64,000 bases of DNA from NCBI RefSeq assembly GCF_021462285.1, contig NZ_CP082787.1:4154001-4218000 (forward strand), written 5' to 3'. The notes under the pieces are model-generated. The model was not told the DNA's origin. It did no database searches and saw nothing but the letters and a program-made list of their open reading frames with translations. Position numbers and translations under genes: made by a program. Numbering within the stretch: position 1 is the first letter of the stretch; every line of letters begins with the position of its first letter. The DNA is from Serratia entomophila (GTDB taxonomy: Bacteria; Pseudomonadota; Gammaproteobacteria; Enterobacterales; Enterobacteriaceae). This document shows, piece after piece, positions 1-64,000 of this stretch.

Positions 1-403
1 CGCTCTCGTTATCCGCGGCGGTATAGACGTTGATCGCTTTTTGGGTGATCAGATTCTGGTTGGTCAGCGGTTTGTTCAGTTCGCCGAGGGCGTCTTCCAC
101 CTTGCGCGATTTCTTCAGCCCGCGCACGTCGTCTTTATCGATAAAGCCGGTGCCGTGGCCAAACTTGAATTCGTAATATTCCGCATCCGCCGGGAACACC
201 TGGATCAGTTGCCCGCGCTTCACTTCCCCTACCGGGATCACATGCTCGCCAATCAGCGAATAAACTTCGCTGTCGCGCTGCGCTTCCATGTATTCAGATT
301 GAACCGCGCTGTCTTCCGACAGCAGATTCGCCAGGCTCGCCGGAGACGTCAGCGCTATCAGAACGCCGAGTAGCCCAGCCGCTATCTTGTGTTGAGGCCG
401 CAT
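1..403 (-). CDS. yadE: YadE-like polysaccharide deacetylase, N-terminal part (cut by window edge)
   Basis: Only the first 134 codons are inside the window; the gene runs off the left end. The ATG at 403 is followed by a basic N-terminus and a hydrophobic stretch ending in SLA-N, which reads as a signal peptide, so the product is probably exported. The visible mature part is a small beta-rich N-terminal domain, and the catalytic deacetylase domain is not visible. The name rests on resemblance and position: in E. coli yadE lies beside yadG, yadH, can and hpt, as here. Function in carbohydrate deacetylation is inferred from the family and is not shown by this fragment. Confidence 0.7.
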   Translation of the reverse strand, partial: MRPQHKIAAGLLGVLIALTSPASLANLLSEDSAVQSEYMEAQRDSEVYSLIGEHVIPVGEVKRGQLIQVFPADAEYYEFKFGHGTGFIDKDDVRGLKKSRKVEDALGELNKPLTNQNLITQKAINVYTAADNES

Positions 404-518
404 GATTATGTTCTGCTTACGAGTGCGTAATAACAAAAATGGAGAAAATGTGGAGCGCCAGCATAGCACGATTTGAACAGCGGGGAGAAAGGGGTTATTT
501 GAGCAATTTTATTGGGTT

Positions 519-549
519 AAAAGCGCCTCCGCAGCCGATGCGGAGGCGC
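519..549 (-). terminator. Rho-independent terminator of yadGH
   Basis: An 11-bp perfect stem (523-533 with 539-549) around a 5-nt loop begins just after the yadH stop codon. On the minus strand it is followed by TTTT, as expected for an intrinsic terminator. Confidence 0.8.
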
Positions 550-556
550 GCTACGA

Positions 557-1327
557 TCAGCTGCGCAGGCCGCGGCCGCGCTCGATCAGGTACCAGGACA
601 GCAGATAGAACACCGCGATAAACGCCACCAGCACCGCCATGGTGAACGCCAGCGGCACGTCGCTGATGCCGAGGAAGCCATAGCGGAAGCCGCTGATCAT
701 ATAAACGATCGGGTTCAGCTTGGACACCGCCTGCCAGAACGGCGGCAGCAGCGTCAGCGAGTAGAACACCCCGCCCAGATAGGTCAGCGGCGTCAGCACG
801 AAGGTCGGGATCAGGCTGATGTCGTCGAAGGTGGTGGCGAACACCGCGTTGATCAGCCCCGCCAGCGAGAACAGGATCGCCGTCAGCAGCAGCGTCAGCG
901 CAATCACCCACCAGGCATGCACCTGCAGCGGTACGAAGAACAGCGAGATAACGGTCACCAGCACCCCGACGCAGATGCCGCGCGCCACGCCGCCGCCGAC
1001 ATAGCCGGCAATCACCACGTGGGTCGGTACCGGCGCCACCAGCAACTCTTCGATATTGCGCTGGAATTTGGCGCTGAAGAACGACGAAGCGACGTTGGCG
1101 TACGAGTTGGTGATCACCGCCATCATAATCAGGCCGGGAACGATAAACTGCATATAGCTGAAACCGTGCATATCACCGATGCGCGAACCGATCAGGTTGC
1201 CGAAGATGATGAAATACAGCGTCATGGTGATAACCGGCGGCACCAGGGTCTGGATCCAGATACGTGCGAAGCGGTTGACCTCTTTAGCCCAGATGCTCTG
1301 CAAGGCGACCCAATACAAACGCGTCAT
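557..1327 (-). CDS. yadH: ABC-2 type transporter permease YadH
   Basis: This 256-residue integral inner-membrane protein has about six hydrophobic segments (roughly residues 25-50, 60-85, 105-135, 140-165, 175-190 and 225-250), the ABC-2 permease pattern. Its start overlaps the yadG stop by 4 bp (ATGA), so the two are translationally coupled, and a strong terminator follows. It should form the membrane channel of a two-gene exporter with YadG. The substrate is unknown in E. coli and cannot be read from sequence. Length and order match E. coli yadGH. Confidence 0.9.
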   Translation of the reverse strand: MTRLYWVALQSIWAKEVNRFARIWIQTLVPPVITMTLYFIIFGNLIGSRIGDMHGFSYMQFIVPGLIMMAVITNSYANVASSFFSAKFQRNIEELLVAPVPTHVVIAGYVGGGVARGICVGVLVTVISLFFVPLQVHAWWVIALTLLLTAILFSLAGLINAVFATTFDDISLIPTFVLTPLTYLGGVFYSLTLLPPFWQAVSKLNPIVYMISGFRYGFLGISDVPLAFTMAVLVAFIAVFYLLSWYLIERGRGLRS

Positions 1328-2247
1328 GCTTTTTCTCCATTGCCGTTAACCAGGGTGACGAACAGCTCTTCCAGCCGGTTGGCCTTGTTGCGCATGCTCA
1401 GCACCTGCACGCCCTGCGCGCTCAGCTGGGCGAACAGGCCGTTCAGCCCCTGTTCGCGCATCACTTCCACCTCCAGGGTGGAAGTGTCGGTCAGGCGGCT
1501 GTGGTAGCCGTCCAGCTTCGGCAACGGGCTTTTTGCCGCCAGATCGAGGATAAAGGTTTCCGATTTCAGCTTGGACAGCAGCCCTTTCATCGAGGTGTTT
1601 TCCACCAGCTCGCCGTTCTGGATGATGCCGATATTGCGGCACAGCATTTCCGCCTCTTCCAGATAGTGCGTGGTGAGAATGATGGTGGTGCCCTGCGCGT
1701 TCAGCTCCTTCAGGAAGCCCCACATCGAACGGCGCAGTTCGATATCCACCCCGGCGGTCGGTTCGTCGAGGATCAGCAGCTTCGGCTGATGCATCAGCGC
1801 GCGAGCGATCATCAGGCGGCGCTTCATGCCGCCGGACAGCATGCGCGCGCGCTCGTTGCGTTTGCCCCACAGATCCAGCTGGGTGAGGTATTTTTCCGCG
1901 CGCGCCAGCGCTTCGCGCCGCGTGACGCCGTAGTAGCCCGCCTGGTTGACCACAATCTGCAACACGGTTTCAAACGGGTTGAAGTTGAACTCCTGCGGCA
2001 CCAGCCCGAGCTGGCGCTTGGCGTTAACGATGTCTTTGTCGATGTCGTAGCCGAACACCCGTACCGTACCGCCGGTTTTATTGACCAGCGAACTGATAAT
2101 GCCGATGGTGGTGGACTTCCCGGCGCCGTTTGGCCCCAACAGGGCATAAAAATCCCCCGCTTCGACGCTCAGGTCGATTCCGCGCAATGCCTTTACGCCC
2201 CCGGCGTAAGTCTTGGTTAATTGCGCTAATTCCAGTGCATAATTCAT
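1324..2247 (-). CDS. yadG: ABC transporter ATP-binding protein YadG
   Basis: This 307-residue cytoplasmic ATPase is the partner of the YadH permease. Walker A (GPNGAGKST) is near residues 38-46, the ABC signature LSGGMKRR near 140, and Walker B LLILDEPTAGVD just after it. The C-terminal part, about residues 225-307, is the regulatory extension common in drug and polysaccharide exporters of this class. It is the first gene of a two-gene operon, divergent from can across about 210 bp that must hold both promoters. The substrate is unknown. Confidence 0.92.
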   Translation of the reverse strand: MNYALELAQLTKTYAGGVKALRGIDLSVEAGDFYALLGPNGAGKSTTIGIISSLVNKTGGTVRVFGYDIDKDIVNAKRQLGLVPQEFNFNPFETVLQIVVNQAGYYGVTRREALARAEKYLTQLDLWGKRNERARMLSGGMKRRLMIARALMHQPKLLILDEPTAGVDIELRRSMWGFLKELNAQGTTIILTTHYLEEAEMLCRNIGIIQNGELVENTSMKGLLSKLKSETFILDLAAKSPLPKLDGYHSRLTDTSTLEVEVMREQGLNGLFAQLSAQGVQVLSMRNKANRLEELFVTLVNGNGEKA

Positions 2248-2458
2248 ATGTAGAAGAGTACCTTATGACGATGAGTATGCCGCCGTGCCTCTGCGTGCCC
2301 TGACGTGAAACAATAAAGATAATCCTAGCATCGGCGGCGTTTTCACTGAGTCGAATCCGTGCGGAAAACGAGGCAACACCACTGTTCCGATTTCCAAATT
2401 GTGATGCTTGCCCTATATTACCCCAACGCAATCTGTTCGTTACAGGCCAATAACCTCC

Positions 2459-3115
2459 ATGAAAGAAATCGAAAAACTTATCGCCAATAACCAGGCATGG
2501 TCGGCCAATATCAGCCAGGAAGACCCGGACTTTTTTGAACGCTTATCACAGGCGCAAAAGCCTCGCTTCTTATGGATAGGGTGTTCCGACAGCCGCGTCC
2601 CTGCAGAACGTTTGACCGGCCTGGAGCCAGGCGAACTCTTTGTTCACCGCAACGTGGCGAACCTGGTGATCCATACCGATCTTAACTGCCTGTCCGTGGT
2701 GCAGTATGCGGTGGATGTGCTGGAAGTTGAACATATCATCATCTGCGGCCACCTGGGCTGCGGCGGCGTAGAGGCCGCGGTGGAAAACCCGGAGCTGGGC
2801 CTGATCAACAACTGGCTGCTGCACATTCGCGATCTGTGGTACAAGCACAGCTCGCTGCTGGGCGAGCTGGAACCGGAACAGCGCCTCGACGTGCTGTGCG
2901 AGATCAACGTCATCGAGCAGGTGTACAACCTGGGCCATTCCACCATCATGCAGTCCGCCTGGAAGCGCGGGCAGAAAGTGATGATCCACGGTTGGGTATA
3001 CGGCATTCAAGACGGCCGCCTGCGCGACCTGGATGTGACCGCCACCAGCCGCGAGAGCCTGGAGATGGGCTACCGCAAAGCGATAGCCACGCTGCAGCAG
3101 GATAAAGGCTTATAA
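2459..3115 (+). CDS. can: Beta-class carbonic anhydrase Can
   Basis: Can interconverts CO2 and bicarbonate in the cytoplasm and supplies bicarbonate for biosynthesis. The 218-residue product has the beta-class zinc site: C42 and D44 with R46 in GCSDSR, plus the HLGCGG motif near residue 98 that supplies the His and second Cys ligands. The ATG at 2459 gives the E. coli-like N-terminus MKEIEKLI; an in-frame start at 2408 would add 17 unconserved residues. It is divergent from yadG and convergent with hpt. Confidence 0.95.
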
Positions 3116-3124
3116 TCCCGTGAC

Positions 3125-3144
3125 GGGCGCGGCCTGCCGCGCCC
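3125..3144. terminator. Hairpin between convergent can and hpt
   Basis: A 9-bp perfect GC-only stem (3125-3133 with 3136-3144) lies between the two convergent stop codons. It lacks a clear U-tract on either strand, so it may be a terminator or only a 3'-end stabilising hairpin. A similar hairpin follows speD at 7849-7868. Confidence 0.5.
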
Positions 3145-3152
3145 TCAGCAGA

Positions 3153-3689
3153 TTACTCGTCCAGCAGCACCACTTTGCCGACGTACGGCAGGTGACGATA
3201 GCGCTGGGCGTAGTCGATACCATACCCCACCACGAATTCGTCCGGGATCGAGAAGCCGACATACTCAACCGGCACTTCCACTTCGCGGCGCTCGGGCTTG
3301 TCCAGCAGGGTGCAGATCGCCAGTGATTTCGGCCCGCGCAGCGCCAGGATCTCGCGCACTTTATTCAGCGTGTTGCCGGAATCAATGATGTCTTCGACGA
3401 TCAGCACGTCTTTACCGCGGATGTCTTCGTCCAGATCTTTCAGGATCTTCACATCACGGGTGGTGGACATGCCGCTGCCGTAGCTGGAGGCGGTCATAAA
3501 GTCGACCTCGTGCGGCACGTCGATGGCGCGGCACAGATCGGCCATGAACATGAAGGAGCCGCGCAGCAGCCCGACCAGCACCATATCACTGCCGCTGTCG
3601 CGGTAATGTTCGGTGATCTGGCGGCCAAGTTCGGCGATACGGGTCTTAACTTCCTGCTCGGAAATCATTACGTCTACAGTGTGTTTCAT
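3153..3689 (-). CDS. hpt: Hypoxanthine phosphoribosyltransferase
   Basis: Hpt salvages hypoxanthine to IMP (and guanine less well) using PRPP in the cytoplasm. The 178-residue product carries the PRPP-binding motif [13 protein letters not shown] near residues 95-107 and is nearly identical to E. coli Hpt across its length. The start at 3689 (MKHTVDVMI) is preferred because upstream in-frame codons are not conserved and it gives the exact family length. It lies about 100 bp downstream of cueO on the same strand, with no shared function evident. Confidence 0.95.
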
Positions 3690-3788
3690 AGTTTTCAGGT
3701 CAGTTGCCGGAAGAAGGGCGCAGAGTTTAGCATAGCCAGCCGCCGGTGGCGACGCGAGTGCGCCGCCACTTTTCACTTTGCAGCGCGA

Positions 3789-5420
3789 TCAATCGTTGAC
3801 GGTAAAGCCCAGCATCATGCCGGTATCCTCATGCTCCAGCAGGTGGCAGTGCGCCATATAGGCGTGCTCGGCGCTGGCAAGATGATCGAAACGCACCAGC
3901 ACTTCGCTCCGCCATCCCTCGACGCGCACCGTGTCCTTCCAGCCGCTGCGGTGAGCGGCCGGCGGCTTGCCGTTTTCCGACAGAATGCGGAACTGGGTGC
4001 CGTGAATATGGAACGGATGCAGCATCATGTCGCCTTCACCGGAAATGGTCCATTTCTCGTACTGGCCGCGTTTGGCGGCGAACACCGGCTTGGCCATATC
4101 GAACGCCTTGCCGTTAATCATATTGCCGTGGCTGAAGTCGAACGGCTTCGCACCGTGATCCATGCCTTTCATGCTGCCGTGGTCCATGCCCTTCATACTG
4201 CCGTGATCCATGCCTTTCATGCTGCCATGGTCCATGCCTTTCATCGCGTCGCCGCTGCCCGTTGCGCCGTGATCCATGCTCATGCCGGCCATCGCCTGGT
4301 GGCCATAGCGGTCCATCAACGCCTGCATGCCCAGTTTGTCCAACTGCGGATCCATCATCAATTGCAGCCAGCGTTCCTGAATACCGGCGACTGGCGGTAG
4401 CGCAGGCAGCTTCACCAGGCTGTCCGGCATGGTCTTAACGCCCTGCGCCAGCGAAGGCTGTATGCGCAGCACCGGCAGCGGCTGGTCGAAAGGCGCCAAC
4501 GTCATGCCCATTTGCTTCACCGGCAAGGTGACGATATCGAACGGTTTACCGTCAGAGGCGTCTACCAGCACTTCGAAACGCTCGCCCATCAGCATCGGCA
4601 ACGCTGTCAGCTTCACCGGCTCGGCCAGGAAACCGCCGTCGCTGGCGATAACGTATAATGGCCGATTATCGCTGGCGGCCAGTGTCAGTGAACGGGCGTT
4701 GCAGCCGTTGAGGAAGCGCAAACGCAGCCAGCCGCGCGGCGCCGGATGCTGCGGATACTGCGCGCCGTTGGTGAACATTCGGTCGCCAAACCAACCTACC
4801 GCCGCGCTCATCACGTCTAGCTGGTACTCGATTTGCGCGTCTTTACCCAACCGCTTGTCCTGCAGGATCACCGGAATATCGTCCTGCCCCCAGGTTTTCG
4901 GCAGCGGCAGCTTGCCGCTCTCTTCATCCTCCAGCAGCACCAAACCCGCCAGACCCATCATGACCTGGTGGCCGGTTTTGCCGTGGGTATGCGGATGGAA
5001 CCAGCAGGTGGCCGCCGGCTGGTTAATGGTGAAGTTAACGCTGCGCGAGGCGCCGGGCTGGATCAACGCCTGCGGGCCGCCGTCGACGTCGCCGGGGATT
5101 TCCAGCCCGTGCCAGTGAACGGTGCTGGCCTCCGGCAGGCTGTTTTTAATATCCACCCTGACCGCCTGGCCGCGCTGCAAACGCACCGCCGGCCCAAGCA
5201 GCGCGCCGTTGACGCCCCAGGTGTTGGTCGAGGCGGACGGCAGCCAGCGGGTTTCACCGGCCTGCAGCGCCAGCGCTATCTTTCCCTGCGCATCCGGCGC
5301 CAGCAGCGGCGGGATCGGTAAAGCCGGCCGATCGGCCGCCCAGGCGGCGCGGCTCCATAGCGGCAAGGCGCTCGCCGCACCCAGCGCGGCGGTTAATTTA
5401 ATAAAATCACGGCGTAACAT
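3789..5420 (-). CDS. cueO: Multicopper oxidase CueO
   Basis: CueO oxidises Cu(I) in the periplasm and protects against copper. The 543-residue precursor starts with a Tat signal peptide (MLRRDFIKL, cleavage after AAWA). Copper ligands are in [26 protein letters not shown] and HCHLLEHED in the usual order. A methionine- and histidine-rich insertion near residues 400-440 carries tandem MKGMDHGS units and should bind extra Cu(I). The start at 5420 lets the twin-arginine motif sit at the N-terminus; an upstream in-frame start at 5549 lies before the promoter. A CueR-type promoter (5461-5491) lies 40 bp upstream. Confidence 0.95.
4153..4244 (-). repeat. 24-bp in-frame tandem repeat in cueO
   Basis: About four copies of a 24-bp unit encode MKGMDHGS (the last ends MKGMDHGA). 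Units differ only at a few synonymous positions, for example gtgatcc or gtggtcc and gccttt or gccctt. The period keeps frame, so copy number could change without breaking the protein. Confidence 0.9.
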
Positions 5421-5460
5421 CGCTGACTCCCTTTTCTCAGTGACATAACTCAACGCCGCC

Positions 5461-5491
5461 AGCCTAAACCCTCCCCTTAGCGGAAGGTCAA
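5461..5491 (-). promoter_or_regulatory. CueR-type (MerR family) promoter of cueO
   Basis: Read on the minus strand, a -35 TTGACC (5486-5491) and a -10 TAGGCT (5461-5466) are separated by 19 bp, the long spacer typical of MerR-family promoters. The spacer carries an imperfect dyad (ACCTTCC ... GGAGGGT) that resembles the CueR operator of copA and cueO. It predicts copper induction through CueR, whose gene is not in the window. Confidence 0.82.
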
Positions 5492-5591
5492 GCGTTAACT
5501 GCCCGTTCTGCCAGCCAGGCGCAATAAAATTTGGTGCCTTTACAGACAAGTGTGATAACGTCTGCTGACGATAAACAGGTCTATTTTCATG

Positions 5592-5939
5592 ATGAAAAAA
5601 ACAACATTATTGATGCTGCTGCTGGGTACTCTGGGTTTTTCTAACGCCAGTCTGGCGCTGAATGAATCCGAAGCGGAAGATCTGGCCGATCTGACGGCGG
5701 TATTTATTTATCTGAAAAATGATTGCGGCTACAACGATTTACCCAACGCGCAAATCAAACGCGCCATCGTTTATTTTGCCCAGCAAAACCGCATGGATCT
5801 GACCAACTATAATAGCTACAACATGAAGGCGCTGGGCGAAGACAGCTATCGCGATCTCAGCGGTATCGCCATTCCAACCCCGACCAAATGCAAAGCGCTG
5901 GCGCGCGATTCACTGAGCCTGCTGGCCTACGCCAATTAA
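5592..5939 (+). CDS. yacC: YacC, PulS/OutS-family small exported protein
   Basis: This 115-residue protein has an N-terminal signal peptide (basic MKK, hydrophobic core to about residue 20, SLA-L cleavage) and two cysteines in the mature part that could form a disulfide. It resembles E. coli YacC, which is related to the PulS/OutS secretin pilotins. It has no lipobox cysteine at the signal cleavage site, so it is probably a soluble periplasmic protein. Two ATGs (5589 and 5592) are adjacent; the second gives the E. coli length. It is divergent from cueO and precedes speE, as in E. coli. No secretin gene is visible nearby. Confidence 0.85.
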
Positions 5940-6064
5940 TCGGGCCGTTACCTTCCCCCCGCCTGCCGCTACCTCTGTTTGAAATTCAGCCGTGCATCAC
6001 CAGGCAGAGTTAGCTATGATGTTGCGCCAATTTTTCATGGCTGTTATTACGGAGTTTCCCGCAC

Positions 6065-6925
<861 letters not shown>

Positions 6926-6927
6926 TT

Positions 6928-6948
6928 AACAAAACCCGCGGTTTTGTT
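6928..6948 (+). other. Intercistronic hairpin between speE and speD
   Basis: A 9-bp perfect stem (AACAAAACC with GGTTTTGTT) with a 3-nt loop starts immediately after the speE stop codon. It has no U-tract downstream, so it is more likely a partial attenuator or an mRNA 3'-end protecting hairpin than a full terminator. Confidence 0.5.
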
Positions 6949-7029
6949 GAACAGCGCCTGCTCTGCCCCCCACGCGGAGGCAGCTTCAGGCAGGACGGAA
7001 ATGAACGTTTCACGTTAAGCGAGAAGATA

Positions 7030-7039
7030 AAGGAGGTGA
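7030..7039 (+). promoter_or_regulatory. Very strong Shine-Dalgarno site deciding the speD TTG start
   Basis: The sequence AAGGAGGTGA is a nearly full-length complement to the 16S rRNA 3' end. It lies 6 nt upstream of the TTG at 7046, which gives the conserved SpeD N-terminus. The strong site probably offsets the weak start codon. Confidence 0.85.
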
Positions 7040-7045
7040 ACCAAA

Positions 7046-7840
7046 TTGCATAAGCTAAAACTGCACGGCTTCAACAACCTGACCAAAAGCCTGAGTTTTT
7101 GTATTTACGATATTTGTTACGCCAAAAACGCGGACGACCGCGACGGCTATATCGCCTACATTGACGAACAATACAACGCCAATCGCCTGACCGAGATCCT
7201 GAGCGAAACCTGCTCGATCATTGGCGCCAACATTTTGAACATCGCACGTCAGGACTATGAGCCGCAGGGCGCCAGCGTCACTATCCTGGTCAGCGAAGAA
7301 CCGGTCGATCCGAAAGACGTCGATACCTCGGAGCACCCCGGCCCGCTGCCCAACACCGTGGTCGCGCACCTGGACAAGAGCCACATCTGCGTTCACACCT
7401 ATCCAGAGAGCCACCCGGAAGGCGGATTATGCACCTTCCGCGCCGATATCGAAGTTTCGACCTGCGGCGTGATTTCCCCGCTCAAAGCGCTGAATTATCT
7501 GATCCACCAGCTGGAATCCGACATCGTTACCATGGATTACCGCGTGCGCGGCTTTACCCGTGACGTGAACGGCGTGAAGCATTACATCGATCATGAGATC
7601 AATTCGATCCAGAACTTTATGTCTGACGACATCAAATCGCTGTACCACATGATGGACGTGAATGTTTATCAGGAAAACATCTTCCATACCAAGATGTTAT
7701 TGAAGGACTTCGATCTGCAGCATTACCTGTTCAACGCCAAACCGGAAGCGCTGAGCGCCACCGAGCGTCAGGAGATTACCGATCTGCTGTGGAAAGAGAT
7801 GCAGGAAATCTATTACGGCCGTAATATTCCGCATCTTTGA
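7046..7840 (+). CDS. speD: S-adenosylmethionine decarboxylase proenzyme SpeD
   Basis: SpeD decarboxylates S-adenosylmethionine to give the aminopropyl donor used by SpeE. The 264-residue proenzyme has the family length and cleaves itself at Lys111-Ser112 in [18 protein letters not shown], with Ser112 becoming the pyruvoyl cofactor. The start codon is TTG, supported by the strong ribosome-binding site just upstream and by conservation from residue 3 on. It lies 120 bp after speE on the same strand and probably shares its transcript. A GC-rich hairpin follows the stop. Confidence 0.96.
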
Positions 7841-7848
7841 TGAGTGAC

Positions 7849-7868
7849 GGGCGCGGTACGCCGCGCCC
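7849..7868. terminator. Hairpin between convergent speD and yacL
   Basis: An 8-bp perfect stem GGGCGCGG/CCGCGCCC closes a TACG tetraloop between the two convergent stops. It is preceded by gtgac, exactly as the hairpin at 3125-3144. Neither strand shows a long U-tract. Confidence 0.55.
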
Positions 7869-7874
7869 TTACGC

Positions 7875-8237
7875 TCAGTACTTCAGCATGAAAGAACGAT
7901 AGGCCTTCAGCACCAGCAGGAAATCCTCGACGCCGCAGAACGAGAGGCTTTCTTCGTCATAGTAATTCATCCCCTCCTCCATCTCGTCGCCCTCGAACTC
8001 CAGCTGATTGGCGCGGATCATTACCTCTTCTCCATCCATCAACAGGGTATATTCATGGCCCTCCAGCTGCCACTGGCGCTCGCTGCCCTTCACCTCCGCC
8101 GCGCCCGCCTCGATGCGATCCAGCAGGTTGAAGTCGCCCTTGAGTTCCTCGTTGATCCAGTGGCCGATCGCTTCATGCCCCATCGAAAATCTGACGATCA
8201 CCTGACCGGTAACGTCACGCAGAAATTCGTAATCCAT
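7875..8237 (-). CDS. yacL: YacL, UPF0231 family protein of unknown function
   Basis: This 120-residue acidic cytoplasmic protein matches E. coli YacL in length and over most of its sequence (MDYEFLRD..., then [12 protein letters not shown] near residue 90). Orthologues sit beside acnB in many enterobacteria, as here. No catalytic motif or known domain is visible and the function is unknown. It is transcribed in the same direction as acnB but lies beyond the acnB terminator at 8324-8352, so it probably has its own promoter. Confidence 0.9.
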
Positions 8238-8323
8238 AGCGTGCCCTCCTGAGCCCTTTTTCTTAGTGTAAACATTAATGGGTGACTAACTCAGTGAGCG
8301 CTCGCAAAGTTGGCAACTGAGCA

Positions 8324-8352
8324 AAATAAAACGGGAGGCCGAGGCCTCCCGT
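8324..8352 (-). terminator. Rho-independent terminator of acnB
   Basis: A 10-bp GC-rich inverted repeat (8331-8340 with 8343-8352) is followed on the minus strand by TTTTATTTTG. It lies about 90 nt beyond the acnB stop codon. Confidence 0.85.
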
Positions 8353-8443
8353 TAAACAGTTGCGCAATATTACCCATCATTCTTCGAATTGCAACGGCGT
8401 TGGCCGCCTTTGCCGCAGTCCGAATGATTTTGGCCGATGCGGC

Positions 8444-11041
8444 TTAAACGGCGGTTTGGAAGATCACGCCGTCGGCTTTTTCAGTGTACTGGCCCAACTG
8501 GTCGAAGTTCAGGTAGCGGTAGGTATCCGCCGCCGTCTTGTCGACCTGCGCCATATAGGTCTGATACTCGTCCGGCGTCGGCAGACGGCCCAGCAGCGAA
8601 GCCACTGCCGCCAGTTCAGCGGAAGCCAGATAGACGTTGGCGCCGGTGCCCAGACGGTTCGGGAAGTTACGGGTGGAGGTGGAAACCACCGTCGCGCCGT
8701 CCGCTACCCGCGCCTGGTTCCCCATGCACAGTGAACAGCCAGGGATCTCGATGCGCGCACCGCTCTTGCCGAATACGCTGTAATAGCCTTCTTCGGTCAG
8801 CTGAGCCGCATCCATCTTGGTTGGCGGCGCCACCCACAGACGGGTCGGCAGCTGGCCCTTGTGCTGATCCAGCAGCTTGCCGGCGGCGCGGAAGTGGCCA
8901 ATGTTGGTCATGCAAGAACCGATGAACACCTCATCAATTTTGCTGTTGGCCACGTCGGACAGCAAACGCGCATCGTCCGGATCGTTTGGCGCGCACAGGA
9001 TAGGCTGAGTGATTTCCGCCAGATCGATGTCGATCACCGCAGCGTATTCCGCATCCGCGTCGCCTTCCAGCAGCTGCGGATCCGCCAGCCATTTTTCCAT
9101 GCCCTGAATACGGCGCTCCAGCGTGCGGCGATCGCCGTAGCCTTCGGAGATCATCCACTTCAACAGCACGATGTTGGAGTTCAGGTATTCTTCGATCGGC
9201 GCCTTGTCCAGCTTGATGGTGCAACCGGCGGCGGAGCGCTCGGCGGAGGCGTCGGTCAGCTCAAACGCCTGCTCGACCTTCAGCTCAGGCAGACCTTCGA
9301 TCTCCAGAATGCGGCCGGAGAAGATGTTTTTCTTGCCCTTCTTCTCGACGGTCAACAGGCCCTGCTTGATCGCGTAGTAAGGGATGGCGTGCACCAGATC
9401 GCGCAGGGTGATGCCCGGCTGCATTTTGCCTTTGAAGCGCACCAGCACCGACTCAGGCATATCCAACGGCATGACGCCGGTCGCCGCGGCGAACGCCACC
9501 AGGCCGGAACCTGCCGGGAAGGAGATGCCGATCGGGAAGCGGGTGTGGGAGTCGCCGCCGGTGCCGACGGTATCCGGCAGCAGCATGCGGTTCAGCCACG
9601 AGTGGATAACGCCGTCGCCCGGGCGCAGCGAAACGCCGCCGCGGTTCATGATAAAGTCAGGCAGCGTGTGGTGGGTCGTCACGTCGACCGGTTTCGGGTA
9701 GGCGGCAGTATGGCAGAACGACTGCATTACCAGATCGGCGGAGAAGCCCAGACAGGCCAGATCTTTCAGCTCGTCGCGAGTCATCGGGCCGGTGGTGTCC
9801 TGGGAGCCCACGGAGGTCATCTTCGGTTCGCAGTATTCGCCCGGGCGAACGCCGGCAACGCCGCAGGCGCGGCCAACCATTTTTTGCGCCAGCGAGAAGC
9901 CTTTGCTGCTGGCGGCGACCGGCTTGGCGATGCGGAACACTTCGCTGTGCGGCAGGCCCAGCGCTTCACGCGCCTTGGTGGTCAGGCCACGGCCGATAAT
10001 CAGCGGAATACGGCCGCCGGCGCGCACTTCGTCCAGCAGCACGTCGGTTTTCAGTTCGAAGTTAGCGATCAGCGCGCCGGTTTCGTGGTTGCGCACTTCG
10101 CCTTTGTACGGGTAAACGTCGATCACGTCGCCCATATTCAGCTCGGAAACGTCCACTTCGATCGGCAGCGCACCGGCATCTTCCATGGTGTTGAAGAAGA
10201 TAGGCGCAATTTTGCCGCCCAGCACCACACCGCCGCCGCGTTTGTTAGGCACGTGCGGGATGTCGTCGCCCATAAACCACAGCACGGAGTTGGTGGCGGA
10301 TTTACGGGAAGAACCGGTGCCGACCACGTCGCCGACGTAGGCCAGCGGGAAGCCTTTCTTGTTCAGCAGTTCAATCTGCTTGATCGGGCCAACGCTGCCC
10401 GGTTGATCCGGCACGATGCCTTCGCGTTCGTTCTTCAGCATCGCCAGGGCGTGCAGCGGAATATCCGGGCGCGACCAGGCGTCCGGCGCCGGCGACAGGT
10501 CATCGGTGTTGGTTTCGCCGGTGACTTTAAATACCGTGACGGTGATTTTTTCCGCCAGCTGCGGGCGCGACAGATACCATTCGGCGTCTGCCCAGGACTG
10601 CATAATCTGTTTGGCGTGCGGGTTGCCCGCCTTGGCTTTCTCTTCCACGTCGTAGAAGTTATCGAACATCAGCAGGGTATGAGACAGCGCTTTGGCGGCG
10701 ATCGGCGCCAGCTTTTCGTTATCCAGCGCGTCGATCAGCGGATGAATGTTGTAACCGCCCTGCATGGTGCCTAACAGTTCGATGGCTTTCTCGGGGGTAA
10801 CCAGGGGGGATGTCGCTTCACCTTTGGCGATGGCCGCCAGGAAACCTGCTTTGACATAGGCGGCTTCGTCGACGCCTGGTGGAACACGGTTAATCAGCAG
10901 GTCTAACAGGAATTCTTCTTCGCCTTTTGGCGGATTCTTCAATAATTCGACCAGCGCTGCCATTTGGGTGGCGTCTAGCGGCTTAGGGGCAATGCCCTCA
11001 GCAGCGCGCTCGGCTACGTGCTTACGGTATTCTTCTAGCAC
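8444..11041 (-). CDS. acnB: Aconitate hydratase B (AcnB), bifunctional aconitase / 2-methylisocitrate dehydratase
   Basis: AcnB isomerises citrate and isocitrate in the TCA cycle. In E. coli it also hydrates 2-methyl-cis-aconitate, a step of the propionate pathway encoded by prpBCD elsewhere in this window. The 865-residue product has the AcnB order: an N-terminal HEAT-like domain (about 1-160), a swivelling domain (about 160-370), then the catalytic domains. The [4Fe-4S] ligands are in IGSCMTN and PGCSLCMGN near residues 710 and 770. Its transcript ends at the terminator at 8324-8352. The 460-bp leader contains several inverted repeats. Confidence 0.97.
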
Positions 11042-11450
11042 GACGTTCTCCTCGCTCTCATTGTCATTTATTGTGCCTGGCGTTTTATATGCAAACCGGG
11101 TTTAGCGCACGGTGATATTGATGCCATCTATCCTGACGGGGCACTGCTGTCGATGTCCTGGCCTGTAAGGTACAGTGCCCGGTTCCGCTCAGCCAGCATA
11201 TCAGGATTTGAAACGGTTGTTAATTCGTTCACATAAAAGCAACATTAAATCTTTGCTGAATCGTTGAGTGCAGTGTAATCGGCTGTAAATCAGGCAGCCC
11301 TGGGCCTGATGCCGACGGCGGGAAGCGCCAAAATCCCGCCCCAGGAGCACAACATAATAACCATTCATTTGCAATGGTTATGAGGGCGAAGATCAAAATT
11401 TGAGAGGAAAGGACACCCCATTGAGCGGCCTTTTACTGCCCTCGGCGCAT
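11042..11450. other. acnB upstream region with three inverted repeats, no gene
   Basis: No coding sequence is evident in this stretch. It holds the acnB promoter and leader. Three inverted repeats can be seen: 11139-11146 with 11173-11180 (GGGCACTG/CAGTGCCC, 26-nt loop), 11317-11323 with 11334-11340 (GGCGGGA/TCCCGCC), and 11358-11365 with 11373-11380 (TAACCATT/AATGGTTA). None matches an operator I can name with confidence. The E. coli gene yacH, which lies here between lpd and acnB, is absent. Confidence 0.5.
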
Positions 11451-11477
11451 AAAAAAACGGCCCCTTTTCAGGAGCCG
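11451..11477 (-). terminator. Rho-independent terminator of lpd
   Basis: A 7-bp stem (11458-11464 with 11471-11477, one G-U pair) is followed on the minus strand by seven consecutive T residues (11457 down to 11451). It lies 27 nt after the lpd stop codon. Confidence 0.92.
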
Positions 11478-11503
11478 CTTGTTAACCGGTCAAACCAGCA
11501 GAA

Positions 11504-12928
11504 TTACTTCTTCTTGGCTTTCGGGTTAGGCAGGTCAGTGATGCTGCCTTCGTAGATCTCTGCCGCCAGGCCCACGGATTCGTGCAGGGTCGGGTGAGCG
11601 TGGATGGTCAGCGCGATGTCTTCCGCGTCGCAGCCCATCTCGATGGCCAGACCGATTTCACCCAGCAGCTCGCCGCCGTTGGTGCCGACAATCGCGCCAC
11701 CGATGATGCGGTGAGTTTCTTTGTCGAAGATCAGTTTGGTCATGCCGTCTGCACAATCGGAAGCGATAGCACGGCCTGAAGCCGCCCACGGGAAGGTGGA
11801 GGTCTCGTAGCTGATGCCTTTCTCTTTCGCTTCTTTCTCGGTCAGACCCACCCAGGCAACTTCCGGCTCGGTGTAAGCGATCGATGGGATCACTTTCGGG
11901 TCGAAGTAGTGCTTCATGCCGGCGATCACTTCCGCGGCAACGTGGCCTTCGTGCACGCCTTTGTGCGCCAGCATCGGCTGACCGACGATGTCGCCGATAG
12001 CGAAGATGTGCGGCACGTTGGTGCGCAGCTGTTTGTCGACGTTGATGAAGCCGCGCTCGTCAACTTCAACACCGGCTTTGCCGGCATCCAGCAGTTTGCC
12101 GTTCGGCACGCGGCCGATAGCCACCAGCACAGCATCGTAACGCTGTGGTTCGGCAGGGGCTTTTTTGCCTTCCATCGTGACGTAGATGCCGTCTTCTTTG
12201 GCTTCTACCGCAGTCACTTTGGTTTCCAGCATCAGGTTGAACTGCTTGCTGATGCGTTTGGTGAAGACTTTCACCACGTCTTTATCTGCAGCCGGGATAA
12301 CCTGATCGAACATTTCGACCACGTCGATCTGTGAACCCAGCGCATGGTATACGGTGCCCATTTCCAGGCCGATGATGCCGCCGCCCATGACCAGCAGACG
12401 CTCTGGGACGGTTTTCAGCTCCAGCGCATCGGTAGAGTCCCACACGCGTGGATCTTCATGAGGAATGAATGGCAGTTGGATCGGACGAGAACCTGCAGCG
12501 ATGATGGCGTTATCGAAGTTGATGGTGGTTGGACCATTTTCGCCTTCAACAACCAGGGTGTTAGCGCCGGTGAACTTGCCCAGGCCGTTGACCACTTTCA
12601 CTTTACGGCCTTTAGCCATGCCAGCCAGACCGCCGGTCAGCTGATTGATGACTTTTTCTTTCCACACGCGCACTTTGTCGATGTCGGTTTTCGGCTCGCC
12701 GAAAACGATGCCGTGTTCGGCCAGCGCTTTGGCTTCTTCGATCACTTTGGCAACGTGCAGCAGTGCTTTGGAAGGGATACATCCCACGTTCAGGCAAACC
12801 CCGCCCAGAGTGGAATAACGTTCAACCAGAACGGTTTCAAGACCTAAGTCAGCGCAACGAAAGGCAGCAGAGTAACCTGCCGGGCCCGCCCCAAGTACCA
12901 CGACCTGAGTTTTAATTTCAGTACTCAT
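11504..12928 (-). CDS. lpd: Dihydrolipoyl dehydrogenase (E3)
   Basis: Lpd reoxidises dihydrolipoamide with NAD+. It is shared by the pyruvate and 2-oxoglutarate dehydrogenases and the glycine cleavage system. The 474-residue product shows the FAD site VLGAGPAGYSAA at the N-terminus, the redox disulfide GGVCLNVGCIPSK near residues 42-54, the NAD-binding GGGIIGLEMG near 180, and the catalytic HAHPTLHE near the C-terminus. The second of two adjacent ATGs (12928) is chosen: it matches E. coli MSTEIK and sits 5 nt from AGAGG. About 230 bp separate it from aceF, allowing a separate promoter as in E. coli. Confidence 0.97.
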   Translation of the reverse strand: MSTEIKTQVVVLGAGPAGYSAAFRCADLGLETVLVERYSTLGGVCLNVGCIPSKALLHVAKVIEEAKALAEHGIVFGEPKTDIDKVRVWKEKVINQLTGGLAGMAKGRKVKVVNGLGKFTGANTLVVEGENGPTTINFDNAIIAAGSRPIQLPFIPHEDPRVWDSTDALELKTVPERLLVMGGGIIGLEMGTVYHALGSQIDVVEMFDQVIPAADKDVVKVFTKRISKQFNLMLETKVTAVEAKEDGIYVTMEGKKAPAEPQRYDAVLVAIGRVPNGKLLDAGKAGVEVDERGFINVDKQLRTNVPHIFAIGDIVGQPMLAHKGVHEGHVAAEVIAGMKHYFDPKVIPSIAYTEPEVAWVGLTEKEAKEKGISYETSTFPWAASGRAIASDCADGMTKLIFDKETHRIIGGAIVGTNGGELLGEIGLAIEMGCDAEDIALTIHAHPTLHESVGLAAEIYEGSITDLPNPKAKKK

Positions 12929-13131
12929 CATGACCTCTTAATTAGTTGTCCGGCGGGTCAGACGTCATTTTTATTGCTAATCGATCTCATAACGCCCTTC
13001 ATCCACCGGGACGCTTACACCGCGAGCAGTTTACAGAATTGTTAATAATCTGCAAAGCGTGTTCGAGTGACCCGTGTCTCAACAATTTTGTCGAGTCATG
13101 CAAAACCCGACAAAACTGCTACTGAAGCGAT

Positions 13132-13156
13132 AAGGGCGCAGCATAACTGCGCCCTT
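13132..13156 (-). terminator. Hairpin after aceF (possible partial terminator)
   Basis: A 10-bp perfect stem (AAGGGCGCAG with CTGCGCCCTT) begins 7 nt after the aceF stop codon. The U-tract is missing on the minus strand, so read-through into lpd is plausible. Confidence 0.55.
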
Positions 13157-13162
13157 GATTCA

Positions 13163-15028
13163 TTACATCACCAGACGGCGGATGTCAGACAGCATATTGT
13201 TGATGATGGTGATGAAACGCGCACCGTCTGCACCGTCGATAACGCGGTGGTCGAAGGAGAGCGACATCGGCATCATCAGGCGCGGCACGAACTCTTTGCC
13301 GTTCCACACCGGCTCCATCGCAGACTTGGAGACGCCCAGGATAGCCACTTCCGGCGCGTTGACGATCGGCGCGAAGTGAGTCGTCCCGATACCGCCAAGG
13401 CTAGAGATGGTGAAGCAACCGCCCTGCATTTCGCCGGCGGTCAGCTTACCGTCGCGCGCTTTCTTGGAGATAGCCATCAGCTCGCGAGACAGTTCGGTGA
13501 TGCTCTTCTTGTTCACATCCTTGAATACCGGAACCACCAGGCCGTTTGGCGTATCAACCGCCACGCCGATGTTGATGTATTTTTTCAGCGTCAGCTTCTG
13601 GCCGTCTTCGGACAGCGAGCTGTTGAAACGCGGCATCTGCTCCAGCGCGGCGGCGACGGCTTTCATGATGAACACCACCGGGGTGAACTTCACGTCCAGC
13701 TTGCGCTTGGCGGCTTCTTCGTTCTGCTGCTTGCGGAAAGCTTCCAGATCGGTGATGTCGGTTTTGTCGAAGTGAGTCACGTGCGGGATCATCACCCAGT
13801 TGCGGCTCAGGTTGGCGCCAGAAATTTTCTGGATGCGGCCCATTTCGACTTCTTCGATCTCGCCGAACTTGCTGAAGTCCACTTTCGGCCATGGCAGCAT
13901 GCCTGGCAGACCGCCGCCGGCAGCGGCCGGAGCGGCTTCGGCGCGTTTCACCGCGTCTTTCACGTAGGCCTGAACGTCTTCGCGCAGGATGCGGCCTTTA
14001 CGACCGGTGCCCTTCACTTTCGCCAGGTTTACGCCGAACTCGCGCGCCAGACGGCGGATAACCGGGGTCGCGTGCACGTAGGCGGCGTTTTCGGTGAACT
14101 CGCCTTTGCTCTCGGCTTTGGCGGCCGGTGCAGGGGCTGCGGCTTCCTGCTTGGCCGGTGCCGGTGCGGCTTGCGCAGCAGGGGCAGCGGCCGGCGCAGC
14201 GCCTTCCACTTCGAACACCATGATCAGAGAACCGGTTTTCACTTTGTCGCCGGTATTGATCTTGATCTCTTTCACGGTACCCGCGAACGGCGCCGGCACT
14301 TCCATCGAAGCCTTGTCACCTTCAACGGTGATCAGCGACTGCTCGGCGGCAACTTTGTCGCCGACCTTCACCATCACTTCGGTCACTTCAACTTCGTCGC
14401 CGCCGATATCCGGCACCGCCACGTCTTTCGCAGCGCTTGCCGCTGCAGCCGGCGCTGGCTCAGCAGCCGGGGCCGCAGCGGAAGCTGCGCCGGCCACTTC
14501 GAATACCATGATCGGGGAGCCGGTTTTCACTTTGTCGCCGGTGTTGATCTTGATCTCTTTCACGATGCCGGCGAACGGCGCAGGCACTTCCATCGAAGCC
14601 TTGTCGCCTTCCACGGTGATCAGGGACTGCTCGGCTTCCACCTTGTCGCCCACTTTCACCAGGATCTCGGTCACTTCGACTTCGTCGGCGCCGATGTCCG
14701 GCACTGCGACGTCTTTGGCTGCAGCGGCAGCCGGCGCGGCAGGAGCCGCCGCCGGTTTTTCTTCCGCTTTGGCCGCCGGAGCAGCCTGAGCCGCACCTTC
14801 AGCTTCGAAGATCATGATCAGTTTGCCGGTTTCGGTTTTATCGCCGACCGCCACTTTGATCTCTTTCACCACGCCCGCCTGCGGGGATGGCACTTCCATG
14901 GAAGCCTTGTCGCCTTCCACGGTGATCAGCGATTGTTCAACTTCAACCTTATCGCCAACCTTCACCAGAATTTCAGTGATTTCTACTTCGTCTGCACCGA
15001 TGTCCGGTACATTGATTTCGATAGACAT
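13163..15028 (-). CDS. aceF: Dihydrolipoyllysine acetyltransferase (PDH E2)
   Basis: AceF forms the core of pyruvate dehydrogenase and moves the acetyl group from lipoyl arms to CoA. The 621-residue protein has three N-terminal lipoyl domains, each with the lipoylation motif GDKAS, at about residues 1-80, 105-185 and 205-290. They are joined by Ala/Pro-rich linkers. A peripheral subunit-binding domain follows near 325-365, then the catalytic domain with [11 protein letters not shown] near the C-terminus. It lies 13 bp after aceE in the same operon. The lipoyl domains also give long repeats at DNA level. Confidence 0.97.
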
Positions 15029-15041
15029 TATTCAGTACCTC

Positions 15042-17705
15042 TTAGGCCAGACGCGGGTTAACTTTTTCTGGGTTGATGTCGAATTTCTTAATCGCATCAG
15101 CTACCACAGAAGCTTCGATTTCACCGCGTTTCGCCAATTCACCCAGCGCTGCAACCACGACGTAAGACGCATCGACTTCGAAGTGGTGACGCAGGTTTTC
15201 GCGGCTGTCTGAACGACCGAAGCCGTCAGTGCCCAGTACGCGATAATCGCTGGCTGGAACATAAGTACGAACCTGCTCTGCGAACAGCTTCATGTAGTCG
15301 GTAGAAGCTACCGCCGGCGCGTCGTTCATCACCTGAGCGATGTAAGGCACGCGTGGCGCTTCGGTTGGGTGCAGCATGTTCCAACGTTCGCAGTCCTGGC
15401 CGTCGCGCGCCAGTTCGGTGAAGGAAGTCACGCTGTAGGTGTCGGAACCCACGCCGTAGTCTTTCGCCAGGATCTGCGCGGCTTCGCGCACGTGACGCAG
15501 GATAGCGCCGGAGCCCAGCAGCTGTACCTTGCCTTTGCTGCCTTCCAGGGTTTCCAGCTTGTAGATACCCTTGCGGATACCTTCTTCTGCGCCCTGCGGC
15601 ATCGCCGGCATGTGGTAGTTTTCGTTCAGCGTGGTCAGGTAGTAGTACACGTTTTCCGGGTTGTCGCCGTACATGCGCACCAGACCGTCGTGCATGATCA
15701 CCGCCACTTCGTATGCGTAAGCCGGATCGTAAGAGATACAGTTAGGGATAGTCAGAGACTGGATGTGGCTGTGGCCGTCTTCGTGCTGCAGACCTTCACC
15801 GTTCAGGGTGGTACGGCCTGAAGTACCGCCGATCAGGAAGCCGCGCGCCTGTTGGTCGCCCGCCGCCCAGCACAGGTCGCCGATACGCTGGAAACCGAAC
15901 ATCGAGTAGTAGATGTAGAACGGGATCATCGGCAGATCGTTGGTGCTGTAGGACGTCGCTGCGGCCAGCCATGAAGAGGCTGCGCCCAGTTCGTTGATGC
16001 CTTCCTGCAGGATCTGGCCTTTCTCGTCTTCTTTGTAGTAGGCAACCTGCTCACGGTCCTGCGGGGTGTACTGCTGGCCGTTAGGGCTGTAGATGCCGAT
16101 CTGACGGAACAGACCTTCCATACCGAAGGTACGCGCTTCGTCGGCGATGATTGGCACCAGGCGATCTTTGATCGACTTGTTCTTCAGCATCACGTTCAGG
16201 GCACGCACGAAGGCGATAGTGGTGGAGATCTCTTTGTTCTGCTCTTCCAGCAGTGAGCTGAAGTCTTCCAGCGCCGGCATTTCCAGCTTCTGGGTGAACT
16301 CCGGCAGGCGGGTAGGCACGTAGCCTTTCAGCGCCTGACGACGTTCGTGCAGGTATTTGTACTCTTCGGAGTCTTTCTCGAAGGTGATGTACGGCAGTTT
16401 TTCGATGTCGGCATCGGCAACCGGCACGTTGAAACGATCGCGGAAGTGGTGAACCCCTTCCATGTTCATTTTCTTCACCTGGTGAGCGATGTTTTTACCT
16501 TCCGCAGTTTCACCCATGCCGTAACCTTTGATGGTGTGGGCCAGGATTACGGTTGGTTTGCCTTTGGTGTCCTGCGCTTTTTTCAGTGCGGCAAAGACTT
16601 TCTTCGGATCGTGACCGCCACGGTTCAGCGCCCAGATTTCGTCGTCGGTCATGTCTTTGACCAGCGCCGCGGTTTCCGGGTAACGGCCGAAGAAGTGCTC
16701 GCGCACGTAAGCGCCGTCTTTGGATTTGAAGGTCTGGTAGTCGCCGTCCAGGGTCTCGTTCATCAGCTGAACCAGTTTACCGCTGGTGTCTTTGCGCAGC
16801 AGCTCATCCCAACGGCCGCCCCAGATCACTTTCAGCACCTGCCAGCCTGCGCCGGAGAAGATGCCTTCCAGTTCGTTGATGATCTTGCCGTTGCCGGTGA
16901 CCGGGCCGTCCAGGCGCTGCAGGTTGCAGTTGATGACGAACACCAGGTTGTCCAGCTTCTCGCGGGTCGCGATGGTGATGGCGCCTTTGGATTCAGGCTC
17001 ATCCATCTCGCCGTCGCCCAGGAAGGCGTAAACGGTTTGCTCAGAGGTGTTCTTCAGACCGCGGTGTTCCAGGTACTTCAGGAACTTGGCCTGGTAGATG
17101 GCGCTGATTGGGCCCAGGCCCATGGAGACGGTCGGGAACTGCCAGAATTCCGGCATCAGTTTTGGATGCGGGTAAGAGGACAGGCCTTTGCCGTGAACTT
17201 CCTGACGGAAGTTGTTCATTTGTTCTTCGGTCAGGCGGCCTTCAAGGAAGGCACGCGCGTAAACGCCCGGAGAGATGTGGCCCTGGAAGTAAACCAGGTC
17301 GCCGCCGTCTTGCTCGTTGCGTGCGCGGAAGAAGTGGTTAAAGCAGACTTCATAGAAGGTCGCGGAAGACTGGAAGGAAGCCATGTGGCCGCCCAGCTCC
17401 AGGTCTTTCTTGGAAGCACGCAGAACGGTCATGATCGCGTTCCAGCGGATAGCTGAGCGAATGCGACGTTCCAGATCCAGATTACCCGGGTAAGCAGGTT
17501 CATCTTCCACCGCGATGGTGTTGACGTAGTTGTGAGCCGCAGCGCCGGCCGCAACGTTAACGCCGCCTTTGCGAGCTTCACCCAATACCTGATCAATCAG
17601 AAACTGAGCTCGTTCAACACCCTCTTCACGGATGACCGATTCGATCGCCTGCAGCCAGTCGCGGGTTTCGATCGGATCCACGTCATTGTTTAAACGTTCT
17701 GACAT
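15042..17705 (-). CDS. aceE: Pyruvate dehydrogenase E1 component
   Basis: AceE is the homodimeric, thiamine-diphosphate-dependent subunit that decarboxylates pyruvate and acetylates the lipoyl groups of AceF. The 887-residue length equals that of E. coli AceE. The TPP motif GDGEMDEPES...NCNLQRLDGPV is near residues 230-270. The start at 17705 (MSERLNND) is preferred; an in-frame start at 17774 would add 23 unconserved residues upstream. It follows pdhR on the same strand after about 165 bp that contain a perfect palindrome (17806-17825), and it probably shares the PdhR-controlled transcript. Confidence 0.97.
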   Translation of the reverse strand: MSERLNNDVDPIETRDWLQAIESVIREEGVERAQFLIDQVLGEARKGGVNVAAGAAAHNYVNTIAVEDEPAYPGNLDLERRIRSAIRWNAIMTVLRASKKDLELGGHMASFQSSATFYEVCFNHFFRARNEQDGGDLVYFQGHISPGVYARAFLEGRLTEEQMNNFRQEVHGKGLSSYPHPKLMPEFWQFPTVSMGLGPISAIYQAKFLKYLEHRGLKNTSEQTVYAFLGDGEMDEPESKGAITIATREKLDNLVFVINCNLQRLDGPVTGNGKIINELEGIFSGAGWQVLKVIWGGRWDELLRKDTSGKLVQLMNETLDGDYQTFKSKDGAYVREHFFGRYPETAALVKDMTDDEIWALNRGGHDPKKVFAALKKAQDTKGKPTVILAHTIKGYGMGETAEGKNIAHQVKKMNMEGVHHFRDRFNVPVADADIEKLPYITFEKDSEEYKYLHERRQALKGYVPTRLPEFTQKLEMPALEDFSSLLEEQNKEISTTIAFVRALNVMLKNKSIKDRLVPIIADEARTFGMEGLFRQIGIYSPNGQQYTPQDREQVAYYKEDEKGQILQEGINELGAASSWLAAATSYSTNDLPMIPFYIYYSMFGFQRIGDLCWAAGDQQARGFLIGGTSGRTTLNGEGLQHEDGHSHIQSLTIPNCISYDPAYAYEVAVIMHDGLVRMYGDNPENVYYYLTTLNENYHMPAMPQGAEEGIRKGIYKLETLEGSKGKVQLLGSGAILRHVREAAQILAKDYGVGSDTYSVTSFTELARDGQDCERWNMLHPTEAPRVPYIAQVMNDAPAVASTDYMKLFAEQVRTYVPASDYRVLGTDGFGRSDSRENLRHHFEVDASYVVVAALGELAKRGEIEASVVADAIKKFDINPEKVNPRLA

Positions 17706-17805
17706 GGTGGTATTCCTTATCTGTCTAATGGTTTGTTTGGAGCCTGTCTTCCTGTGCTCTATGAAAAAACACACGAAGACAGGCCCATCAGTTTAGTTGC
17801 CGCTT

Positions 17806-17825
17806 AGGTACTTAACTAAGTACCT
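17806..17825. repeat. Palindrome between pdhR and aceE
   Basis: AGGTACTTA and TAAGTACCT form a 9-bp perfect inverted repeat around AC. A second short inverted repeat (AAGAGCC/GGCTCTT) overlaps the pdhR stop at about 17859-17873. Neither has a U-tract, so they may be processing or attenuation hairpins in the pdhR-aceE message. Confidence 0.5.
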
Positions 17826-17870
17826 CGAACCAAAACTCCACAGGCTGGTGTGCCCTGAAGAGCCAGGCTC

Positions 17871-18635
17871 TTAATCCTTGCGTTGCTGGAGACGCCGTAG
17901 CGATCTCTCGCGCCGGGTATGCTCCCGGCTGAGATCCAGCAAGATTTCCTCGATAAACGCCAAGTGGCGGTGCGAGGCTTCACGGGCCTTTTCCGGCTCG
18001 CGTGCCACAATCGCCTCAAAAATCCCGGCGCGGTGGCTGCTCACTTTTGCCAACATCTCACGGCGCGAGTAGAGCAATTCAAAGTTCTGACGCACGTTCT
18101 GTTCCAGCATCGGCCCCATGCAGCGTAGCAGGTGCAGCAACACAACGTTGTGGGCGGCTTCGGTCACGGCGATTTGGTACTGCATGACCGCGTCGGCTTC
18201 GGCGTCGAGATCGCCGCTGTCCTGGGCCTGCTGAATCACAATGTGGCAATCGCGGATGCGCGCCAGATCTTCATCGGTGCCGCGCAGCGCCGCGTAATAG
18301 GCGGCAATGCCTTCCAGCGCGTGACGGGTTTCCAGCAGATCGAATTGTGATTCGGGATGGTCGGCCAGCAGTTCAGCCAGCGGATCGCTGAAGCTCTGCC
18401 ACAGATTAGTTTGCACAAAGGTGCCGCCGCCCTGACGGCGCAGGAGCAGCCCTTTGGCTTCCAGGCGCTGAATGGCCTCTCTCAGAGAAGGGCGGGAAAC
18501 ATCAAATTGTTTCGCCAGCTCGCGCTCCGGAGGCAGCTTTTCGCCTGGACGCAGCGTTCCCTCGAGGATCAGGTATTCGAGCTGCTGCTCGATAACGTCT
18601 GACAACTTGGGTTGGCGGATTTTGCTGTAGGCCAT
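17871..18635 (-). CDS. pdhR: Pyruvate-responsive GntR-family repressor PdhR
   Basis: PdhR represses the pdhR-aceEF-lpd operon and leaves DNA when pyruvate binds. The 254-residue protein has an N-terminal winged helix-turn-helix (about 10-75, with [28 protein letters not shown] in two parts) and a C-terminal FadR-type all-helical ligand domain (about 90-235). The start at 18635 (MAYSKIRQP) is that of E. coli PdhR; an in-frame codon at 18689 lies upstream of the operator and is rejected. A PdhR operator is 35 bp upstream of the start, which supports autoregulation. Confidence 0.96.
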
Positions 18636-19266
18636 GGGTGAATTCATCTCTGCGAATGGCGCGGAGTCAATTGGTAATACCAATTTCAAAAACGTGACGG
18701 TAAAGTAACAAAGTATTCACCTCCTGTCCATATGGGCCTTGATCGAAATCAGCTTACCCGCACATTTTAACACCCTGACTAAACGCCCGCCGCAAGCCGG
18801 TAACGCCGGGCTAGTAATACCCTTTACGCGCCGGGCTTTTGATTTAACTTTTACCAAACCTTACATCAGGCAGAGTGCAAACTTTTTGCCTGCGTTTTAT
18901 TGCATGATTATTAAGCTTTTATGAATGGCTATTTCGCGAACGACGATGGAACGAGCTGTTTACTATTTAAGCGCGGGAAAAAGGTCTTATCTACGTTATT
19001 TTTGCGCATTATGTGATTTGTTGCTTATTTCATGCACTGAATCCCCTTTGCCGTCACACAACCCGCATTTTGTTTCCTAAACTGCTGAAATCTTAATCAC
19101 TCACACGACAAAGCAGGTGCAAACTGACGCGCATAACATTATTCTTTGCCGAACGGTAGCGGCTCCGTGGAATTAATAGCTACAACGCCGTAAATAAAAC
19201 AAAACACACATCGTAACCACTGCTTTACAGCATGTGAGTCATTCGCAACGACAGAGGGTTTCATTG
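18636..19266. other. Divergent pdhR-aroP regulatory region, no gene
   Basis: This 630-bp stretch separates divergent pdhR and aroP. It is clearly more AT-rich than its flanks. Apart from the PdhR operator at 18670-18684, I see no open frame with a plausible start and no clear pair of TyrR boxes, although aroP is TyrR-regulated in E. coli. The aroP start at 19267 has AGAGGG about 9 nt upstream. Confidence 0.6.
18670..18684. promoter_or_regulatory. PdhR operator
   Basis: ATTGGTAATACCAAT, read on the other strand as ATTGGTATTACCAAT, fits the E. coli PdhR box ATTGGTATNACCAAT with no mismatch. It lies just upstream of the pdhR start codon, where a repressor would block the promoter of the pdhR-aceEF operon. 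Confidence 0.93.
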
Positions 19267-20643
19267 ATGGATGGTCAACAGCATGGCGACCAGCTGAAAC
19301 GCGGCCTGAAAAACCGGCATATTCAGCTTATTGCCTTAGGTGGCGCAATAGGTACCGGGCTATTCCTCGGTATCGCTCAAACAATAAAAATGGCCGGCCC
19401 GTCGGTCATTCTCGGCTATGCCATTGGCGGTTTCATCGCGTTTTTGATCATGCGCCAGCTGGGCGAAATGGTGGTGGAAGAGCCGGTCGCCGGTTCCTTC
19501 AGCCACTTCGCCTACAAATATTGGGGCAACTTCGCCGGCTTCGCTTCCGGCTGGAACTACTGGGTGCTGTACGTGCTGGTGGCGATGGCGGAACTGACCG
19601 CGGTCGGCATTTACGTGCAGTACTGGTGGCCGGAGATCCCGACCTGGGTCTCCGCCGCGGTGTTCTTCCTGGCGATCAACGCCATCAACCTGGCCAACGT
19701 GAAGGTCTACGGTGAGATGGAGTTCTGGTTCGCCATCATCAAGGTGGTGGCGATCATCGGTATGATTGTCTTCGGCGCCTACCTGTTGTTCAGCGGCCTG
19801 GGCGGCCCGGAAGCCACCGTCACCAACCTGTGGGCGCAGGGCGGGTTCTTCCCGAACGGCATCATGGGCCTGGTGATGGCGATGGCGGTGATCATGTTCT
19901 CGTTTGGCGGCCTCGAACTGGTGGGCATCACCGCCGCAGAAGCCGACAACCCGCAAAAAAGCATCCCCAAAGCCACCAACCAGGTTATCTACCGCATCCT
20001 GCTGTTCTATATCGGCTCGCTGACTATCCTGCTGTCGCTGTATCCGTGGGGCAAAGTGGTCGAAGGCGGCAGCCCGTTCGTGCTGATCTTCCATGCGCTG
20101 AACAGCAACCTGGTGGCGACCGTGCTGAATATCGTGGTGCTGACCGCCGCGCTGTCGGTGTATAACAGCTGCGTTTACTGCAACAGCCGCATGCTGTACG
20201 GCCTGGCGAAGCAGGGCAACGGGCCGAAAAGCCTGCTGAAGGTCGACGGCCGCGGCGTGCCGGTCATCGCCATCGGCGTCTCCGCCCTCGCCACCGCATT
20301 CTGCGTGCTGATCAACTACCTGATCCCGGGCCGCGCCTTCGAACTGCTGATGGCGCTGGTGGTATCGGCGCTGGTGATTAACTGGGCGATGATCAGCCTG
20401 GCGCATCTGAAGTTCCGCGCCGCCAAGAACCGCGAGGGCGTAGAGCCGAAGTTCAAGGCCTTCTGGTACCCGTTCAGCAACTACCTGTGCCTGCTGTTTA
20501 TGGCCGGCATCCTGGTGATCATGTACCTGACGCCGGGGATTCAAATCTCGGTGCTGCTGATCCCGGTATGGGTGGCGGTGCTGGCCATCGGCTACGCCGT
20601 CAAGCAGCGCAGCCAACGCATCGCCGGCGCCACCAGCCGCTGA
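19267..20643 (+). CDS. aroP: Aromatic amino acid permease AroP
   Basis: AroP imports phenylalanine, tyrosine and tryptophan by proton symport across the inner membrane. The 458-residue product is a 12-helix amino acid-polyamine-organocation permease with the family signature GLKNRHIQLIALGGAIGTG at the N-terminus and the MRQLGEMVVEEPVAGSF motif near residue 65. The ATG at 19267 (MDGQQHGDQLKRG) matches E. coli better than the GTG at 19234. It is divergent from pdhR, as in E. coli, and is followed by a strong terminator. PheP or another APC paralogue is a lesser possibility. Confidence 0.92.
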   Translation: MDGQQHGDQLKRGLKNRHIQLIALGGAIGTGLFLGIAQTIKMAGPSVILGYAIGGFIAFLIMRQLGEMVVEEPVAGSFSHFAYKYWGNFAGFASGWNYWVLYVLVAMAELTAVGIYVQYWWPEIPTWVSAAVFFLAINAINLANVKVYGEMEFWFAIIKVVAIIGMIVFGAYLLFSGLGGPEATVTNLWAQGGFFPNGIMGLVMAMAVIMFSFGGLELVGITAAEADNPQKSIPKATNQVIYRILLFYIGSLTILLSLYPWGKVVEGGSPFVLIFHALNSNLVATVLNIVVLTAALSVYNSCVYCNSRMLYGLAKQGNGPKSLLKVDGRGVPVIAIGVSALATAFCVLINYLIPGRAFELLMALVVSALVINWAMISLAHLKFRAAKNREGVEPKFKAFWYPFSNYLCLLFMAGILVIMYLTPGIQISVLLIPVWVAVLAIGYAVKQRSQRIAGATSR

Positions 20644-20661
20644 TGCCGTAACGCCAAAATA

Positions 20662-20691
20662 AAATGGCCCGCATTTGCGGGCCATTTTTTT
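20662..20691. terminator. Bidirectional terminator between aroP and the cytochrome c gene
   Basis: A 12-bp perfect stem (AAATGGCCCGCA with TGCGGGCCATTT) is followed on the plus strand by a run of T. On the minus strand the sequence beyond it is also T-rich (TTTTATTTTGG), so it can serve both convergent genes. Confidence 0.92.
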
Positions 20692-20705
20692 CGCCTGAAC
20701 GCAGC

Positions 20706-21941
20706 TTATTTGCGCAGCGCTTTTACCTGCTCAGCGGTGATGTCCGCCGGCAGGCCGCCCCAGGTAACCCGCAGATAGTTCACCAGCTCCGCCACCTGCG
20801 CATCGTCCAGCCGCTCGCCGAAGGCCGGCATGCTCTGCATGCTTTCGCCGTTGGGGAACTGCTGGGCCGGCAACCCGTCCAGTACCGAGACGATCAGGTT
20901 CTTGCCGTCCGGCTGGCGCAGCGTCGCGTTATCGCGCATCGCCACCGCCACGTGCGGTTTGCCCTCGCCTTCTCGCGCATGGCAGCCGGAACACTGGTCC
21001 AGATAGCTCATGCGGCCGGCGTCGCTACCCTGCCCCGCTTTCACCGGCACTGCAGCCGGCGGTTCGTCACCCATCAGATAGGTGGCCAGCGCCTGGCTGT
21101 CTTCCGGCGTCAGGTTACGGGTGCTGAGATCCACCACCATGTGCATTTCGCTGAAGGCGGAGCCCTGCGGCGCGATGCCGGTGCTGAGGAAACGGCCGAC
21201 GTCCTGCGGCGTCCAGCCGCGCTGCGCCAGGCCGTGCGGCGTGATGTCCGGCGCCATAAAGCGCCCGAGATCCCCCCCCTGCATCGGCTTGCCGAGATCC
21301 ATTTGCCCCAGCATGCCGCGCGGCGTATGGCATTCGCCGCAGTGCCCCAGCGTATCCGCCAGATAACGGCCACGTTGCCACTGTGCCGAAGCCCCCTGCG
21401 AACTGGCCGGCAAAGGCTCCTGATTGCGGAACAACAGGTTCCAGCCAATCAGCGCCATACGCTGGTTGAACGGGAACGGCATGGCGTTTTCCGGCACGGC
21501 AACGTCGACCGCCGGGCGCGTCATCAGATAGGCGTAGATATCATCAGCGTCCTGGCGGGATATCCCCTTATACGAGGTGTAAGGCATCGCCGGGTACAGA
21601 TGGCGGCCGCCCGGCGCCACGCCCTGGGTCAGGGCCAGGAAGAAATCGTCTTTGGTCCAGCGGCCAATGCCGTGGTCGGCCGAAGGCGTCAGGTTGCTGC
21701 CGTAAATGGTGCCGAACGGCGTATCCAGCGGATAGCCCCCCGCCAAAGGCGCGCCGCCGCTGGCGGTGTGGCAGGCGGCGCAGTCGGCGGCCTGCGCCAG
21801 ATAGCGGCCGCGGGCTATCTGTTCGGCGCCGGCGGTCACCTGCTGCACCGGGCCGTCATAGCGGCGGTTTTCCCGCCACCACAGCAGCGCAATGACCACT
21901 ATCGCCACCAGCAGGATCAACAGTGCGAGACGTTTTTTCAT
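20706..21941 (-). CDS. Membrane-anchored tri-haem cytochrome c subunit of a molybdenum hydroxylase
   Basis: This 411-residue protein has an N-terminal membrane anchor (about residues 5-22) and three haem c attachment motifs: CAACH (about 55), CGECH (about 200) and CSGCH (about 325). It resembles the cytochrome subunits of bacterial alcohol and aldehyde dehydrogenases and should pass electrons from the molybdenum subunit to the respiratory chain. Its start at 21941 overlaps the [2Fe-2S] gene stop by 4 bp, so it is the last gene of a tightly coupled operon. The substrate of the complex is not known from sequence. Confidence 0.9.
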   Translation of the reverse strand: MKKRLALLILLVAIVVIALLWWRENRRYDGPVQQVTAGAEQIARGRYLAQAADCAACHTASGGAPLAGGYPLDTPFGTIYGSNLTPSADHGIGRWTKDDFFLALTQGVAPGGRHLYPAMPYTSYKGISRQDADDIYAYLMTRPAVDVAVPENAMPFPFNQRMALIGWNLLFRNQEPLPASSQGASAQWQRGRYLADTLGHCGECHTPRGMLGQMDLGKPMQGGDLGRFMAPDITPHGLAQRGWTPQDVGRFLSTGIAPQGSAFSEMHMVVDLSTRNLTPEDSQALATYLMGDEPPAAVPVKAGQGSDAGRMSYLDQCSGCHAREGEGKPHVAVAMRDNATLRQPDGKNLIVSVLDGLPAQQFPNGESMQSMPAFGERLDDAQVAELVNYLRVTWGGLPADITAEQVKALRK

Positions 21942-22489
21942 TGCGTCGTCTCCTTCAGCAGGCCCGGCGTCTTCAACACCACGTCGCGCACCGCTTCGTA
22001 GTAGCGCACATAGCCGGTACAGCGGCAAATATGGCTGTCCAGCGCCCGTTCGATGGCGCTTTCCAGCTGCTCACGGGCAATCGGCTCCCGCTTGAGCTTC
22101 TCGACGAAAATGGTGGCGGCGTTGACGAAGCCCGGCGTGCAGTAACCGCACTGGAAGCTGTAGTGCTCCAGAAAAGCCTGCTGAATGGGTGAAAGCACCA
22201 CCTCGCCCTGCTCATCCACCTTCGCATGCCCTTCAACGGTGCGCACCTGCTTGCCGCTGAAGAAGTGGGCGCCGGTAATGCAGGTGCGCACCTCTTCGCT
22301 GGTGCCGCTCGGGTGATCGACAATCGCCACGCAGGCGTGACAGATACCCTGCCCGCAACCGAGCCGCGAACCGGTCAGGTCGAGATATTCGTGCAGGAAA
22401 TCGATCATCATCAGCCCTTCCGGCACCTCGATAGGGCCATACTGCTTATCGTTGACGGTCAGGGAAATCGGCTGGGTTTTAATGCTCAT
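21938..22489 (-). CDS. [2Fe-2S] subunit of xanthine dehydrogenase-family hydroxylase
   Basis: This 183-residue protein carries two [2Fe-2S] clusters. The N-terminal plant-type site is C-G-x-G-x-C-x-x-C (GCGQGICHAC near residues 44-53) with a later Cys in RTCITG. The C-terminal site is CGYCTPG...CRCTGYV near residues 114-155. It is the small electron-transfer subunit of an IorA- or CoxS-like enzyme. It has no signal peptide, so it would be carried through the Tat pathway with the large subunit. It overlaps both neighbours by 4 bp. Confidence 0.92.
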   Translation of the reverse strand: MSIKTQPISLTVNDKQYGPIEVPEGLMMIDFLHEYLDLTGSRLGCGQGICHACVAIVDHPSGTSEEVRTCITGAHFFSGKQVRTVEGHAKVDEQGEVVLSPIQQAFLEHYSFQCGYCTPGFVNAATIFVEKLKREPIAREQLESAIERALDSHICRCTGYVRYYEAVRDVVLKTPGLLKETTQ

Positions 22490-25275
22490 TGCAATACCTC
22501 ACGAATATTTTCTGCACGAACGGGCAAATCACGGAAACGGTGGCCGGTGGCGTCGGCGATGGCGTTGACCAGCGCGGCCACTACCGGGATCATCACCACC
22601 TCGGCCATGCCTTTCGGCGGATCGGTTTCCGACAGCGCAGGCAGGATGTCACCGGTCTGTTTCCACACCGCCACGTCGCTGGCGCGCGGCAGGTGGTAAC
22701 GGTTGAAGTTCCAGGTGCCGTTGCCCGGCCCGTCTTCGTACAGCGGTAAATATTCGTGCAGCGCATGGCCAATGCCCATCGCCAGGCCGCCCTGCAGTTG
22801 GCCGGAGACCAGCTCCGGCACGATCATATTGCCGCATTCCATAATCGAGTGGTGGTTCAGCAATTCTACCTGGCCGGTGGCGATATCCACCGCCACTTCC
22901 GCCAGCGTGCCGACGGCGCTGTAGTAGGTCACCGCCGCGTTGTTACGCTGGGTCGGCGGATAATAAACCTGCGCGCGCGCCTGGGTGGTGAACTCGCCGC
23001 CGGCGTTGCGCAGCGCCAACCCGTCGATCGGCAGGCGCTCCGCCTGACCGTTGAGGGTGAAATCGGCCTCCGCCCACTGCCAGCGGTTAAATACGTGTAC
23101 CGCCGCACCGGTGACGCCGCCCATCTGATAGGCCTTTTTCGCCAACAGTTCCAGGCTGAGCACCGACATGCCCGCCGCCGTCAGCCCACCTTCCACCCAG
23201 CGCGCATCTTCGCGCCGCACCACCAGCGGCGCCGCCTGGCCACCGCCGATACCGGCCTGCCACAGCGCCATCGCCGCCGGCCACAGACCGCGATCGAAGA
23301 TCAGGCGCGCCGCTTCGCGGGTGCTGTGCGAGAAGTAATAGGCCGAGTTGCTGGCGCTGGACGGCGAGCAATAGCTCGGCGTCCAGTTGGGGTCGGTTTG
23401 CAGCCTGTCCTGTTCGGCCTGCGACATCAGGTAGGGATCGCCGCTGGTGACCATCGGCAACACCGACCAGTCGGTCACCGAGAAATGCGCCTCGTCCGCC
23501 GGTTTGCCCAGCCACTGCGCGCACAGCACCGACTGCGAGGTCGACATGCCGGTGCCCATTTCCGCGCCGCTGTGGTGCAACACGATGCGCCCCTCTTCGC
23601 TCAGCTCGACGCGGGCGAAGGAGGTCTCTGCGCCGGTGCCGAAGTCTTTCTGCACGCAGCCGAAGCCGACGCCGTAGCGTTTGCCCGGGTGCCGGCTTTC
23701 AAACTCGGCCTTGCGTTCGGCGCGCTTAAGCCACATTTCATGCTGCGCCGCCTTCTCCAGCACCTCGTCGGCGCGAATGGCACCAGCCGGGATCGCTCCC
23801 TGGGTGTTTTTCATGCCCGATTTCAGCACGTTGCGCAGGCGGAACGCGATCGGGTCAATCTTCAGCTCGGCGGCCAGTTCGTCCACCATCATCTCGGTGG
23901 CGGCCATGCTCTGCAGCGTGCCGTAGCCGCGCGCCGAACCGGCGTCGATCGCCCGCGAGGCCAGCCCCACCGAAGAAAGATCGCTTTTCGGGAAGTAATA
24001 AATCGACTGGGCGGCGGTAGCGCCGACCATCACCACCGAAGGGGTAAAATTGCTGCGGCCGCCGCCGTCGGCGGTCATCTCGCCGTGGAACGACTGCAGC
24101 ACGCCAGTCTGGCGGTTGACCGCAATGCGGTAGCTCATGTCGAAAGCATGGCGTTTCAACGCGGTCTGGAACTGCTCGAAGCGGTCATTGGCCAACCGCA
24201 CCGGATGGCCGTCGCCGTACATCGCCGCCACCGCGCCGTAATACGGGAAGTTGTAGTGATCTTTCGAACCGTAGCCGACGGTGTAGCACGGGTGCAGGAT
24301 CAATTGTTTCACCGGCGGATTGCGCTTGGCCAGCATGCGCGGCATCTCGTCGGCCACCTCCTGCGGCGACTGGGTCGGCACCACCAGATGCAGCGTTTGC
24401 GTCGCGGCGTCGAACCAGCCGTTGGCGTTATCCGGCTCCAGCGCCGAGGTGTCGATGGACTGCGTGGTGTAGCGCCGCGACATCACCAGCCAGTCGGCCG
24501 GCGGCGTCTCCAGTTCGGCGGCGATCATGCCGGCATAATGCATGCCTTCCTGATCCAACTTGCCCCCCTCGCGGCCCTCCGGCCATACCGGCAGGTGCTT
24601 TTTCATCGACACCGGGAAAATCGGAGTATCTTTCAGGCTGGAGAAGCGATCTTCGTCGAACGGCTGCTCGCCGCCCACCCGCACATAGCGGAAGCTGCCC
24701 CAGGGGTCGCGCTCCAGCGGGCCGGTGACGGCGCCGTATTTGACAGTTTCTTCACGAAACTTCAGCCGGTCTTTGGCGAAACGGAAACGGGCGAAATCAT
24801 GGTAAATCAGGATCGCCACCGCCTGGCCGAGATAGGCCGGGGTTTTGCCGCTGGGCAGCAGCATGTCGTCGCCGTAAAACGCCGGGAAGGCCAGCCCGTC
24901 GCGCGCCAGATCCTCTGCCGTCACCAATCGGTCCGGCTGCAGATCATCCCCCAGCAGCGACAGATCGACGCCCTCAAACAGCCGATCGGCCTTGGTGACG
25001 CGCAGGATAAAGGCATGCGCCTGTTTTTGCGGCCAGTGCGGCATATCCACCGCGCGAATATCGCGGGCGAAGACCTTTTGCCCCATCACCTTGGCGCGGC
25101 CGTCGATGCGAAAACGCACCCGTTTGGCGTGCGGATCCCAATTCGGCGACTGGAGGATCTTTTCTTCGAACAGCGCGGCGTAGGCGCGGCTGTATAACGG
25201 AGCGAGGTAGACGGATACCCCCGCTATCACGGCGCTTTTAATAAAGCGGCGCCGCGATGGGTTGAAATTGCTCAT
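22486..25275 (-). CDS. Tat-exported molybdopterin-binding subunit of an aldehyde/N-heterocycle oxidoreductase
   Basis: This 929-residue catalytic subunit belongs to the xanthine dehydrogenase / aldehyde oxidase superfamily, IorB-like branch. A twin-arginine signal (SRRRFIKS) at residues 7-14 precedes a hydrophobic stretch, which places the enzyme in the periplasm. Molybdopterin-binding segments such as GSARGYGTLQ (about 455) and GGLAMGIGHALHE (about 835) are visible, and the catalytic Glu is expected in PKGMAEV near residue 900. It is the first gene of the operon with the [2Fe-2S] and cytochrome c genes. Possible substrates are aldehydes or N-heterocycles. Confidence 0.9.
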   Translation of the reverse strand: MSNFNPSRRRFIKSAVIAGVSVYLAPLYSRAYAALFEEKILQSPNWDPHAKRVRFRIDGRAKVMGQKVFARDIRAVDMPHWPQKQAHAFILRVTKADRLFEGVDLSLLGDDLQPDRLVTAEDLARDGLAFPAFYGDDMLLPSGKTPAYLGQAVAILIYHDFARFRFAKDRLKFREETVKYGAVTGPLERDPWGSFRYVRVGGEQPFDEDRFSSLKDTPIFPVSMKKHLPVWPEGREGGKLDQEGMHYAGMIAAELETPPADWLVMSRRYTTQSIDTSALEPDNANGWFDAATQTLHLVVPTQSPQEVADEMPRMLAKRNPPVKQLILHPCYTVGYGSKDHYNFPYYGAVAAMYGDGHPVRLANDRFEQFQTALKRHAFDMSYRIAVNRQTGVLQSFHGEMTADGGGRSNFTPSVVMVGATAAQSIYYFPKSDLSSVGLASRAIDAGSARGYGTLQSMAATEMMVDELAAELKIDPIAFRLRNVLKSGMKNTQGAIPAGAIRADEVLEKAAQHEMWLKRAERKAEFESRHPGKRYGVGFGCVQKDFGTGAETSFARVELSEEGRIVLHHSGAEMGTGMSTSQSVLCAQWLGKPADEAHFSVTDWSVLPMVTSGDPYLMSQAEQDRLQTDPNWTPSYCSPSSASNSAYYFSHSTREAARLIFDRGLWPAAMALWQAGIGGGQAAPLVVRREDARWVEGGLTAAGMSVLSLELLAKKAYQMGGVTGAAVHVFNRWQWAEADFTLNGQAERLPIDGLALRNAGGEFTTQARAQVYYPPTQRNNAAVTYYSAVGTLAEVAVDIATGQVELLNHHSIMECGNMIVPELVSGQLQGGLAMGIGHALHEYLPLYEDGPGNGTWNFNRYHLPRASDVAVWKQTGDILPALSETDPPKGMAEVVMIPVVAALVNAIADATGHRFRDLPVRAENIREVLQ

Positions 25276-25480
25276 AAAAAGTCCTTCACATCTTTATTGT
25301 AGTTTTATGTGCAGCGGTGTTGTTGCGCAAACGCTGACGACCTTGCCGTAGACGCTATAAGCATATGCTTATAACCAAAATTATGTGATGATTAACACTT
25401 CGTTTTCAACAAAAAAACATATCAAAAACACATATAATTTGTATGCTAATAAAGAGTTTGCGCAAACGCGGATCTGAGAG

Positions 25481-26065
25481 ATGACTACAGGCATTCTTAT
25501 CGCCGCCGCCGGGCGCAGTGAGCGCTTCATACGGGCCGGCGGCCAGGGCAACAAATTAAACGCCAAATTTGCCGATGCGGCGGGCCGGCAACGCCCGCTG
25601 TTTGAGCATACGCTGCGCCAGGCGCTGGCATCCGGCCTGCCGGTGCATGTCGTCACCCGGCCCGACAACCTGCAGGTACAGAAAATCTGCGCCGCCAACC
25701 AAACCCCGGTGACGCTGCTGGCCAGCGCCGGGCTGGGCGACTCCATCGCCGCCGGGGTTGCCGCCACGCCGCAGTGGCAAGGCTGGTTGATTCACCTGGC
25801 CGATATGCCGTTCGTTACGCCGGATGTGTTCCTGCAGGTCGCCGAGGCGCTGAAAAGTCACCCGATAGTCCGCCCCGGTTTCGATCAACAGCCGGGCCAC
25901 CCGGTCGGCTTTTCAGCTCTATTGCGCAACGAACTTTGCCGGCTGCTCGGCGATAATGGCGCACGCGAACTGTTGCAGCGGGGGGCAGTGCATTTGCTGC
26001 CGCTTGATCGGGCAACCGTCGTGCAGGATATTGATCTTCCGTCTCAACTACCGGCCAGCGAGTAA
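25481..26065 (+). CDS. MocA-like molybdenum cofactor cytidylyltransferase / NTP transferase
   Basis: This 194-residue protein begins with the nucleotidyltransferase P-loop-like motif GILIAAAGRSERF and has the HLADMPFVTP metal/nucleotide motif near residues 105-114 and a GHPVGF motif near 145-150, as in MobA/MocA proteins. MocA-type enzymes add CMP to molybdopterin to make the cytosine dinucleotide form used by this hydroxylase family. It is divergent from the hydroxylase operon and 8 bp upstream of an xdhC-like gene, which supports a role in cofactor maturation. A generic NTP transferase role is the alternative. Confidence 0.85.
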   Translation: MTTGILIAAAGRSERFIRAGGQGNKLNAKFADAAGRQRPLFEHTLRQALASGLPVHVVTRPDNLQVQKICAANQTPVTLLASAGLGDSIAAGVAATPQWQGWLIHLADMPFVTPDVFLQVAEALKSHPIVRPGFDQQPGHPVGFSALLRNELCRLLGDNGARELLQRGAVHLLPLDRATVVQDIDLPSQLPASE

Positions 26066-26073
26066 ATTCAGCC

Positions 26074-27126
26074 ATGCAACATCTCGACGTTACCGTGGTC
26101 AGCCAGGCGATAAGCTGGCTGCAGCAGCAGCCGGTATGGCTGTGCACCGTGCTCAACACCTACGGCTCCTCGCCGCGCTCGCCCGGCGCGCTGATGGCCG
26201 CCACCCGCGACGGCCGCTATAGCGGTTCGCTGTCGGGGGGATGCGTTGAGGAGGATTTTCTGCGCCGGGTGGCGGCTGGGGAATACCAGGCCGCCAGCCA
26301 GGTGATCCGCTACGGGGAAGGCGGCATGGAGCCGAACGGGGCGCTGCCCTGCGGCGGCGTGCTGGACGTGCTGATTGAGTACCTGCCGGCCGGAGACGCC
26401 AGCATTGCTTACCTGAGCCGCATCGCCGCCGCTCTGGACGGGCATCACGCCTTGGTCAAACGCCTGACGCTGCCGCAGGCCTGCAGCAGCCTGGAACCGA
26501 GCGGCTTCGCCAGCGCCACTCAGGTTGAACGCGACCACCAGCAGATCACCCTGCATATCGCCGCCGCTCCGCGCCTGCTGATCGCCGGGCTGTCCAGCGT
26601 GGCGCTGTATTGCGCCGATTTCGCCACCGCATTGGGGTTTGAAGTGCTGGTATGTGAAAACCGCCCGGAGGCGCTGGATAATTTCGCCGGCCAACTCAAA
26701 CCCGACGTGACGCTGCTGCGGCAGTTCCCGGCCAAGTTTATCGAAAACGGCGGTTGCCACGCCAACACCGCCGTAGTGGCGCTGACCCACGATCCGCGCA
26801 TGGATGACCTGACGCTGATGGAGGCTATCCATACGCCGGCGTTTTACATCGGCGCCATGGGATCGTTAAGAAACAGTACGCGGCGGCGCCAGCGGCTGCA
26901 GCAAATTGCCGAATTCACCCCGCAAGATCTGGAACGCATTCACGCGCCAATAGGCCTGCCGCTGGGCAGTAAAACGCCGGCCGAGATCGCTTTGGCGGTA
27001 ATGGCGGCCATCGTGCTGCAGAAAAACCGCCTCCCCCACCCCGAACCTGTCACCCCAGAGGCGTCACCGGCACCAGGTGCTGAAGCTCAATATGCAGCTC
27101 CTCCCGCTCATTCAGCCGATAGCTGA
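26074..27126 (+). CDS. XdhC/CoxI-family molybdenum enzyme maturation factor
   Basis: This 350-residue protein has the N-terminal XdhC domain (TYGSSPRSPGALMA near residues 29-42 and SGSLSGGCVEEDF near 49-61) and a C-terminal Rossmann domain (about 160-310) with HDPRMDD and FYIGAMGS. XdhC proteins bind and insert the sulfurated molybdenum cofactor into xanthine dehydrogenase-type enzymes. It forms a pair with the MocA-like gene and serves the hydroxylase encoded divergently. Its last 77 bp overlap the 3' end of the convergent AraC-family gene, which is unusual for this compact chromosome. Confidence 0.9.
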   Translation: MQHLDVTVVSQAISWLQQQPVWLCTVLNTYGSSPRSPGALMAATRDGRYSGSLSGGCVEEDFLRRVAAGEYQAASQVIRYGEGGMEPNGALPCGGVLDVLIEYLPAGDASIAYLSRIAAALDGHHALVKRLTLPQACSSLEPSGFASATQVERDHQQITLHIAAAPRLLIAGLSSVALYCADFATALGFEVLVCENRPEALDNFAGQLKPDVTLLRQFPAKFIENGGCHANTAVVALTHDPRMDDLTLMEAIHTPAFYIGAMGSLRNSTRRRQRLQQIAEFTPQDLERIHAPIGLPLGSKTPAEIALAVMAAIVLQKNRLPHPEPVTPEASPAPGAEAQYAAPPAHSADS

Positions 27127-27916
27127 ACATCGTCAGGTCCGGCCCTTCCCTGCGGGCCAGGCCGAGCTCCGGCAGTGTCTGAGTGTAGATATGCAAGAGG
27201 TGATCGTTCAGCGCCACCGGCTTGCCGGAATAGCAGAAGCGGCAGAACTCGCCGTCAATGTCCGGCAGCGGCTCGAGATTTATCCCGTTATCTGAAGGCC
27301 AATCCGCCGCCACGCCGAGCGAATAATCGATCCGTACCCGTTCCCCGTCCGGCATCAGGTGGGTAAGCGCGTAGGTTAACTCCGGGCGGCCGCCAATATG
27401 CGCATAGAATTCTTCTCTGAACGCGCTGCGGATAGGCATATGGGACTTTCCCAAATTCGCCACATCCAGATGGTAGGAATAGCACTTTCCCTTCAACACA
27501 TACTGCCCGGGGGCGATGCTGACGCGATCGACCTGGATGTCGCCGGGCTGGTTGGCCGACAGCGAACGTACCAGATGGCTGAAGTCCTGTTTACGCGCAT
27601 GGCGATACACGCTGGGAGATTCGGCGAAGTGTTTTTTGAAGCAGCGGGAAAAGGTTTGCTGGTTATCGAACTGATATTGAATGGAGATATCGAGAATGCT
27701 TTTTTGGGTAAAGCGCAGAGCGAAGGCGGCGAGGCACAAACGGCGAGCGCGAATATAGGAAGCCAGCGACAAGCCCGTTTGCTTCTTGAACATACGCTGC
27801 AGATACCATTTCGTGTAGCCGGATTTGGCCGAGACGATATCCAATGACAGCGGCTTGGTCAGGTTATCTTCAATCCAGACCAACAGTTCCCTTATATGAC
27901 TTTCCTGCGTTCCCAT
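27050..27916 (-). CDS. Rob-like AraC-family transcriptional regulator
   Basis: This 288-residue protein has the AraC helix-turn-helix pair at the N-terminus (about residues 8-110, with PLSLDIVSAKSGYTKWYLQR and FDNQQTFSRCFKKHF) and a GyrI-like C-terminal domain (about 125-285). That is the order found in Rob, a regulator of the Mar/Sox/Rob network. It is not Rob itself by context, since rob is elsewhere in enterobacteria. It may respond to a small hydrophobic ligand. The convergent overlap with xdhC raises the possibility that it controls the neighbouring hydroxylase, which is unproven. Confidence 0.85.
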   Translation of the reverse strand: MGTQESHIRELLVWIEDNLTKPLSLDIVSAKSGYTKWYLQRMFKKQTGLSLASYIRARRLCLAAFALRFTQKSILDISIQYQFDNQQTFSRCFKKHFAESPSVYRHARKQDFSHLVRSLSANQPGDIQVDRVSIAPGQYVLKGKCYSYHLDVANLGKSHMPIRSAFREEFYAHIGGRPELTYALTHLMPDGERVRIDYSLGVAADWPSDNGINLEPLPDIDGEFCRFCYSGKPVALNDHLLHIYTQTLPELGLARREGPDLTMFSYRLNEREELHIELQHLVPVTPLG

Positions 27917-28033
27917 GTGCTTGCCGAGCCTTATTTTCCCAATATGCCTTTTCGCGCGTTTTACTGCTTTCCACGTAGGGTATACAGGTTAAAACTTGGC
28001 GTCCAGCAGGCTACAGGACTTTACACAGGGCTT

Positions 28034-28065
28034 AACGTTGCCACCCGCCGATGGGCGGCAACGTT
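28034..28065 (-). terminator. Hairpin downstream of fumA
   Basis: A 9-bp stem AACGTTGCC/GGCAACGTT with additional inner GC pairing starts 10 nt after the fumA stop codon. The U-tract is weak on the minus strand, so it is called terminator-like. Confidence 0.6.
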
Positions 28066-28074
28066 TTCAGACGA

Positions 28075-29721
28075 TTATTTCAGGCAGCTGGAGCACTGGC
28101 CGGCCTGGATCTTCTGGAAGAAGTCATTGCCTTTGTCGTCCACCAGGATGAACGCCGGGAAGTCTTCCACTTCGATTTTCCAGATCGCTTCCATCCCCAG
28201 TTCAGGGTATTCCACGCATTCCAGGCTCTTGATGCTCTGCTGCGCCAGCACCGCCGCCGGGCCGCCGATGCTGCCGAGGTAGAACCCGCCGTGCTTGTTG
28301 CAGGCGTCGGTCACCTGTTGGCTGCGGTTGCCCTTCGCCAGCATGATCATGCTGCCGCCGTGCGACTGCAGCAGATCGACATAGGAGTCCATGCGCCCCG
28401 CGGTAGTCGGGCCCAGCGAGCCGGAAGCATAGCCTTCCGGGGTCTTGGCCGGGCCGGCGTAGTAGATCGGGTGATCCTTGACGTACTGCGGCAGCCCTTC
28501 GCCGCGATCCAGACGCTCTTTCAGCTTGGCGTGCGCGATATCGCGGCCGACGATAATGATGCCGCTCAGCGACAGACGGGTGGATACCGGATACTGCGAC
28601 AGTTGCTTGAGGATATCGCTCATCGGACGGTTGAGGTCGATCTTGATCGCCTCGCCCTCCCCGGCCTGGCGCAGCTCCTGGGGAATGAATTTGCCCGGGT
28701 TGTGTTCCAGTTTCTCCAGCCAGATGCCTTCGCGGTTGATCTTGCCTTTGATATTGCGGTCGGCCGAACAGGAGACCCCCATGCCCACCGGGCAAGAGGC
28801 GCCGTGACGCGGCAGGCGCACGACGCGAATGTCATGCGCGAAGTATTTGCCGCCGAACTGCGCGCCCAGCCCCAGGTTCTGCGCTTCTTTCAGCAGCTCG
28901 GCTTCCAGCGCCACATCGCGGAACGCCTGACCGTGCTCGTTGCCTTCGGTCGGCAGGCCGTCGTAATACTTGGTGGAGGCCAGCTTGACGGTTTTCAGCG
29001 TCGATTCGGCCGAGGTGCCGCCAATGACAAAGGCCACGTGATACGGCGGACAGGCCGCGGTGCCCAGGGTGCGCATTTTGTCGACCAGATAGTCCTTCAG
29101 CTTGCCCGGCGAAAGCAACGCCTTGGTTTCCTGATACAGGTAGGTCTTGTTGGCCGAGCCGCCACCCTTGGCGATGCACAGGAATTTATATTCTTCGCCA
29201 TCCACGCTGTAGAGGTCGATCTGCGCCGGCAGGTTGCTGCCGGTATTCACCTCTTTGTACATGTCCAGCGCGGCGTTTTGCGAATAGCGCAGGTTGTCTT
29301 CGATATAGGTGTTGTACACCCCGCGCGACAGCGCCGCTTCATCACCGCCGCCGGTCCAGACCCGCTGGCCCTTCTTGCCGACGATGATCGCCGTGCCGGT
29401 GTCCTGGCAGGTCGGTAAAATACCCTTGGCAGCGATTTCTGAGTTACGCAGAAATTGCAGCGCAACGTACTTGTCGTTTTCGCTGGCGTCCGGATCCTTA
29501 AGAATATCGGCCACCTGCTGTTGGTGCGCCGGGCGCAGCATAAATGAGGCGTCATGGAAAGCGTGCTGGGCGAGCAGGGTCAGCGCCTGCGGGGCGACCT
29601 TCAGGATTTCCTGGCCTTCAAACTCGCTCACGGAAACGTGATCGCGGCTCAGCAGGTAGTATTCGGTATCGTCTTTCTTCAGTGGGAACGGATCTTGATA
29701 ATGGAACGGTTTATTCGACAT
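28075..29721 (-). CDS. fumA: Class I fumarate hydratase (FumA/FumB type)
   Basis: This iron-sulfur enzyme interconverts fumarate and malate in the TCA cycle. The 548-residue length is that of E. coli FumA and FumB. Cys105 in LPTCQDTG is the first [4Fe-4S] ligand; further conserved Cys lie in TAACPPYH and GASCPVGMG near residues 224 and 318. The start at 29721 (MSNKPFHYQ) is preferred over an in-frame codon at 29772. Assignment to FumA rather than FumB cannot be settled, since many Serratia have a single class I fumarase. It stands alone between araC-like and sprT. Confidence 0.92.
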
Positions 29722-30082
29722 TGATCTCTCACTTGCAACATCAGCTGCGTTAAATTCACACTTGCGGCGCACTGCTCAGGCGCGCTCTGTCAAACAACTG
29801 CCCCACCTTACGGTTTTTTAATCAGTCAGTTATTGCGCCAAATCGCAAAATAACCGCTCTTTTCGTAAGGGAAAACGGGGCGACGTTTCAAACTTGTCCG
29901 GTGAGAACTGCGGGTACAGGCTCATCATGCACGCTTTATTATCCCGCAGTTAACACATTGATTACAATCCATCGACGACGATCGGCTTATCAATGCGCGA
30001 AAAAACCTGTCCGCACGTACCCCGCATCATTTGCGTCGGCGGCTTATTGCCAGCCGCTGCGTCATTGCTTAAGCTAGCCGCA
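29722..30082. other. Divergent fumA-sprT promoter region, no gene
   Basis: This 360-bp stretch separates fumA and sprT. It is AT-rich in the fumA-proximal half and holds both promoters. I see no credible open reading frame, and no operator that I can name with confidence. Confidence 0.5.
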
Positions 30083-30595
30083 ATGAACAAACCAAGAATC
30101 CCCATTGCGCTGCAACAGGCGGTGATGCGTTGCCTGCGGGACAAGCTGCAGCTGGCCCGCCGGCATTTCTCCGTCGAATTCCCCGAGCCGAAAATCCTTT
30201 ATCAGCAACGCGGCACCAGCGCGGGCACCGCCTGGCTGCAGGCCTGGGAAATTCACCTGAACCCAGTGTTGCTGATGGAAAACCAGCAGCCGTTTATCGA
30301 CGAAGTGGTGCCGCATGAGCTGGCGCACCTGCTGGTGTTCCGCCAGTTTGGCCGGGTGCCGCCCCATGGCCGCGAATGGCGCTGGGTGATGGAAAGCGTG
30401 CTGCAGGTGCCCGCCAGCCGTACCCACCAGTTTGAAATCGCCTCGGTGCAGAGCAAAACCTTCCCCTATCGCTGCGGCTGCCAGCAGCACCAGCTCACCG
30501 TACGCCGCCATAACCGCATATTGCGCGGCGAGAGCGAGTACCGCTGCCGTCAGTGTGGCGAAAAGCTAAAATTTCTCGCTAACGAAAGCCTTTAA
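30083..30595 (+). CDS. sprT: SprT-family zinc-binding protein
   Basis: SprT is a 170-residue cytoplasmic protein with a zinc metalloprotease-like motif HELAH near residues 79-83 and a C-terminal zinc-ribbon (CGCQQHQ near 132 and CRQCGEK near 155). Its cellular role in bacteria is not well defined; eukaryotic SPRTN relatives cleave DNA-protein crosslinks. The ATG at 30083 ([15 protein letters not shown]) matches the E. coli N-terminus, and the upstream in-frame extension from 29993 is not conserved. It precedes endA as in E. coli. Confidence 0.93.
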
Positions 30596-30696
30596 CTTAA
30601 CGATTTATCTGTTAAAACAAGCCAATATCGCCGTTTGCCACTGCCGATAACTTCCGTTACCCTGCCTGCTTTTCCAATTTCGAGCCGTTTTGGAAT

Positions 30697-31392
30697 ATGC
30701 TTCGCAAAATTTTGTTTATGGCGGTTTTCGCCGCAGGCGCCGTACAGGCGCACGGCATCAATAACTTCTCTCAGGCCAAGGCCGCGGCGGCCAAAATCAA
30801 CCGGGACGCCCCCGGCAGCTTTTACTGCGGTTGCCGCATCGACTGGCAGGGTAAAAAGGGCGTCCCGGACCTCGCCGGCTGCGGCTACCAGCCGCGTAAA
30901 AACGCCCAGCGCGCGCAACGCATCGAATGGGAGCACGTGGTGCCGGCCTGGCAGTTCGGCCACCAGTTGCAATGCTGGCAACAGGGCGGCCGCAAGAACT
31001 GCAATAAAGACGCCGACTACCGCCGTATAGAGACCGATCTGCATAACCTGCAGCCGGCGATCGGCGAAGTGAACGGCGACCGCAACAACTTTATGTACGG
31101 CCAGTGGCGAGGCGGCGAAGGCCAGTATGGCCAATGCCCGATGAAGGTAGATTTCAAGAACAAGCAAGCGGAACCGCCGGCCCGCGCACGCGGCGCCATT
31201 GCCCGCACCTATTTCTACATGCGCGACCGCTATCAGCTGCGCCTTTCGCGCCAGCAGACCCAGCTGTTCGAGGTGTGGAACCGCCAGTATCCGGCCAGCC
31301 AGTGGGAATGTCAGCGCGAAGCACGTATCGCCAAGGTTCAGGGCAGCCATAACCCCTATATTCAACGGGCTTGCCAGCAACGAAAAGGCTAA
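30697..31392 (+). CDS. endA: Periplasmic DNA-specific endonuclease I
   Basis: EndA is a periplasmic endonuclease that cuts double-stranded DNA. The 231-residue precursor has a signal peptide ([18 protein letters not shown]), then the endonuclease I domain. The catalytic region has [13 protein letters not shown] near residues 76-88 and [15 protein letters not shown] near 112-126. Eight or so cysteines agree with the disulfide-dependent E. coli enzyme. It lies about 100 bp after sprT, and an ERIC element starts 8 bp after its stop, where it will be transcribed as part of the 3' end. Confidence 0.95.
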
Positions 31393-31399
31393 CCTACTA

Positions 31400-31525
31400 T
31401 ATACCCGTCGCCTTTCAAGCCGCAGCGTTGTTACCTGCACTCGCTCACCCCAGGAGCTTACTTAAGTAAGCTCCTGGGGTGAGCGAGCTGGGCGCCTTGC
31501 TGCAACTCGAAATTCATAGGGTATA
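31400..31525. repeat. ERIC element (complete, 126 bp)
   Basis: The element begins TATACCC and ends GGGTATA, the termini of the enterobacterial repetitive intergenic consensus, and is 126 bp long. Its centre holds a long near-perfect palindrome (CTCACCCCAGGAGCTTACTTAA.. with its complement, split at about 31461) containing the canonical GGGGTGAGCG. It lies between endA and rsmE and folds into a long hairpin when transcribed. Confidence 0.93.
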
Positions 31526-31575
31526 GCCTCTCTCTATCAAGCTGCCTACCCCTTTAGTCAGGATCGAATATTCAC

Positions 31576-32307
31576 ATGCGCATACCCCGCATTTACCACC
31601 CGCAACCGCTGACCGACCATGCGGAAATCGCCCTGAGCGAAGACGCCGCCAACCACGTTGGGCGCGTGCTGCGCATGAGCGCCGGCCAGGCGTTGGAGCT
31701 GTTCGACGGCAGCAATCAGGCGTTTGACGCCGAGATAGTCCGGGTGGACAAGAAAAACGTTCAGGTGCGCCTCGGCGCCGGCCGGGTGGAGAACCAGGAA
31801 TCTCCGCTTAACCTGCACCTGGGCCAGGTGATTTCACGCGGTGAAAAGATGGAGTTCACCATCCAGAAATCCATCGAACTGGGCGTCAACGTCATCACGC
31901 CGCTGTTTTCCGAACGCTGCGGCGTAAAACTGGACGGCGAGCGCCTGGCGAAAAAAATTCAACAGTGGCAGAAAATTGCCATCGCCGCTTGCGAACAGTG
32001 CGGCCGCAACCGCATCCCGGAAATCCGCGAGGCGATGCAGCTGGAGGCCTGGTGCGCCGAACAGGACGGCAGCCTGAAGCTCAATTTGCACCCGCGCGCC
32101 AGCCACAGCATCAACACCCTGCCACTGCCGGTGGAAAGCGTGCGCCTGCTGATCGGCCCTGAAGGCGGTTTATCCGCCGACGAAATTGCGATGACCACAG
32201 GCTACGGATTTACTGATATCCTGCTGGGGCCACGCGTTCTGCGTACAGAAACCACAGCGCTCACCGCAATTACCGCTCTGCAGGTACGTTTCGGCGATCT
32301 GGGTTAA
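31576..32307 (+). CDS. rsmE: 16S rRNA (uracil1498-N3)-methyltransferase RsmE
   Basis: RsmE methylates N3 of U1498 in 16S rRNA, using S-adenosylmethionine. The 243-residue product has an N-terminal PUA-like domain (about 1-70) and a C-terminal SPOUT methyltransferase knot with [14 protein letters not shown] near residues 193-206 and [13 protein letters not shown] near 218-230. Length and order (endA, rsmE, gshB) match E. coli. gshB begins 10 bp later and is probably co-transcribed. Confidence 0.96.
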
Positions 32308-32317
32308 AGGAGAAAAG

Positions 32318-33268
32318 ATGATTAAGCTCGGCATCGTGATGGACCCTATCTCTTCCATCAACATCAAGAAAGACACCAGCTTCGCCATGCTGCTCGAAGC
32401 GCAGCGCCGTGGCTGGGAATTGCACTATATGGAGATGAACGATCTCTATCTGCACGCCGGTGACGGCCGCGCCCGCACCCGCCTGCTGAGCGTCAAAGAA
32501 GACAAGGAAAGCTGGTTCAGCTTCGGCGCCGAGCAAGATCTGGCGCTGCAGGATCTGGACGTGATCCTGATGCGCAAGGATCCGCCGTTCGATACCGAAT
32601 ACATCTACGCGACCTATATTTTGGAACGCGCAGAGGTCAAGGGCACGCTGGTGGTCAACAAGCCGCAGAGCCTGCGCGACTGCAACGAGAAGCTGTTCAC
32701 CGCCTGGTTCCCTGAACTGACGCCGGATACCCTGGTCAGCCGCAGCGCCGCACATATCCGTAAGTTTCATCAGCAGCACGGCGATATCATTCTCAAGCCG
32801 CTGGACGGCATGGGCGGTGCGTCGATCTTCCGCGTGAAGCAAGACGATCCCAACCTGTCGGTTATCATCGAAACCCTGACCGAACACGGCAGCCGCTTCT
32901 GCATGGCGCAAAACTTCCTGCCGGCGATCAAGGAAGGCGACAAACGCATCCTGGTGGTCGATGGCGAACCTGTGCCTTACTGCCTGGCGCGCATCCCCGC
33001 TCAGGGCGAAACCCGCGGTAACCTGGCGGCCGGCGGCCGCGGCGAAGCGCGCCCGCTGAGTGAAAGCGATTGGAAAATCGCCCGCGCGGTGGCCCCGACG
33101 CTGAAAGAGAAAGGGCTGATCTTCGTCGGCCTGGACGTGATCGGCGATCGCCTGACCGAGATCAACGTCACCAGCCCAACCTGTGCGCGCGAGATCGAAG
33201 CGGCCTTCCCGGTATCCATCACCGGCATGCTGATGGACGCGATCGAAAAGCGTCTGGCCGCGAAGTAA
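32318..33268 (+). CDS. gshB: Glutathione synthetase
   Basis: GshB joins gamma-glutamylcysteine and glycine with ATP, the second step of glutathione synthesis. The 316-residue length is that of E. coli GshB. ATP-grasp features are visible, including GDIILKPLDGMGGASIFRV (about residues 154-172) and the metal-binding INVTSPTC near 281. A good ribosome-binding site (AAAGGAG) precedes the ATG. It follows rsmE by 10 bp, and a strong GC hairpin follows its stop. Confidence 0.97.
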   Translation: MIKLGIVMDPISSINIKKDTSFAMLLEAQRRGWELHYMEMNDLYLHAGDGRARTRLLSVKEDKESWFSFGAEQDLALQDLDVILMRKDPPFDTEYIYATYILERAEVKGTLVVNKPQSLRDCNEKLFTAWFPELTPDTLVSRSAAHIRKFHQQHGDIILKPLDGMGGASIFRVKQDDPNLSVIIETLTEHGSRFCMAQNFLPAIKEGDKRILVVDGEPVPYCLARIPAQGETRGNLAAGGRGEARPLSESDWKIARAVAPTLKEKGLIFVGLDVIGDRLTEINVTSPTCAREIEAAFPVSITGMLMDAIEKRLAAK

Positions 33269-33275
33269 TCCGCAC

Positions 33276-33299
33276 TGCGGGCGGGCGCTACCGCCCGCA
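33276..33299 (+). terminator. Hairpin after gshB
   Basis: A 9-bp perfect stem TGCGGGCGG/CCGCCCGCA with a 6-nt loop starts 7 nt after the gshB stop. A short T-run (CTTTTG) appears about 10 nt further on, so termination is plausible but not canonical. Confidence 0.55.
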
Positions 33300-33424
33300 A
33301 ACCCGGCCTTTTGCGCGGCGGTTGTTGACTCGCGTCAAGCCAACCGCAGCTTGAAAGGTTACGGGTATGGCCGCATACTGGCGGCTGTTTAACTTTTCAC
33401 CCATTGACTACCTTAAATAACGCC

Positions 33425-33988
33425 ATGAATTTACAGCACCATTTTCTGATTGCCATGCCATCACTTCAGGACCCTCGCTTTAAGCGCTCGGTGATTTACG
33501 TCTGCGAGCACAATGAAGAAGGCGCCATGGGGCTGGTGATCAATAAACCGGTGGAGCAGTTCACGGTGGCGACGGTGCTGAGCAAACTGAAGATCATGCC
33601 GCCGGCGCGCGATCCGGCCATTAGCCTGGATAAACCGGTATTTGCCGGCGGGCCGCTGGCAGACGACCGCGGTTTTATCCTGCATACCCCGCGCAAGGGG
33701 TTCGGTTCCAGCATTCAGATTTCGCCGCACACCATGATCACCACCTCGAAAGACGTGCTGGAAACGCTGGGCACCCCGGAGCAGCCGGACGACGTGCTGG
33801 TGGCGCTGGGTTACGCCGGTTGGGAAAAAGGCCAGCTGGAGCAAGAGGTGCTGGAAAATGCCTGGCTGACCATCGAGGCCGACACCGACATTCTGTTTCA
33901 TACGCCTATCGCCAGCCGCTGGCGCGAGGCGGCTAACCGCCTGGGCATCGATATCTGCAGCATCGCCAACCACGCAGGACACGCCTGA
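33425..33988 (+). CDS. yqgE: YqgE, UPF0301/AlgH family protein
   Basis: This 187-residue protein matches E. coli YqgE. It has the family motifs [20 protein letters not shown] at the N-terminus (given here in full as its longest conserved run) and [15 protein letters not shown] near residue 75. Its molecular role is unknown; relatives include AlgH of Pseudomonas. The start at 33425 (MNLQHHF) is conserved, whereas the in-frame GTG/ATG seven codons upstream is not. Its TGA overlaps the ruvX ATG, so the two are translationally coupled. Confidence 0.92.
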
Positions 33989-34410
33989 TGAGCAACCGCA
34001 CCATTATCGCCTTCGACTTCGGCACCAAAAGCATCGGCGCCGCTATCGGCCAGGAATTGACCGGCAGCGCCCGCGCGCTGGCAGCTTTCAAGGCGCAGGA
34101 CGGTTCACCAGACTGGCAGAAAATCGAGAAGCTGCTGAAAGAGTGGCAGCCGGACCTGGTGGTGGTCGGCCTGCCGCTGAATATGGACGGCACCGAGCAG
34201 CCGGTTACCGGGCAGGCGCGCAAATTCGCCAACCGCCTGCATGGCCGCTTTGGCGTGCAGATTGCCTTGCATGACGAACGCCTGAGCACCGTAGAGGCCC
34301 GCGCCAACCTGTTCGACCGCGGCGGCTTCCGCGCACTGGACAAAGGCAGCGTAGACTCCGCTTCAGCGGTGGTGATCCTGGAAAGCTGGTTCGAAAAACA
34401 GCTCGGTTAA
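33988..34410 (+). CDS. ruvX: YqgF/RuvX-type RNase H-fold nuclease
   Basis: RuvX (YqgF) is a predicted RNase H-fold nuclease; in E. coli it takes part in 16S rRNA 5'-end processing and is essential or nearly so. The 140-residue product has the conserved [13 protein letters not shown] near residues 9-21, [12 protein letters not shown] near 57-68, and the acidic DERLSTVEA near 95-103. Its start overlaps the yqgE stop, and its 3' end overlaps the convergent yggR gene by 4 bp. Confidence 0.95.
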
Positions 34411-35417
34411 TCCCCCCCTTCTCTCCCCAGCAAACCGGCGTCGATCCGCTGCTGCAACCCCTGTTCAAAGGTTTGCATGCCCGACTGCCCACCGGTTTGC
34501 AGCACGCTGGCGAGCTGGTGCGTTTTGCCTTCGCGGATCATGCTGCTGACCGCCGCCGTGGCCGTCAGCACTTCAAAAATCGCCAATCGGCCGCCCCCCG
34601 GGCGCCCCATCAGCCTTTGGGCTATCACCGCCTGCAGGCTGCCGGCCAGCTGGGCGCGCACATAGGGTTTATCTTCCGCCGGAAACACGTCCACCAGCCG
34701 CTCGATCGCCTGCGGCGCACTGCGGGTGTGCAGCGTCGCCAGCACCAGATGGCCGGTTTCCGCCGCGGTAAGCGCCAGGCGGATGGTCGCAGTATCGCGC
34801 AGCTCACCCAGCAGGATCACGTCCGGATCCTCCCGCAGGGCGGCGCGCAGCGCGCCATCAAAGCTGTGGCTGTCGCGGCCGATTTCACGCTGCTGGATCA
34901 GCGAGCGCCGGCTGTGATGAATAAACTCGATCGGATCTTCCAGCGTGAGAATATGCCGCCGCTGGTGCCGGTTGATCTCGTCGATCATCGCCGCCAGGGT
35001 GGTGGATTTGCCGCTGCCGGTAGCGCCGGTCACCAGGAGCAAGCCGTCTTCGCGCCGCAGCAGCGCCGGAACAATAGCCGGCGTTGCCAATGCCGCCAGC
35101 GTCGGGCAATCGCCGGCAATCCGCCGCAGCGCCAGAGATATGCCCCTGTTTTGCAGAAAAGCGTTTACGCGCAGCCGAACGCCGCCCGGCCGCTGCAGCG
35201 CTAAATCTGTCTGCCCCTGCCGCTGCAGCTCCCGGCGCTGAGCTGGCGTCAACAACGCATCACACAGCGCCAGCATGCGCTCCGGGGTCAGGTTTTCCGC
35301 CCCTTCCGCCGGCCGCAGTTCACCGTCAATGCGCAACATCGGCTGATGACCGGCACAAAGGTGCAGATCGGAAGCATTATGCTTTACACTAAGGGCCACG
35401 AATTCATCGATATCCAT
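34407..35417 (-). CDS. yggR: PilT-like type IV pilus ATPase homologue YggR
   Basis: This 336-residue cytoplasmic ATPase is of the PilT/GspE superfamily. Walker A (GATGSGKST) is near residues 130-138, the Asp box [10 protein letters not shown] near 157-166, Walker [11 protein letters not shown] near 200-209, and the His box [12 protein letters not shown] near 220-231. PilT drives pilus retraction, but no pilus structural genes are here, so its partner is unclear. The ATG at 35417 has AGGAG 6 nt upstream; an in-frame TTG at 35435 is weaker. It is divergent from yggS across only 20 bp. Confidence 0.92.
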
Positions 35418-35437
35418 ATCAATCTCCTGGGTCAATA

Positions 35438-36145
35438 ATGAGCACTATCCAACAGAACCTGCAGGATGTCAGAAAGCGCATCGCGTCGGCCGCTCAAGAC
35501 TGCGGGCGTGCGCCAGAAAAAGTTGCCCTGCTTGCCGTCAGCAAGACCAAACCTGTGGCGGCGATCGCAGAAGCCATTGCCGCCGGGCAACGCGCGTTTG
35601 GTGAAAACTACGTGCAGGAAGGGGTAGACAAAATTCAGCATTTCGCCGCGTTGCCGCAGGGTGCCGCACTGGAATGGCACTTTATCGGCCCGCTGCAATC
35701 CAATAAGAGCCGCCTGGTGGCCGAGCATTTCGCCTGGTGCCACACGGTAGATCGGCTGCGCATCGCCCAACGGCTGAGCGATCGGCGCCCGGCAGAGATG
35801 GCGCCGCTTAACGTGCTGATCCAGATAAATATCAGTGACGAACAGAGCAAATCCGGCATTGCGCTGGATGAGCTGCCGGCGCTGGCCGAGGCGGTCGCCG
35901 CGTTGCCGCACCTGCGGCTGCGCGGGCTGATGGCCATTCCCGCGCCGGAAGAAGACTATCAGCGGCAGTTGGCGGTGTTCGGCCGCATGAACGACGCCTT
36001 CCTGGCGCTGCAACGGCGTTACCCGCACATCGATACGCTGTCGATGGGCATGACCGACGATATGGCGGCGGCTATCGCCGCAGGCAGCACCCTGGTGCGC
36101 ATCGGCACCGCAATTTTTGGCGCCCGTGATTACTCACAGGCCTGA
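35438..36145 (+). CDS. yggS: Pyridoxal phosphate homeostasis protein YggS (PLPBP)
   Basis: YggS is a PLP-binding TIM-barrel protein that buffers pyridoxal phosphate; it is not known to be an enzyme. The 235-residue product has the PLP lysine K36 in LAVSKTKP, the GENYVQE motif near residues 54-60, HFIGPLQSNK near 79-88, and the phosphate-binding SMGMTDD near 206-212. It heads a long plus-strand series, yggS-proC-yggT-yggU-rdgB-hemW, with short gaps or overlaps that suggest co-transcription. Confidence 0.95.
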   Translation: MSTIQQNLQDVRKRIASAAQDCGRAPEKVALLAVSKTKPVAAIAEAIAAGQRAFGENYVQEGVDKIQHFAALPQGAALEWHFIGPLQSNKSRLVAEHFAWCHTVDRLRIAQRLSDRRPAEMAPLNVLIQINISDEQSKSGIALDELPALAEAVAALPHLRLRGLMAIPAPEEDYQRQLAVFGRMNDAFLALQRRYPHIDTLSMGMTDDMAAAIAAGSTLVRIGTAIFGARDYSQA

Positions 36146-36162
36146 TACAGACGAGGGATTTG

Positions 36163-36984
36163 ATGCAACATCGCAAGATTACCTTTATTGGCGCCGGCAA
36201 CATGGCGCGCGCTATCATCGCCGGCCTGGTGGCGGGCGGTTATCCGGCCGGCTCCATCAGCGTTTGCGCGCCTTCGCCTAAAAACCGGGACGCGCTGGCG
36301 GCGGACTACGGCATCGTCAGCAGCGGCGACAACGTCGCCTGCGCGCGCGAAGCCGAGGTAGTGGTGCTGGCGGTAAAACCGCAGATGATGGCGGACGTCT
36401 GCCAGCCGCTGCGCGAGCAGGTCGATTTCAGCGGCAAGCTGGTGTTGTCGATCGCCGCCGGTATTCAGGTGAGCCGTTTTTATCAGCTGCTGGGCGACAG
36501 GCTGAACCTGGTGCGCATCATGCCCAATACCCCGTCGCTGGTCGGCAAAGGCATGAGCGGCCTGTATGCGCCGCCGCAGGTCAGCCAGCAGGATCGCGAC
36601 TATACCGGCGATCTGATGAGCTCGGTCGGCAAAGTCTGCTGGGTGAATGACGAAGGCGGCATCAACGGCGTAATCGCGGCGGCGGGCAGCGCGCCGGCCT
36701 ATTTCTTCTTGTTTATGGAAGCGATGCAAAAAGAAGCCGAACGTATGGGCTTCGACAGCCAAACGGCGCGCAGTCTGGTGCAGCAGGCCGCCTCCGGCGC
36801 CGCCGCGCTGGTCGAAGCCAACCCGGACACGCCATTGTCCACCCTGCGCGAGCAGGTGACCTCCAAAGGCGGCACCACCGCCGAAGCGCTGCGGGTATTT
36901 AACGAGCAGCAGCTGCCGCAGACCGTAGCCAACGCCATGCAGGCGGCGGTTTCCCGCGCGCAGGAAATGGAAAAATCATTTTAA
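36163..36984 (+). CDS. proC: Pyrroline-5-carboxylate reductase
   Basis: ProC reduces pyrroline-5-carboxylate with NADPH, the last step of proline synthesis. The 273-residue protein has the dinucleotide motif FIGAGNMARAI at residues 8-18 and the C-terminal family signature with TSKGGTTAEALRVF near 231-244. The ATG at 36163 is preferred to the overlapping TTG at 36160. It lies directly after yggS, an arrangement found in many proteobacteria and in keeping with a link between PLP and amino acid metabolism. Confidence 0.93.
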   Translation: MQHRKITFIGAGNMARAIIAGLVAGGYPAGSISVCAPSPKNRDALAADYGIVSSGDNVACAREAEVVVLAVKPQMMADVCQPLREQVDFSGKLVLSIAAGIQVSRFYQLLGDRLNLVRIMPNTPSLVGKGMSGLYAPPQVSQQDRDYTGDLMSSVGKVCWVNDEGGINGVIAAAGSAPAYFFLFMEAMQKEAERMGFDSQTARSLVQQAASGAAALVEANPDTPLSTLREQVTSKGGTTAEALRVFNEQQLPQTVANAMQAAVSRAQEMEKSF

Positions 36985-37015
36985 ATAACCGAGAGTTAAG
37001 GAGAAGGACGACTTC

Positions 37016-37570
37016 ATGCTAACGCTGACTTTTTTGGTCAAGACCGTTATTGATCTGTACGTGATGGTGCTGTTGCTACGCATTTGGATGCAGTGGACCC
37101 GTACCGACTTTTACAACCCGTTCTCACAGTTCGTGGTGAAGATCACCCAGCCGGTGGTCGGCCCGCTGCGTCGCATCATTCCGTCGTTGGGGCCGATCGA
37201 CAGCGCCTCGCTGCTGCTGGCGTTCCTGCTGATGACCATCAAGTACCCGCTGCTGCTGCTGATCCAAGGCGGCGCGATGTCACTTAGCCCGTATAATCTG
37301 CTGTTCGGCCTGATCTCGCTGGTCAAGTCCGCCGGTTACCTGATCTTCTGGGTGATGATTATCCGCGCACTGATGAGCTGGATCAGCCAGGGCCGCAGCC
37401 CGATCGATTACGTGATGTATCAGCTGACCGAACCCTTGATGGCGCCGATCCGCCGCATTCTGCCGGCGATGGGCGGCATCGATTTTTCCGCCATGGTGGT
37501 GATCCTGATCCTCTATCTGATCAACTACCTGGGCATGGATCTGTTCGGCGAGATCTGGTTCCTGCTGTGA
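37016..37570 (+). CDS. yggT: YggT family inner-membrane protein
   Basis: This 184-residue protein has two copies of the YggT repeat, each with two membrane segments (about residues 3-22 and 62-85, then 98-120 and 160-182). Each repeat has a conserved amphipathic stretch of the type [20 protein letters not shown] or its parallel [16 protein letters not shown]. The function is unknown in E. coli; relatives have been tied to osmotic tolerance and cell division in other bacteria. A GGAG site precedes the ATG. Its last 4 bp overlap the yggU GTG. Confidence 0.93.
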
Positions 37571-37857
37571 GTGCCGTCACCCCCGTGCTGGACGGGCTGG
37601 CGATCAGGCTATATATTCAGCCGAAAGCCAGCCGCGACCAGATTGTCGGTTTGCATGGCGACGAACTTAAAGTCGCCATTACCGCCCCGCCGGTCGACGG
37701 CCAGGCCAACGCTCATCTGATCAAGTTTATCGCCAAGCAGTTCAGGGTGGCGAAAAGCAATGTCACCATCGAGAAAGGCGAACTGGGGCGGCATAAACAG
37801 TTACGCATCGTTAATCCGCAACAGATCCCCGCCGTGGTCGCGGCGCTTATAGAATAA
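37567..37857 (+). CDS. yggU: YggU, DUF167 family protein
   Basis: This 96-residue protein matches E. coli YggU, a DUF167 member with a known fold but unknown function. The central [17 protein letters not shown] motif, near residues 40-56, is the family hallmark. It starts with GTG inside the yggT stop region (GTGA overlap), which shows translational coupling. rdgB follows after 17 bp. Confidence 0.93.
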
Positions 37858-37874
37858 AATTCAAGGTAGTCACT

Positions 37875-38468
37875 ATGCAAAAAGTCGTTCTTGCCACCGG
37901 TAACCCGGGTAAAGTGCGCGAGCTCGCCGACCTGCTGGCCGATTTCGGCCTGGACGTGGTCGCACAAACCGAACTGGGCGTGGATTCCGCCGAAGAAACC
38001 GGCCTGACCTTTATCGAAAACGCTATCCTCAAGGCCCGCCACGCGGCGCACATCACCGGCCTGCCGGCGATCGCCGACGACTCCGGCCTGGCGGTGGACG
38101 CGCTGGGCGGCGCACCGGGCATTTACTCCGCGCGCTACGCCGGCGTCGACGCGTCGGACCAGCAGAACCTCGATAAACTGCTGGTGGCGCTGAAAGACGT
38201 GCCGCAGGGCAGCCGCGGCGCGCAGTTCCACTGCGTGCTGGTGTATATGCGCCACGCGGAAGACCCGACGCCGCTGGTATTCCACGGCAGCTGGGCCGGC
38301 GAAATAGCCTTCCGATCCGCCGGCGAAGGCGGCTTCGGTTATGATCCTATCTTCTACGTGCCGGAACTGGGCCGCAGCGCCGCCGAGCTGAGCCGCGACG
38401 AGAAAAGCGCGGTGTCGCACCGCGGCAAGGCGCTGAAGCTGATGCTGGAAGCCATGCGCAATGCTTAA
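37875..38468 (+). CDS. rdgB: dITP/XTP pyrophosphatase RdgB
   Basis: RdgB hydrolyses dITP, dXTP and related non-canonical purine nucleotides and keeps them out of DNA. The 197-residue product has the N-terminal [12 protein letters not shown] (residues 4-15), the metal-binding [16 protein letters not shown] near 67-82, and the FGYDPIF motif near 155-161 with SHRGKAL near the C-terminus. It overlaps hemW by 8 bp and is coupled to it. Confidence 0.96.
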
Positions 38469-39600
38469 GCTGCCTCCGCTGAGTTTGTACATCCATATCC
38501 CGTGGTGCGTGCAAAAATGCCCGTACTGCGACTTCAACTCGCATGCGTTGAAGGGCGAGGTGCCGCATCAGGAGTACGTCGATCACCTGTTGGCCGATCT
38601 GGATGCCGATCTGCCGCTGGCCGGCGGCCGGGAAATCAGCACGATCTTTATCGGCGGCGGTACCCCCAGCCTGCTGAGCGCCGAAGCGATGCAGGCGTTG
38701 CTGGACGGCGTGCGTGCGCGCATCCGCGTCGCCGACGACGCCGAAATCACCATGGAAGCCAACCCCGGCACCGTGGAGGCCGATCGCTTCAGCGGCTACC
38801 AGCGGGCCGGTGTGAACCGCATTTCAATCGGGGTGCAAAGCTTCAGCGCCGAGAAGTTAACCCGCCTGGGGCGCATTCACGGCCCGGAAGAGGCCAAACG
38901 TGCGGCGCTGCTGGCCACCGGCCTGGGCCTGCGCAGCTTTAACCTCGATCTGATGCACGGGCTGCCGGACCAGTCTTTGGAAGAGGCGCTGGACGATCTG
39001 CGCCAGGCAATCGCCCTCAACCCACCGCATTTGTCATGGTACCAGCTGACCATCGAGCCGAACACCCTGTTCAGTTCGCGCCCGCCGGTGCTGCCGGACG
39101 ACGACGCCCTGTGGGACATCTTCGAACGCGGCCACCAGCTGTTGAGCGCCGCCGGCTACCAGCAGTATGAGACGTCGGCCTACGCCAAGCCGGGTTATCA
39201 GTGCCAACACAACCTCAACTACTGGCGCTTCGGCGACTACCTGGGGATTGGCTGCGGCGCGCACGGCAAGCTGACCTTCAGCGACGGCCGCATCCTGCGC
39301 ACGGCGAAAACCAAGCATCCGCGCGGCTTTATGCAAGGCAAGTATCTGGACAAGCAGCATGAGGTGACTAACGCAGATCGGCCGTTCGAGTTCTTCATGA
39401 ACCGCTTCCGCCTGCTGGAGGCCGCACCGCGCGCCGACTTCGTCAACTACACCGGGCTGGCGGAAAGCGACATCCGCGCCCAATTGGACGAAGCGCTGGA
39501 AAAAGGTTATCTGGCAGAGACGCCGGAACACTGGCAAATAACCGAGAAAGGCAAACTGTTCCTTAACTCGCTGCTGGAGCTGTTCCTGGCGGACGAATAA
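38461..39600 (+). CDS. hemW: Radical SAM haem chaperone HemW
   Basis: HemW is a radical SAM protein related to coproporphyrinogen dehydrogenase HemN, thought to act in haem delivery rather than haem synthesis. The 379-residue product has the C-x3-C-x2-C cluster site (C16, C20, C23 in [12 protein letters not shown]), a GGGTPSLL motif near 62-69 and the HemN-type C-terminal domain (about 280-375). Its start lies inside rdgB. It is the last gene of the yggS-hemW series, closed by a strong bidirectional terminator. Confidence 0.94.
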
Positions 39601-39630
39601 AAAAAAGCGCTGAATAATCAGCGCTTTTTT
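39601..39630. terminator. Bidirectional terminator after hemW
   Basis: A 13-bp perfect stem (AAAAAAGCGCTGA with TCAGCGCTTTTTT) with a 4-nt loop follows the hemW stop at once. Both strands show six T residues, so it can also end the convergent DUF29 gene. Confidence 0.95.
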
Positions 39631-39636
39631 ATTGGT

Positions 39637-40071
39637 TTAATCCGGGTAAAACGCCTGAGAAAGTACCTGCTGGGTATCCCAAATACCATTTTCCGGGTAA
39701 ACATCCAGTCCAGTCTCCGATGTAGCAAGCGCAACCGCTTTTGACCAAACCACATCGAGCCAATCCGCATCACCGAGTTTACCTTTTAAGCTGGGTGATT
39801 CTTTTAAGCTGTAAAGCACCTCTTTACGTTGCGCCTTTATCGTTCTTTCCCAGCTTGTGCCACGCCGAGCCGGCTGATATTTCCATTTCAACAGATGTGC
39901 TATCAGCACTGTCATACGGCTAGCAAGTTCCCTTTGCTCGCTCTTTCCCACGTCCTCAATCTCCTCGGCGATCTTTTCAACATCGATCTCAGACAATTTT
40001 CCGGAGCGCAAAAGAGCTGCCTGTTCATTTGCCCAGGCGACAACATCAGTTTCGTAGCGAGTATGGCTCAT
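39637..40071 (-). CDS. DUF29 domain-containing protein of unknown function
   Basis: This 144-residue cytoplasmic protein has the DUF29 pattern: an N-terminal TDVVAWANEQAALLRSGKL, then VEKIAEEIEDVGKSEQREL near residues 35-53, a LIAHLLKWKYQP stretch near 60-71 and a LSQAFYPD tail. DUF29 proteins are common in cyanobacteria and scattered elsewhere; function is unknown. The ATG at 40071 has GGAGAA 5-6 nt upstream and is preferred to a start six codons earlier. It sits between hemW and yggN, adjacent in E. coli, so it looks like a single-gene insertion. Confidence 0.85.
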   Translation of the reverse strand: MSHTRYETDVVAWANEQAALLRSGKLSEIDVEKIAEEIEDVGKSEQRELASRMTVLIAHLLKWKYQPARRGTSWERTIKAQRKEVLYSLKESPSLKGKLGDADWLDVVWSKAVALATSETGLDVYPENGIWDTQQVLSQAFYPD

Positions 40072-40170
40072 AGCGTTCTCCGTAAACACCCATGAATCTG
40101 TACGTAGTTTAACCAGTTTGTCAGATTGCCGTCAGCAGGTCAAAAAACACGCTGCCGGCAAGGCTTCACG

Positions 40171-40887
40171 TTACTTCAACGCGTTAAGCAGATCTTTACG
40201 CTGGGTTTCCAGCCCGGTGACGCGGTTGCACACGTCGCGGCCGAAGTTCTGGAAATCCTGCTCCTGGTTATTCCATTCGTTCTGGATCGCCTTCTGCAGG
40301 CCGCCGAGGTTGCCCATAATCGCCTGCAGCGGATTGCCGCCGCTGTTAACCGCCTGCTTGACGCCCATCTCGTTCAGGCTGTCCTGCAGCACGCCGCCCA
40401 TGCTCTGCTGCACGATGTTGCGGCCGTCCTGCTCAACCTGATCGATAGCCTTGTGGTGGAAGGTCAGGCCGTCGCTGCGGTGTTCGATAATGCGGTTCAT
40501 CTGCTGCTTGAGCTGGCCGTTCAGGGTCGTCAGGCGATTGCGCACGTTGCTGTCGCTGCCCAGCTCCTTGACGATCACCTTGTCCAGCGCCACCCGGGCT
40601 TTCTCCAGGTGTTGCTGGGCGCCGTTGTCGATCCACGGCAGCTCTTTGCGCAGCGCGCTTTGGTAGCCGAAGGCTTTCTGGCGCTGGCCGTCGGTCAGGC
40701 TCAACGCCTGGCCGTTGCGGGTCACGTCGCCGTCCGGCGAAATTTGCAGGTTGCCGCTGGCGCCCGTCACCTGAACGCTCTGCGGGCTGATAATCACGTC
40801 GTCCTGGGGTTTAACGCTGCACTGGTACTCGGCGTGGGCCTGCGAAGCAGTCAACAGCAGTAAGGCTAACCCGGTTTTCTTTAACAT
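40171..40887 (-). CDS. yggN: YggN, DUF2884 family exported protein
   Basis: This 238-residue protein has a signal peptide (MLKKTGLALLLLTASQAHA, cleavage after AHA) and should be periplasmic. The mature part matches E. coli YggN (DUF2884), with two cysteines (one near residue 23, one near 221) that may pair. The C-terminal half looks largely helical. Function is unknown. It follows glsB by 30 bp on the same strand, so glsB and yggN probably form one transcript. Confidence 0.9.
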   Translation of the reverse strand: MLKKTGLALLLLTASQAHAEYQCSVKPQDDVIISPQSVQVTGASGNLQISPDGDVTRNGQALSLTDGQRQKAFGYQSALRKELPWIDNGAQQHLEKARVALDKVIVKELGSDSNVRNRLTTLNGQLKQQMNRIIEHRSDGLTFHHKAIDQVEQDGRNIVQQSMGGVLQDSLNEMGVKQAVNSGGNPLQAIMGNLGGLQKAIQNEWNNQEQDFQNFGRDVCNRVTGLETQRKDLLNALK

Positions 40888-40917
40888 ATCTTCTCCTGGC
40901 TCCCATCCATGTTGGGA

Positions 40918-41850
40918 TTAAAAAATCGAACGGCTGATACGTTGAGACAACAGTTCCAGCGCCGCAGTTCCCGCCAGCGAGTTGCCGGAGGCATCCAGCT
41001 CCGGCGACCAGACGGCGATCGATAGCTCATCCGGCACGATGGCGACGATGCCGCCGCCCACCCCGGACTTGCCCGGCATCCCCACCCGATAGGCGAACTC
41101 CCCCGCGCCGTCGTACATGCCGCTGGTCATCATCAGCGCGTTGATCTGGCGGGCCTGCAGCGGGCTGATCACTTCCCGGCCGCCGAGGTCACGGCCGTGA
41201 TTGGCCAGATAAACGAAGCCGCGCGCCAGTTCCACGCAGCTCATGCGCAGCGCGCAGTAGTGGAAATAGGTTTTCAGCACCGTGAGCACGTCGTTTTCGA
41301 AGTTGCCGAACGACTTCATCAGATAGGCGATGGCCGCATTGCGGTCGGAGTGTTCGAACTCGGAGCGCGCCACCCGCGCGTCGTAAGCCAAATCCTCTTC
41401 GCCGGTCAGCTGGCGCACCACTTCCAGCATCCGCTGTTTGGGGGCACTGAGCCGGGTTTGCAGCATGTCGCATACCACCAGCGCACCGGGGTTGATAAAC
41501 GGGTTACGCGGCTTGCCCTGCTCCATTTCCAGCTGCAGCAGTGAGTTGAACGGCAGGCCGGAAGGCTCTTTGCCGACGCGCCGCCAAATTTCGTGCTCCT
41601 GATAGCGCGTCAGCGCCAGCGTCAGGCTCAGCACCTTGGAAATAGACTGGATGGAGAAGCGCTCCGCGGCATCGCCGGCCTGGAACATCTCGCCGTCCAC
41701 GGTGCAAACGGCGATCGCCAGCCGATCGGCCGCCACTTCCGCCAGCGCCGGTATATAGTCCGCTACCTTGCCCTGGCCAATCAGCGGGCGCACCTGTTGC
41801 AGGATGTCATCCAGCAACGCGTTATCCAATGTTGTTACCACCGCGGTCAC
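40918..41850 (-). CDS. glsB: Glutaminase GlsB
   Basis: GlsB hydrolyses glutamine to glutamate and ammonia. The 310-residue cytoplasmic protein shows the serine beta-lactamase-like catalytic pair in FSIQSISKV (S69 and K72), and the conserved [19 protein letters not shown] and GKSGVGGGI segments. The start is taken as the GTG at 41850, 2-3 residues longer than E. coli GlsB (YneH). GGAG lies very close to that GTG, so the exact start is uncertain. In E. coli the orthologue is elsewhere; here it sits between yggL and yggN. Confidence 0.9.
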
Positions 41851-41868
41851 ACTCCGGCTTTCCCTTCA

Positions 41869-41983
41869 TCTTTCAAGCCGCAGCGTCGTTGGCTGCGCTT
41901 GCGCATCCCGGTCGCTTACCTGAGCAAGCTTCCGGGGACTCGCATACTTGCCGCCTGGCCGCCACTTGAAATCTATCGGGCAT
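41869..41983. repeat. Degenerate ERIC-like element
   Basis: This stretch shares TTTCAAGCCGCAGCG with the left part of the full ERIC at 31400-31525. It keeps the CTTACCTGAGCAAGCTTCCGGGG core and ends in ACTTGAAATC...GGGCATA, matching the right part. Mismatches and a missing left TATACCC mark it as decayed. It lies between yggL and glsB. Confidence 0.75.
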
Positions 41984-42010
41984 AAAACAAAGGTGCCGTA
42001 AAGGCACCTT
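41984..42010 (-). terminator. Rho-independent terminator downstream of yggL
   Basis: An 8-bp perfect stem (AAGGTGCC with GGCACCTT) and 5-nt loop is followed on the minus strand by TTGTTTTATG. It lies about 50 nt after the yggL stop codon and should end the trmB-yggL transcript. Confidence 0.85.
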
Positions 42011-42060
42011 GAATCAATAGATTCGGCGCGATACCTGCCCGCGCCTATCAGGCAGGAAAA

Positions 42061-42387
42061 TCAGTCCCACCAGATATCGAACAGGTCGCTGACCTTCACT
42101 TCGGTCAGTTTGCGCGCTTCCAGCCAGTTTTTCACCAGCTCGCGGTGCGCGTCTGTGCAGTGGCCGATCTTCTGCAGGCAGATCAATCCTTCCCACTGCA
42201 GGTAGCCGCTGCCGTCAAACGCCAGGCCGTTCGGTTCGATCACTTCGTCGATAAACGCGTCCAGCGTGCTGTCGATATCCTCAACCGCGGTGCCTTCGGC
42301 AAAGCGCCAGGCGACGGAGAAACCCAGTTCCTGAAACTCTTCAATGTGTAACTTCTTGCGTAGACGACGACTGCGGTTCTTAGCCAT
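42061..42387 (-). CDS. yggL: YggL, DUF469 family protein
   Basis: This 108-residue acidic protein matches E. coli YggL in length and sequence, starting [15 protein letters not shown] and ending LFDIWWD. E. coli YggL has been reported to associate with ribosomes and to act in large-subunit assembly; I do not see a motif that shows this directly. Its start overlaps the trmB stop by one base, so it is coupled to trmB. Confidence 0.92.
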   Translation of the reverse strand: MAKNRSRRLRKKLHIEEFQELGFSVAWRFAEGTAVEDIDSTLDAFIDEVIEPNGLAFDGSGYLQWEGLICLQKIGHCTDAHRELVKNWLEARKLTEVKVSDLFDIWWD

Positions 42388-43106
42388 TATTCTTTCCTCT
42401 CAAACATCAAGTCCCAAACGCCATGTCCCAGGCGCTGGCCGCGTAATTCAAATTTTGTCAATGGGCGTGAATCCGGGCGCGGCACATAATCATTATCGCT
42501 GGAAAGATTACGGTAACCTGCGACCCCGTTCATAACCTCTAACATGTGTTCTGCATAAGGTTGCCAGTCGGTGGCCATATGGAACACGCCCCCCGCCTTC
42601 AGCTTGCGCAGCACCAGCTCAACGAACGGCGTCTGAACGATGCGGCGTTTGTTGTGGCGCGCTTTGTGCCAGGGATCGGGGAAGAACAGCTGCACCATAT
42701 CCAGCGAGCCGTCCGGGATCATATTCTCCAGCACCTCGACCGCGTCGTGACACATCACGCGCAGGTTACTCAGCTTGGCTTCGTTGGCGTCGGCCAGGCA
42801 GGCGCCAACGCCCGGCGAATGCACTTCTATCCCCAAAAAATTCTGCTGCGGGTTATTGCCCGCCATGGTCACCAGCGAGGCGCCCATGCCAAAACCGATC
42901 TCCAGCACCGTTGGCGCTTCGCGCCCGAACAGTGCGGCGATGTCGACAGGTTCAGCCTGATACTCCACGCCCATCACCGGCCAATAGTTGTCCAGCGCGT
43001 GCTGCTGGCCTTTGGTCAGCCGCCCCTGGCGGCGAACAAAACTGCGGATACGGCGCATCGCGCGGCCGTTCTCATCAAATTCCGGGGAGATGACGTCATT
43101 AATCAT
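42387..43106 (-). CDS. trmB: tRNA (guanine46-N7)-methyltransferase TrmB
   Basis: TrmB methylates G46 in the variable loop of many tRNAs. The 239-residue product has the SAM motif [10 protein letters not shown] near residues 66-75, [10 protein letters not shown] near 91-100, and [15 protein letters not shown] near 139-153, all family hallmarks. The start at 43106 ([15 protein letters not shown]) equals the E. coli length; an in-frame start nine codons upstream is not conserved. It is divergent from mutY and is co-transcribed with yggL. Confidence 0.95.
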
Positions 43107-43282
43107 AGTGCTTTCTGTCTGTTTGGCTGCCAATTAGGGAAACGCGCATTATGCAAAGATACATTGCTTTAGCAAGTGTTCATCTTAATACCTGCCGTGC
43201 GGCGTAGGAAAGTTCCGGTTTACAGCATCATGACTCTATGCTGCAATCTCGCTTCATTTTCTGCCGGATATCGAATCTGCTT

Positions 43283-44380
43283 ATGCAAGCACAACAGTTC
43301 GCACAGGTGGTGCTTGACTGGTACCAGCGTTACGGCCGCAAAACCCTGCCGTGGCAGCTTGATAAAACCGCTTATCAAGTATGGCTCTCCGAGGTGATGT
43401 TGCAACAAACCCAGGTTGCCACCGTAATTCCTTATTTTCAGCGATTTATGGCACGTTTTCCCAACGTGCGCGCGCTGGCGGAGGCCCCGCTGGACGAAGT
43501 GCTGCATCTGTGGACCGGCCTGGGCTATTACGCCCGCGCCCGCAACCTGCACAAGGCGGCGCAGACCATTGTCGCACAGCACGGCGGCGAGTTCCCGACA
43601 ACCTTTGAAGAAATCGCCGCCCTGCCCGGCATCGGCCGCTCCACCGCCGGCGCGGTGCTGTCGCTGGCGCTCGGCCAGCATTACCCGATCCTCGACGGCA
43701 ACGTGAAGCGCGTGCTGGCCCGCTGCTACGCGGTGGAAGGCTGGCCGGGCAAAAAAGACGTCGAGAACCGGCTGTGGAAGATCAGCGAAGACGTCACCCC
43801 GGCGCAGGGCGTCGGCCCGTTCAACCAGGCGATGATGGATCTGGGCGCCATGGTATGCACCCGCTCCAAACCCAAGTGCGAGCTCTGCCCGCTCAACGTC
43901 GGCTGCATCGCCTACGCCAACCACAGCTGGGCCAAATACCCCGGCAAGAAGCCGAAGCAAACCCTGCCGGAAAAAACCGCCTACTTCTTGCTGCTGCAGC
44001 ATGGCGATCGCGCGTGGCTGGAACAGCGGCCGGCGGTAGGCCTATGGGGCGGCCTGTTCTGCTTCCCGCAGTTCAGCGAACGCGAGGGTTTGGAACTCTG
44101 GCTGCAACAACGCGGTCTGAAAGGCCAGCACCTGGAACAGCTGACCGCATTTCGCCATACATTCAGCCATTTCCATCTCGACATCGTGCCGATGTGGCTG
44201 GAAATCAGCGCGGCGGGCGGCGCCATGGATGAGGGCGCCGGTCTCTGGTATAACTTAGCGCAGCCGCCGTCGGTCGGGCTGGCAGCGCCGGTTGATCGCC
44301 TGTTGCAACAGTTGGCGAAGCAGTCTCCACGCCAACAAAATTTATATGGCGATAACGCCATTGATGAGGAATTAGCATGA
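43283..44380 (+). CDS. mutY: A/G-specific adenine DNA glycosylase MutY
   Basis: MutY removes adenine mispaired with 8-oxoguanine. The 365-residue protein has [12 protein letters not shown] near residues 32-43 with the catalytic Glu. The helix-hairpin-helix [11 protein letters not shown] near 113-123 precedes LDGNVKRV with the catalytic Asp. Four [4Fe-4S] cysteines are in [17 protein letters not shown] near 192-208, and the C-terminal NUDIX-like domain recognises oxoguanine. The ATG at 43283 ([10 protein letters not shown]) fits E. coli; an upstream in-frame ATG at 43238 is not supported. It overlaps yggX by 4 bp. Confidence 0.96.
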
Positions 44381-44649
44381 GCCGCACCATTTTTTGTACC
44401 TTCCTGCAGCGCGACGCCGAAGGGCAGGATTTCCAGCTTTATCCGGGCGACGTCGGCAAACGCATCTACAACGAAATCTCCAAAGAGGCCTGGAGTGAGT
44501 GGATGAAAAAGCAGACCATGCTGATCAACGAGAAAAAGTTGAACATGATGAACGTTGATGACCGCAAACTGCTGGAACAAGAGATGATCAAATTCCTGTT
44601 CGAAGGGCACGACGTGCACATCGAAGGCTATACGCCGCCCAGCGAATAA
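44377..44649 (+). CDS. yggX: Fe(II) trafficking protein YggX
   Basis: YggX is a 90-residue cytoplasmic protein that helps protect iron-sulfur proteins from oxidation. The product starts [19 protein letters not shown] with the conserved Cys7 and ends [10 protein letters not shown], as in E. coli. It overlaps mutY by 4 bp (ATGA), so it is translationally coupled to it. mltC follows after 66 bp in the same direction, the conserved mutY-yggX-mltC order. Confidence 0.96.
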
Positions 44650-44715
44650 CGTGGTTGGGGCCAGGCGCTGGCCCTCTTCAATACTCTTATAATTCTTCTC
44701 GTATACGGCTTTAAG

Positions 44716-45792
44716 ATGAAGAAAATTTTAGCTTTGCTCGTGATTGCGCCTTTGCTGATTTCCTGTTCCGGCAAAAAAAGTGATGAAGTCAACGAAGCCT
44801 GGGTCAAAGACACCAACGGCTTCGACATTCTGATGGGCCAATTCGCCCACAACATCGAGAATATCTGGGGTCTGAACGAAGTTCTGATCGCCGGGCCGAA
44901 AGATTACGTCAAATATACCGACCAATATCAGACCCGCAGCCACATCAACTTTGATTCCGGCGCCATTACCATCGAGACCATAGCCACCACCGATCCGGCC
45001 GCGCACCTGCGCCAGGCGATCATCAGCACCTTGCTGATGGGTGACGATCCGGGCTCTATCGACCTCTACTCCGACGTCAACGACATCCAGATCAGTAAAG
45101 AGCCGTTCCTCTATGGCCAGGTGCTGGATAACAAGGGTGCGCCAATCCGCTGGGAATGGCGTGCGGCGCACTTCGCCGATTATCTGCTGCAAACCAGGCT
45201 GCAGAAGCGCACCTCCGGCCTGCATGTGATCTACTCGGTCACCATCCAGCTGGTGCCGAACCACCTGGACAAGCGTGCGCATAAATACCTGCCGATGGTG
45301 CGCAAAGCCTCGGAGAAATACGGCATAGAAGAGTCGTTGATCCTGGCTATCATGCAGACCGAATCCAGCTTCAACCCGTATGCGGTAAGCGGTTCCGACG
45401 CCTTGGGCCTGATGCAGGTGGTGCAGCACACCGCCGGCAAGGACGTGTTCCAGATGCGCGGCAAATGGGGCAAACCGAGCCGCAGCTACCTGTTCGATCC
45501 GGAAAACAACATCGACACCGGCACCGCCTATCTGGCTATTCTGCAGAACAACTACCTGGGCGGCATTCAGAACCCAACCTCGCGGCGCTATGCGGTGATC
45601 ACCGCCTACAACGGCGGCGCCGGCAGCGTGCTGCGGGTGTTCTCCAGCGATCGGACGCGCGCGGTAACCATCATCAACGGCATGCAGCCGGGCGATGTCT
45701 ACCAAACGCTGACCACCAAGCACCCGGCCGCCGAATCGCGCCGTTATCTGGTGAAGGTGAACAACGCGCAGAAGAGCTACCGCAGAAGGTAA
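44716..45792 (+). CDS. mltC: Membrane-bound lytic murein transglycosylase C
   Basis: MltC cleaves peptidoglycan glycan strands to give 1,6-anhydromuramyl products. The 358-residue precursor has a lipoprotein signal with lipobox LISC (Cys17), so it is anchored by lipid, usually in the outer membrane. The C-terminal SLT domain (about residues 190-350) has the catalytic Glu in MQTESSFNP and [11 protein letters not shown]. It follows yggX and is closed by a strong terminator. Confidence 0.95.
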
Positions 45793-45815
45793 TGCGCTCC
45801 AGGCGGGAAATAATC

Positions 45816-45844
45816 AGGGCCGGCATAAAAACCGGCCCTTTTTT
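45816..45844 (+). terminator. Rho-independent terminator of mltC
   Basis: A 7-bp GC stem (GGGCCGG at 45817-45823 with CCGGCCC at 45832-45838) is followed by TTTTTT. The other strand also has a T-rich exit, so it may also serve convergent prpD. Confidence 0.92.
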
Positions 45845-45869
45845 CGGCTTATCACTACGGATGCGGTAT

Positions 45870-47321
45870 TTAAATCACGTACAGATCGAGATACTCATGC
45901 ACCGGCATCTGCTCTAACTGCTGCCGATCCAAAGAGATGGCCAAAATCCGCTGCTGCTGCCGCAGCGGGAACTGGCGCCCCAGGTTAGTGGTGAATTTTT
46001 CAATCAGCAGCGGGATACCGTCCTGGCGGCGGCGGGCGTGCCCAATCGGGTATTGCACCTCGACTTCATCGAAGCGGCTGCCGTCGCTAAATTCCAACGT
46101 AATGGCGTTAGCGATAGAACGCTTCTCGGGATCGTGGTACGCGGCGGTGAAAGCGGGATCTTCCACGCAACCGATCCTGGCGCGCAGGCTGTCGATACGT
46201 TGGTCCTGTGCCACATTGTCTTCGTAATCGGCGGCGGTCAGGCGCCCGAACAGCAGCGCGATGGCCACCATATACTGAATGCAGTGATCGCGATCCGCCG
46301 GGTTATCCAGCGGCCCCTGCTTATCGATAATGCGGATGCAGGCTTCATGAGTGCGAATGCTCACTTTGCTGATATCCGCTGCGCTTTTGCCTGCCGCCAA
46401 CATCCGTTGATGCAGCGTCATTGCGGCCTCCACCGCCGTCTGGGCATGGAACTCCGCCGGGAAGGCTATCTTGAACAGCACGTTTTCCATCACGTAAGAG
46501 CCATAGGGGCGCTGAAAACGCAGCGGTTCGCCGTTGAACAGCACGTCGTAAAATCCCCAGGTCTTGGCGCTGAGCGCCGAGGGATAGCCCATCTCACCCG
46601 TTTGCGCCATCAGCGCCAGCCGCACCGCGCGCGCGGTGGCGTCGCCGGCGGCCCAGGACTTGCGCGTGCCGGTATTGGGGGAATGGCGATAGGTGCGCAG
46701 CGCCTGGCCATCCACCCAGGCCAGCGAGACGGCGTTGAGGATTTCGTCGCGGGACAGCCCCAGCATCTCTGCCACCACCGCCGTGGAGGCAACCTTCACC
46801 AGCAAAACGTGATCCAGGCCAACGCGGTTAAAGGAGTTTTCCAGCGCAATGCAGCCCTGAATTTCATGAGCCTTGATCATGCCGCCAAGCACCTGCCCGA
46901 TCGTCAGAGGCTCTTTCCCACCGGCCACCGCATTGCGCGACAGCCAGTCCGCCACCGCTAGGATCCCGCCCAGGTTATCCGAAGGGTGCCCCCACTCGGC
47001 CGCCAGCCAGGTATCGTTAAAATCGAGCCAGCGGATCATGGTGCCAATATTGAAGGCCGCCTGCACCGGATCGAGCTGAAACTGCGTTCCCGGCACGCGT
47101 GCGCCGTGGGGCACCTGGGTGCCCGGCACTATTGGCCCGAGCAGCTTCCGGCAGGCCGGATATTGCAGCGCTTCCAGGCCGCACCCCAGCGTATCGAGAA
47201 AGCAATAGTGCGCGGTTTCATACGCCAGCGTGGATGAAATCTCGAAATGCATAACATAATCAACAATATCGACCATTTCACGGTCGAAGTCCGGACGGAT
47301 ATTGAGCACGGAGGCGGACAT
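45870..47321 (-). CDS. prpD: 2-methylcitrate dehydratase PrpD
   Basis: PrpD dehydrates 2-methylcitrate to 2-methyl-cis-aconitate in the methylcitrate route for propionate breakdown. The 483-residue product is nearly identical to E. coli PrpD over its length, with [19 protein letters not shown] near residues 92-110 and [11 protein letters not shown] near 430-440. The start at 47321 ([10 protein letters not shown]) fits the family; a start 15 codons earlier does not. It is the last gene of prpBCD and ends near the shared terminator. No prpE is seen next to it. Confidence 0.96.
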
Positions 47322-47378
47322 AGGGCTATCTTCCTGTTTTATGATTATTGGCAAATGCGGCGCCATGCGGCCACCGGT

Positions 47379-48545
47379 TCATTGACGCCGATCGACGGGC
47401 ATAAAAGCGCGCTCCTGCGGGCCGATATAGGCCGCCGCCGGCCGGATAATCTTGTTGTCGAGGCGCTGCTCAATAATATGCGCCGACCAACCGGTAACGC
47501 GGGCGATGACAAACAGCGGCGTGAACATTTCAGCGGGCACGCCCATCATGTTGTAAGAAACCGCCGAGAACCAATCGAGGTTAGGGAACATTTTTTTGGT
47601 TTCCCACAGCACGCTTTCCAATCGGTCGGCGATATTGAACAGCTTCGGCTGCCCGGCTTCTTGCGCCAGCTGATGTGCAATGCGTTTGATGACCTGATGG
47701 CGGGGATCGGCGATGGTATACACCGGGTGGCCAAAACCGATGATCACCTCTTTGTTTTCGATGCGTTTGCGGATGTCGGTCTCCGCCTCTTCCGGCGTTT
47801 CATAACGCTGCTGGATTTCCAGAGAGACTTCATTGGCGCCGCCGTGTTTAGGGCCGCGCAGCGCGCCGATGGCGCCGGCAATCGCCGAATAAATGTCCGA
47901 ACCGGTGCCGGCGATAACCCGGCCGGTAAAGGTCGAAGCGTTGAACTCATGTTCGGCGTAGAGCACCAGCGAGGCGTGCATCGCCTTTTCCCAGCTTTCC
48001 GTGGGCTTGCCGCCATGCAGCAAATGGAGGAAATGGCCGCCGATGGAGTCGTCATCCGTTTCCGTCTCAATGCGTTTGCCGTTGTGGCTATAGTGATACC
48101 AGTACAGCAGCATCGAGCCGAGCGAGGCCAGAAGTTTGTCGGCAATATCGCGGGCGCCCGGGGCGCCATGGGCGTCTTTCTCCGGCAAAACGCAGCCCAG
48201 TGCGGATACGCCGGTACGCATGACGTCCATGGGGTGCGAGGCGGCGGGCAGCGCTTCCAACACCGTTTTGACGTTCATCGGCACGTCGCGCAGCGCTTTG
48301 AGTTTGACCTTGTAAGCGTCCAGCTCCTGGCGGGTGGGCAGTTTGCCGTGGATCAGCAAATAGGCCACCTCTTCAAATTCACAATACTGCGCCAGCTCGA
48401 GAATGTCATAGCCGCGGTAGTGCAAATCGTTGCCGTTTCTGCCCACGGTACAGAGCGCGGTATTGCCCGCGACCACGCCAGATAGGGCAACGGATTTTTT
48501 CGGCTTATTGCCTGACGGTGTCTGTTGGGGCGTCGTATCTGTCAT
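47379..48545 (-). CDS. prpC: 2-methylcitrate synthase PrpC
   Basis: PrpC condenses propionyl-CoA with oxaloacetate to 2-methylcitrate. The 388-residue citrate synthase-family enzyme has [18 protein letters not shown] near residues 199-216, [10 protein letters not shown] near 236-245 and [13 protein letters not shown] near 267-279. It sits 57 bp upstream of prpD and 33 bp downstream of prpB on one strand, in one operon with a sigma-54 promoter. A slightly Pro/Lys-rich N-terminus precedes the conserved start of the fold near residue 17. Confidence 0.96.
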
Positions 48546-48578
48546 GTCAGCCTCTCTGTGATATTGGCGAAGAAGACC

Positions 48579-49469
48579 TTATTCGCCGCGTTCGCGGGCA
48601 AATAAGGCATCCAATTTCTCTTCGAACTGGTAGTAACCAATGCTCTCGTAAAGCTCGTGGCGAGTTTGCATTTGGTCGATGACGTTTTTTTGCGTGCCTT
48701 CCCGGCGCAGAACCTGATAAACATTTTCCGCCGCACGATTCATGGCGCGGAAGGCAGATAAAGGATAGAGCGCCATCGCCACCTGCGCGCTTTTCAATTC
48801 TTCAGTCGTAAACAGCGGCGTCGCGCCGAACTCGGTGATATTGGCCAAAATGGGCACCTCCACCGCGCCGGCGAATCGACGATAAATATCCAGCTCGGTC
48901 ACCGCCTCGGGGAACAGCATATCCGCCCCGGCCTCGATGTAGGCACGGGCGCGATCGAGCGCCGCCTCAATCCCTTCCACGGCCAGCGCATCGGTGCGCG
49001 CCATGATGGCAAAATTGGCATCGGTGCGGGCATCCACCGCCGCCTTGATGCGATCGACCATCTCCGCCGTAGACACAATGGCCTTATTTGGCCGGTGCCC
49101 GCAGCGCTTGGCGCCGACCTGATCTTCGATATGCAGCGCCGCCGCGCCGGCTTTGCCGATAGCCTTCACGGTGCGCGCCACGTTAAAGGCCGAAGCGCCG
49201 AATCCAATGTCCGCGTCCACCAGCAGCGGCAGCGGGCAAACGTCGGTGATCCGCCGCACGTCGGTCAGCACATCATCAAGCGTGGAGATGCCTAAATCGG
49301 GCAACCCCAGGGAACCGGCCGCCACGCCGCCGCCGGAAAGATAGATGGCTTGAAAACCGGCGCGTTGCGCCAGCAGCGCATGGTTTGCATTGATGGTGCC
49401 GACAATTTGCAACGGGCTTTCTTTACTTAATGCGGCACGAAAGGCCTGGCCCGGAGAGGGGGATGACAT
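48579..49469 (-). CDS. prpB: 2-methylisocitrate lyase PrpB
   Basis: PrpB splits 2-methylisocitrate into pyruvate and succinate, the last step of the methylcitrate cycle. The 296-residue protein belongs to the isocitrate lyase family. The Mg-binding DADIGFG is near residues 87-93 and the catalytic loop KRCGH near 122-126. The start at 49469 ([14 protein letters not shown]) fits the family; an in-frame start 15 codons earlier lies close to the promoter and is rejected. It is the first gene of prpBCD, and a sigma-54 promoter is about 50 bp upstream. Confidence 0.96.
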
Positions 49470-49517
49470 AGGCTTATCCTCTTGCAGACAGCTGTTATTT
49501 TCAGGTATCGGCAATAA

Positions 49518-49534
49518 GGCAAGGGGCGTGCCAA
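49518..49534 (-). promoter_or_regulatory. Sigma-54 promoter of prpBCD
   Basis: On the minus strand TTGGCACGCCCCTTGCC fits the sigma-54 consensus TGGCACGNNNNTTGC at every fixed position, with the -24 GG and -12 GC elements 10 bp apart. It lies about 50 bp before prpB and matches the need of the divergent PrpR activator. Confidence 0.93.
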
Positions 49535-49638
49535 CCCTGGCCTAAAATCGATGCCGAATAAAAATCAATATTAATCAATTGGATAATAAAATTTCATCGC
49601 TGAACCGGGCCGCCTTCTCAAAAAATGCGCGCCGGTTA

Positions 49639-49686
49639 ACGTTTCATGAAACGTTTCACGCCCTTGGCTTGAAACATGCGTGAAAC
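49639..49686. promoter_or_regulatory. Probable PrpR binding sites in the prpB-prpR gap
   Basis: ACGTTTCATGAAACGT (49639-49654) is a perfect 16-bp palindrome. A second element, GAAACATGCGTGAAAC (49671-49686), repeats the GAAAC half-site twice. They lie about 105-170 bp upstream of the sigma-54 promoter, where an enhancer-binding protein would sit. Assignment to PrpR is inferred from position. Confidence 0.7.
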
Positions 49687-49714
49687 GCGCCTACAACCAT
49701 AGGTATGTTTCCAC

Positions 49715-51334
49715 ATGCGTACTGATCCTATGGCTTACTCTTCCGCTCTGCCGGACGGCGCCGGCGACAAGCCCGCCATCTGGATCGTCTCCGTCACGCG
49801 CCTGTTTGACCTGCTGCGGGACATCAGCCTGGAATTCGACAGCCTGGCGAGCATCACCCCCATTCAGCTGGGCTTTGAAAAAGCCGTGCAGCATATCCGC
49901 CAAAAATTGCTCAGCGAGCGCTGCGACGTCATCATTGCCGCCGGCTCCAACGGCGCTTATTTGAAAAGCCGCCTTTCGGTGCCGGTGGTGCTGATCAAAC
50001 CGGGCGGCTTTGACATCGTTCAAGCCTTGGCCAAGGCGCGTCGCATGGCTTCGTCAATCGGCATCATTACCTATAAAAAAACGCTGCCGGAGCTGCTGGA
50101 ATTTCAGCACGCATTTGATTTGCAGCTGGAACAGCGCTGCTACGTCACCAAAGAGGAAGCGCGTGAACAGCTCAATGAATTAAAAGCGAAAGGCGTTCAG
50201 GCGGTGGTCGGCGCCGGGCTGATTACCGATCTGGCTCAGGAAGCGGCGCTTGCCGGCGTGCTCATCTATTCGACCTCCACGGTGCGCCAGGCCTTTCACG
50301 AAGCGCTGGGCAGGACGCGTTCCCTGCAAGGCGCCGCCCAAGCGCGCAAGCCCCCCTCCGGCCGCGAAACCCTGCGCGCGCGTTATGGGATAAACCATCT
50401 GCGTGGCGATTCGCCGATGATGGAGAAGCTTCGCCGCACGATTGCGCTTTATGGCCGCTCATCCGCCGCAGTGCTCATCCAGGGGGAAACCGGCACCGGT
50501 AAAGAGTTGGCCGCACAGGCCATTCACCAGGAATTCTTTTCCCGCCATGCGGCGGCTCCGTTCGTCGCTATCAACTGCGGCGCCATCGCCGAATCGCTGC
50601 TGGAAGCGGAGCTATTCGGTTATGAAGAGGGGGCGTTTACCGGCTCCCGTCGCGGAGGGCGCGCCGGCCTGTTTGAAACCGCCGACGGGGGGACGCTGTT
50701 TCTCGATGAGATCGGTGAAATGCCGCTGCCCCTGCAGAGCCGCTTGCTGCGCGTGCTGGAAGAAAAAGAAATCACCCGGGTTGGCGGACAGCGCCCTATT
50801 CCGGTGAAGGTGCGCATTATCAGCGCCACCCACTGCAGCCTGGAAAGCGCCGTGAACCGCAGCGAGTTTCGCCCCGATCTGTTTTATCGGCTCAATACGT
50901 TGCGCCTGAGCCTGCCCGCGCTGCGTGAGCGAGAGCAGGATGTGATGGAGCTGGCCCAGTGGTATCTGAAACAGGCGCTGGCGGAGCTGAACGTGCCATT
51001 TACCGCCGCCTGGATGCAGGGCATTTTTTCCTGCCGGCAACGGTTGCAGGGCTACAGCTGGCCCGGGAATATTCGCGAATTGCGCAATATGATGCAGCGG
51101 CTGGCGCTGTTTTTAAGCGCCGAACCCTCAGAGGCATTAAGTGAACAGAAGCTCTGCGGCTGGCTGCCGGAGCTGGTTTGCGCCGGGCTGGCGCCCGAGC
51201 CGCCTGCGCCCGTGGTATCAGACGTTCAGGCTGCCCTGGCGCAATTTAATGGCGATCGCGCCGCGACCGCGCGGTACCTCGGCATCAGCCGCACCACGCT
51301 GTGGCGGCGCCTGCGGGAAACGGGCCGCTCTTAG
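49715..51334 (+). CDS. prpR: Sigma-54-dependent propionate catabolism activator PrpR
   Basis: PrpR activates prpBCD in response to 2-methylcitrate. The 539-residue protein has an N-terminal PrpR_N sensor domain (about 20-195) and a central AAA+ domain (about 230-460) with Walker A GETGTGKE, the sigma-54 contact loop GAFTGS and Walker [14 protein letters not shown]-terminal Fis-type helix-turn-helix (about 500-535, [16 protein letters not shown]) follows. The loop ends in Ser instead of the usual Ala, which, as I recall, is also the case in E. coli PrpR. The start may be 49715 or 49730. It is divergent from prpB. Confidence 0.95.
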
Positions 51335-51360
51335 TTGCGGCAGAGCGGCCCGAGGCGCGG

Positions 51361-53526
51361 TTATTGCTTGATCATATAGCCGAAGATGCGCTTCCAGCCG
51401 TGATCCTTTTTCTCGATGTACACCCCCTGCAGCTCCGGCGAGAAGCCCGGCAGGCGGTTGATGCCCTCTTCCAGCGCCAGGAAGTAGCGCTGCACCGCCC
51501 CGCCCCACACTTCGCCCGGCACCACGCACAGCACGCCCGGCGGGTACGGCAGCGCGCCCTCCGCCGCAATGCGCCCTTCCGCCTGGCCGATCGGTACCAG
51601 CTCCACGTTGTCGCGAATAAACTCGACGTTGGCGTCCTGCGGGTTCATCACCACCGGCGGGAAGTGATCCTGACGGAACATCTCTTTCTGCAGCTGCTTG
51701 ACGTCGAAGCTGACGTACAGGTCGTGCATCTCCTGACACAGCCGGCGGATGCTGTAGCCGCGGTAACGCTGCTCGTTTTTGCGGTACACCGTCGGCAACA
51801 CCTGGCTCAGCGGCGCGTCTTCTGCCACATAGCGTTCGAACTGCACCAGCATCTCCACCAGCTGTTCCATCTTGGCCGGGTTCTCCGCCGGGGTCAGCAG
51901 GAACAGGATCGAGTTCAGGTCGCACTTCTCCGGCACGATGCCGTTCTCGCGCAGGAAGTTGGCCAGAATGGTGGCCGGCACGCCGAACTCGGTATATTGG
52001 CCGGTAGCGGCGTCAATACCCGGCGTAGTCAGCAGCAGCTTGCACGGGTCGACCAGATACTGATCCTGCGCATAGCCTTCAAAGCCGTGCCATTTTTCAC
52101 CCGGCACAAAGTTGAAGAAGCGGGCGTCGTTGGCGATGACGTCGGTCTCGTAGTCCTGCCAGTCTTTGCCCGCCACCTGCAGCGGGATAAAGGGCTTCAG
52201 CTGCGAGCAGCGCATCAGCAGCTGCTTGCGCGTTTCTATGCCGAGCTTCACGCAGTCCATCCACATGCGGCGGCCGGCGGCGCCGGCGTGCATCTTGGCG
52301 TTGACGTCCAGCGCGGCGAACAGCGGATAGAACGGGCTGGTAGATGCGTGCAGCATAAAGGCGTTGTTCAGGTGCTTATGGTTGCAGTGGCGCTTCTGCC
52401 CCTTGATGTGGTCGTCTTTCTTGTGGATCTGCGAGGTCTGCGAGAAACCGGCCTGCTGTTTGTGCACCGACTGGGTAACGAAGATGCCCGGATCGTGTTC
52501 GTCCAGCTCCAGCAACAGCGGCGAGCACTCTTTCAGCATCGGGATAAAGCCTTCGTAACCCACCCAGGCGGAGTCGAACAGGATGTAATCGCACAGGTGG
52601 CCAATGGTGTCGATCACCTGACGCGCATTGTAAATGGTGCCGTCATAGGTGCCGAGCTGGATGATCGCCAACCGGAACGGCCGCTGGGCGTTGGCCTTCT
52701 CCGGCGCCACTGCGCGGATCTGCTCGCGCAGGTAAGCTTCGTCAAAGCAGCGCGAATCCACGCCGCCGATAAAGCCGAACGGGTTGCGCGCGGTTTCCAG
52801 ATAGACCGGCGTCGCCCCGGCCTGGATCAGCGCGCCGTGGTGGTTGGACTTATGGTTGTTGCGATCGAACAGCACCAGATCGCCGCGGGTCAGCAGCGCG
52901 TTGGTCACCACCTTGTTGGAGGCGGAGGTGCCGTTGAGCACGAAATAGGTTTTATCGGCATTGAACACCCGCGCCGCATGCTTTTGCGCATCCTTGGCCG
53001 AACCTTCGTGGATCAACAGATCGCCCAGCTTGACGTCGGCGTTGCACATGTCGGAACGGAAAATGGTTTCGCCGTAAAATTCGAAGAACTTCCGGCCCGC
53101 CGGGTGTTTGCGGAAAAACTCGCCGCCCTGATGCCCCGGACAGGCAAAGGTGGAATTCTCCATCTCCACGTAGGTCTTCAGCGTTTTGAAGAACGGCGGC
53201 AGCAGCGCCTGCTCGTAGGCTTCGGCGGCGGCTTCCAGCTGCGCCATGTAAAACGGCTTGCTGGCGCCGGCCAACAGCGCAAATACGCCGCTGATAAACG
53301 GCAGATAATCCGGGGAAAGATGCTCATCCCCTTCAACAGCAACAAAGGTCGGGATGCCGAAACCGGTGGCCTTCAGCTGCGCCAGAATGCCGGCGTTCAC
53401 ATCGGCCACCGACACCACCGCCGCCGCCACGTCGGTATAGTCAGTCTGCTCTATCCGCACGATCTGACGCAGGGTTTCAATGGTGGCGACCAGGCTGGCG
53501 CTTGTTGCTATTTTCAATTCTTTCAT
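51361..53526 (-). CDS. speC: Constitutive-type ornithine decarboxylase SpeC
   Basis: SpeC decarboxylates ornithine to putrescine, the substrate of SpeE elsewhere in the window. The 721-residue PLP enzyme has the wing domain (about 1-110), and the large catalytic domain with the PLP lysine in SVHKQQAGFSQTS near residue 355. It resembles E. coli SpeC more than SpeF at diagnostic stretches (KLGDLLIHEGSAKDAQK, FDVKQLQKEMFRQ), and no potE follows. The start at 53526 (MKELKIA) fits the family. Upstream lies a long structured leader with a candidate leader peptide. Confidence 0.93.
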   Translation of the reverse strand: MKELKIATSASLVATIETLRQIVRIEQTDYTDVAAAVVSVADVNAGILAQLKATGFGIPTFVAVEGDEHLSPDYLPFISGVFALLAGASKPFYMAQLEAAAEAYEQALLPPFFKTLKTYVEMENSTFACPGHQGGEFFRKHPAGRKFFEFYGETIFRSDMCNADVKLGDLLIHEGSAKDAQKHAARVFNADKTYFVLNGTSASNKVVTNALLTRGDLVLFDRNNHKSNHHGALIQAGATPVYLETARNPFGFIGGVDSRCFDEAYLREQIRAVAPEKANAQRPFRLAIIQLGTYDGTIYNARQVIDTIGHLCDYILFDSAWVGYEGFIPMLKECSPLLLELDEHDPGIFVTQSVHKQQAGFSQTSQIHKKDDHIKGQKRHCNHKHLNNAFMLHASTSPFYPLFAALDVNAKMHAGAAGRRMWMDCVKLGIETRKQLLMRCSQLKPFIPLQVAGKDWQDYETDVIANDARFFNFVPGEKWHGFEGYAQDQYLVDPCKLLLTTPGIDAATGQYTEFGVPATILANFLRENGIVPEKCDLNSILFLLTPAENPAKMEQLVEMLVQFERYVAEDAPLSQVLPTVYRKNEQRYRGYSIRRLCQEMHDLYVSFDVKQLQKEMFRQDHFPPVVMNPQDANVEFIRDNVELVPIGQAEGRIAAEGALPYPPGVLCVVPGEVWGGAVQRYFLALEEGINRLPGFSPELQGVYIEKKDHGWKRIFGYMIKQ

Positions 53527-53559
53527 AGTGCTAACTCTCAAACTGTGAAGGATGAGGCT

Positions 53560-53736
53560 GTGCCACTGGCACGGTGATGAGATAACAAAGGTTATCCCGG
53601 CAAAGTGATGTCCGGCGGGGCAGCATAAAATGCCTGCGTGACCGGCTTATGATCGCAAGGCAATCAGGCAACTATCGGGACTGGTATCGGCAGCGTCCAA
53701 TAGACATCAGTAAAATCAGAGCCGCAGCTCTATTTT
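53560..53736 (-). promoter_or_regulatory. Structured leader of speC
   Basis: Three stem-loops lie between the candidate leader peptide and speC: GTGCCA-C-TGGCAC (53560-53572), GATAAC-AAAG-GTTATC (53581-53596), and a bulged stem AAAATcAGAGC/GCTCTATTTT (53712-53736, plus-strand view). On the minus strand the last is followed by TTTTACTG and looks like a weak terminator. The arrangement would suit attenuation of speC. Confidence 0.5.
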
Positions 53737-53768
53737 TAATAATGCCTAACGGCGAGCATCGGGTAGCC

Positions 53769-53885
53769 TTACCGCATGGTAAGCAAGGGGCTTCGGGTGT
53801 ACTGCGTTCGGCAGAGGCAACGGTGAAAGAATGGCATCATCAGATGTCTGGTGCGCGACGGCGCTTGTACAACAAAACCAGTCAT
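53769..53885 (-). CDS. Candidate 38-residue leader peptide upstream of speC
   Basis: This short frame starts with ATG, has AGAGGG 8 nt upstream, and ends about 240 bp before speC on the same strand. The peptide contains SRTRHLMMPFFHRC, which can be lined up with RTTHIMKFAHRN of the E. coli SpeFL arrest peptide (as I recall it) with one gap, matching R, T, H, M, F, H and R. The C-terminal FDFHFF part of SpeFL has no counterpart. It could be an ornithine-sensing leader, or a chance frame. Two longer frames overlap it and have poorer start sites. Confidence 0.4.
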   Translation of the reverse strand: MTGFVVQAPSRTRHLMMPFFHRCLCRTQYTRSPLLTMR

Positions 53886-54227
53886 GCCGGTAACCCTCTG
53901 ACATAAAGGAGCGGAAACACCGTTCAGGGAGGCGGGTGCTAAAAATTTGCGCAATGATTGCACGTTTTTTTATGAGGTTCAAGTAACAATCATGCCGCTT
54001 AAAATCATCGCCAATGACACATAACCCATTGTTATTTATATGATAAAAATTAAAGTCAATGAAATCAAAATGGTATAAATAAACAGCTTTTATGCATATC
54101 TATTACCCGCGGCCGCCGCGCCCCCTACCGCCGGCCGACGCCATTGACTGAAAATAGAGCAACCGATCGGCTTTGTGACAGAAAGCGATTGACGCCATCC
54201 GGCCAATACGGTTTAATGCGCCCCGTT
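53886..54227. other. Gap between speC leader and tRNA-Phe, no gene seen
   Basis: This AT-rich stretch should hold the speC promoter on the minus strand and the tRNA-Phe promoter on the plus strand. A GC-rich block near 54110-54135 contains only short low-complexity runs. No credible gene was found. Confidence 0.5.
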
Positions 54228-54303
54228 GCCCGGATAGCTCAGTCGGTAGAGCAGGGGATTGAAAATCCCCGTGTCCTTGGTTCGATTCCGAGTCCGGGCA
54301 CCA
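54228..54303 (+). tRNA. pheV: tRNA-Phe (GAA)
   Basis: The 76-nt sequence folds as a full cloverleaf: acceptor GCCCGGA with TCCGGGC, D-arm GCTC...GAGC, anticodon stem GGGGA/TCCCC with anticodon GAA at 54261-54263, T-arm with GGTTCGATTCC, and an encoded CCA end at 54301-54303. It follows speC as pheV does in E. coli, a common insertion site for genomic islands. Copy name is by position. Confidence 0.97.
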
Positions 54304-54313
54304 TATTTAGAAG

Positions 54314-54336
54314 AACCCGCCTATGGCGGGTTTTTT
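54314..54336 (+). terminator. Terminator of tRNA-Phe
   Basis: An 8-bp perfect stem AACCCGCC/GGCGGGTT with a 3-nt loop is followed by T residues, starting 10 nt after the tRNA. Confidence 0.93.
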
Positions 54337-54622
54337 GCTTTCTGAGGTATGGACTCTCCATCGAACGAGTTCGATTATTCGATCTTACGGCCTCACCCTA
54401 CCGGCACTTGAACGCAGACGTTTTGGCTGCCAGTACGCCAGATAAGAAGGGTGAAGAAGTGGTGAATCAGGCAATCAATATCACAAGGGTAATCATAGCG
54501 CGCCGTGAAACAACGATTGCTTCTGTCGATAGGTTAATTCGATTAATCTAGTTATCCTCATCCATATTCATCAGCAAATATGGATGAGGAAGATAATTAC
54601 CATGAAAACAATACGCTAAGCG
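54337..54622. other. Region after tRNA-Phe, no recognisable gene
   Basis: No integrase or other known gene is visible. One frame stays open on the plus strand to a stop near 54551, but it runs back through the tRNA and has no convincing start. The stretch may hold remnants of an inserted element. A strong hairpin lies at 54556-54589. Confidence 0.45.
54556..54589. other. Long perfect hairpin downstream of the putative immunity gene
   Basis: CCTCATCCATAT and ATATGGATGAGG form a 12-bp perfect stem around a 10-nt loop, 34 nt beyond the stop of the minus-strand gene at 54623. There is no U-tract, so it may protect the 3' end of the transcript or be a protein site. Confidence 0.6.
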
Positions 54623-54835
54623 TTATTTCTTTTTTGATGCATCAGGAAAGCAAAACTTGATAGCCATATCAAAAAGTTTCACAATCGCAAGTACAAAGAT
54701 AATTGTTATTACAAAAACAGAAAGATTTTTAGGCGCCGCATAAAATGTCGTAAATGCTACTCCCGCGCCGCTAAGCAACGATGCAGCAACAATAATACCT
54801 GCCATCGTGCTAAAAGAACGAAAGATAATGTTCAT
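54623..54835 (-). CDS. Putative microcin immunity protein (two membrane segments)
   Basis: This 70-residue protein has two predicted membrane segments (about residues 12-31, GIIVAASLLSGAGVAF..., and 38-58, LSVFVITIIFVLAIVKLF) and a basic tail ending KKK. I recognise no family. It starts about 60 nt after the stop of the microcin-like gene on the same strand, and its size and topology are those of small class II microcin immunity proteins such as Cvi (78 residues). The ATG at 54835 has GGTGA 5 nt upstream; an in-frame GTG at 54856 has no such site. The immunity role is inferred from position. Confidence 0.6.
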   Translation of the reverse strand: MNIIFRSFSTMAGIIVAASLLSGAGVAFTTFYAAPKNLSVFVITIIFVLAIVKLFDMAIKFCFPDASKKK

Positions 54836-54896
54836 ATTTATCACCGTAATCACCAAGCATAGGCAAGGTCTTGCCTATGCTTGAAATTATCTCCAA

Positions 54897-55238
54897 TTAC
54901 CAGCTACAACCGCCAGATCCATGTTTCCCGCTGCAGCTTCCGGCATCGCTTTTATTGCCTCCCTTACCCATGCCAACGTTACCGCCGCCACTTTTGCTGT
55001 CTTTGAAGCAGCCGCCGGCGAGAGCACCTATCGCTAGTCCTGCAGGGCCTTTCAGGCTGCCAGCGATTATGCCATTAACGCAGTCAGGCGAGGTATATTT
55101 CCCATAGAATCCGCCGGATTTACTTCCATCGTTTTTTGAACTGCTATTCGTTCTTCCACCATTATCAACACGATCGCCGCCATTATTGCCCTGGCCACCA
55201 GAGACGAAATCCAACATGGAAGGATCTAGAACTTTCAT
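54897..55238 (-). CDS. Candidate class II microcin precursor with double-glycine leader
   Basis: This 113-residue peptide begins MKVLDPSMLDFVSGG, which has the length and pattern of the colicin V (microcin V) leader MRTLTLNELDSVSGG. Cleavage after GG would release 98 residues. The mature part is glycine-, serine- and asparagine-rich, with a glycine-patterned hydrophobic core at 56-76 and cysteines at 53, 77, 102 and 111, enough for two disulfides. The ATG at 55238 has AAGGAG 6 nt upstream. A small membrane-protein gene follows, as an immunity gene would. The ABC exporter pair (CvaA/CvaB type) needed for export is not in the window. Activity is unproven. Confidence 0.75.
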   Translation of the reverse strand: MKVLDPSMLDFVSGGQGNNGGDRVDNGGRTNSSSKNDGSKSGGFYGKYTSPDCVNGIIAGSLKGPAGLAIGALAGGCFKDSKSGGGNVGMGKGGNKSDAGSCSGKHGSGGCSW

Positions 55239-55813
55239 ATGCAACTCCTTTTGAGGATGCAACGGACTAGTGTAAACTTATGTAAAGCCCAAAACCATTA
55301 ACCCATAGATGTCGATTTATCAATAGTCTTGATTAGAAAATTTGTCGTTATTGGGAAGGTGCTCATGTTTTTCTAAATGCCATGTATTCCACCAATTTCA
55401 ATATTATATTAAATAAAAATACTATGATTAAAAATCATAACATTAACCAATATTCACTCGATTACTCGAACGACGAAATCAATTCACCACATAACGCCGG
55501 CATGTCTTACCGGATGATGACGCCGTAGTTGGAAACCTATTCGGGGGTTGATGAACAATTGGGAAAGAACGTACGATAAGAAAATAATTCATTGTTTATT
55601 ATTAAACTTAATGTCATCAAAATTCATACCCGGCGAGTTTGTTCATCTATCCCCCTCTACTTTGTGTTTGACACAGGGGGCATTCACCCATGCTCATAAG
55701 TTTACCCTCAACCAGGCAAAGGAAGTGAAACGCATCAGGCACGGTTTTCGGGTCAAATACGTTGGATAAGTGGGTATACATCGATAATCCGCATGCCTTA
55801 CCCACAAATAGAA
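55239..55813. other. AT-rich stretch upstream of the microcin gene, no supported gene
   Basis: This region is strongly AT-rich compared with the rest of the window and should hold the microcin promoter on the minus strand. It includes a palindrome ATGATT-AAA-AATCAT (55424-55438). One 73-residue plus-strand frame (55548-55769) has no recognisable homology and no good ribosome-binding site, so I do not call it. No Fur-box-like site is clear. Confidence 0.45.
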
Positions 55814-56383
55814 CTAGAAAAGGCTATCTATTGTTAACAGCGCCTTGATTTTGTTGACATTCACCTCGCCATCAGTTGCAGAAACAAAGTGCTGCAATTG
55901 CCATTTTTGAGTTGTAATAGCCTGTTTCACAATGGGTTTAACCCAAGGAGCATAAACACGGATAGCTCTTTTCCCCTCCTTTCCCTTAACCGACATGACC
56001 CCTTTTTTCGCCAGTGCATGTCTGTTGAATATAAAAAGCCCTCTATGGGTATGATCAAAAACGCTCACCAATACGAACTCAATGCCATCGTCAAAATCGA
56101 TGGGCATAATCTCGTCTTGCACATGCGGTCTTTTCCACATAGTAACAAATTGCCCGAGTTTAGTTGGGGTCGTATTGGCGACGCGGAATAATGCTCGCTT
56201 GCCTTCCACCTCAAACTGACAGGCGCCATATTCGCTGCTCTCAGCTTCTCGTCGGGGTTCCGATATGCGAATTCCAGCAGGCAATAATACGTCGTTTATT
56301 ATATCAGAAAGTTGAACCGGTATTTTCCCTTTCGCCGGATCGGCAAACCAAGCGCCCTCAACGTCTTTACTACTTCCCAACAT
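55814..56383 (-). CDS. MepB family protein
   Basis: This 189-residue cytoplasmic protein matches the MepB family by its ordered motifs: EYGACQFEV near residue 51, TPTKLGQFVTMWKRP near 72-86, FDDGIEFVLVSV near 97-108, the FNRHALAKKGVMS stretch near 119-131, GKRAIRVYAPWVKP near 137-150 and KQAITTQKWQLQ near 153-164. MepB is named from the Staphylococcus mepRAB locus, but its function is unknown. The ATG at 56383 has AAGGA about 9 nt upstream. It lies in the AT-rich block after tRNA-Phe with no functional partner evident. Confidence 0.82.
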   Translation of the reverse strand: MLGSSKDVEGAWFADPAKGKIPVQLSDIINDVLLPAGIRISEPRREAESSEYGACQFEVEGKRALFRVANTTPTKLGQFVTMWKRPHVQDEIMPIDFDDGIEFVLVSVFDHTHRGLFIFNRHALAKKGVMSVKGKEGKRAIRVYAPWVKPIVKQAITTQKWQLQHFVSATDGEVNVNKIKALLTIDSLF

Positions 56384-56548
56384 ACTTCATTTCCTTCTTT
56401 AGTATCGGAGACTCTCTCGCCAACCATATCATAATGCTCTGCTTGCTCAGGAAGATGCGCGCAGAATATAAACCTGTTCGTAACACTACCACAATAGCAT
56501 GCAATCTCACTGTCCTTTTCAAACCACTCCCTGCATTCTCCCCCGACA

Positions 56549-57334
56549 TCAGCTGGCTTCCCTACGGCCAACAGCTTCCGAATTATATAGACAATACAAA
56601 CCATTACATCCAAGACCCCTTTCTTTTGGATACCCTAACGCATTGTTCACATAGTCAATATCATCGACTCTGAGGCTACGGGAAATATGACTGTGGCCGT
56701 AAACATGGGTATCGGGCTGAAGAATAGAGATCTGCTCCGCCAGTTTTTCAGATCCTAATACCGGGAAGATATATTTGAACGCCTCAGGAACAAAGTTCGG
56801 TAACAGTTTTGATGTTGGTAGAAAATGCGAAAAAGAAATGACAACATCATTTCTTGTATTGAGTCGCGAGATGTTTTTATCAAGAAAAAAATTCGTCACG
56901 TGCTGCAAATCCCAATTATCAGGCCACTTGCATGCATGAAAATCCATCCAACTGCCGAGCAATTTCTCAGTAGGTGAAGAAAAGGAAAAATCATACCAAC
57001 TGAGCAAAGGCACGATTGATACGCTGCCATGGTGATAGACATCCATGGAAACGCCGCACCGCTCAGTAAGCTGGCAAATCTGCTCAAACTTTCTGATCGA
57101 TGTGGGCATGCTATCGCGAATAACCCAAAGCTCATGATTGCCCGGCACGAAGAGCACCTTTTTGAAACGGCGGGCAAGAAAGGTAAAACACTGCTCAAGC
57201 CTGTTCAACTCGTCACTTACATCGCCCGCCACAAGCAACACATCGTCAGTATAATCGGCATCAAATGCATTAAAGAACCACTTGGCATTGCCATCAAAGT
57301 CGATATGGAGATCGGAGATTGCGTAAACTTTCAT
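56549..57334 (-). CDS. Calcineurin-like metallophosphoesterase
   Basis: This 261-residue cytoplasmic protein has the metallophosphoesterase motifs in order: D8-x-H10 (SDLHID), GDVSDE with D38, GNHE at residues 65-68, a His in FSHF near 180, and GHSH near 225. It would bind two metals and hydrolyse a phosphoester; the substrate is unknown. The ATG at 57334 has a G-rich ribosome-binding site and begins MKVYAISDLH; the upstream in-frame extension overlaps the PKS terminator. It lies downstream of that terminator on the same strand, so it is probably transcribed separately from the PKS. Confidence 0.88.
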   Translation of the reverse strand: MKVYAISDLHIDFDGNAKWFFNAFDADYTDDVLLVAGDVSDELNRLEQCFTFLARRFKKVLFVPGNHELWVIRDSMPTSIRKFEQICQLTERCGVSMDVYHHGSVSIVPLLSWYDFSFSSPTEKLLGSWMDFHACKWPDNWDLQHVTNFFLDKNISRLNTRNDVVISFSHFLPTSKLLPNFVPEAFKYIFPVLGSEKLAEQISILQPDTHVYGHSHISRSLRVDDIDYVNNALGYPKERGLGCNGLYCLYNSEAVGRREAS

Positions 57335-57347
57335 ATACCCCCCTTTT

Positions 57348-57387
57348 AAAAGACCCCCTCCAAATGTACCGCATCCTGGAGAGGGCC
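57348..57387 (-). terminator. Terminator of the PKS operon
   Basis: On the minus strand GGCCCTCTCC pairs with GGAGGGGGTC (10 bp, two G-U pairs) around a 16-nt loop and is followed by TTTT. It lies 10 nt after the PKS stop codon. Confidence 0.75.
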
Positions 57388-57396
57388 ATTTCACGG

Positions 57397-60300
57397 CTAC
57401 TGCTCGCTTTGCATAATCAACTGATTCAACTTTTGCGCCAATGCCGTAGTCAACGGCGGATACACATGCTGTCCTGTATGCCGATATTCCATCGCGCCTT
57501 CATAGGCACGTTTGAAATGCGGCGCTTCAGCAAGAAATACCGGCATATCGTTATCGCCGACAATCTGTAGCATCGGCAGCGGCAATCCGCCCACCTTGTC
57601 GAATACCCCCTCGCGCTCATGAATCGGCGAGCGCCAAGGCGACATCGCAATAAAGAACTTAATGTCCTGCAAGCCCAGCTCTTCGCCCAGATGCTGGAGG
57701 TGGAGCGCAACGGACGCCACGGCGGCCCCTTCGCAGAATCCGGCAATGCCTTCAAAAGGACCGTAATGCTGCGCCAGCTCTTTGACGTAAGTCAGCGTTG
57801 AACGCCATATGTCACGTTCTTGCGCGGATATCGCCTGGGGCTCACTACCATGGAACTCTTCCCACAGTCGCTCGAACCCCGCTTTCCACTCTTTGTATTT
57901 CCCCTGCGTGTCATACACCCCGCTCTCGACAAGCTGCGTTAAGCCAATTTGCTGCAGCTGAATTTCGTTGGTAAATGCCGGCATTTCATAAGGCGCATCC
58001 GGTATGACGAATTCAAGATCCGTGCGGGCGCTCCAGCCCGTGCGCTCAAGCAACGATTTCGCTAACCGGGCATTCGTTCCCTGACCGGACAAGAACAGCA
58101 CCCGACGGCGGCGCGGCACATATACGGACATCGCTCCGAATCGCTCATGGGTGTAACGTTTCTCTACCGGCGCTGCGGGATTCCGGCGGTGCAAGAGCGA
58201 CATGGCGGGCTCCAGCAATTGCCAAAGCGCCGTCATATTCTCTTCTGTCGCGCCCAGCAGTTGGGCATAGTTTCGCCATTCATTTTCACGTTCAACCAGG
58301 AAGCGATCGAAGGGATAAAGCTCGGCGGTACGCGCCGCCACCGTTTTCTTAGCCGGTTCAATGAAGTCCCACAGCTCCATAAAAATGCGTTCGGCATTGG
58401 TTGTTTTTTGGGACTCCGTCATGATGCGCGATAAAGAATTGTCGAATGCCGACGGATTTTGTCGGAAATGAACATAGGCGCTTGCAAACGCCTGTACGAA
58501 GAACGCATAGCTGGAACAAAGCAAAGTGCGCACTTTCCTCGGCACCTGCGCCCCGTCATTGTAAGTGAAGAGGTTGGGATCGCCGTTTATCCAAAGGCCT
58601 TTCACCGTCATGTCCTGGCCAAATATGCCCGGCAATAAGGATGTGTCGGTATCCGATCCCAAACACTTCAGGAACACATCCGCCTCAATCTCTTTCCCCT
58701 TCCGAGTAATGAGGCCATGGCCGGTCATCCTGTCGACTTCATCCTCGACGATGGTGAGTTTTCCAAGCATTTGGGCGAGGAAGAACAGATCGGAGCCCGG
58801 CGGAACCGTGGTTTGATCAAGCAACAAATCGCCGTTTTTGTCGCGGCTAATGGACGGTAACGTTTCTATATCGATGCCGCATGCCTGGTAAAAGGGACGC
58901 ATGATCTCGACGACGTCGGCAACCGGCATCACGCCGTTGCTGGAATTGAGCAGCCAATTGCAAAACGTCGACAGGACGAGATTGCGACGACGGCATAACA
59001 ATGTGACGTGCTTCGCGCCATTTTCCAGGGCCGTGCGCATATTTTCTATAGCGAATGCCCCGTGTCCAACAATCACCACAGAAGCCCCGTTAAAGGCCGT
59101 GACCGCCGTATCGTTGCCGATCCCCTGCCCGATGTGTCCGCTAAAACGCTCTTCGTCAGGGAAACGATGCTGCACCGGGCGGTGCAACCCTCCCGTCATC
59201 GCCGCAACCCCAGACACCAGTACATCGTGCGATTGCCCGTCTTTCAGATAAGTGGCGAGGTATTCGTTATCGCCTTTCTTTTCTACGCGCTGCACTTCGC
59301 AGCCGAAGAGAACGTCCCCTTTTAATGTTTTTGCGACCGTCCCCGCCCCTTCAAGGATCTCGGCCCGGCCAGGAAATCCTTTATTCCACCGATGATCGCC
59401 GATTAATGGCAAATGGTTGCTGTCGAAGTCATACGCAGGGGAGTCTATTTGCAGCTTCGAATCATCATTCGCCAGGTTTTTCCAGACGCCGCCCGCCCAG
59501 TCGTTCTTCTCGAGCACCAAAACGGAGAGGCCATTTTTCTCCAGCTGCCGCGCAAAGCCCAATCCGCCGACGCCGGCCCCGATGACCAGCACCGGCAACG
59601 ATGAGACGGCGCGCTCTGGTTGCGCCTTGGACAAAGCGGCGCCAATTACCGGTTTTTGCGCCATGACATAGCGCACCATGGCGTTGATATCTGGGTTTTC
59701 AAGCGCGAAAGTCGCCGGCAGCCCCATTTTCAAAGAGGACGCGATCCGATTGCGCAAAGACATGCTCCCCAGCGAGTCCAGACCATTCTCCAGTAAAGCG
59801 ACATCGTCATCGACCGATTCCCCGACCGTTTCCCAAACGGCCTCGCGTATCATCTGGCGAATGTCCTGGACCTCCTCCATCGGGGAGGCGCTCGGGCGCG
59901 GTTTCAACGTGTCGAACAATGGGCTTGCTAGTTTGACACGCGCCCACTCTATCGGCGAAACCAGGAAGGTGCCGGCGCTGCCTGACGACAAAAGCTTGCC
60001 GAGCATTTCACAACCCAGCGCATTGCTGATGGCACCAAAGCCGGCGCTTTCCGCGCGGCGCACCGCATCATGTCGCACCGCCATGCCGTTTTCAGACCAG
60101 GCTCCCCACTGAATGGAAAGGGCTTTTTCGCCGGCCTGCGACCAATGCTCCGCTAAAGCGTCGAGGCCGCTATTGGCCGCCGCATAGCTCGCCTGCCCAA
60201 CGGAGCCGAACGCTGCGGCGGCGGAGGAATACAGCACCATAAAATCGTTTGGCGCCAGAATGTCATGCAGATATTTCGCGCCGTTCACTTTCACAGCCCG

Positions 60301-61236
60301 CGCGTGAGCCAGCATCGACGGCGTCTGCTTAAGCAATGTGCCATCGGTTAACAGGCCCGCGATATGAATCACGCCTGCGACTGCCGGCCACCCCTGCGCC
60401 TGCAGCCAGGCGGGGATCGTCTCCACCTGCTGACGGTCCGCCACGTCACACGTCAGGCTGGCAACCGCAACATTGCCCCCCAGCGTCGGTAAATCTGCCG
60501 GAGAATAAGCGGTTCGCGACAACAGCAGCACATGCGTCGCCCCCTGTGTCGCCAGATAGCCGGCGACGACTTGTCCCAGCGCTCCCATACCACCGCTGAG
60601 GACATAGGTTGCGCCCGCACGAATTCCCGTGCTGTCGCTATTCTGCGCTTGATAACGCTGTAGCCGCGGCGACTGTACGCCGCCTGAATCGCTCAGGCGG
60701 CATTCTTCCTCGCTATCCCCGCGAAGACACAATGACAGCGCCTGCGCCAATTGTTCCGGCAAGCACTCGATATATCGCAACACTCGCTCCGGTTGCTCTT
60801 GCCGTGCAGTGCGAACCAACCCGCTTAAGCCCGCATCACCCAGTGCGCCGGTTCGTTTCAACAGGACTAAACGCGGTACCGGTTTTGCCTGCAACACGGC
60901 CAAGGCCTGCGCGACATCCTCCTCTTCCCCTTCGCTCAATACCGCCACCGTTTGCCAGGCTTGTTCATCGAGCACGGCGCCTACCCCCTCCGCCCCAACG
61001 GCAACCATACCGACCCATCCCGCCGGCAGATTCGCCGGCACCGCATGCCGTGACAGCAGCAAGTGGGGGCCTGGGTTAGCCTCTCCCTTTTCTGGCAGTG
61101 CCTGGTCAACCCAGACCATCGTGTAAAGCGGGTCCGACACCTTCCCCGCCGGCGTATCGGTGTGCGTCGCAGGTTTTACTTCTGACTTAGCCCAAGCCAA
61201 TGGCTTATGTTTAAATAAAGGCGATCGTTTACTCAC
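57397..61236 (-). CDS. Hybrid PKS protein: ketoreductase-ACP-flavin monooxygenase-alpha/beta hydrolase
   Basis: This 1279-residue protein is unusual. Residues 1-440 are a ketoreductase with its structural half; the NADPH motif GGMGALG is at 215-221, with S338, Y351 and N355. An acyl carrier domain follows (about 455-525) with phosphopantetheine Ser488 in GLDSLG. Residues 547-1000 form a flavin monooxygenase-like domain with FAD motif GAGVGG at 553-558 and a second dinucleotide site near 724. The C-terminal domain (about 1043-1279) resembles FSH1-type serine hydrolases, but the nucleophile elbow is GFCEG with Cys1168; D1228 and H1257 are likely partners. It starts with GTG 15 bp after the upstream PKS gene, and probably finishes, oxidises and releases the polyketide. 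Confidence 0.88.
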   Translation of the reverse strand: MSKRSPLFKHKPLAWAKSEVKPATHTDTPAGKVSDPLYTMVWVDQALPEKGEANPGPHLLLSRHAVPANLPAGWVGMVAVGAEGVGAVLDEQAWQTVAVLSEGEEEDVAQALAVLQAKPVPRLVLLKRTGALGDAGLSGLVRTARQEQPERVLRYIECLPEQLAQALSLCLRGDSEEECRLSDSGGVQSPRLQRYQAQNSDSTGIRAGATYVLSGGMGALGQVVAGYLATQGATHVLLLSRTAYSPADLPTLGGNVAVASLTCDVADRQQVETIPAWLQAQGWPAVAGVIHIAGLLTDGTLLKQTPSMLAHARAVKVNGAKYLHDILAPNDFMVLYSSAAAAFGSVGQASYAAANSGLDALAEHWSQAGEKALSIQWGAWSENGMAVRHDAVRRAESAGFGAISNALGCEMLGKLLSSGSAGTFLVSPIEWARVKLASPLFDTLKPRPSASPMEEVQDIRQMIREAVWETVGESVDDDVALLENGLDSLGSMSLRNRIASSLKMGLPATFALENPDINAMVRYVMAQKPVIGAALSKAQPERAVSSLPVLVIGAGVGGLGFARQLEKNGLSVLVLEKNDWAGGVWKNLANDDSKLQIDSPAYDFDSNHLPLIGDHRWNKGFPGRAEILEGAGTVAKTLKGDVLFGCEVQRVEKKGDNEYLATYLKDGQSHDVLVSGVAAMTGGLHRPVQHRFPDEERFSGHIGQGIGNDTAVTAFNGASVVIVGHGAFAIENMRTALENGAKHVTLLCRRRNLVLSTFCNWLLNSSNGVMPVADVVEIMRPFYQACGIDIETLPSISRDKNGDLLLDQTTVPPGSDLFFLAQMLGKLTIVEDEVDRMTGHGLITRKGKEIEADVFLKCLGSDTDTSLLPGIFGQDMTVKGLWINGDPNLFTYNDGAQVPRKVRTLLCSSYAFFVQAFASAYVHFRQNPSAFDNSLSRIMTESQKTTNAERIFMELWDFIEPAKKTVAARTAELYPFDRFLVERENEWRNYAQLLGATEENMTALWQLLEPAMSLLHRRNPAAPVEKRYTHERFGAMSVYVPRRRRVLFLSGQGTNARLAKSLLERTGWSARTDLEFVIPDAPYEMPAFTNEIQLQQIGLTQLVESGVYDTQGKYKEWKAGFERLWEEFHGSEPQAISAQERDIWRSTLTYVKELAQHYGPFEGIAGFCEGAAVASVALHLQHLGEELGLQDIKFFIAMSPWRSPIHEREGVFDKVGGLPLPMLQIVGDNDMPVFLAEAPHFKRAYEGAMEYRHTGQHVYPPLTTALAQKLNQLIMQSEQ

Positions 61237-61251
61237 AAATAACTCCCTGTA

Positions 61252-64000
<2,749 letters not shown>

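Follow-up and report, generated by a model that had tools for sequence, protein, structure and literature searches.

The window, a 64,000-nucleotide stretch of the Serratia entomophila chromosome, encodes a pair of small genes that very probably specify a microcin S-like peptide, likely of class IIa, together with its likely immunity protein. The two genes form an apparent operon that has no exporter genes of its own save for the 3' stump of one, and the peptide would be exported in trans. The pair and its associated elements are as follows.

54897..55238, minus strand: likely class IIa microcin precursor of 113 aa with four cysteines and a microcin S-like core (ORF, relatives, comparison with microcin S, constraint).
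55245..55249, minus strand: ribosome-binding site AGGAG (from the sequence; identical or a near variant in 8 aligned loci).
55194..55238, minus strand: double-glycine leader, residues 1-15 (MKVLDPSMLDFVSGG), with predicted cleavage by a C39 peptidase transporter (pattern; 15/15 residues identical in an exporter-linked paralogue).
55152..55193, minus strand: residues 16-29 (QGNNGGDRVDNGGR), a conserved module at the start of the predicted mature peptide (between unlike cores pN is 0.10, compared with 0.24 in the leader; synonymous sites have diverged).
54847..54889, minus strand: hairpin between the precursor and immunity genes (-22.6 kcal/mol, z -4.8 against base shuffles; stem also present in genome G009).
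54623..54835, minus strand: putative immunity protein of 70 aa with two predicted membrane helices and an SGAGV...APxNLS-like middle (homologues, linkage, hydropathy and alignment, model).

The precursor frame starts with an ATG at 55238, ends with a stop at 54897, and begins with the leader followed by QGNNGGDR; its cysteines occupy positions 53, 77, 102 and 111, and AGGAG is located six bases upstream of the ATG. The frame length, GG leader, strong ribosome-binding site and four cysteines given in the preliminary description of this locus were thus confirmed in the sequence. A double-glycine leader of the GG or GA type on a short precursor is characteristic of class II microcins, and a microcin-type leader pattern, set by us from known class II leaders, heads only this one among the frames of 40-150 residues in the window; 20 base-shuffled windows contained one match in total. 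The precursor has no Pfam or NCBIfam match, and its structure model (mean pLDDT 48) was too poor for a disulfide pattern and was left unused. A promoter scan found no sigma-70-like site on the strand of the pair. An upstream direct repeat, TTTACA-N4-TTTACA, appeared general in the 8 aligned loci, but an exact search recovered it in 4 of 25, and it was dropped as a family feature.

The second frame starts 61 bases downstream of the precursor on the same strand and encodes the 70-residue protein, in which hydropathy analysis recognises two hydrophobic stretches, in agreement with the two-helix membrane protein described earlier. A model built on an alignment of only 3 sequences places helices at residues 2-33 and 38-62 (mean pLDDT 68.6). 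The protein has three sub-cut-off hits in Pfam and none in NCBIfam, and the search with it found only two clusters. By position and conservation it is likely the immunity protein of the pair. The stability of the intergenic hairpin varies among the 13 pair loci, with z of -2.6 or lower in six and from -1.9 to +1.9 in the other seven (base shuffles).

The class IIa reading of the preliminary description is supported, but its view of the microcin as undescribed-looking calls for correction. Among named microcins the mature peptide is related to microcin S (McsS/McsI/McsA/McsB), encoded on plasmid pSYM1 of E. coli G3/10 and tested as antibacterial (PMC3316575). In addition, according to Parker et al. 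(March 2026, PMC13101503), 96% of 1,621 S. marcescens assemblies carry putative class II microcins, so that the kind is known; 17 of the S. marcescens class II microcins are given as antibacterial, and by the figures of that paper 23 of 40 tested candidates were inactive. The published set, SM001-SM080, has the genus, the class and the small, there mostly unannotated, immunity genes in common with the pair described here. The host differs: bases 1-15000 of contig C2 of the own genome (L125) are 100% identical to plasmids of about 150 kb from S. entomophila and S. proteamaculans, which points to S. entomophila or a neighbour. The names MccS and 'microcin S' are absent from the main text of PMC13101503, and within the open literature searched no paper deals with this locus by its title or the start of its abstract.

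The microcin S precursor, as read from pSYM1 (NC_019013.1), matches that of the window in length, GG leader and glycine-rich core; its four cysteines align with those of the window precursor, and both peptides have a glycine-rich C-terminal pattern ending in C-S-R/W. The identity in the alignment is 33%. The Smith-Waterman score has a z of 10.6 and was reached by none of 1000 composition-keeping shuffles (z 9.6 for the mature parts alone). A profile of nine close relatives made without microcin S gives microcin S 31.1 bits; of 2000 shuffles, the best reaches 4.9. With a mature-only profile the mature part scores 27.3 against 5.3 for the best shuffle. The mature sequences are therefore homologous, including the four cysteines. 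However, the GNNGGDRxDNGGR module following the leader sets the window precursor apart from microcin S, and there is no linked exporter of the mcsA/mcsB type, only a 3' remnant. The immunity proteins also speak against a microcin S-type identity, as they are unlike: McsI has 216 residues and is annotated as a CAAX endopeptidase (PMC3316575), whereas the window encodes a two-helix protein of 70 residues without any above-cut-off Pfam match. In genome G001 (L120:5091-5741), a microcin with another core adjoins a CAAX-type protein (PF02517) of 216 residues, which is as long as McsI and belongs to its family. With microcin V (cvaC/cvi/cvaA/cvaB) the pair shares the leader type, the logic of precursor plus immunity gene and the C39 transporter route (described in part in PMC9746304), but the preliminary description gave the mature sequence as unlike, and the exporter of the window pair is unlinked.

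A protein search with the precursor yielded 14 relatives, all named ones from Serratia; the relative P0002 is 83% identical. A relative on a plasmid of S. marcescens FY adjoins genes annotated as 'peptidase domain-containing ABC transporter' and 'HlyD family secretion protein'. A profile including microcin S gave at least 103 matches at E 0.01 or better among 7985 candidates scored, and the named genera among the matches listed are Serratia, Klebsiella, Escherichia, Enterobacter, Cronobacter, Erwinia and Pantoea, in addition to an unclassified member of the Enterobacteriaceae. Hits assigned by name to Klebsiella, Escherichia, Enterobacter, Cronobacter, Erwinia or Pantoea all lack the motif NNGGDR, and microcin S-like members with GA leaders have a different N-terminus. 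All 15 aligned sequences retain GG or GA at the end of the leader, and the genus matches are confined to open frames of 50-147 residues, which gives no sign of a larger non-bacteriocin protein, within a protein search limited in length such that much larger homologues would not have shown.

In the genus, precursor matches occupy 27 places in 18 of 30 genomes, our own included. An immunity homologue is located 64-102 bases from the precursor at 13 of these loci and 289 bases away at one more, so that the co-conservation proposed as a check in the preliminary description is indeed found. The remaining 13 have no 70-aa homologue nearby; 11 of them are other cores, core types being assigned by our own reading, and several of the other-core precursors are followed by a different small hydrophobic frame. 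The unlike-core relatives were recovered through the leader and linker; the sharing of these parts is real, in a set that was selected by them. Homologues of the 70-aa protein occur at 18 places in 15 of the 30 genomes, again with our own included, and 14 are within 1 kb of a precursor. The four without a precursor hit at that distance are in our own genome at 2.026 Mb and in G024, G002 and G016, the last adjoining an apparently truncated microcin. Immunity-type genes with no intact precursor hit close by were seen at L122:4000-4212 (own genome, 2.026 Mb), L123:4486-4704 and L036:733-1415, where three such frames follow one another next to a short leader match.

Both frames behave as genes. 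In the nearest relative of the precursor, that of G009 (95 of 115 aligned positions identical), synonymous differences per site amount to 0.70 in codons 1-29, 0.77 in codons 30-46 and 0.68 in the core, against non-synonymous values of 0.07, 0.35 and 0.07, respectively; codons 30-46 are thus weakly kept. The constraint on the precursor includes the time before the presumed loss of the exporter. Compared with that of G009, the immunity gene has 15 codons with synonymous and 9 with non-synonymous differences. A wider comparison was based on the 28 loci L011-L038, of which L020 and L036 were left out and L028, with an internal stop, has no gene model; exclusion of five GA-leader models from the resulting 25 left 20 GG-type precursors, compared in pairs that are not independent. 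Residues 16-29 show 0.10 non-synonymous differences per site between unlike cores and 0.09 within the ten microcin S-like precursors, the leader 0.24 and 0.26, respectively. The core of the microcin S-like group has 0.23; residues 30-46 are the least kept (0.41). Synonymous differences are 0.64-0.76 between cores and 0.54-0.71 within the group. As judged from these alignments, the first 14 mature residues are under more constraint than the leader, also across unlike cores, which is a new observation. Since synonymous sites are diverged and non-synonymous differences low, the 14-residue module is kept as protein and not by recent copying; a second export signal or a shared killing step would both fit. 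Gene conversion as a family-wide cause of the conserved leader and linker was rejected because the synonymous codons differ. For the two copies in our own genome, the synonymous divergence is 0.34 in codons 1-29 versus 0.88 in the core, and a local exchange between them is possible, the numbers being small.

Beyond the immunity gene lie a further hairpin, the exporter stump and a tRNA gene.

54555..54590, minus strand: hairpin of 15 bp in the gap from the immunity gene to the exporter remnant (z -3.8; of 200 shuffles, 1 reached its stability), which the terminator scan did not call.
54426..54542, plus strand: remnant of a peptidase-containing ABC transporter gene, residues 656-697 of 699 (tblastn E 2.9e-9, 42 aligned columns at 67% identity, three residues being deleted; blastn to intact cassettes).
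54228..54303, plus strand: tRNA-Phe (GAA), beside which G015 has a microcin cassette too (tRNA scan, locus comparison).

It had been stated earlier that the window contains no exporter. This stands insofar as a search for the C39 domain gave no match in the window, but the fragment at 54426-54542 had been overlooked. It is a 39-codon stump of the 3' end of an exporter gene, on the strand facing the immunity gene, and a blastn comparison of window positions 50001-64000 with intact cassettes returned a match at 54430-54550. The intact cassettes are those of G009 (L118) and G015 (L117), in which open frames for adaptor and transporter are followed, on the opposite strand, by the immunity and precursor genes; the precursor relatives are 2.0 and 2.1 kb, respectively, from a C39 match. 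The remnant thus occupies the convergent place of the transporter 3' end in these two genomes, which is a new observation, and from it we infer that an exporter was lost from this locus in the past. No adaptor was found at the remnant site or in the window by tblastn with the three adaptors tried, and the flanks of the 27 precursor loci (about 1.5 kb on each side) hold no second exporter stump.

The pair is flanked by the tRNA-Phe gene, with 319 bases between the tRNA end and the immunity stop, and by a MepB-like gene at 55814-56383. Further on, at 57397-63978, the window holds large multidomain frames that by reading resemble polyketide and non-ribosomal-peptide genes. Among 31 loci scanned, that of the window is the only one with a tRNA in its flanks. 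The whole cassette of G015 lies by the same tRNA-Phe and speC in the opposite orientation, and among the 30 tRNA-Phe loci examined a precursor match was present at two, those of the window and G015; three of the 30 are cut by contig ends, and six (two in full-size and four in reduced genomes) match the tRNA-side part of the query only and may therefore be different sites. The 3' end of the tRNA is not repeated elsewhere in the window. The reading of tRNA-Phe as an integration site was set aside, and because the G015 cassette is oppositely oriented, common descent at this site is not claimed. The tRNA-Phe 3' end with downstream bases recurs at a spacing of about 160 bases in several genomes of the genus.

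The search for a peptidase-containing exporter elsewhere, suggested in the preliminary description, found five C39 peptidase ABC transporters in the own genome, four with an HlyD-family match just upstream (one adaptor interrupted), and four TolC-type matches above the cut-off. The transporter, adaptor and TolC typical of class II export are hence all encoded in the producing cell, unlinked to the pair. With the G009 cassette transporter, the transporter at 2.38 Mb shares 93% identity and that at 2.51 Mb 90%, and each is 84% identical to that of G015; two further ones reach about 60%. The peptidase Cys-His-Asp motif is present in all eight transporters compared, including those at 2.38 and 2.51 Mb. 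A paralogous precursor adjoins the open 2.51 Mb transporter gene and is accompanied by a 35%-identical immunity homologue. It is 81% identical to the window precursor in the search alignment (90 of 121 positions in the global alignment), and all 15 leader residues are the same. The 2.51 Mb adaptor frame is cut off by an in-frame stop after 142 codons, that at 2.38 Mb is open over 424 codons. The finding of a paralogue that shares the leader and accompanies an open exporter gene and an interrupted adaptor gene is likewise new here.

Across the genus, a C39 exporter is present in all 18 genomes with a precursor versus 6 of 12 others (Fisher p 0.0016, uncorrected for kinship or genome size). At 21 of 27 loci the distance from the precursor to a C39 match exceeds 6 kb, or the contig has no such match; life without a linked exporter is therefore common in the genus.

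Two clusters, L006:4803-10229 (own genome, 2.38 Mb) and L119:5191-11482 (G009), combine a glycine-rich peptide with a GG leader, a small protein, a TcdA/TcdB-type glycosyltransferase (PF12919, E 2.5e-28 and 5.6e-25, respectively), an adaptor and a C39 transporter; L119 also encodes a family 2 glycosyltransferase. They possibly specify a glycosylated microcin. Further microcin-like peptides with GA leaders (L008:3624-4957 and L009:12695-12988) are located by two nearly identical (99%) C39 transporters of the own genome.

The secretion, killing and immunity that we infer from these genes would proceed as follows. The GG leader would be recognised by a peptidase-containing ABC transporter, which would cut the precursor after Gly15, and the peptide would leave the cell via this transporter, an HlyD-type adaptor and TolC, all with genes at other places in the chromosome. 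The most likely transporter is that at 2.51 Mb and/or 2.38 Mb, with the 2.38 Mb adaptor, proposed because an in-frame stop interrupts the 2.51 Mb adaptor gene. The mature peptide of 98 residues may enter related Enterobacterales through an outer-membrane receptor by means of its cysteine-rich C-terminal part, and its glycine-patterned hydrophobic part may damage or block an inner-membrane target, which the two-helix protein would guard in the producer.

The same genes would also fit a peptide that is no longer made or exported, with the immunity gene kept against the microcins of relatives and the precursor as a passenger. The exporter remnant, the interrupted adaptor by the paralogue and the four immunity homologues that have no precursor hit in the surrounding 1 kb, including that of the own genome, point that way, and the pair may be on its way to decay. 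Against this, the precursor frame, leader, ribosome-binding site and cysteines are intact and open homologous exporter genes are present in the same genome; moreover, with 21 of 27 genus precursors far from a C39 match or on contigs lacking one, distance from an exporter alone is no sign of death. We regard a mere passenger as unlikely.

C39 exporters also serve other GG-leader peptides, and a 2025 paper reportedly connects bacteriocin-like peptides with gonococcal autolysis; the peptide might thus act in signalling or self-lysis and not as an interspecies bacteriocin. The co-conservation of a small membrane partner with the core and the homology to microcin S, with its tested antibacterial activity (PMC3316575), make this quite improbable. 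A siderophore microcin of class IIb, which the glycine/serine-rich C-terminus might recall, is scarcely credible: the precursor ends in GGCSW and has no serine-rich tail for siderophore attachment, the scanned neighbours are MepB-like and metallophosphoesterase genes instead of linked modification genes, and PMC13101503 reports the IIb motif in none of 93 S. marcescens microcins. An exported microcin S-like peptide with its immunity protein thus remains the preferred reading.

Taken side by side, the loci suggest a series of erosion, new here, from a full cassette to the pair only and then to a lone immunity gene. A wider proposal, to which we give rather less than even chances, is that a common pool of exporters takes the Serratia microcins as interchangeable cargo, that the GNNGGDRxDNGGR module found on several unlike cores acts as a second signal, for export or for activity, and that cassettes erode in the order exporter, toxin and, last, immunity gene, with the window between the first and second steps.

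Through this pair microcin S, which has a name but has been little studied, is connected with a Serratia family whose immunity protein is of another kind. The text of PMC13101503 leaves undecided which exporter serves which microcin, and the leader held in common with a paralogue next to a defined transporter makes such an assignment testable; the conserved module after the cleavage site could likewise be tested in a laboratory export system. The exporter stump, still in place, documents directly in the genome how a microcin can come to be unlinked, and the locus is an unusually clear record of how a microcin pair gets stranded.
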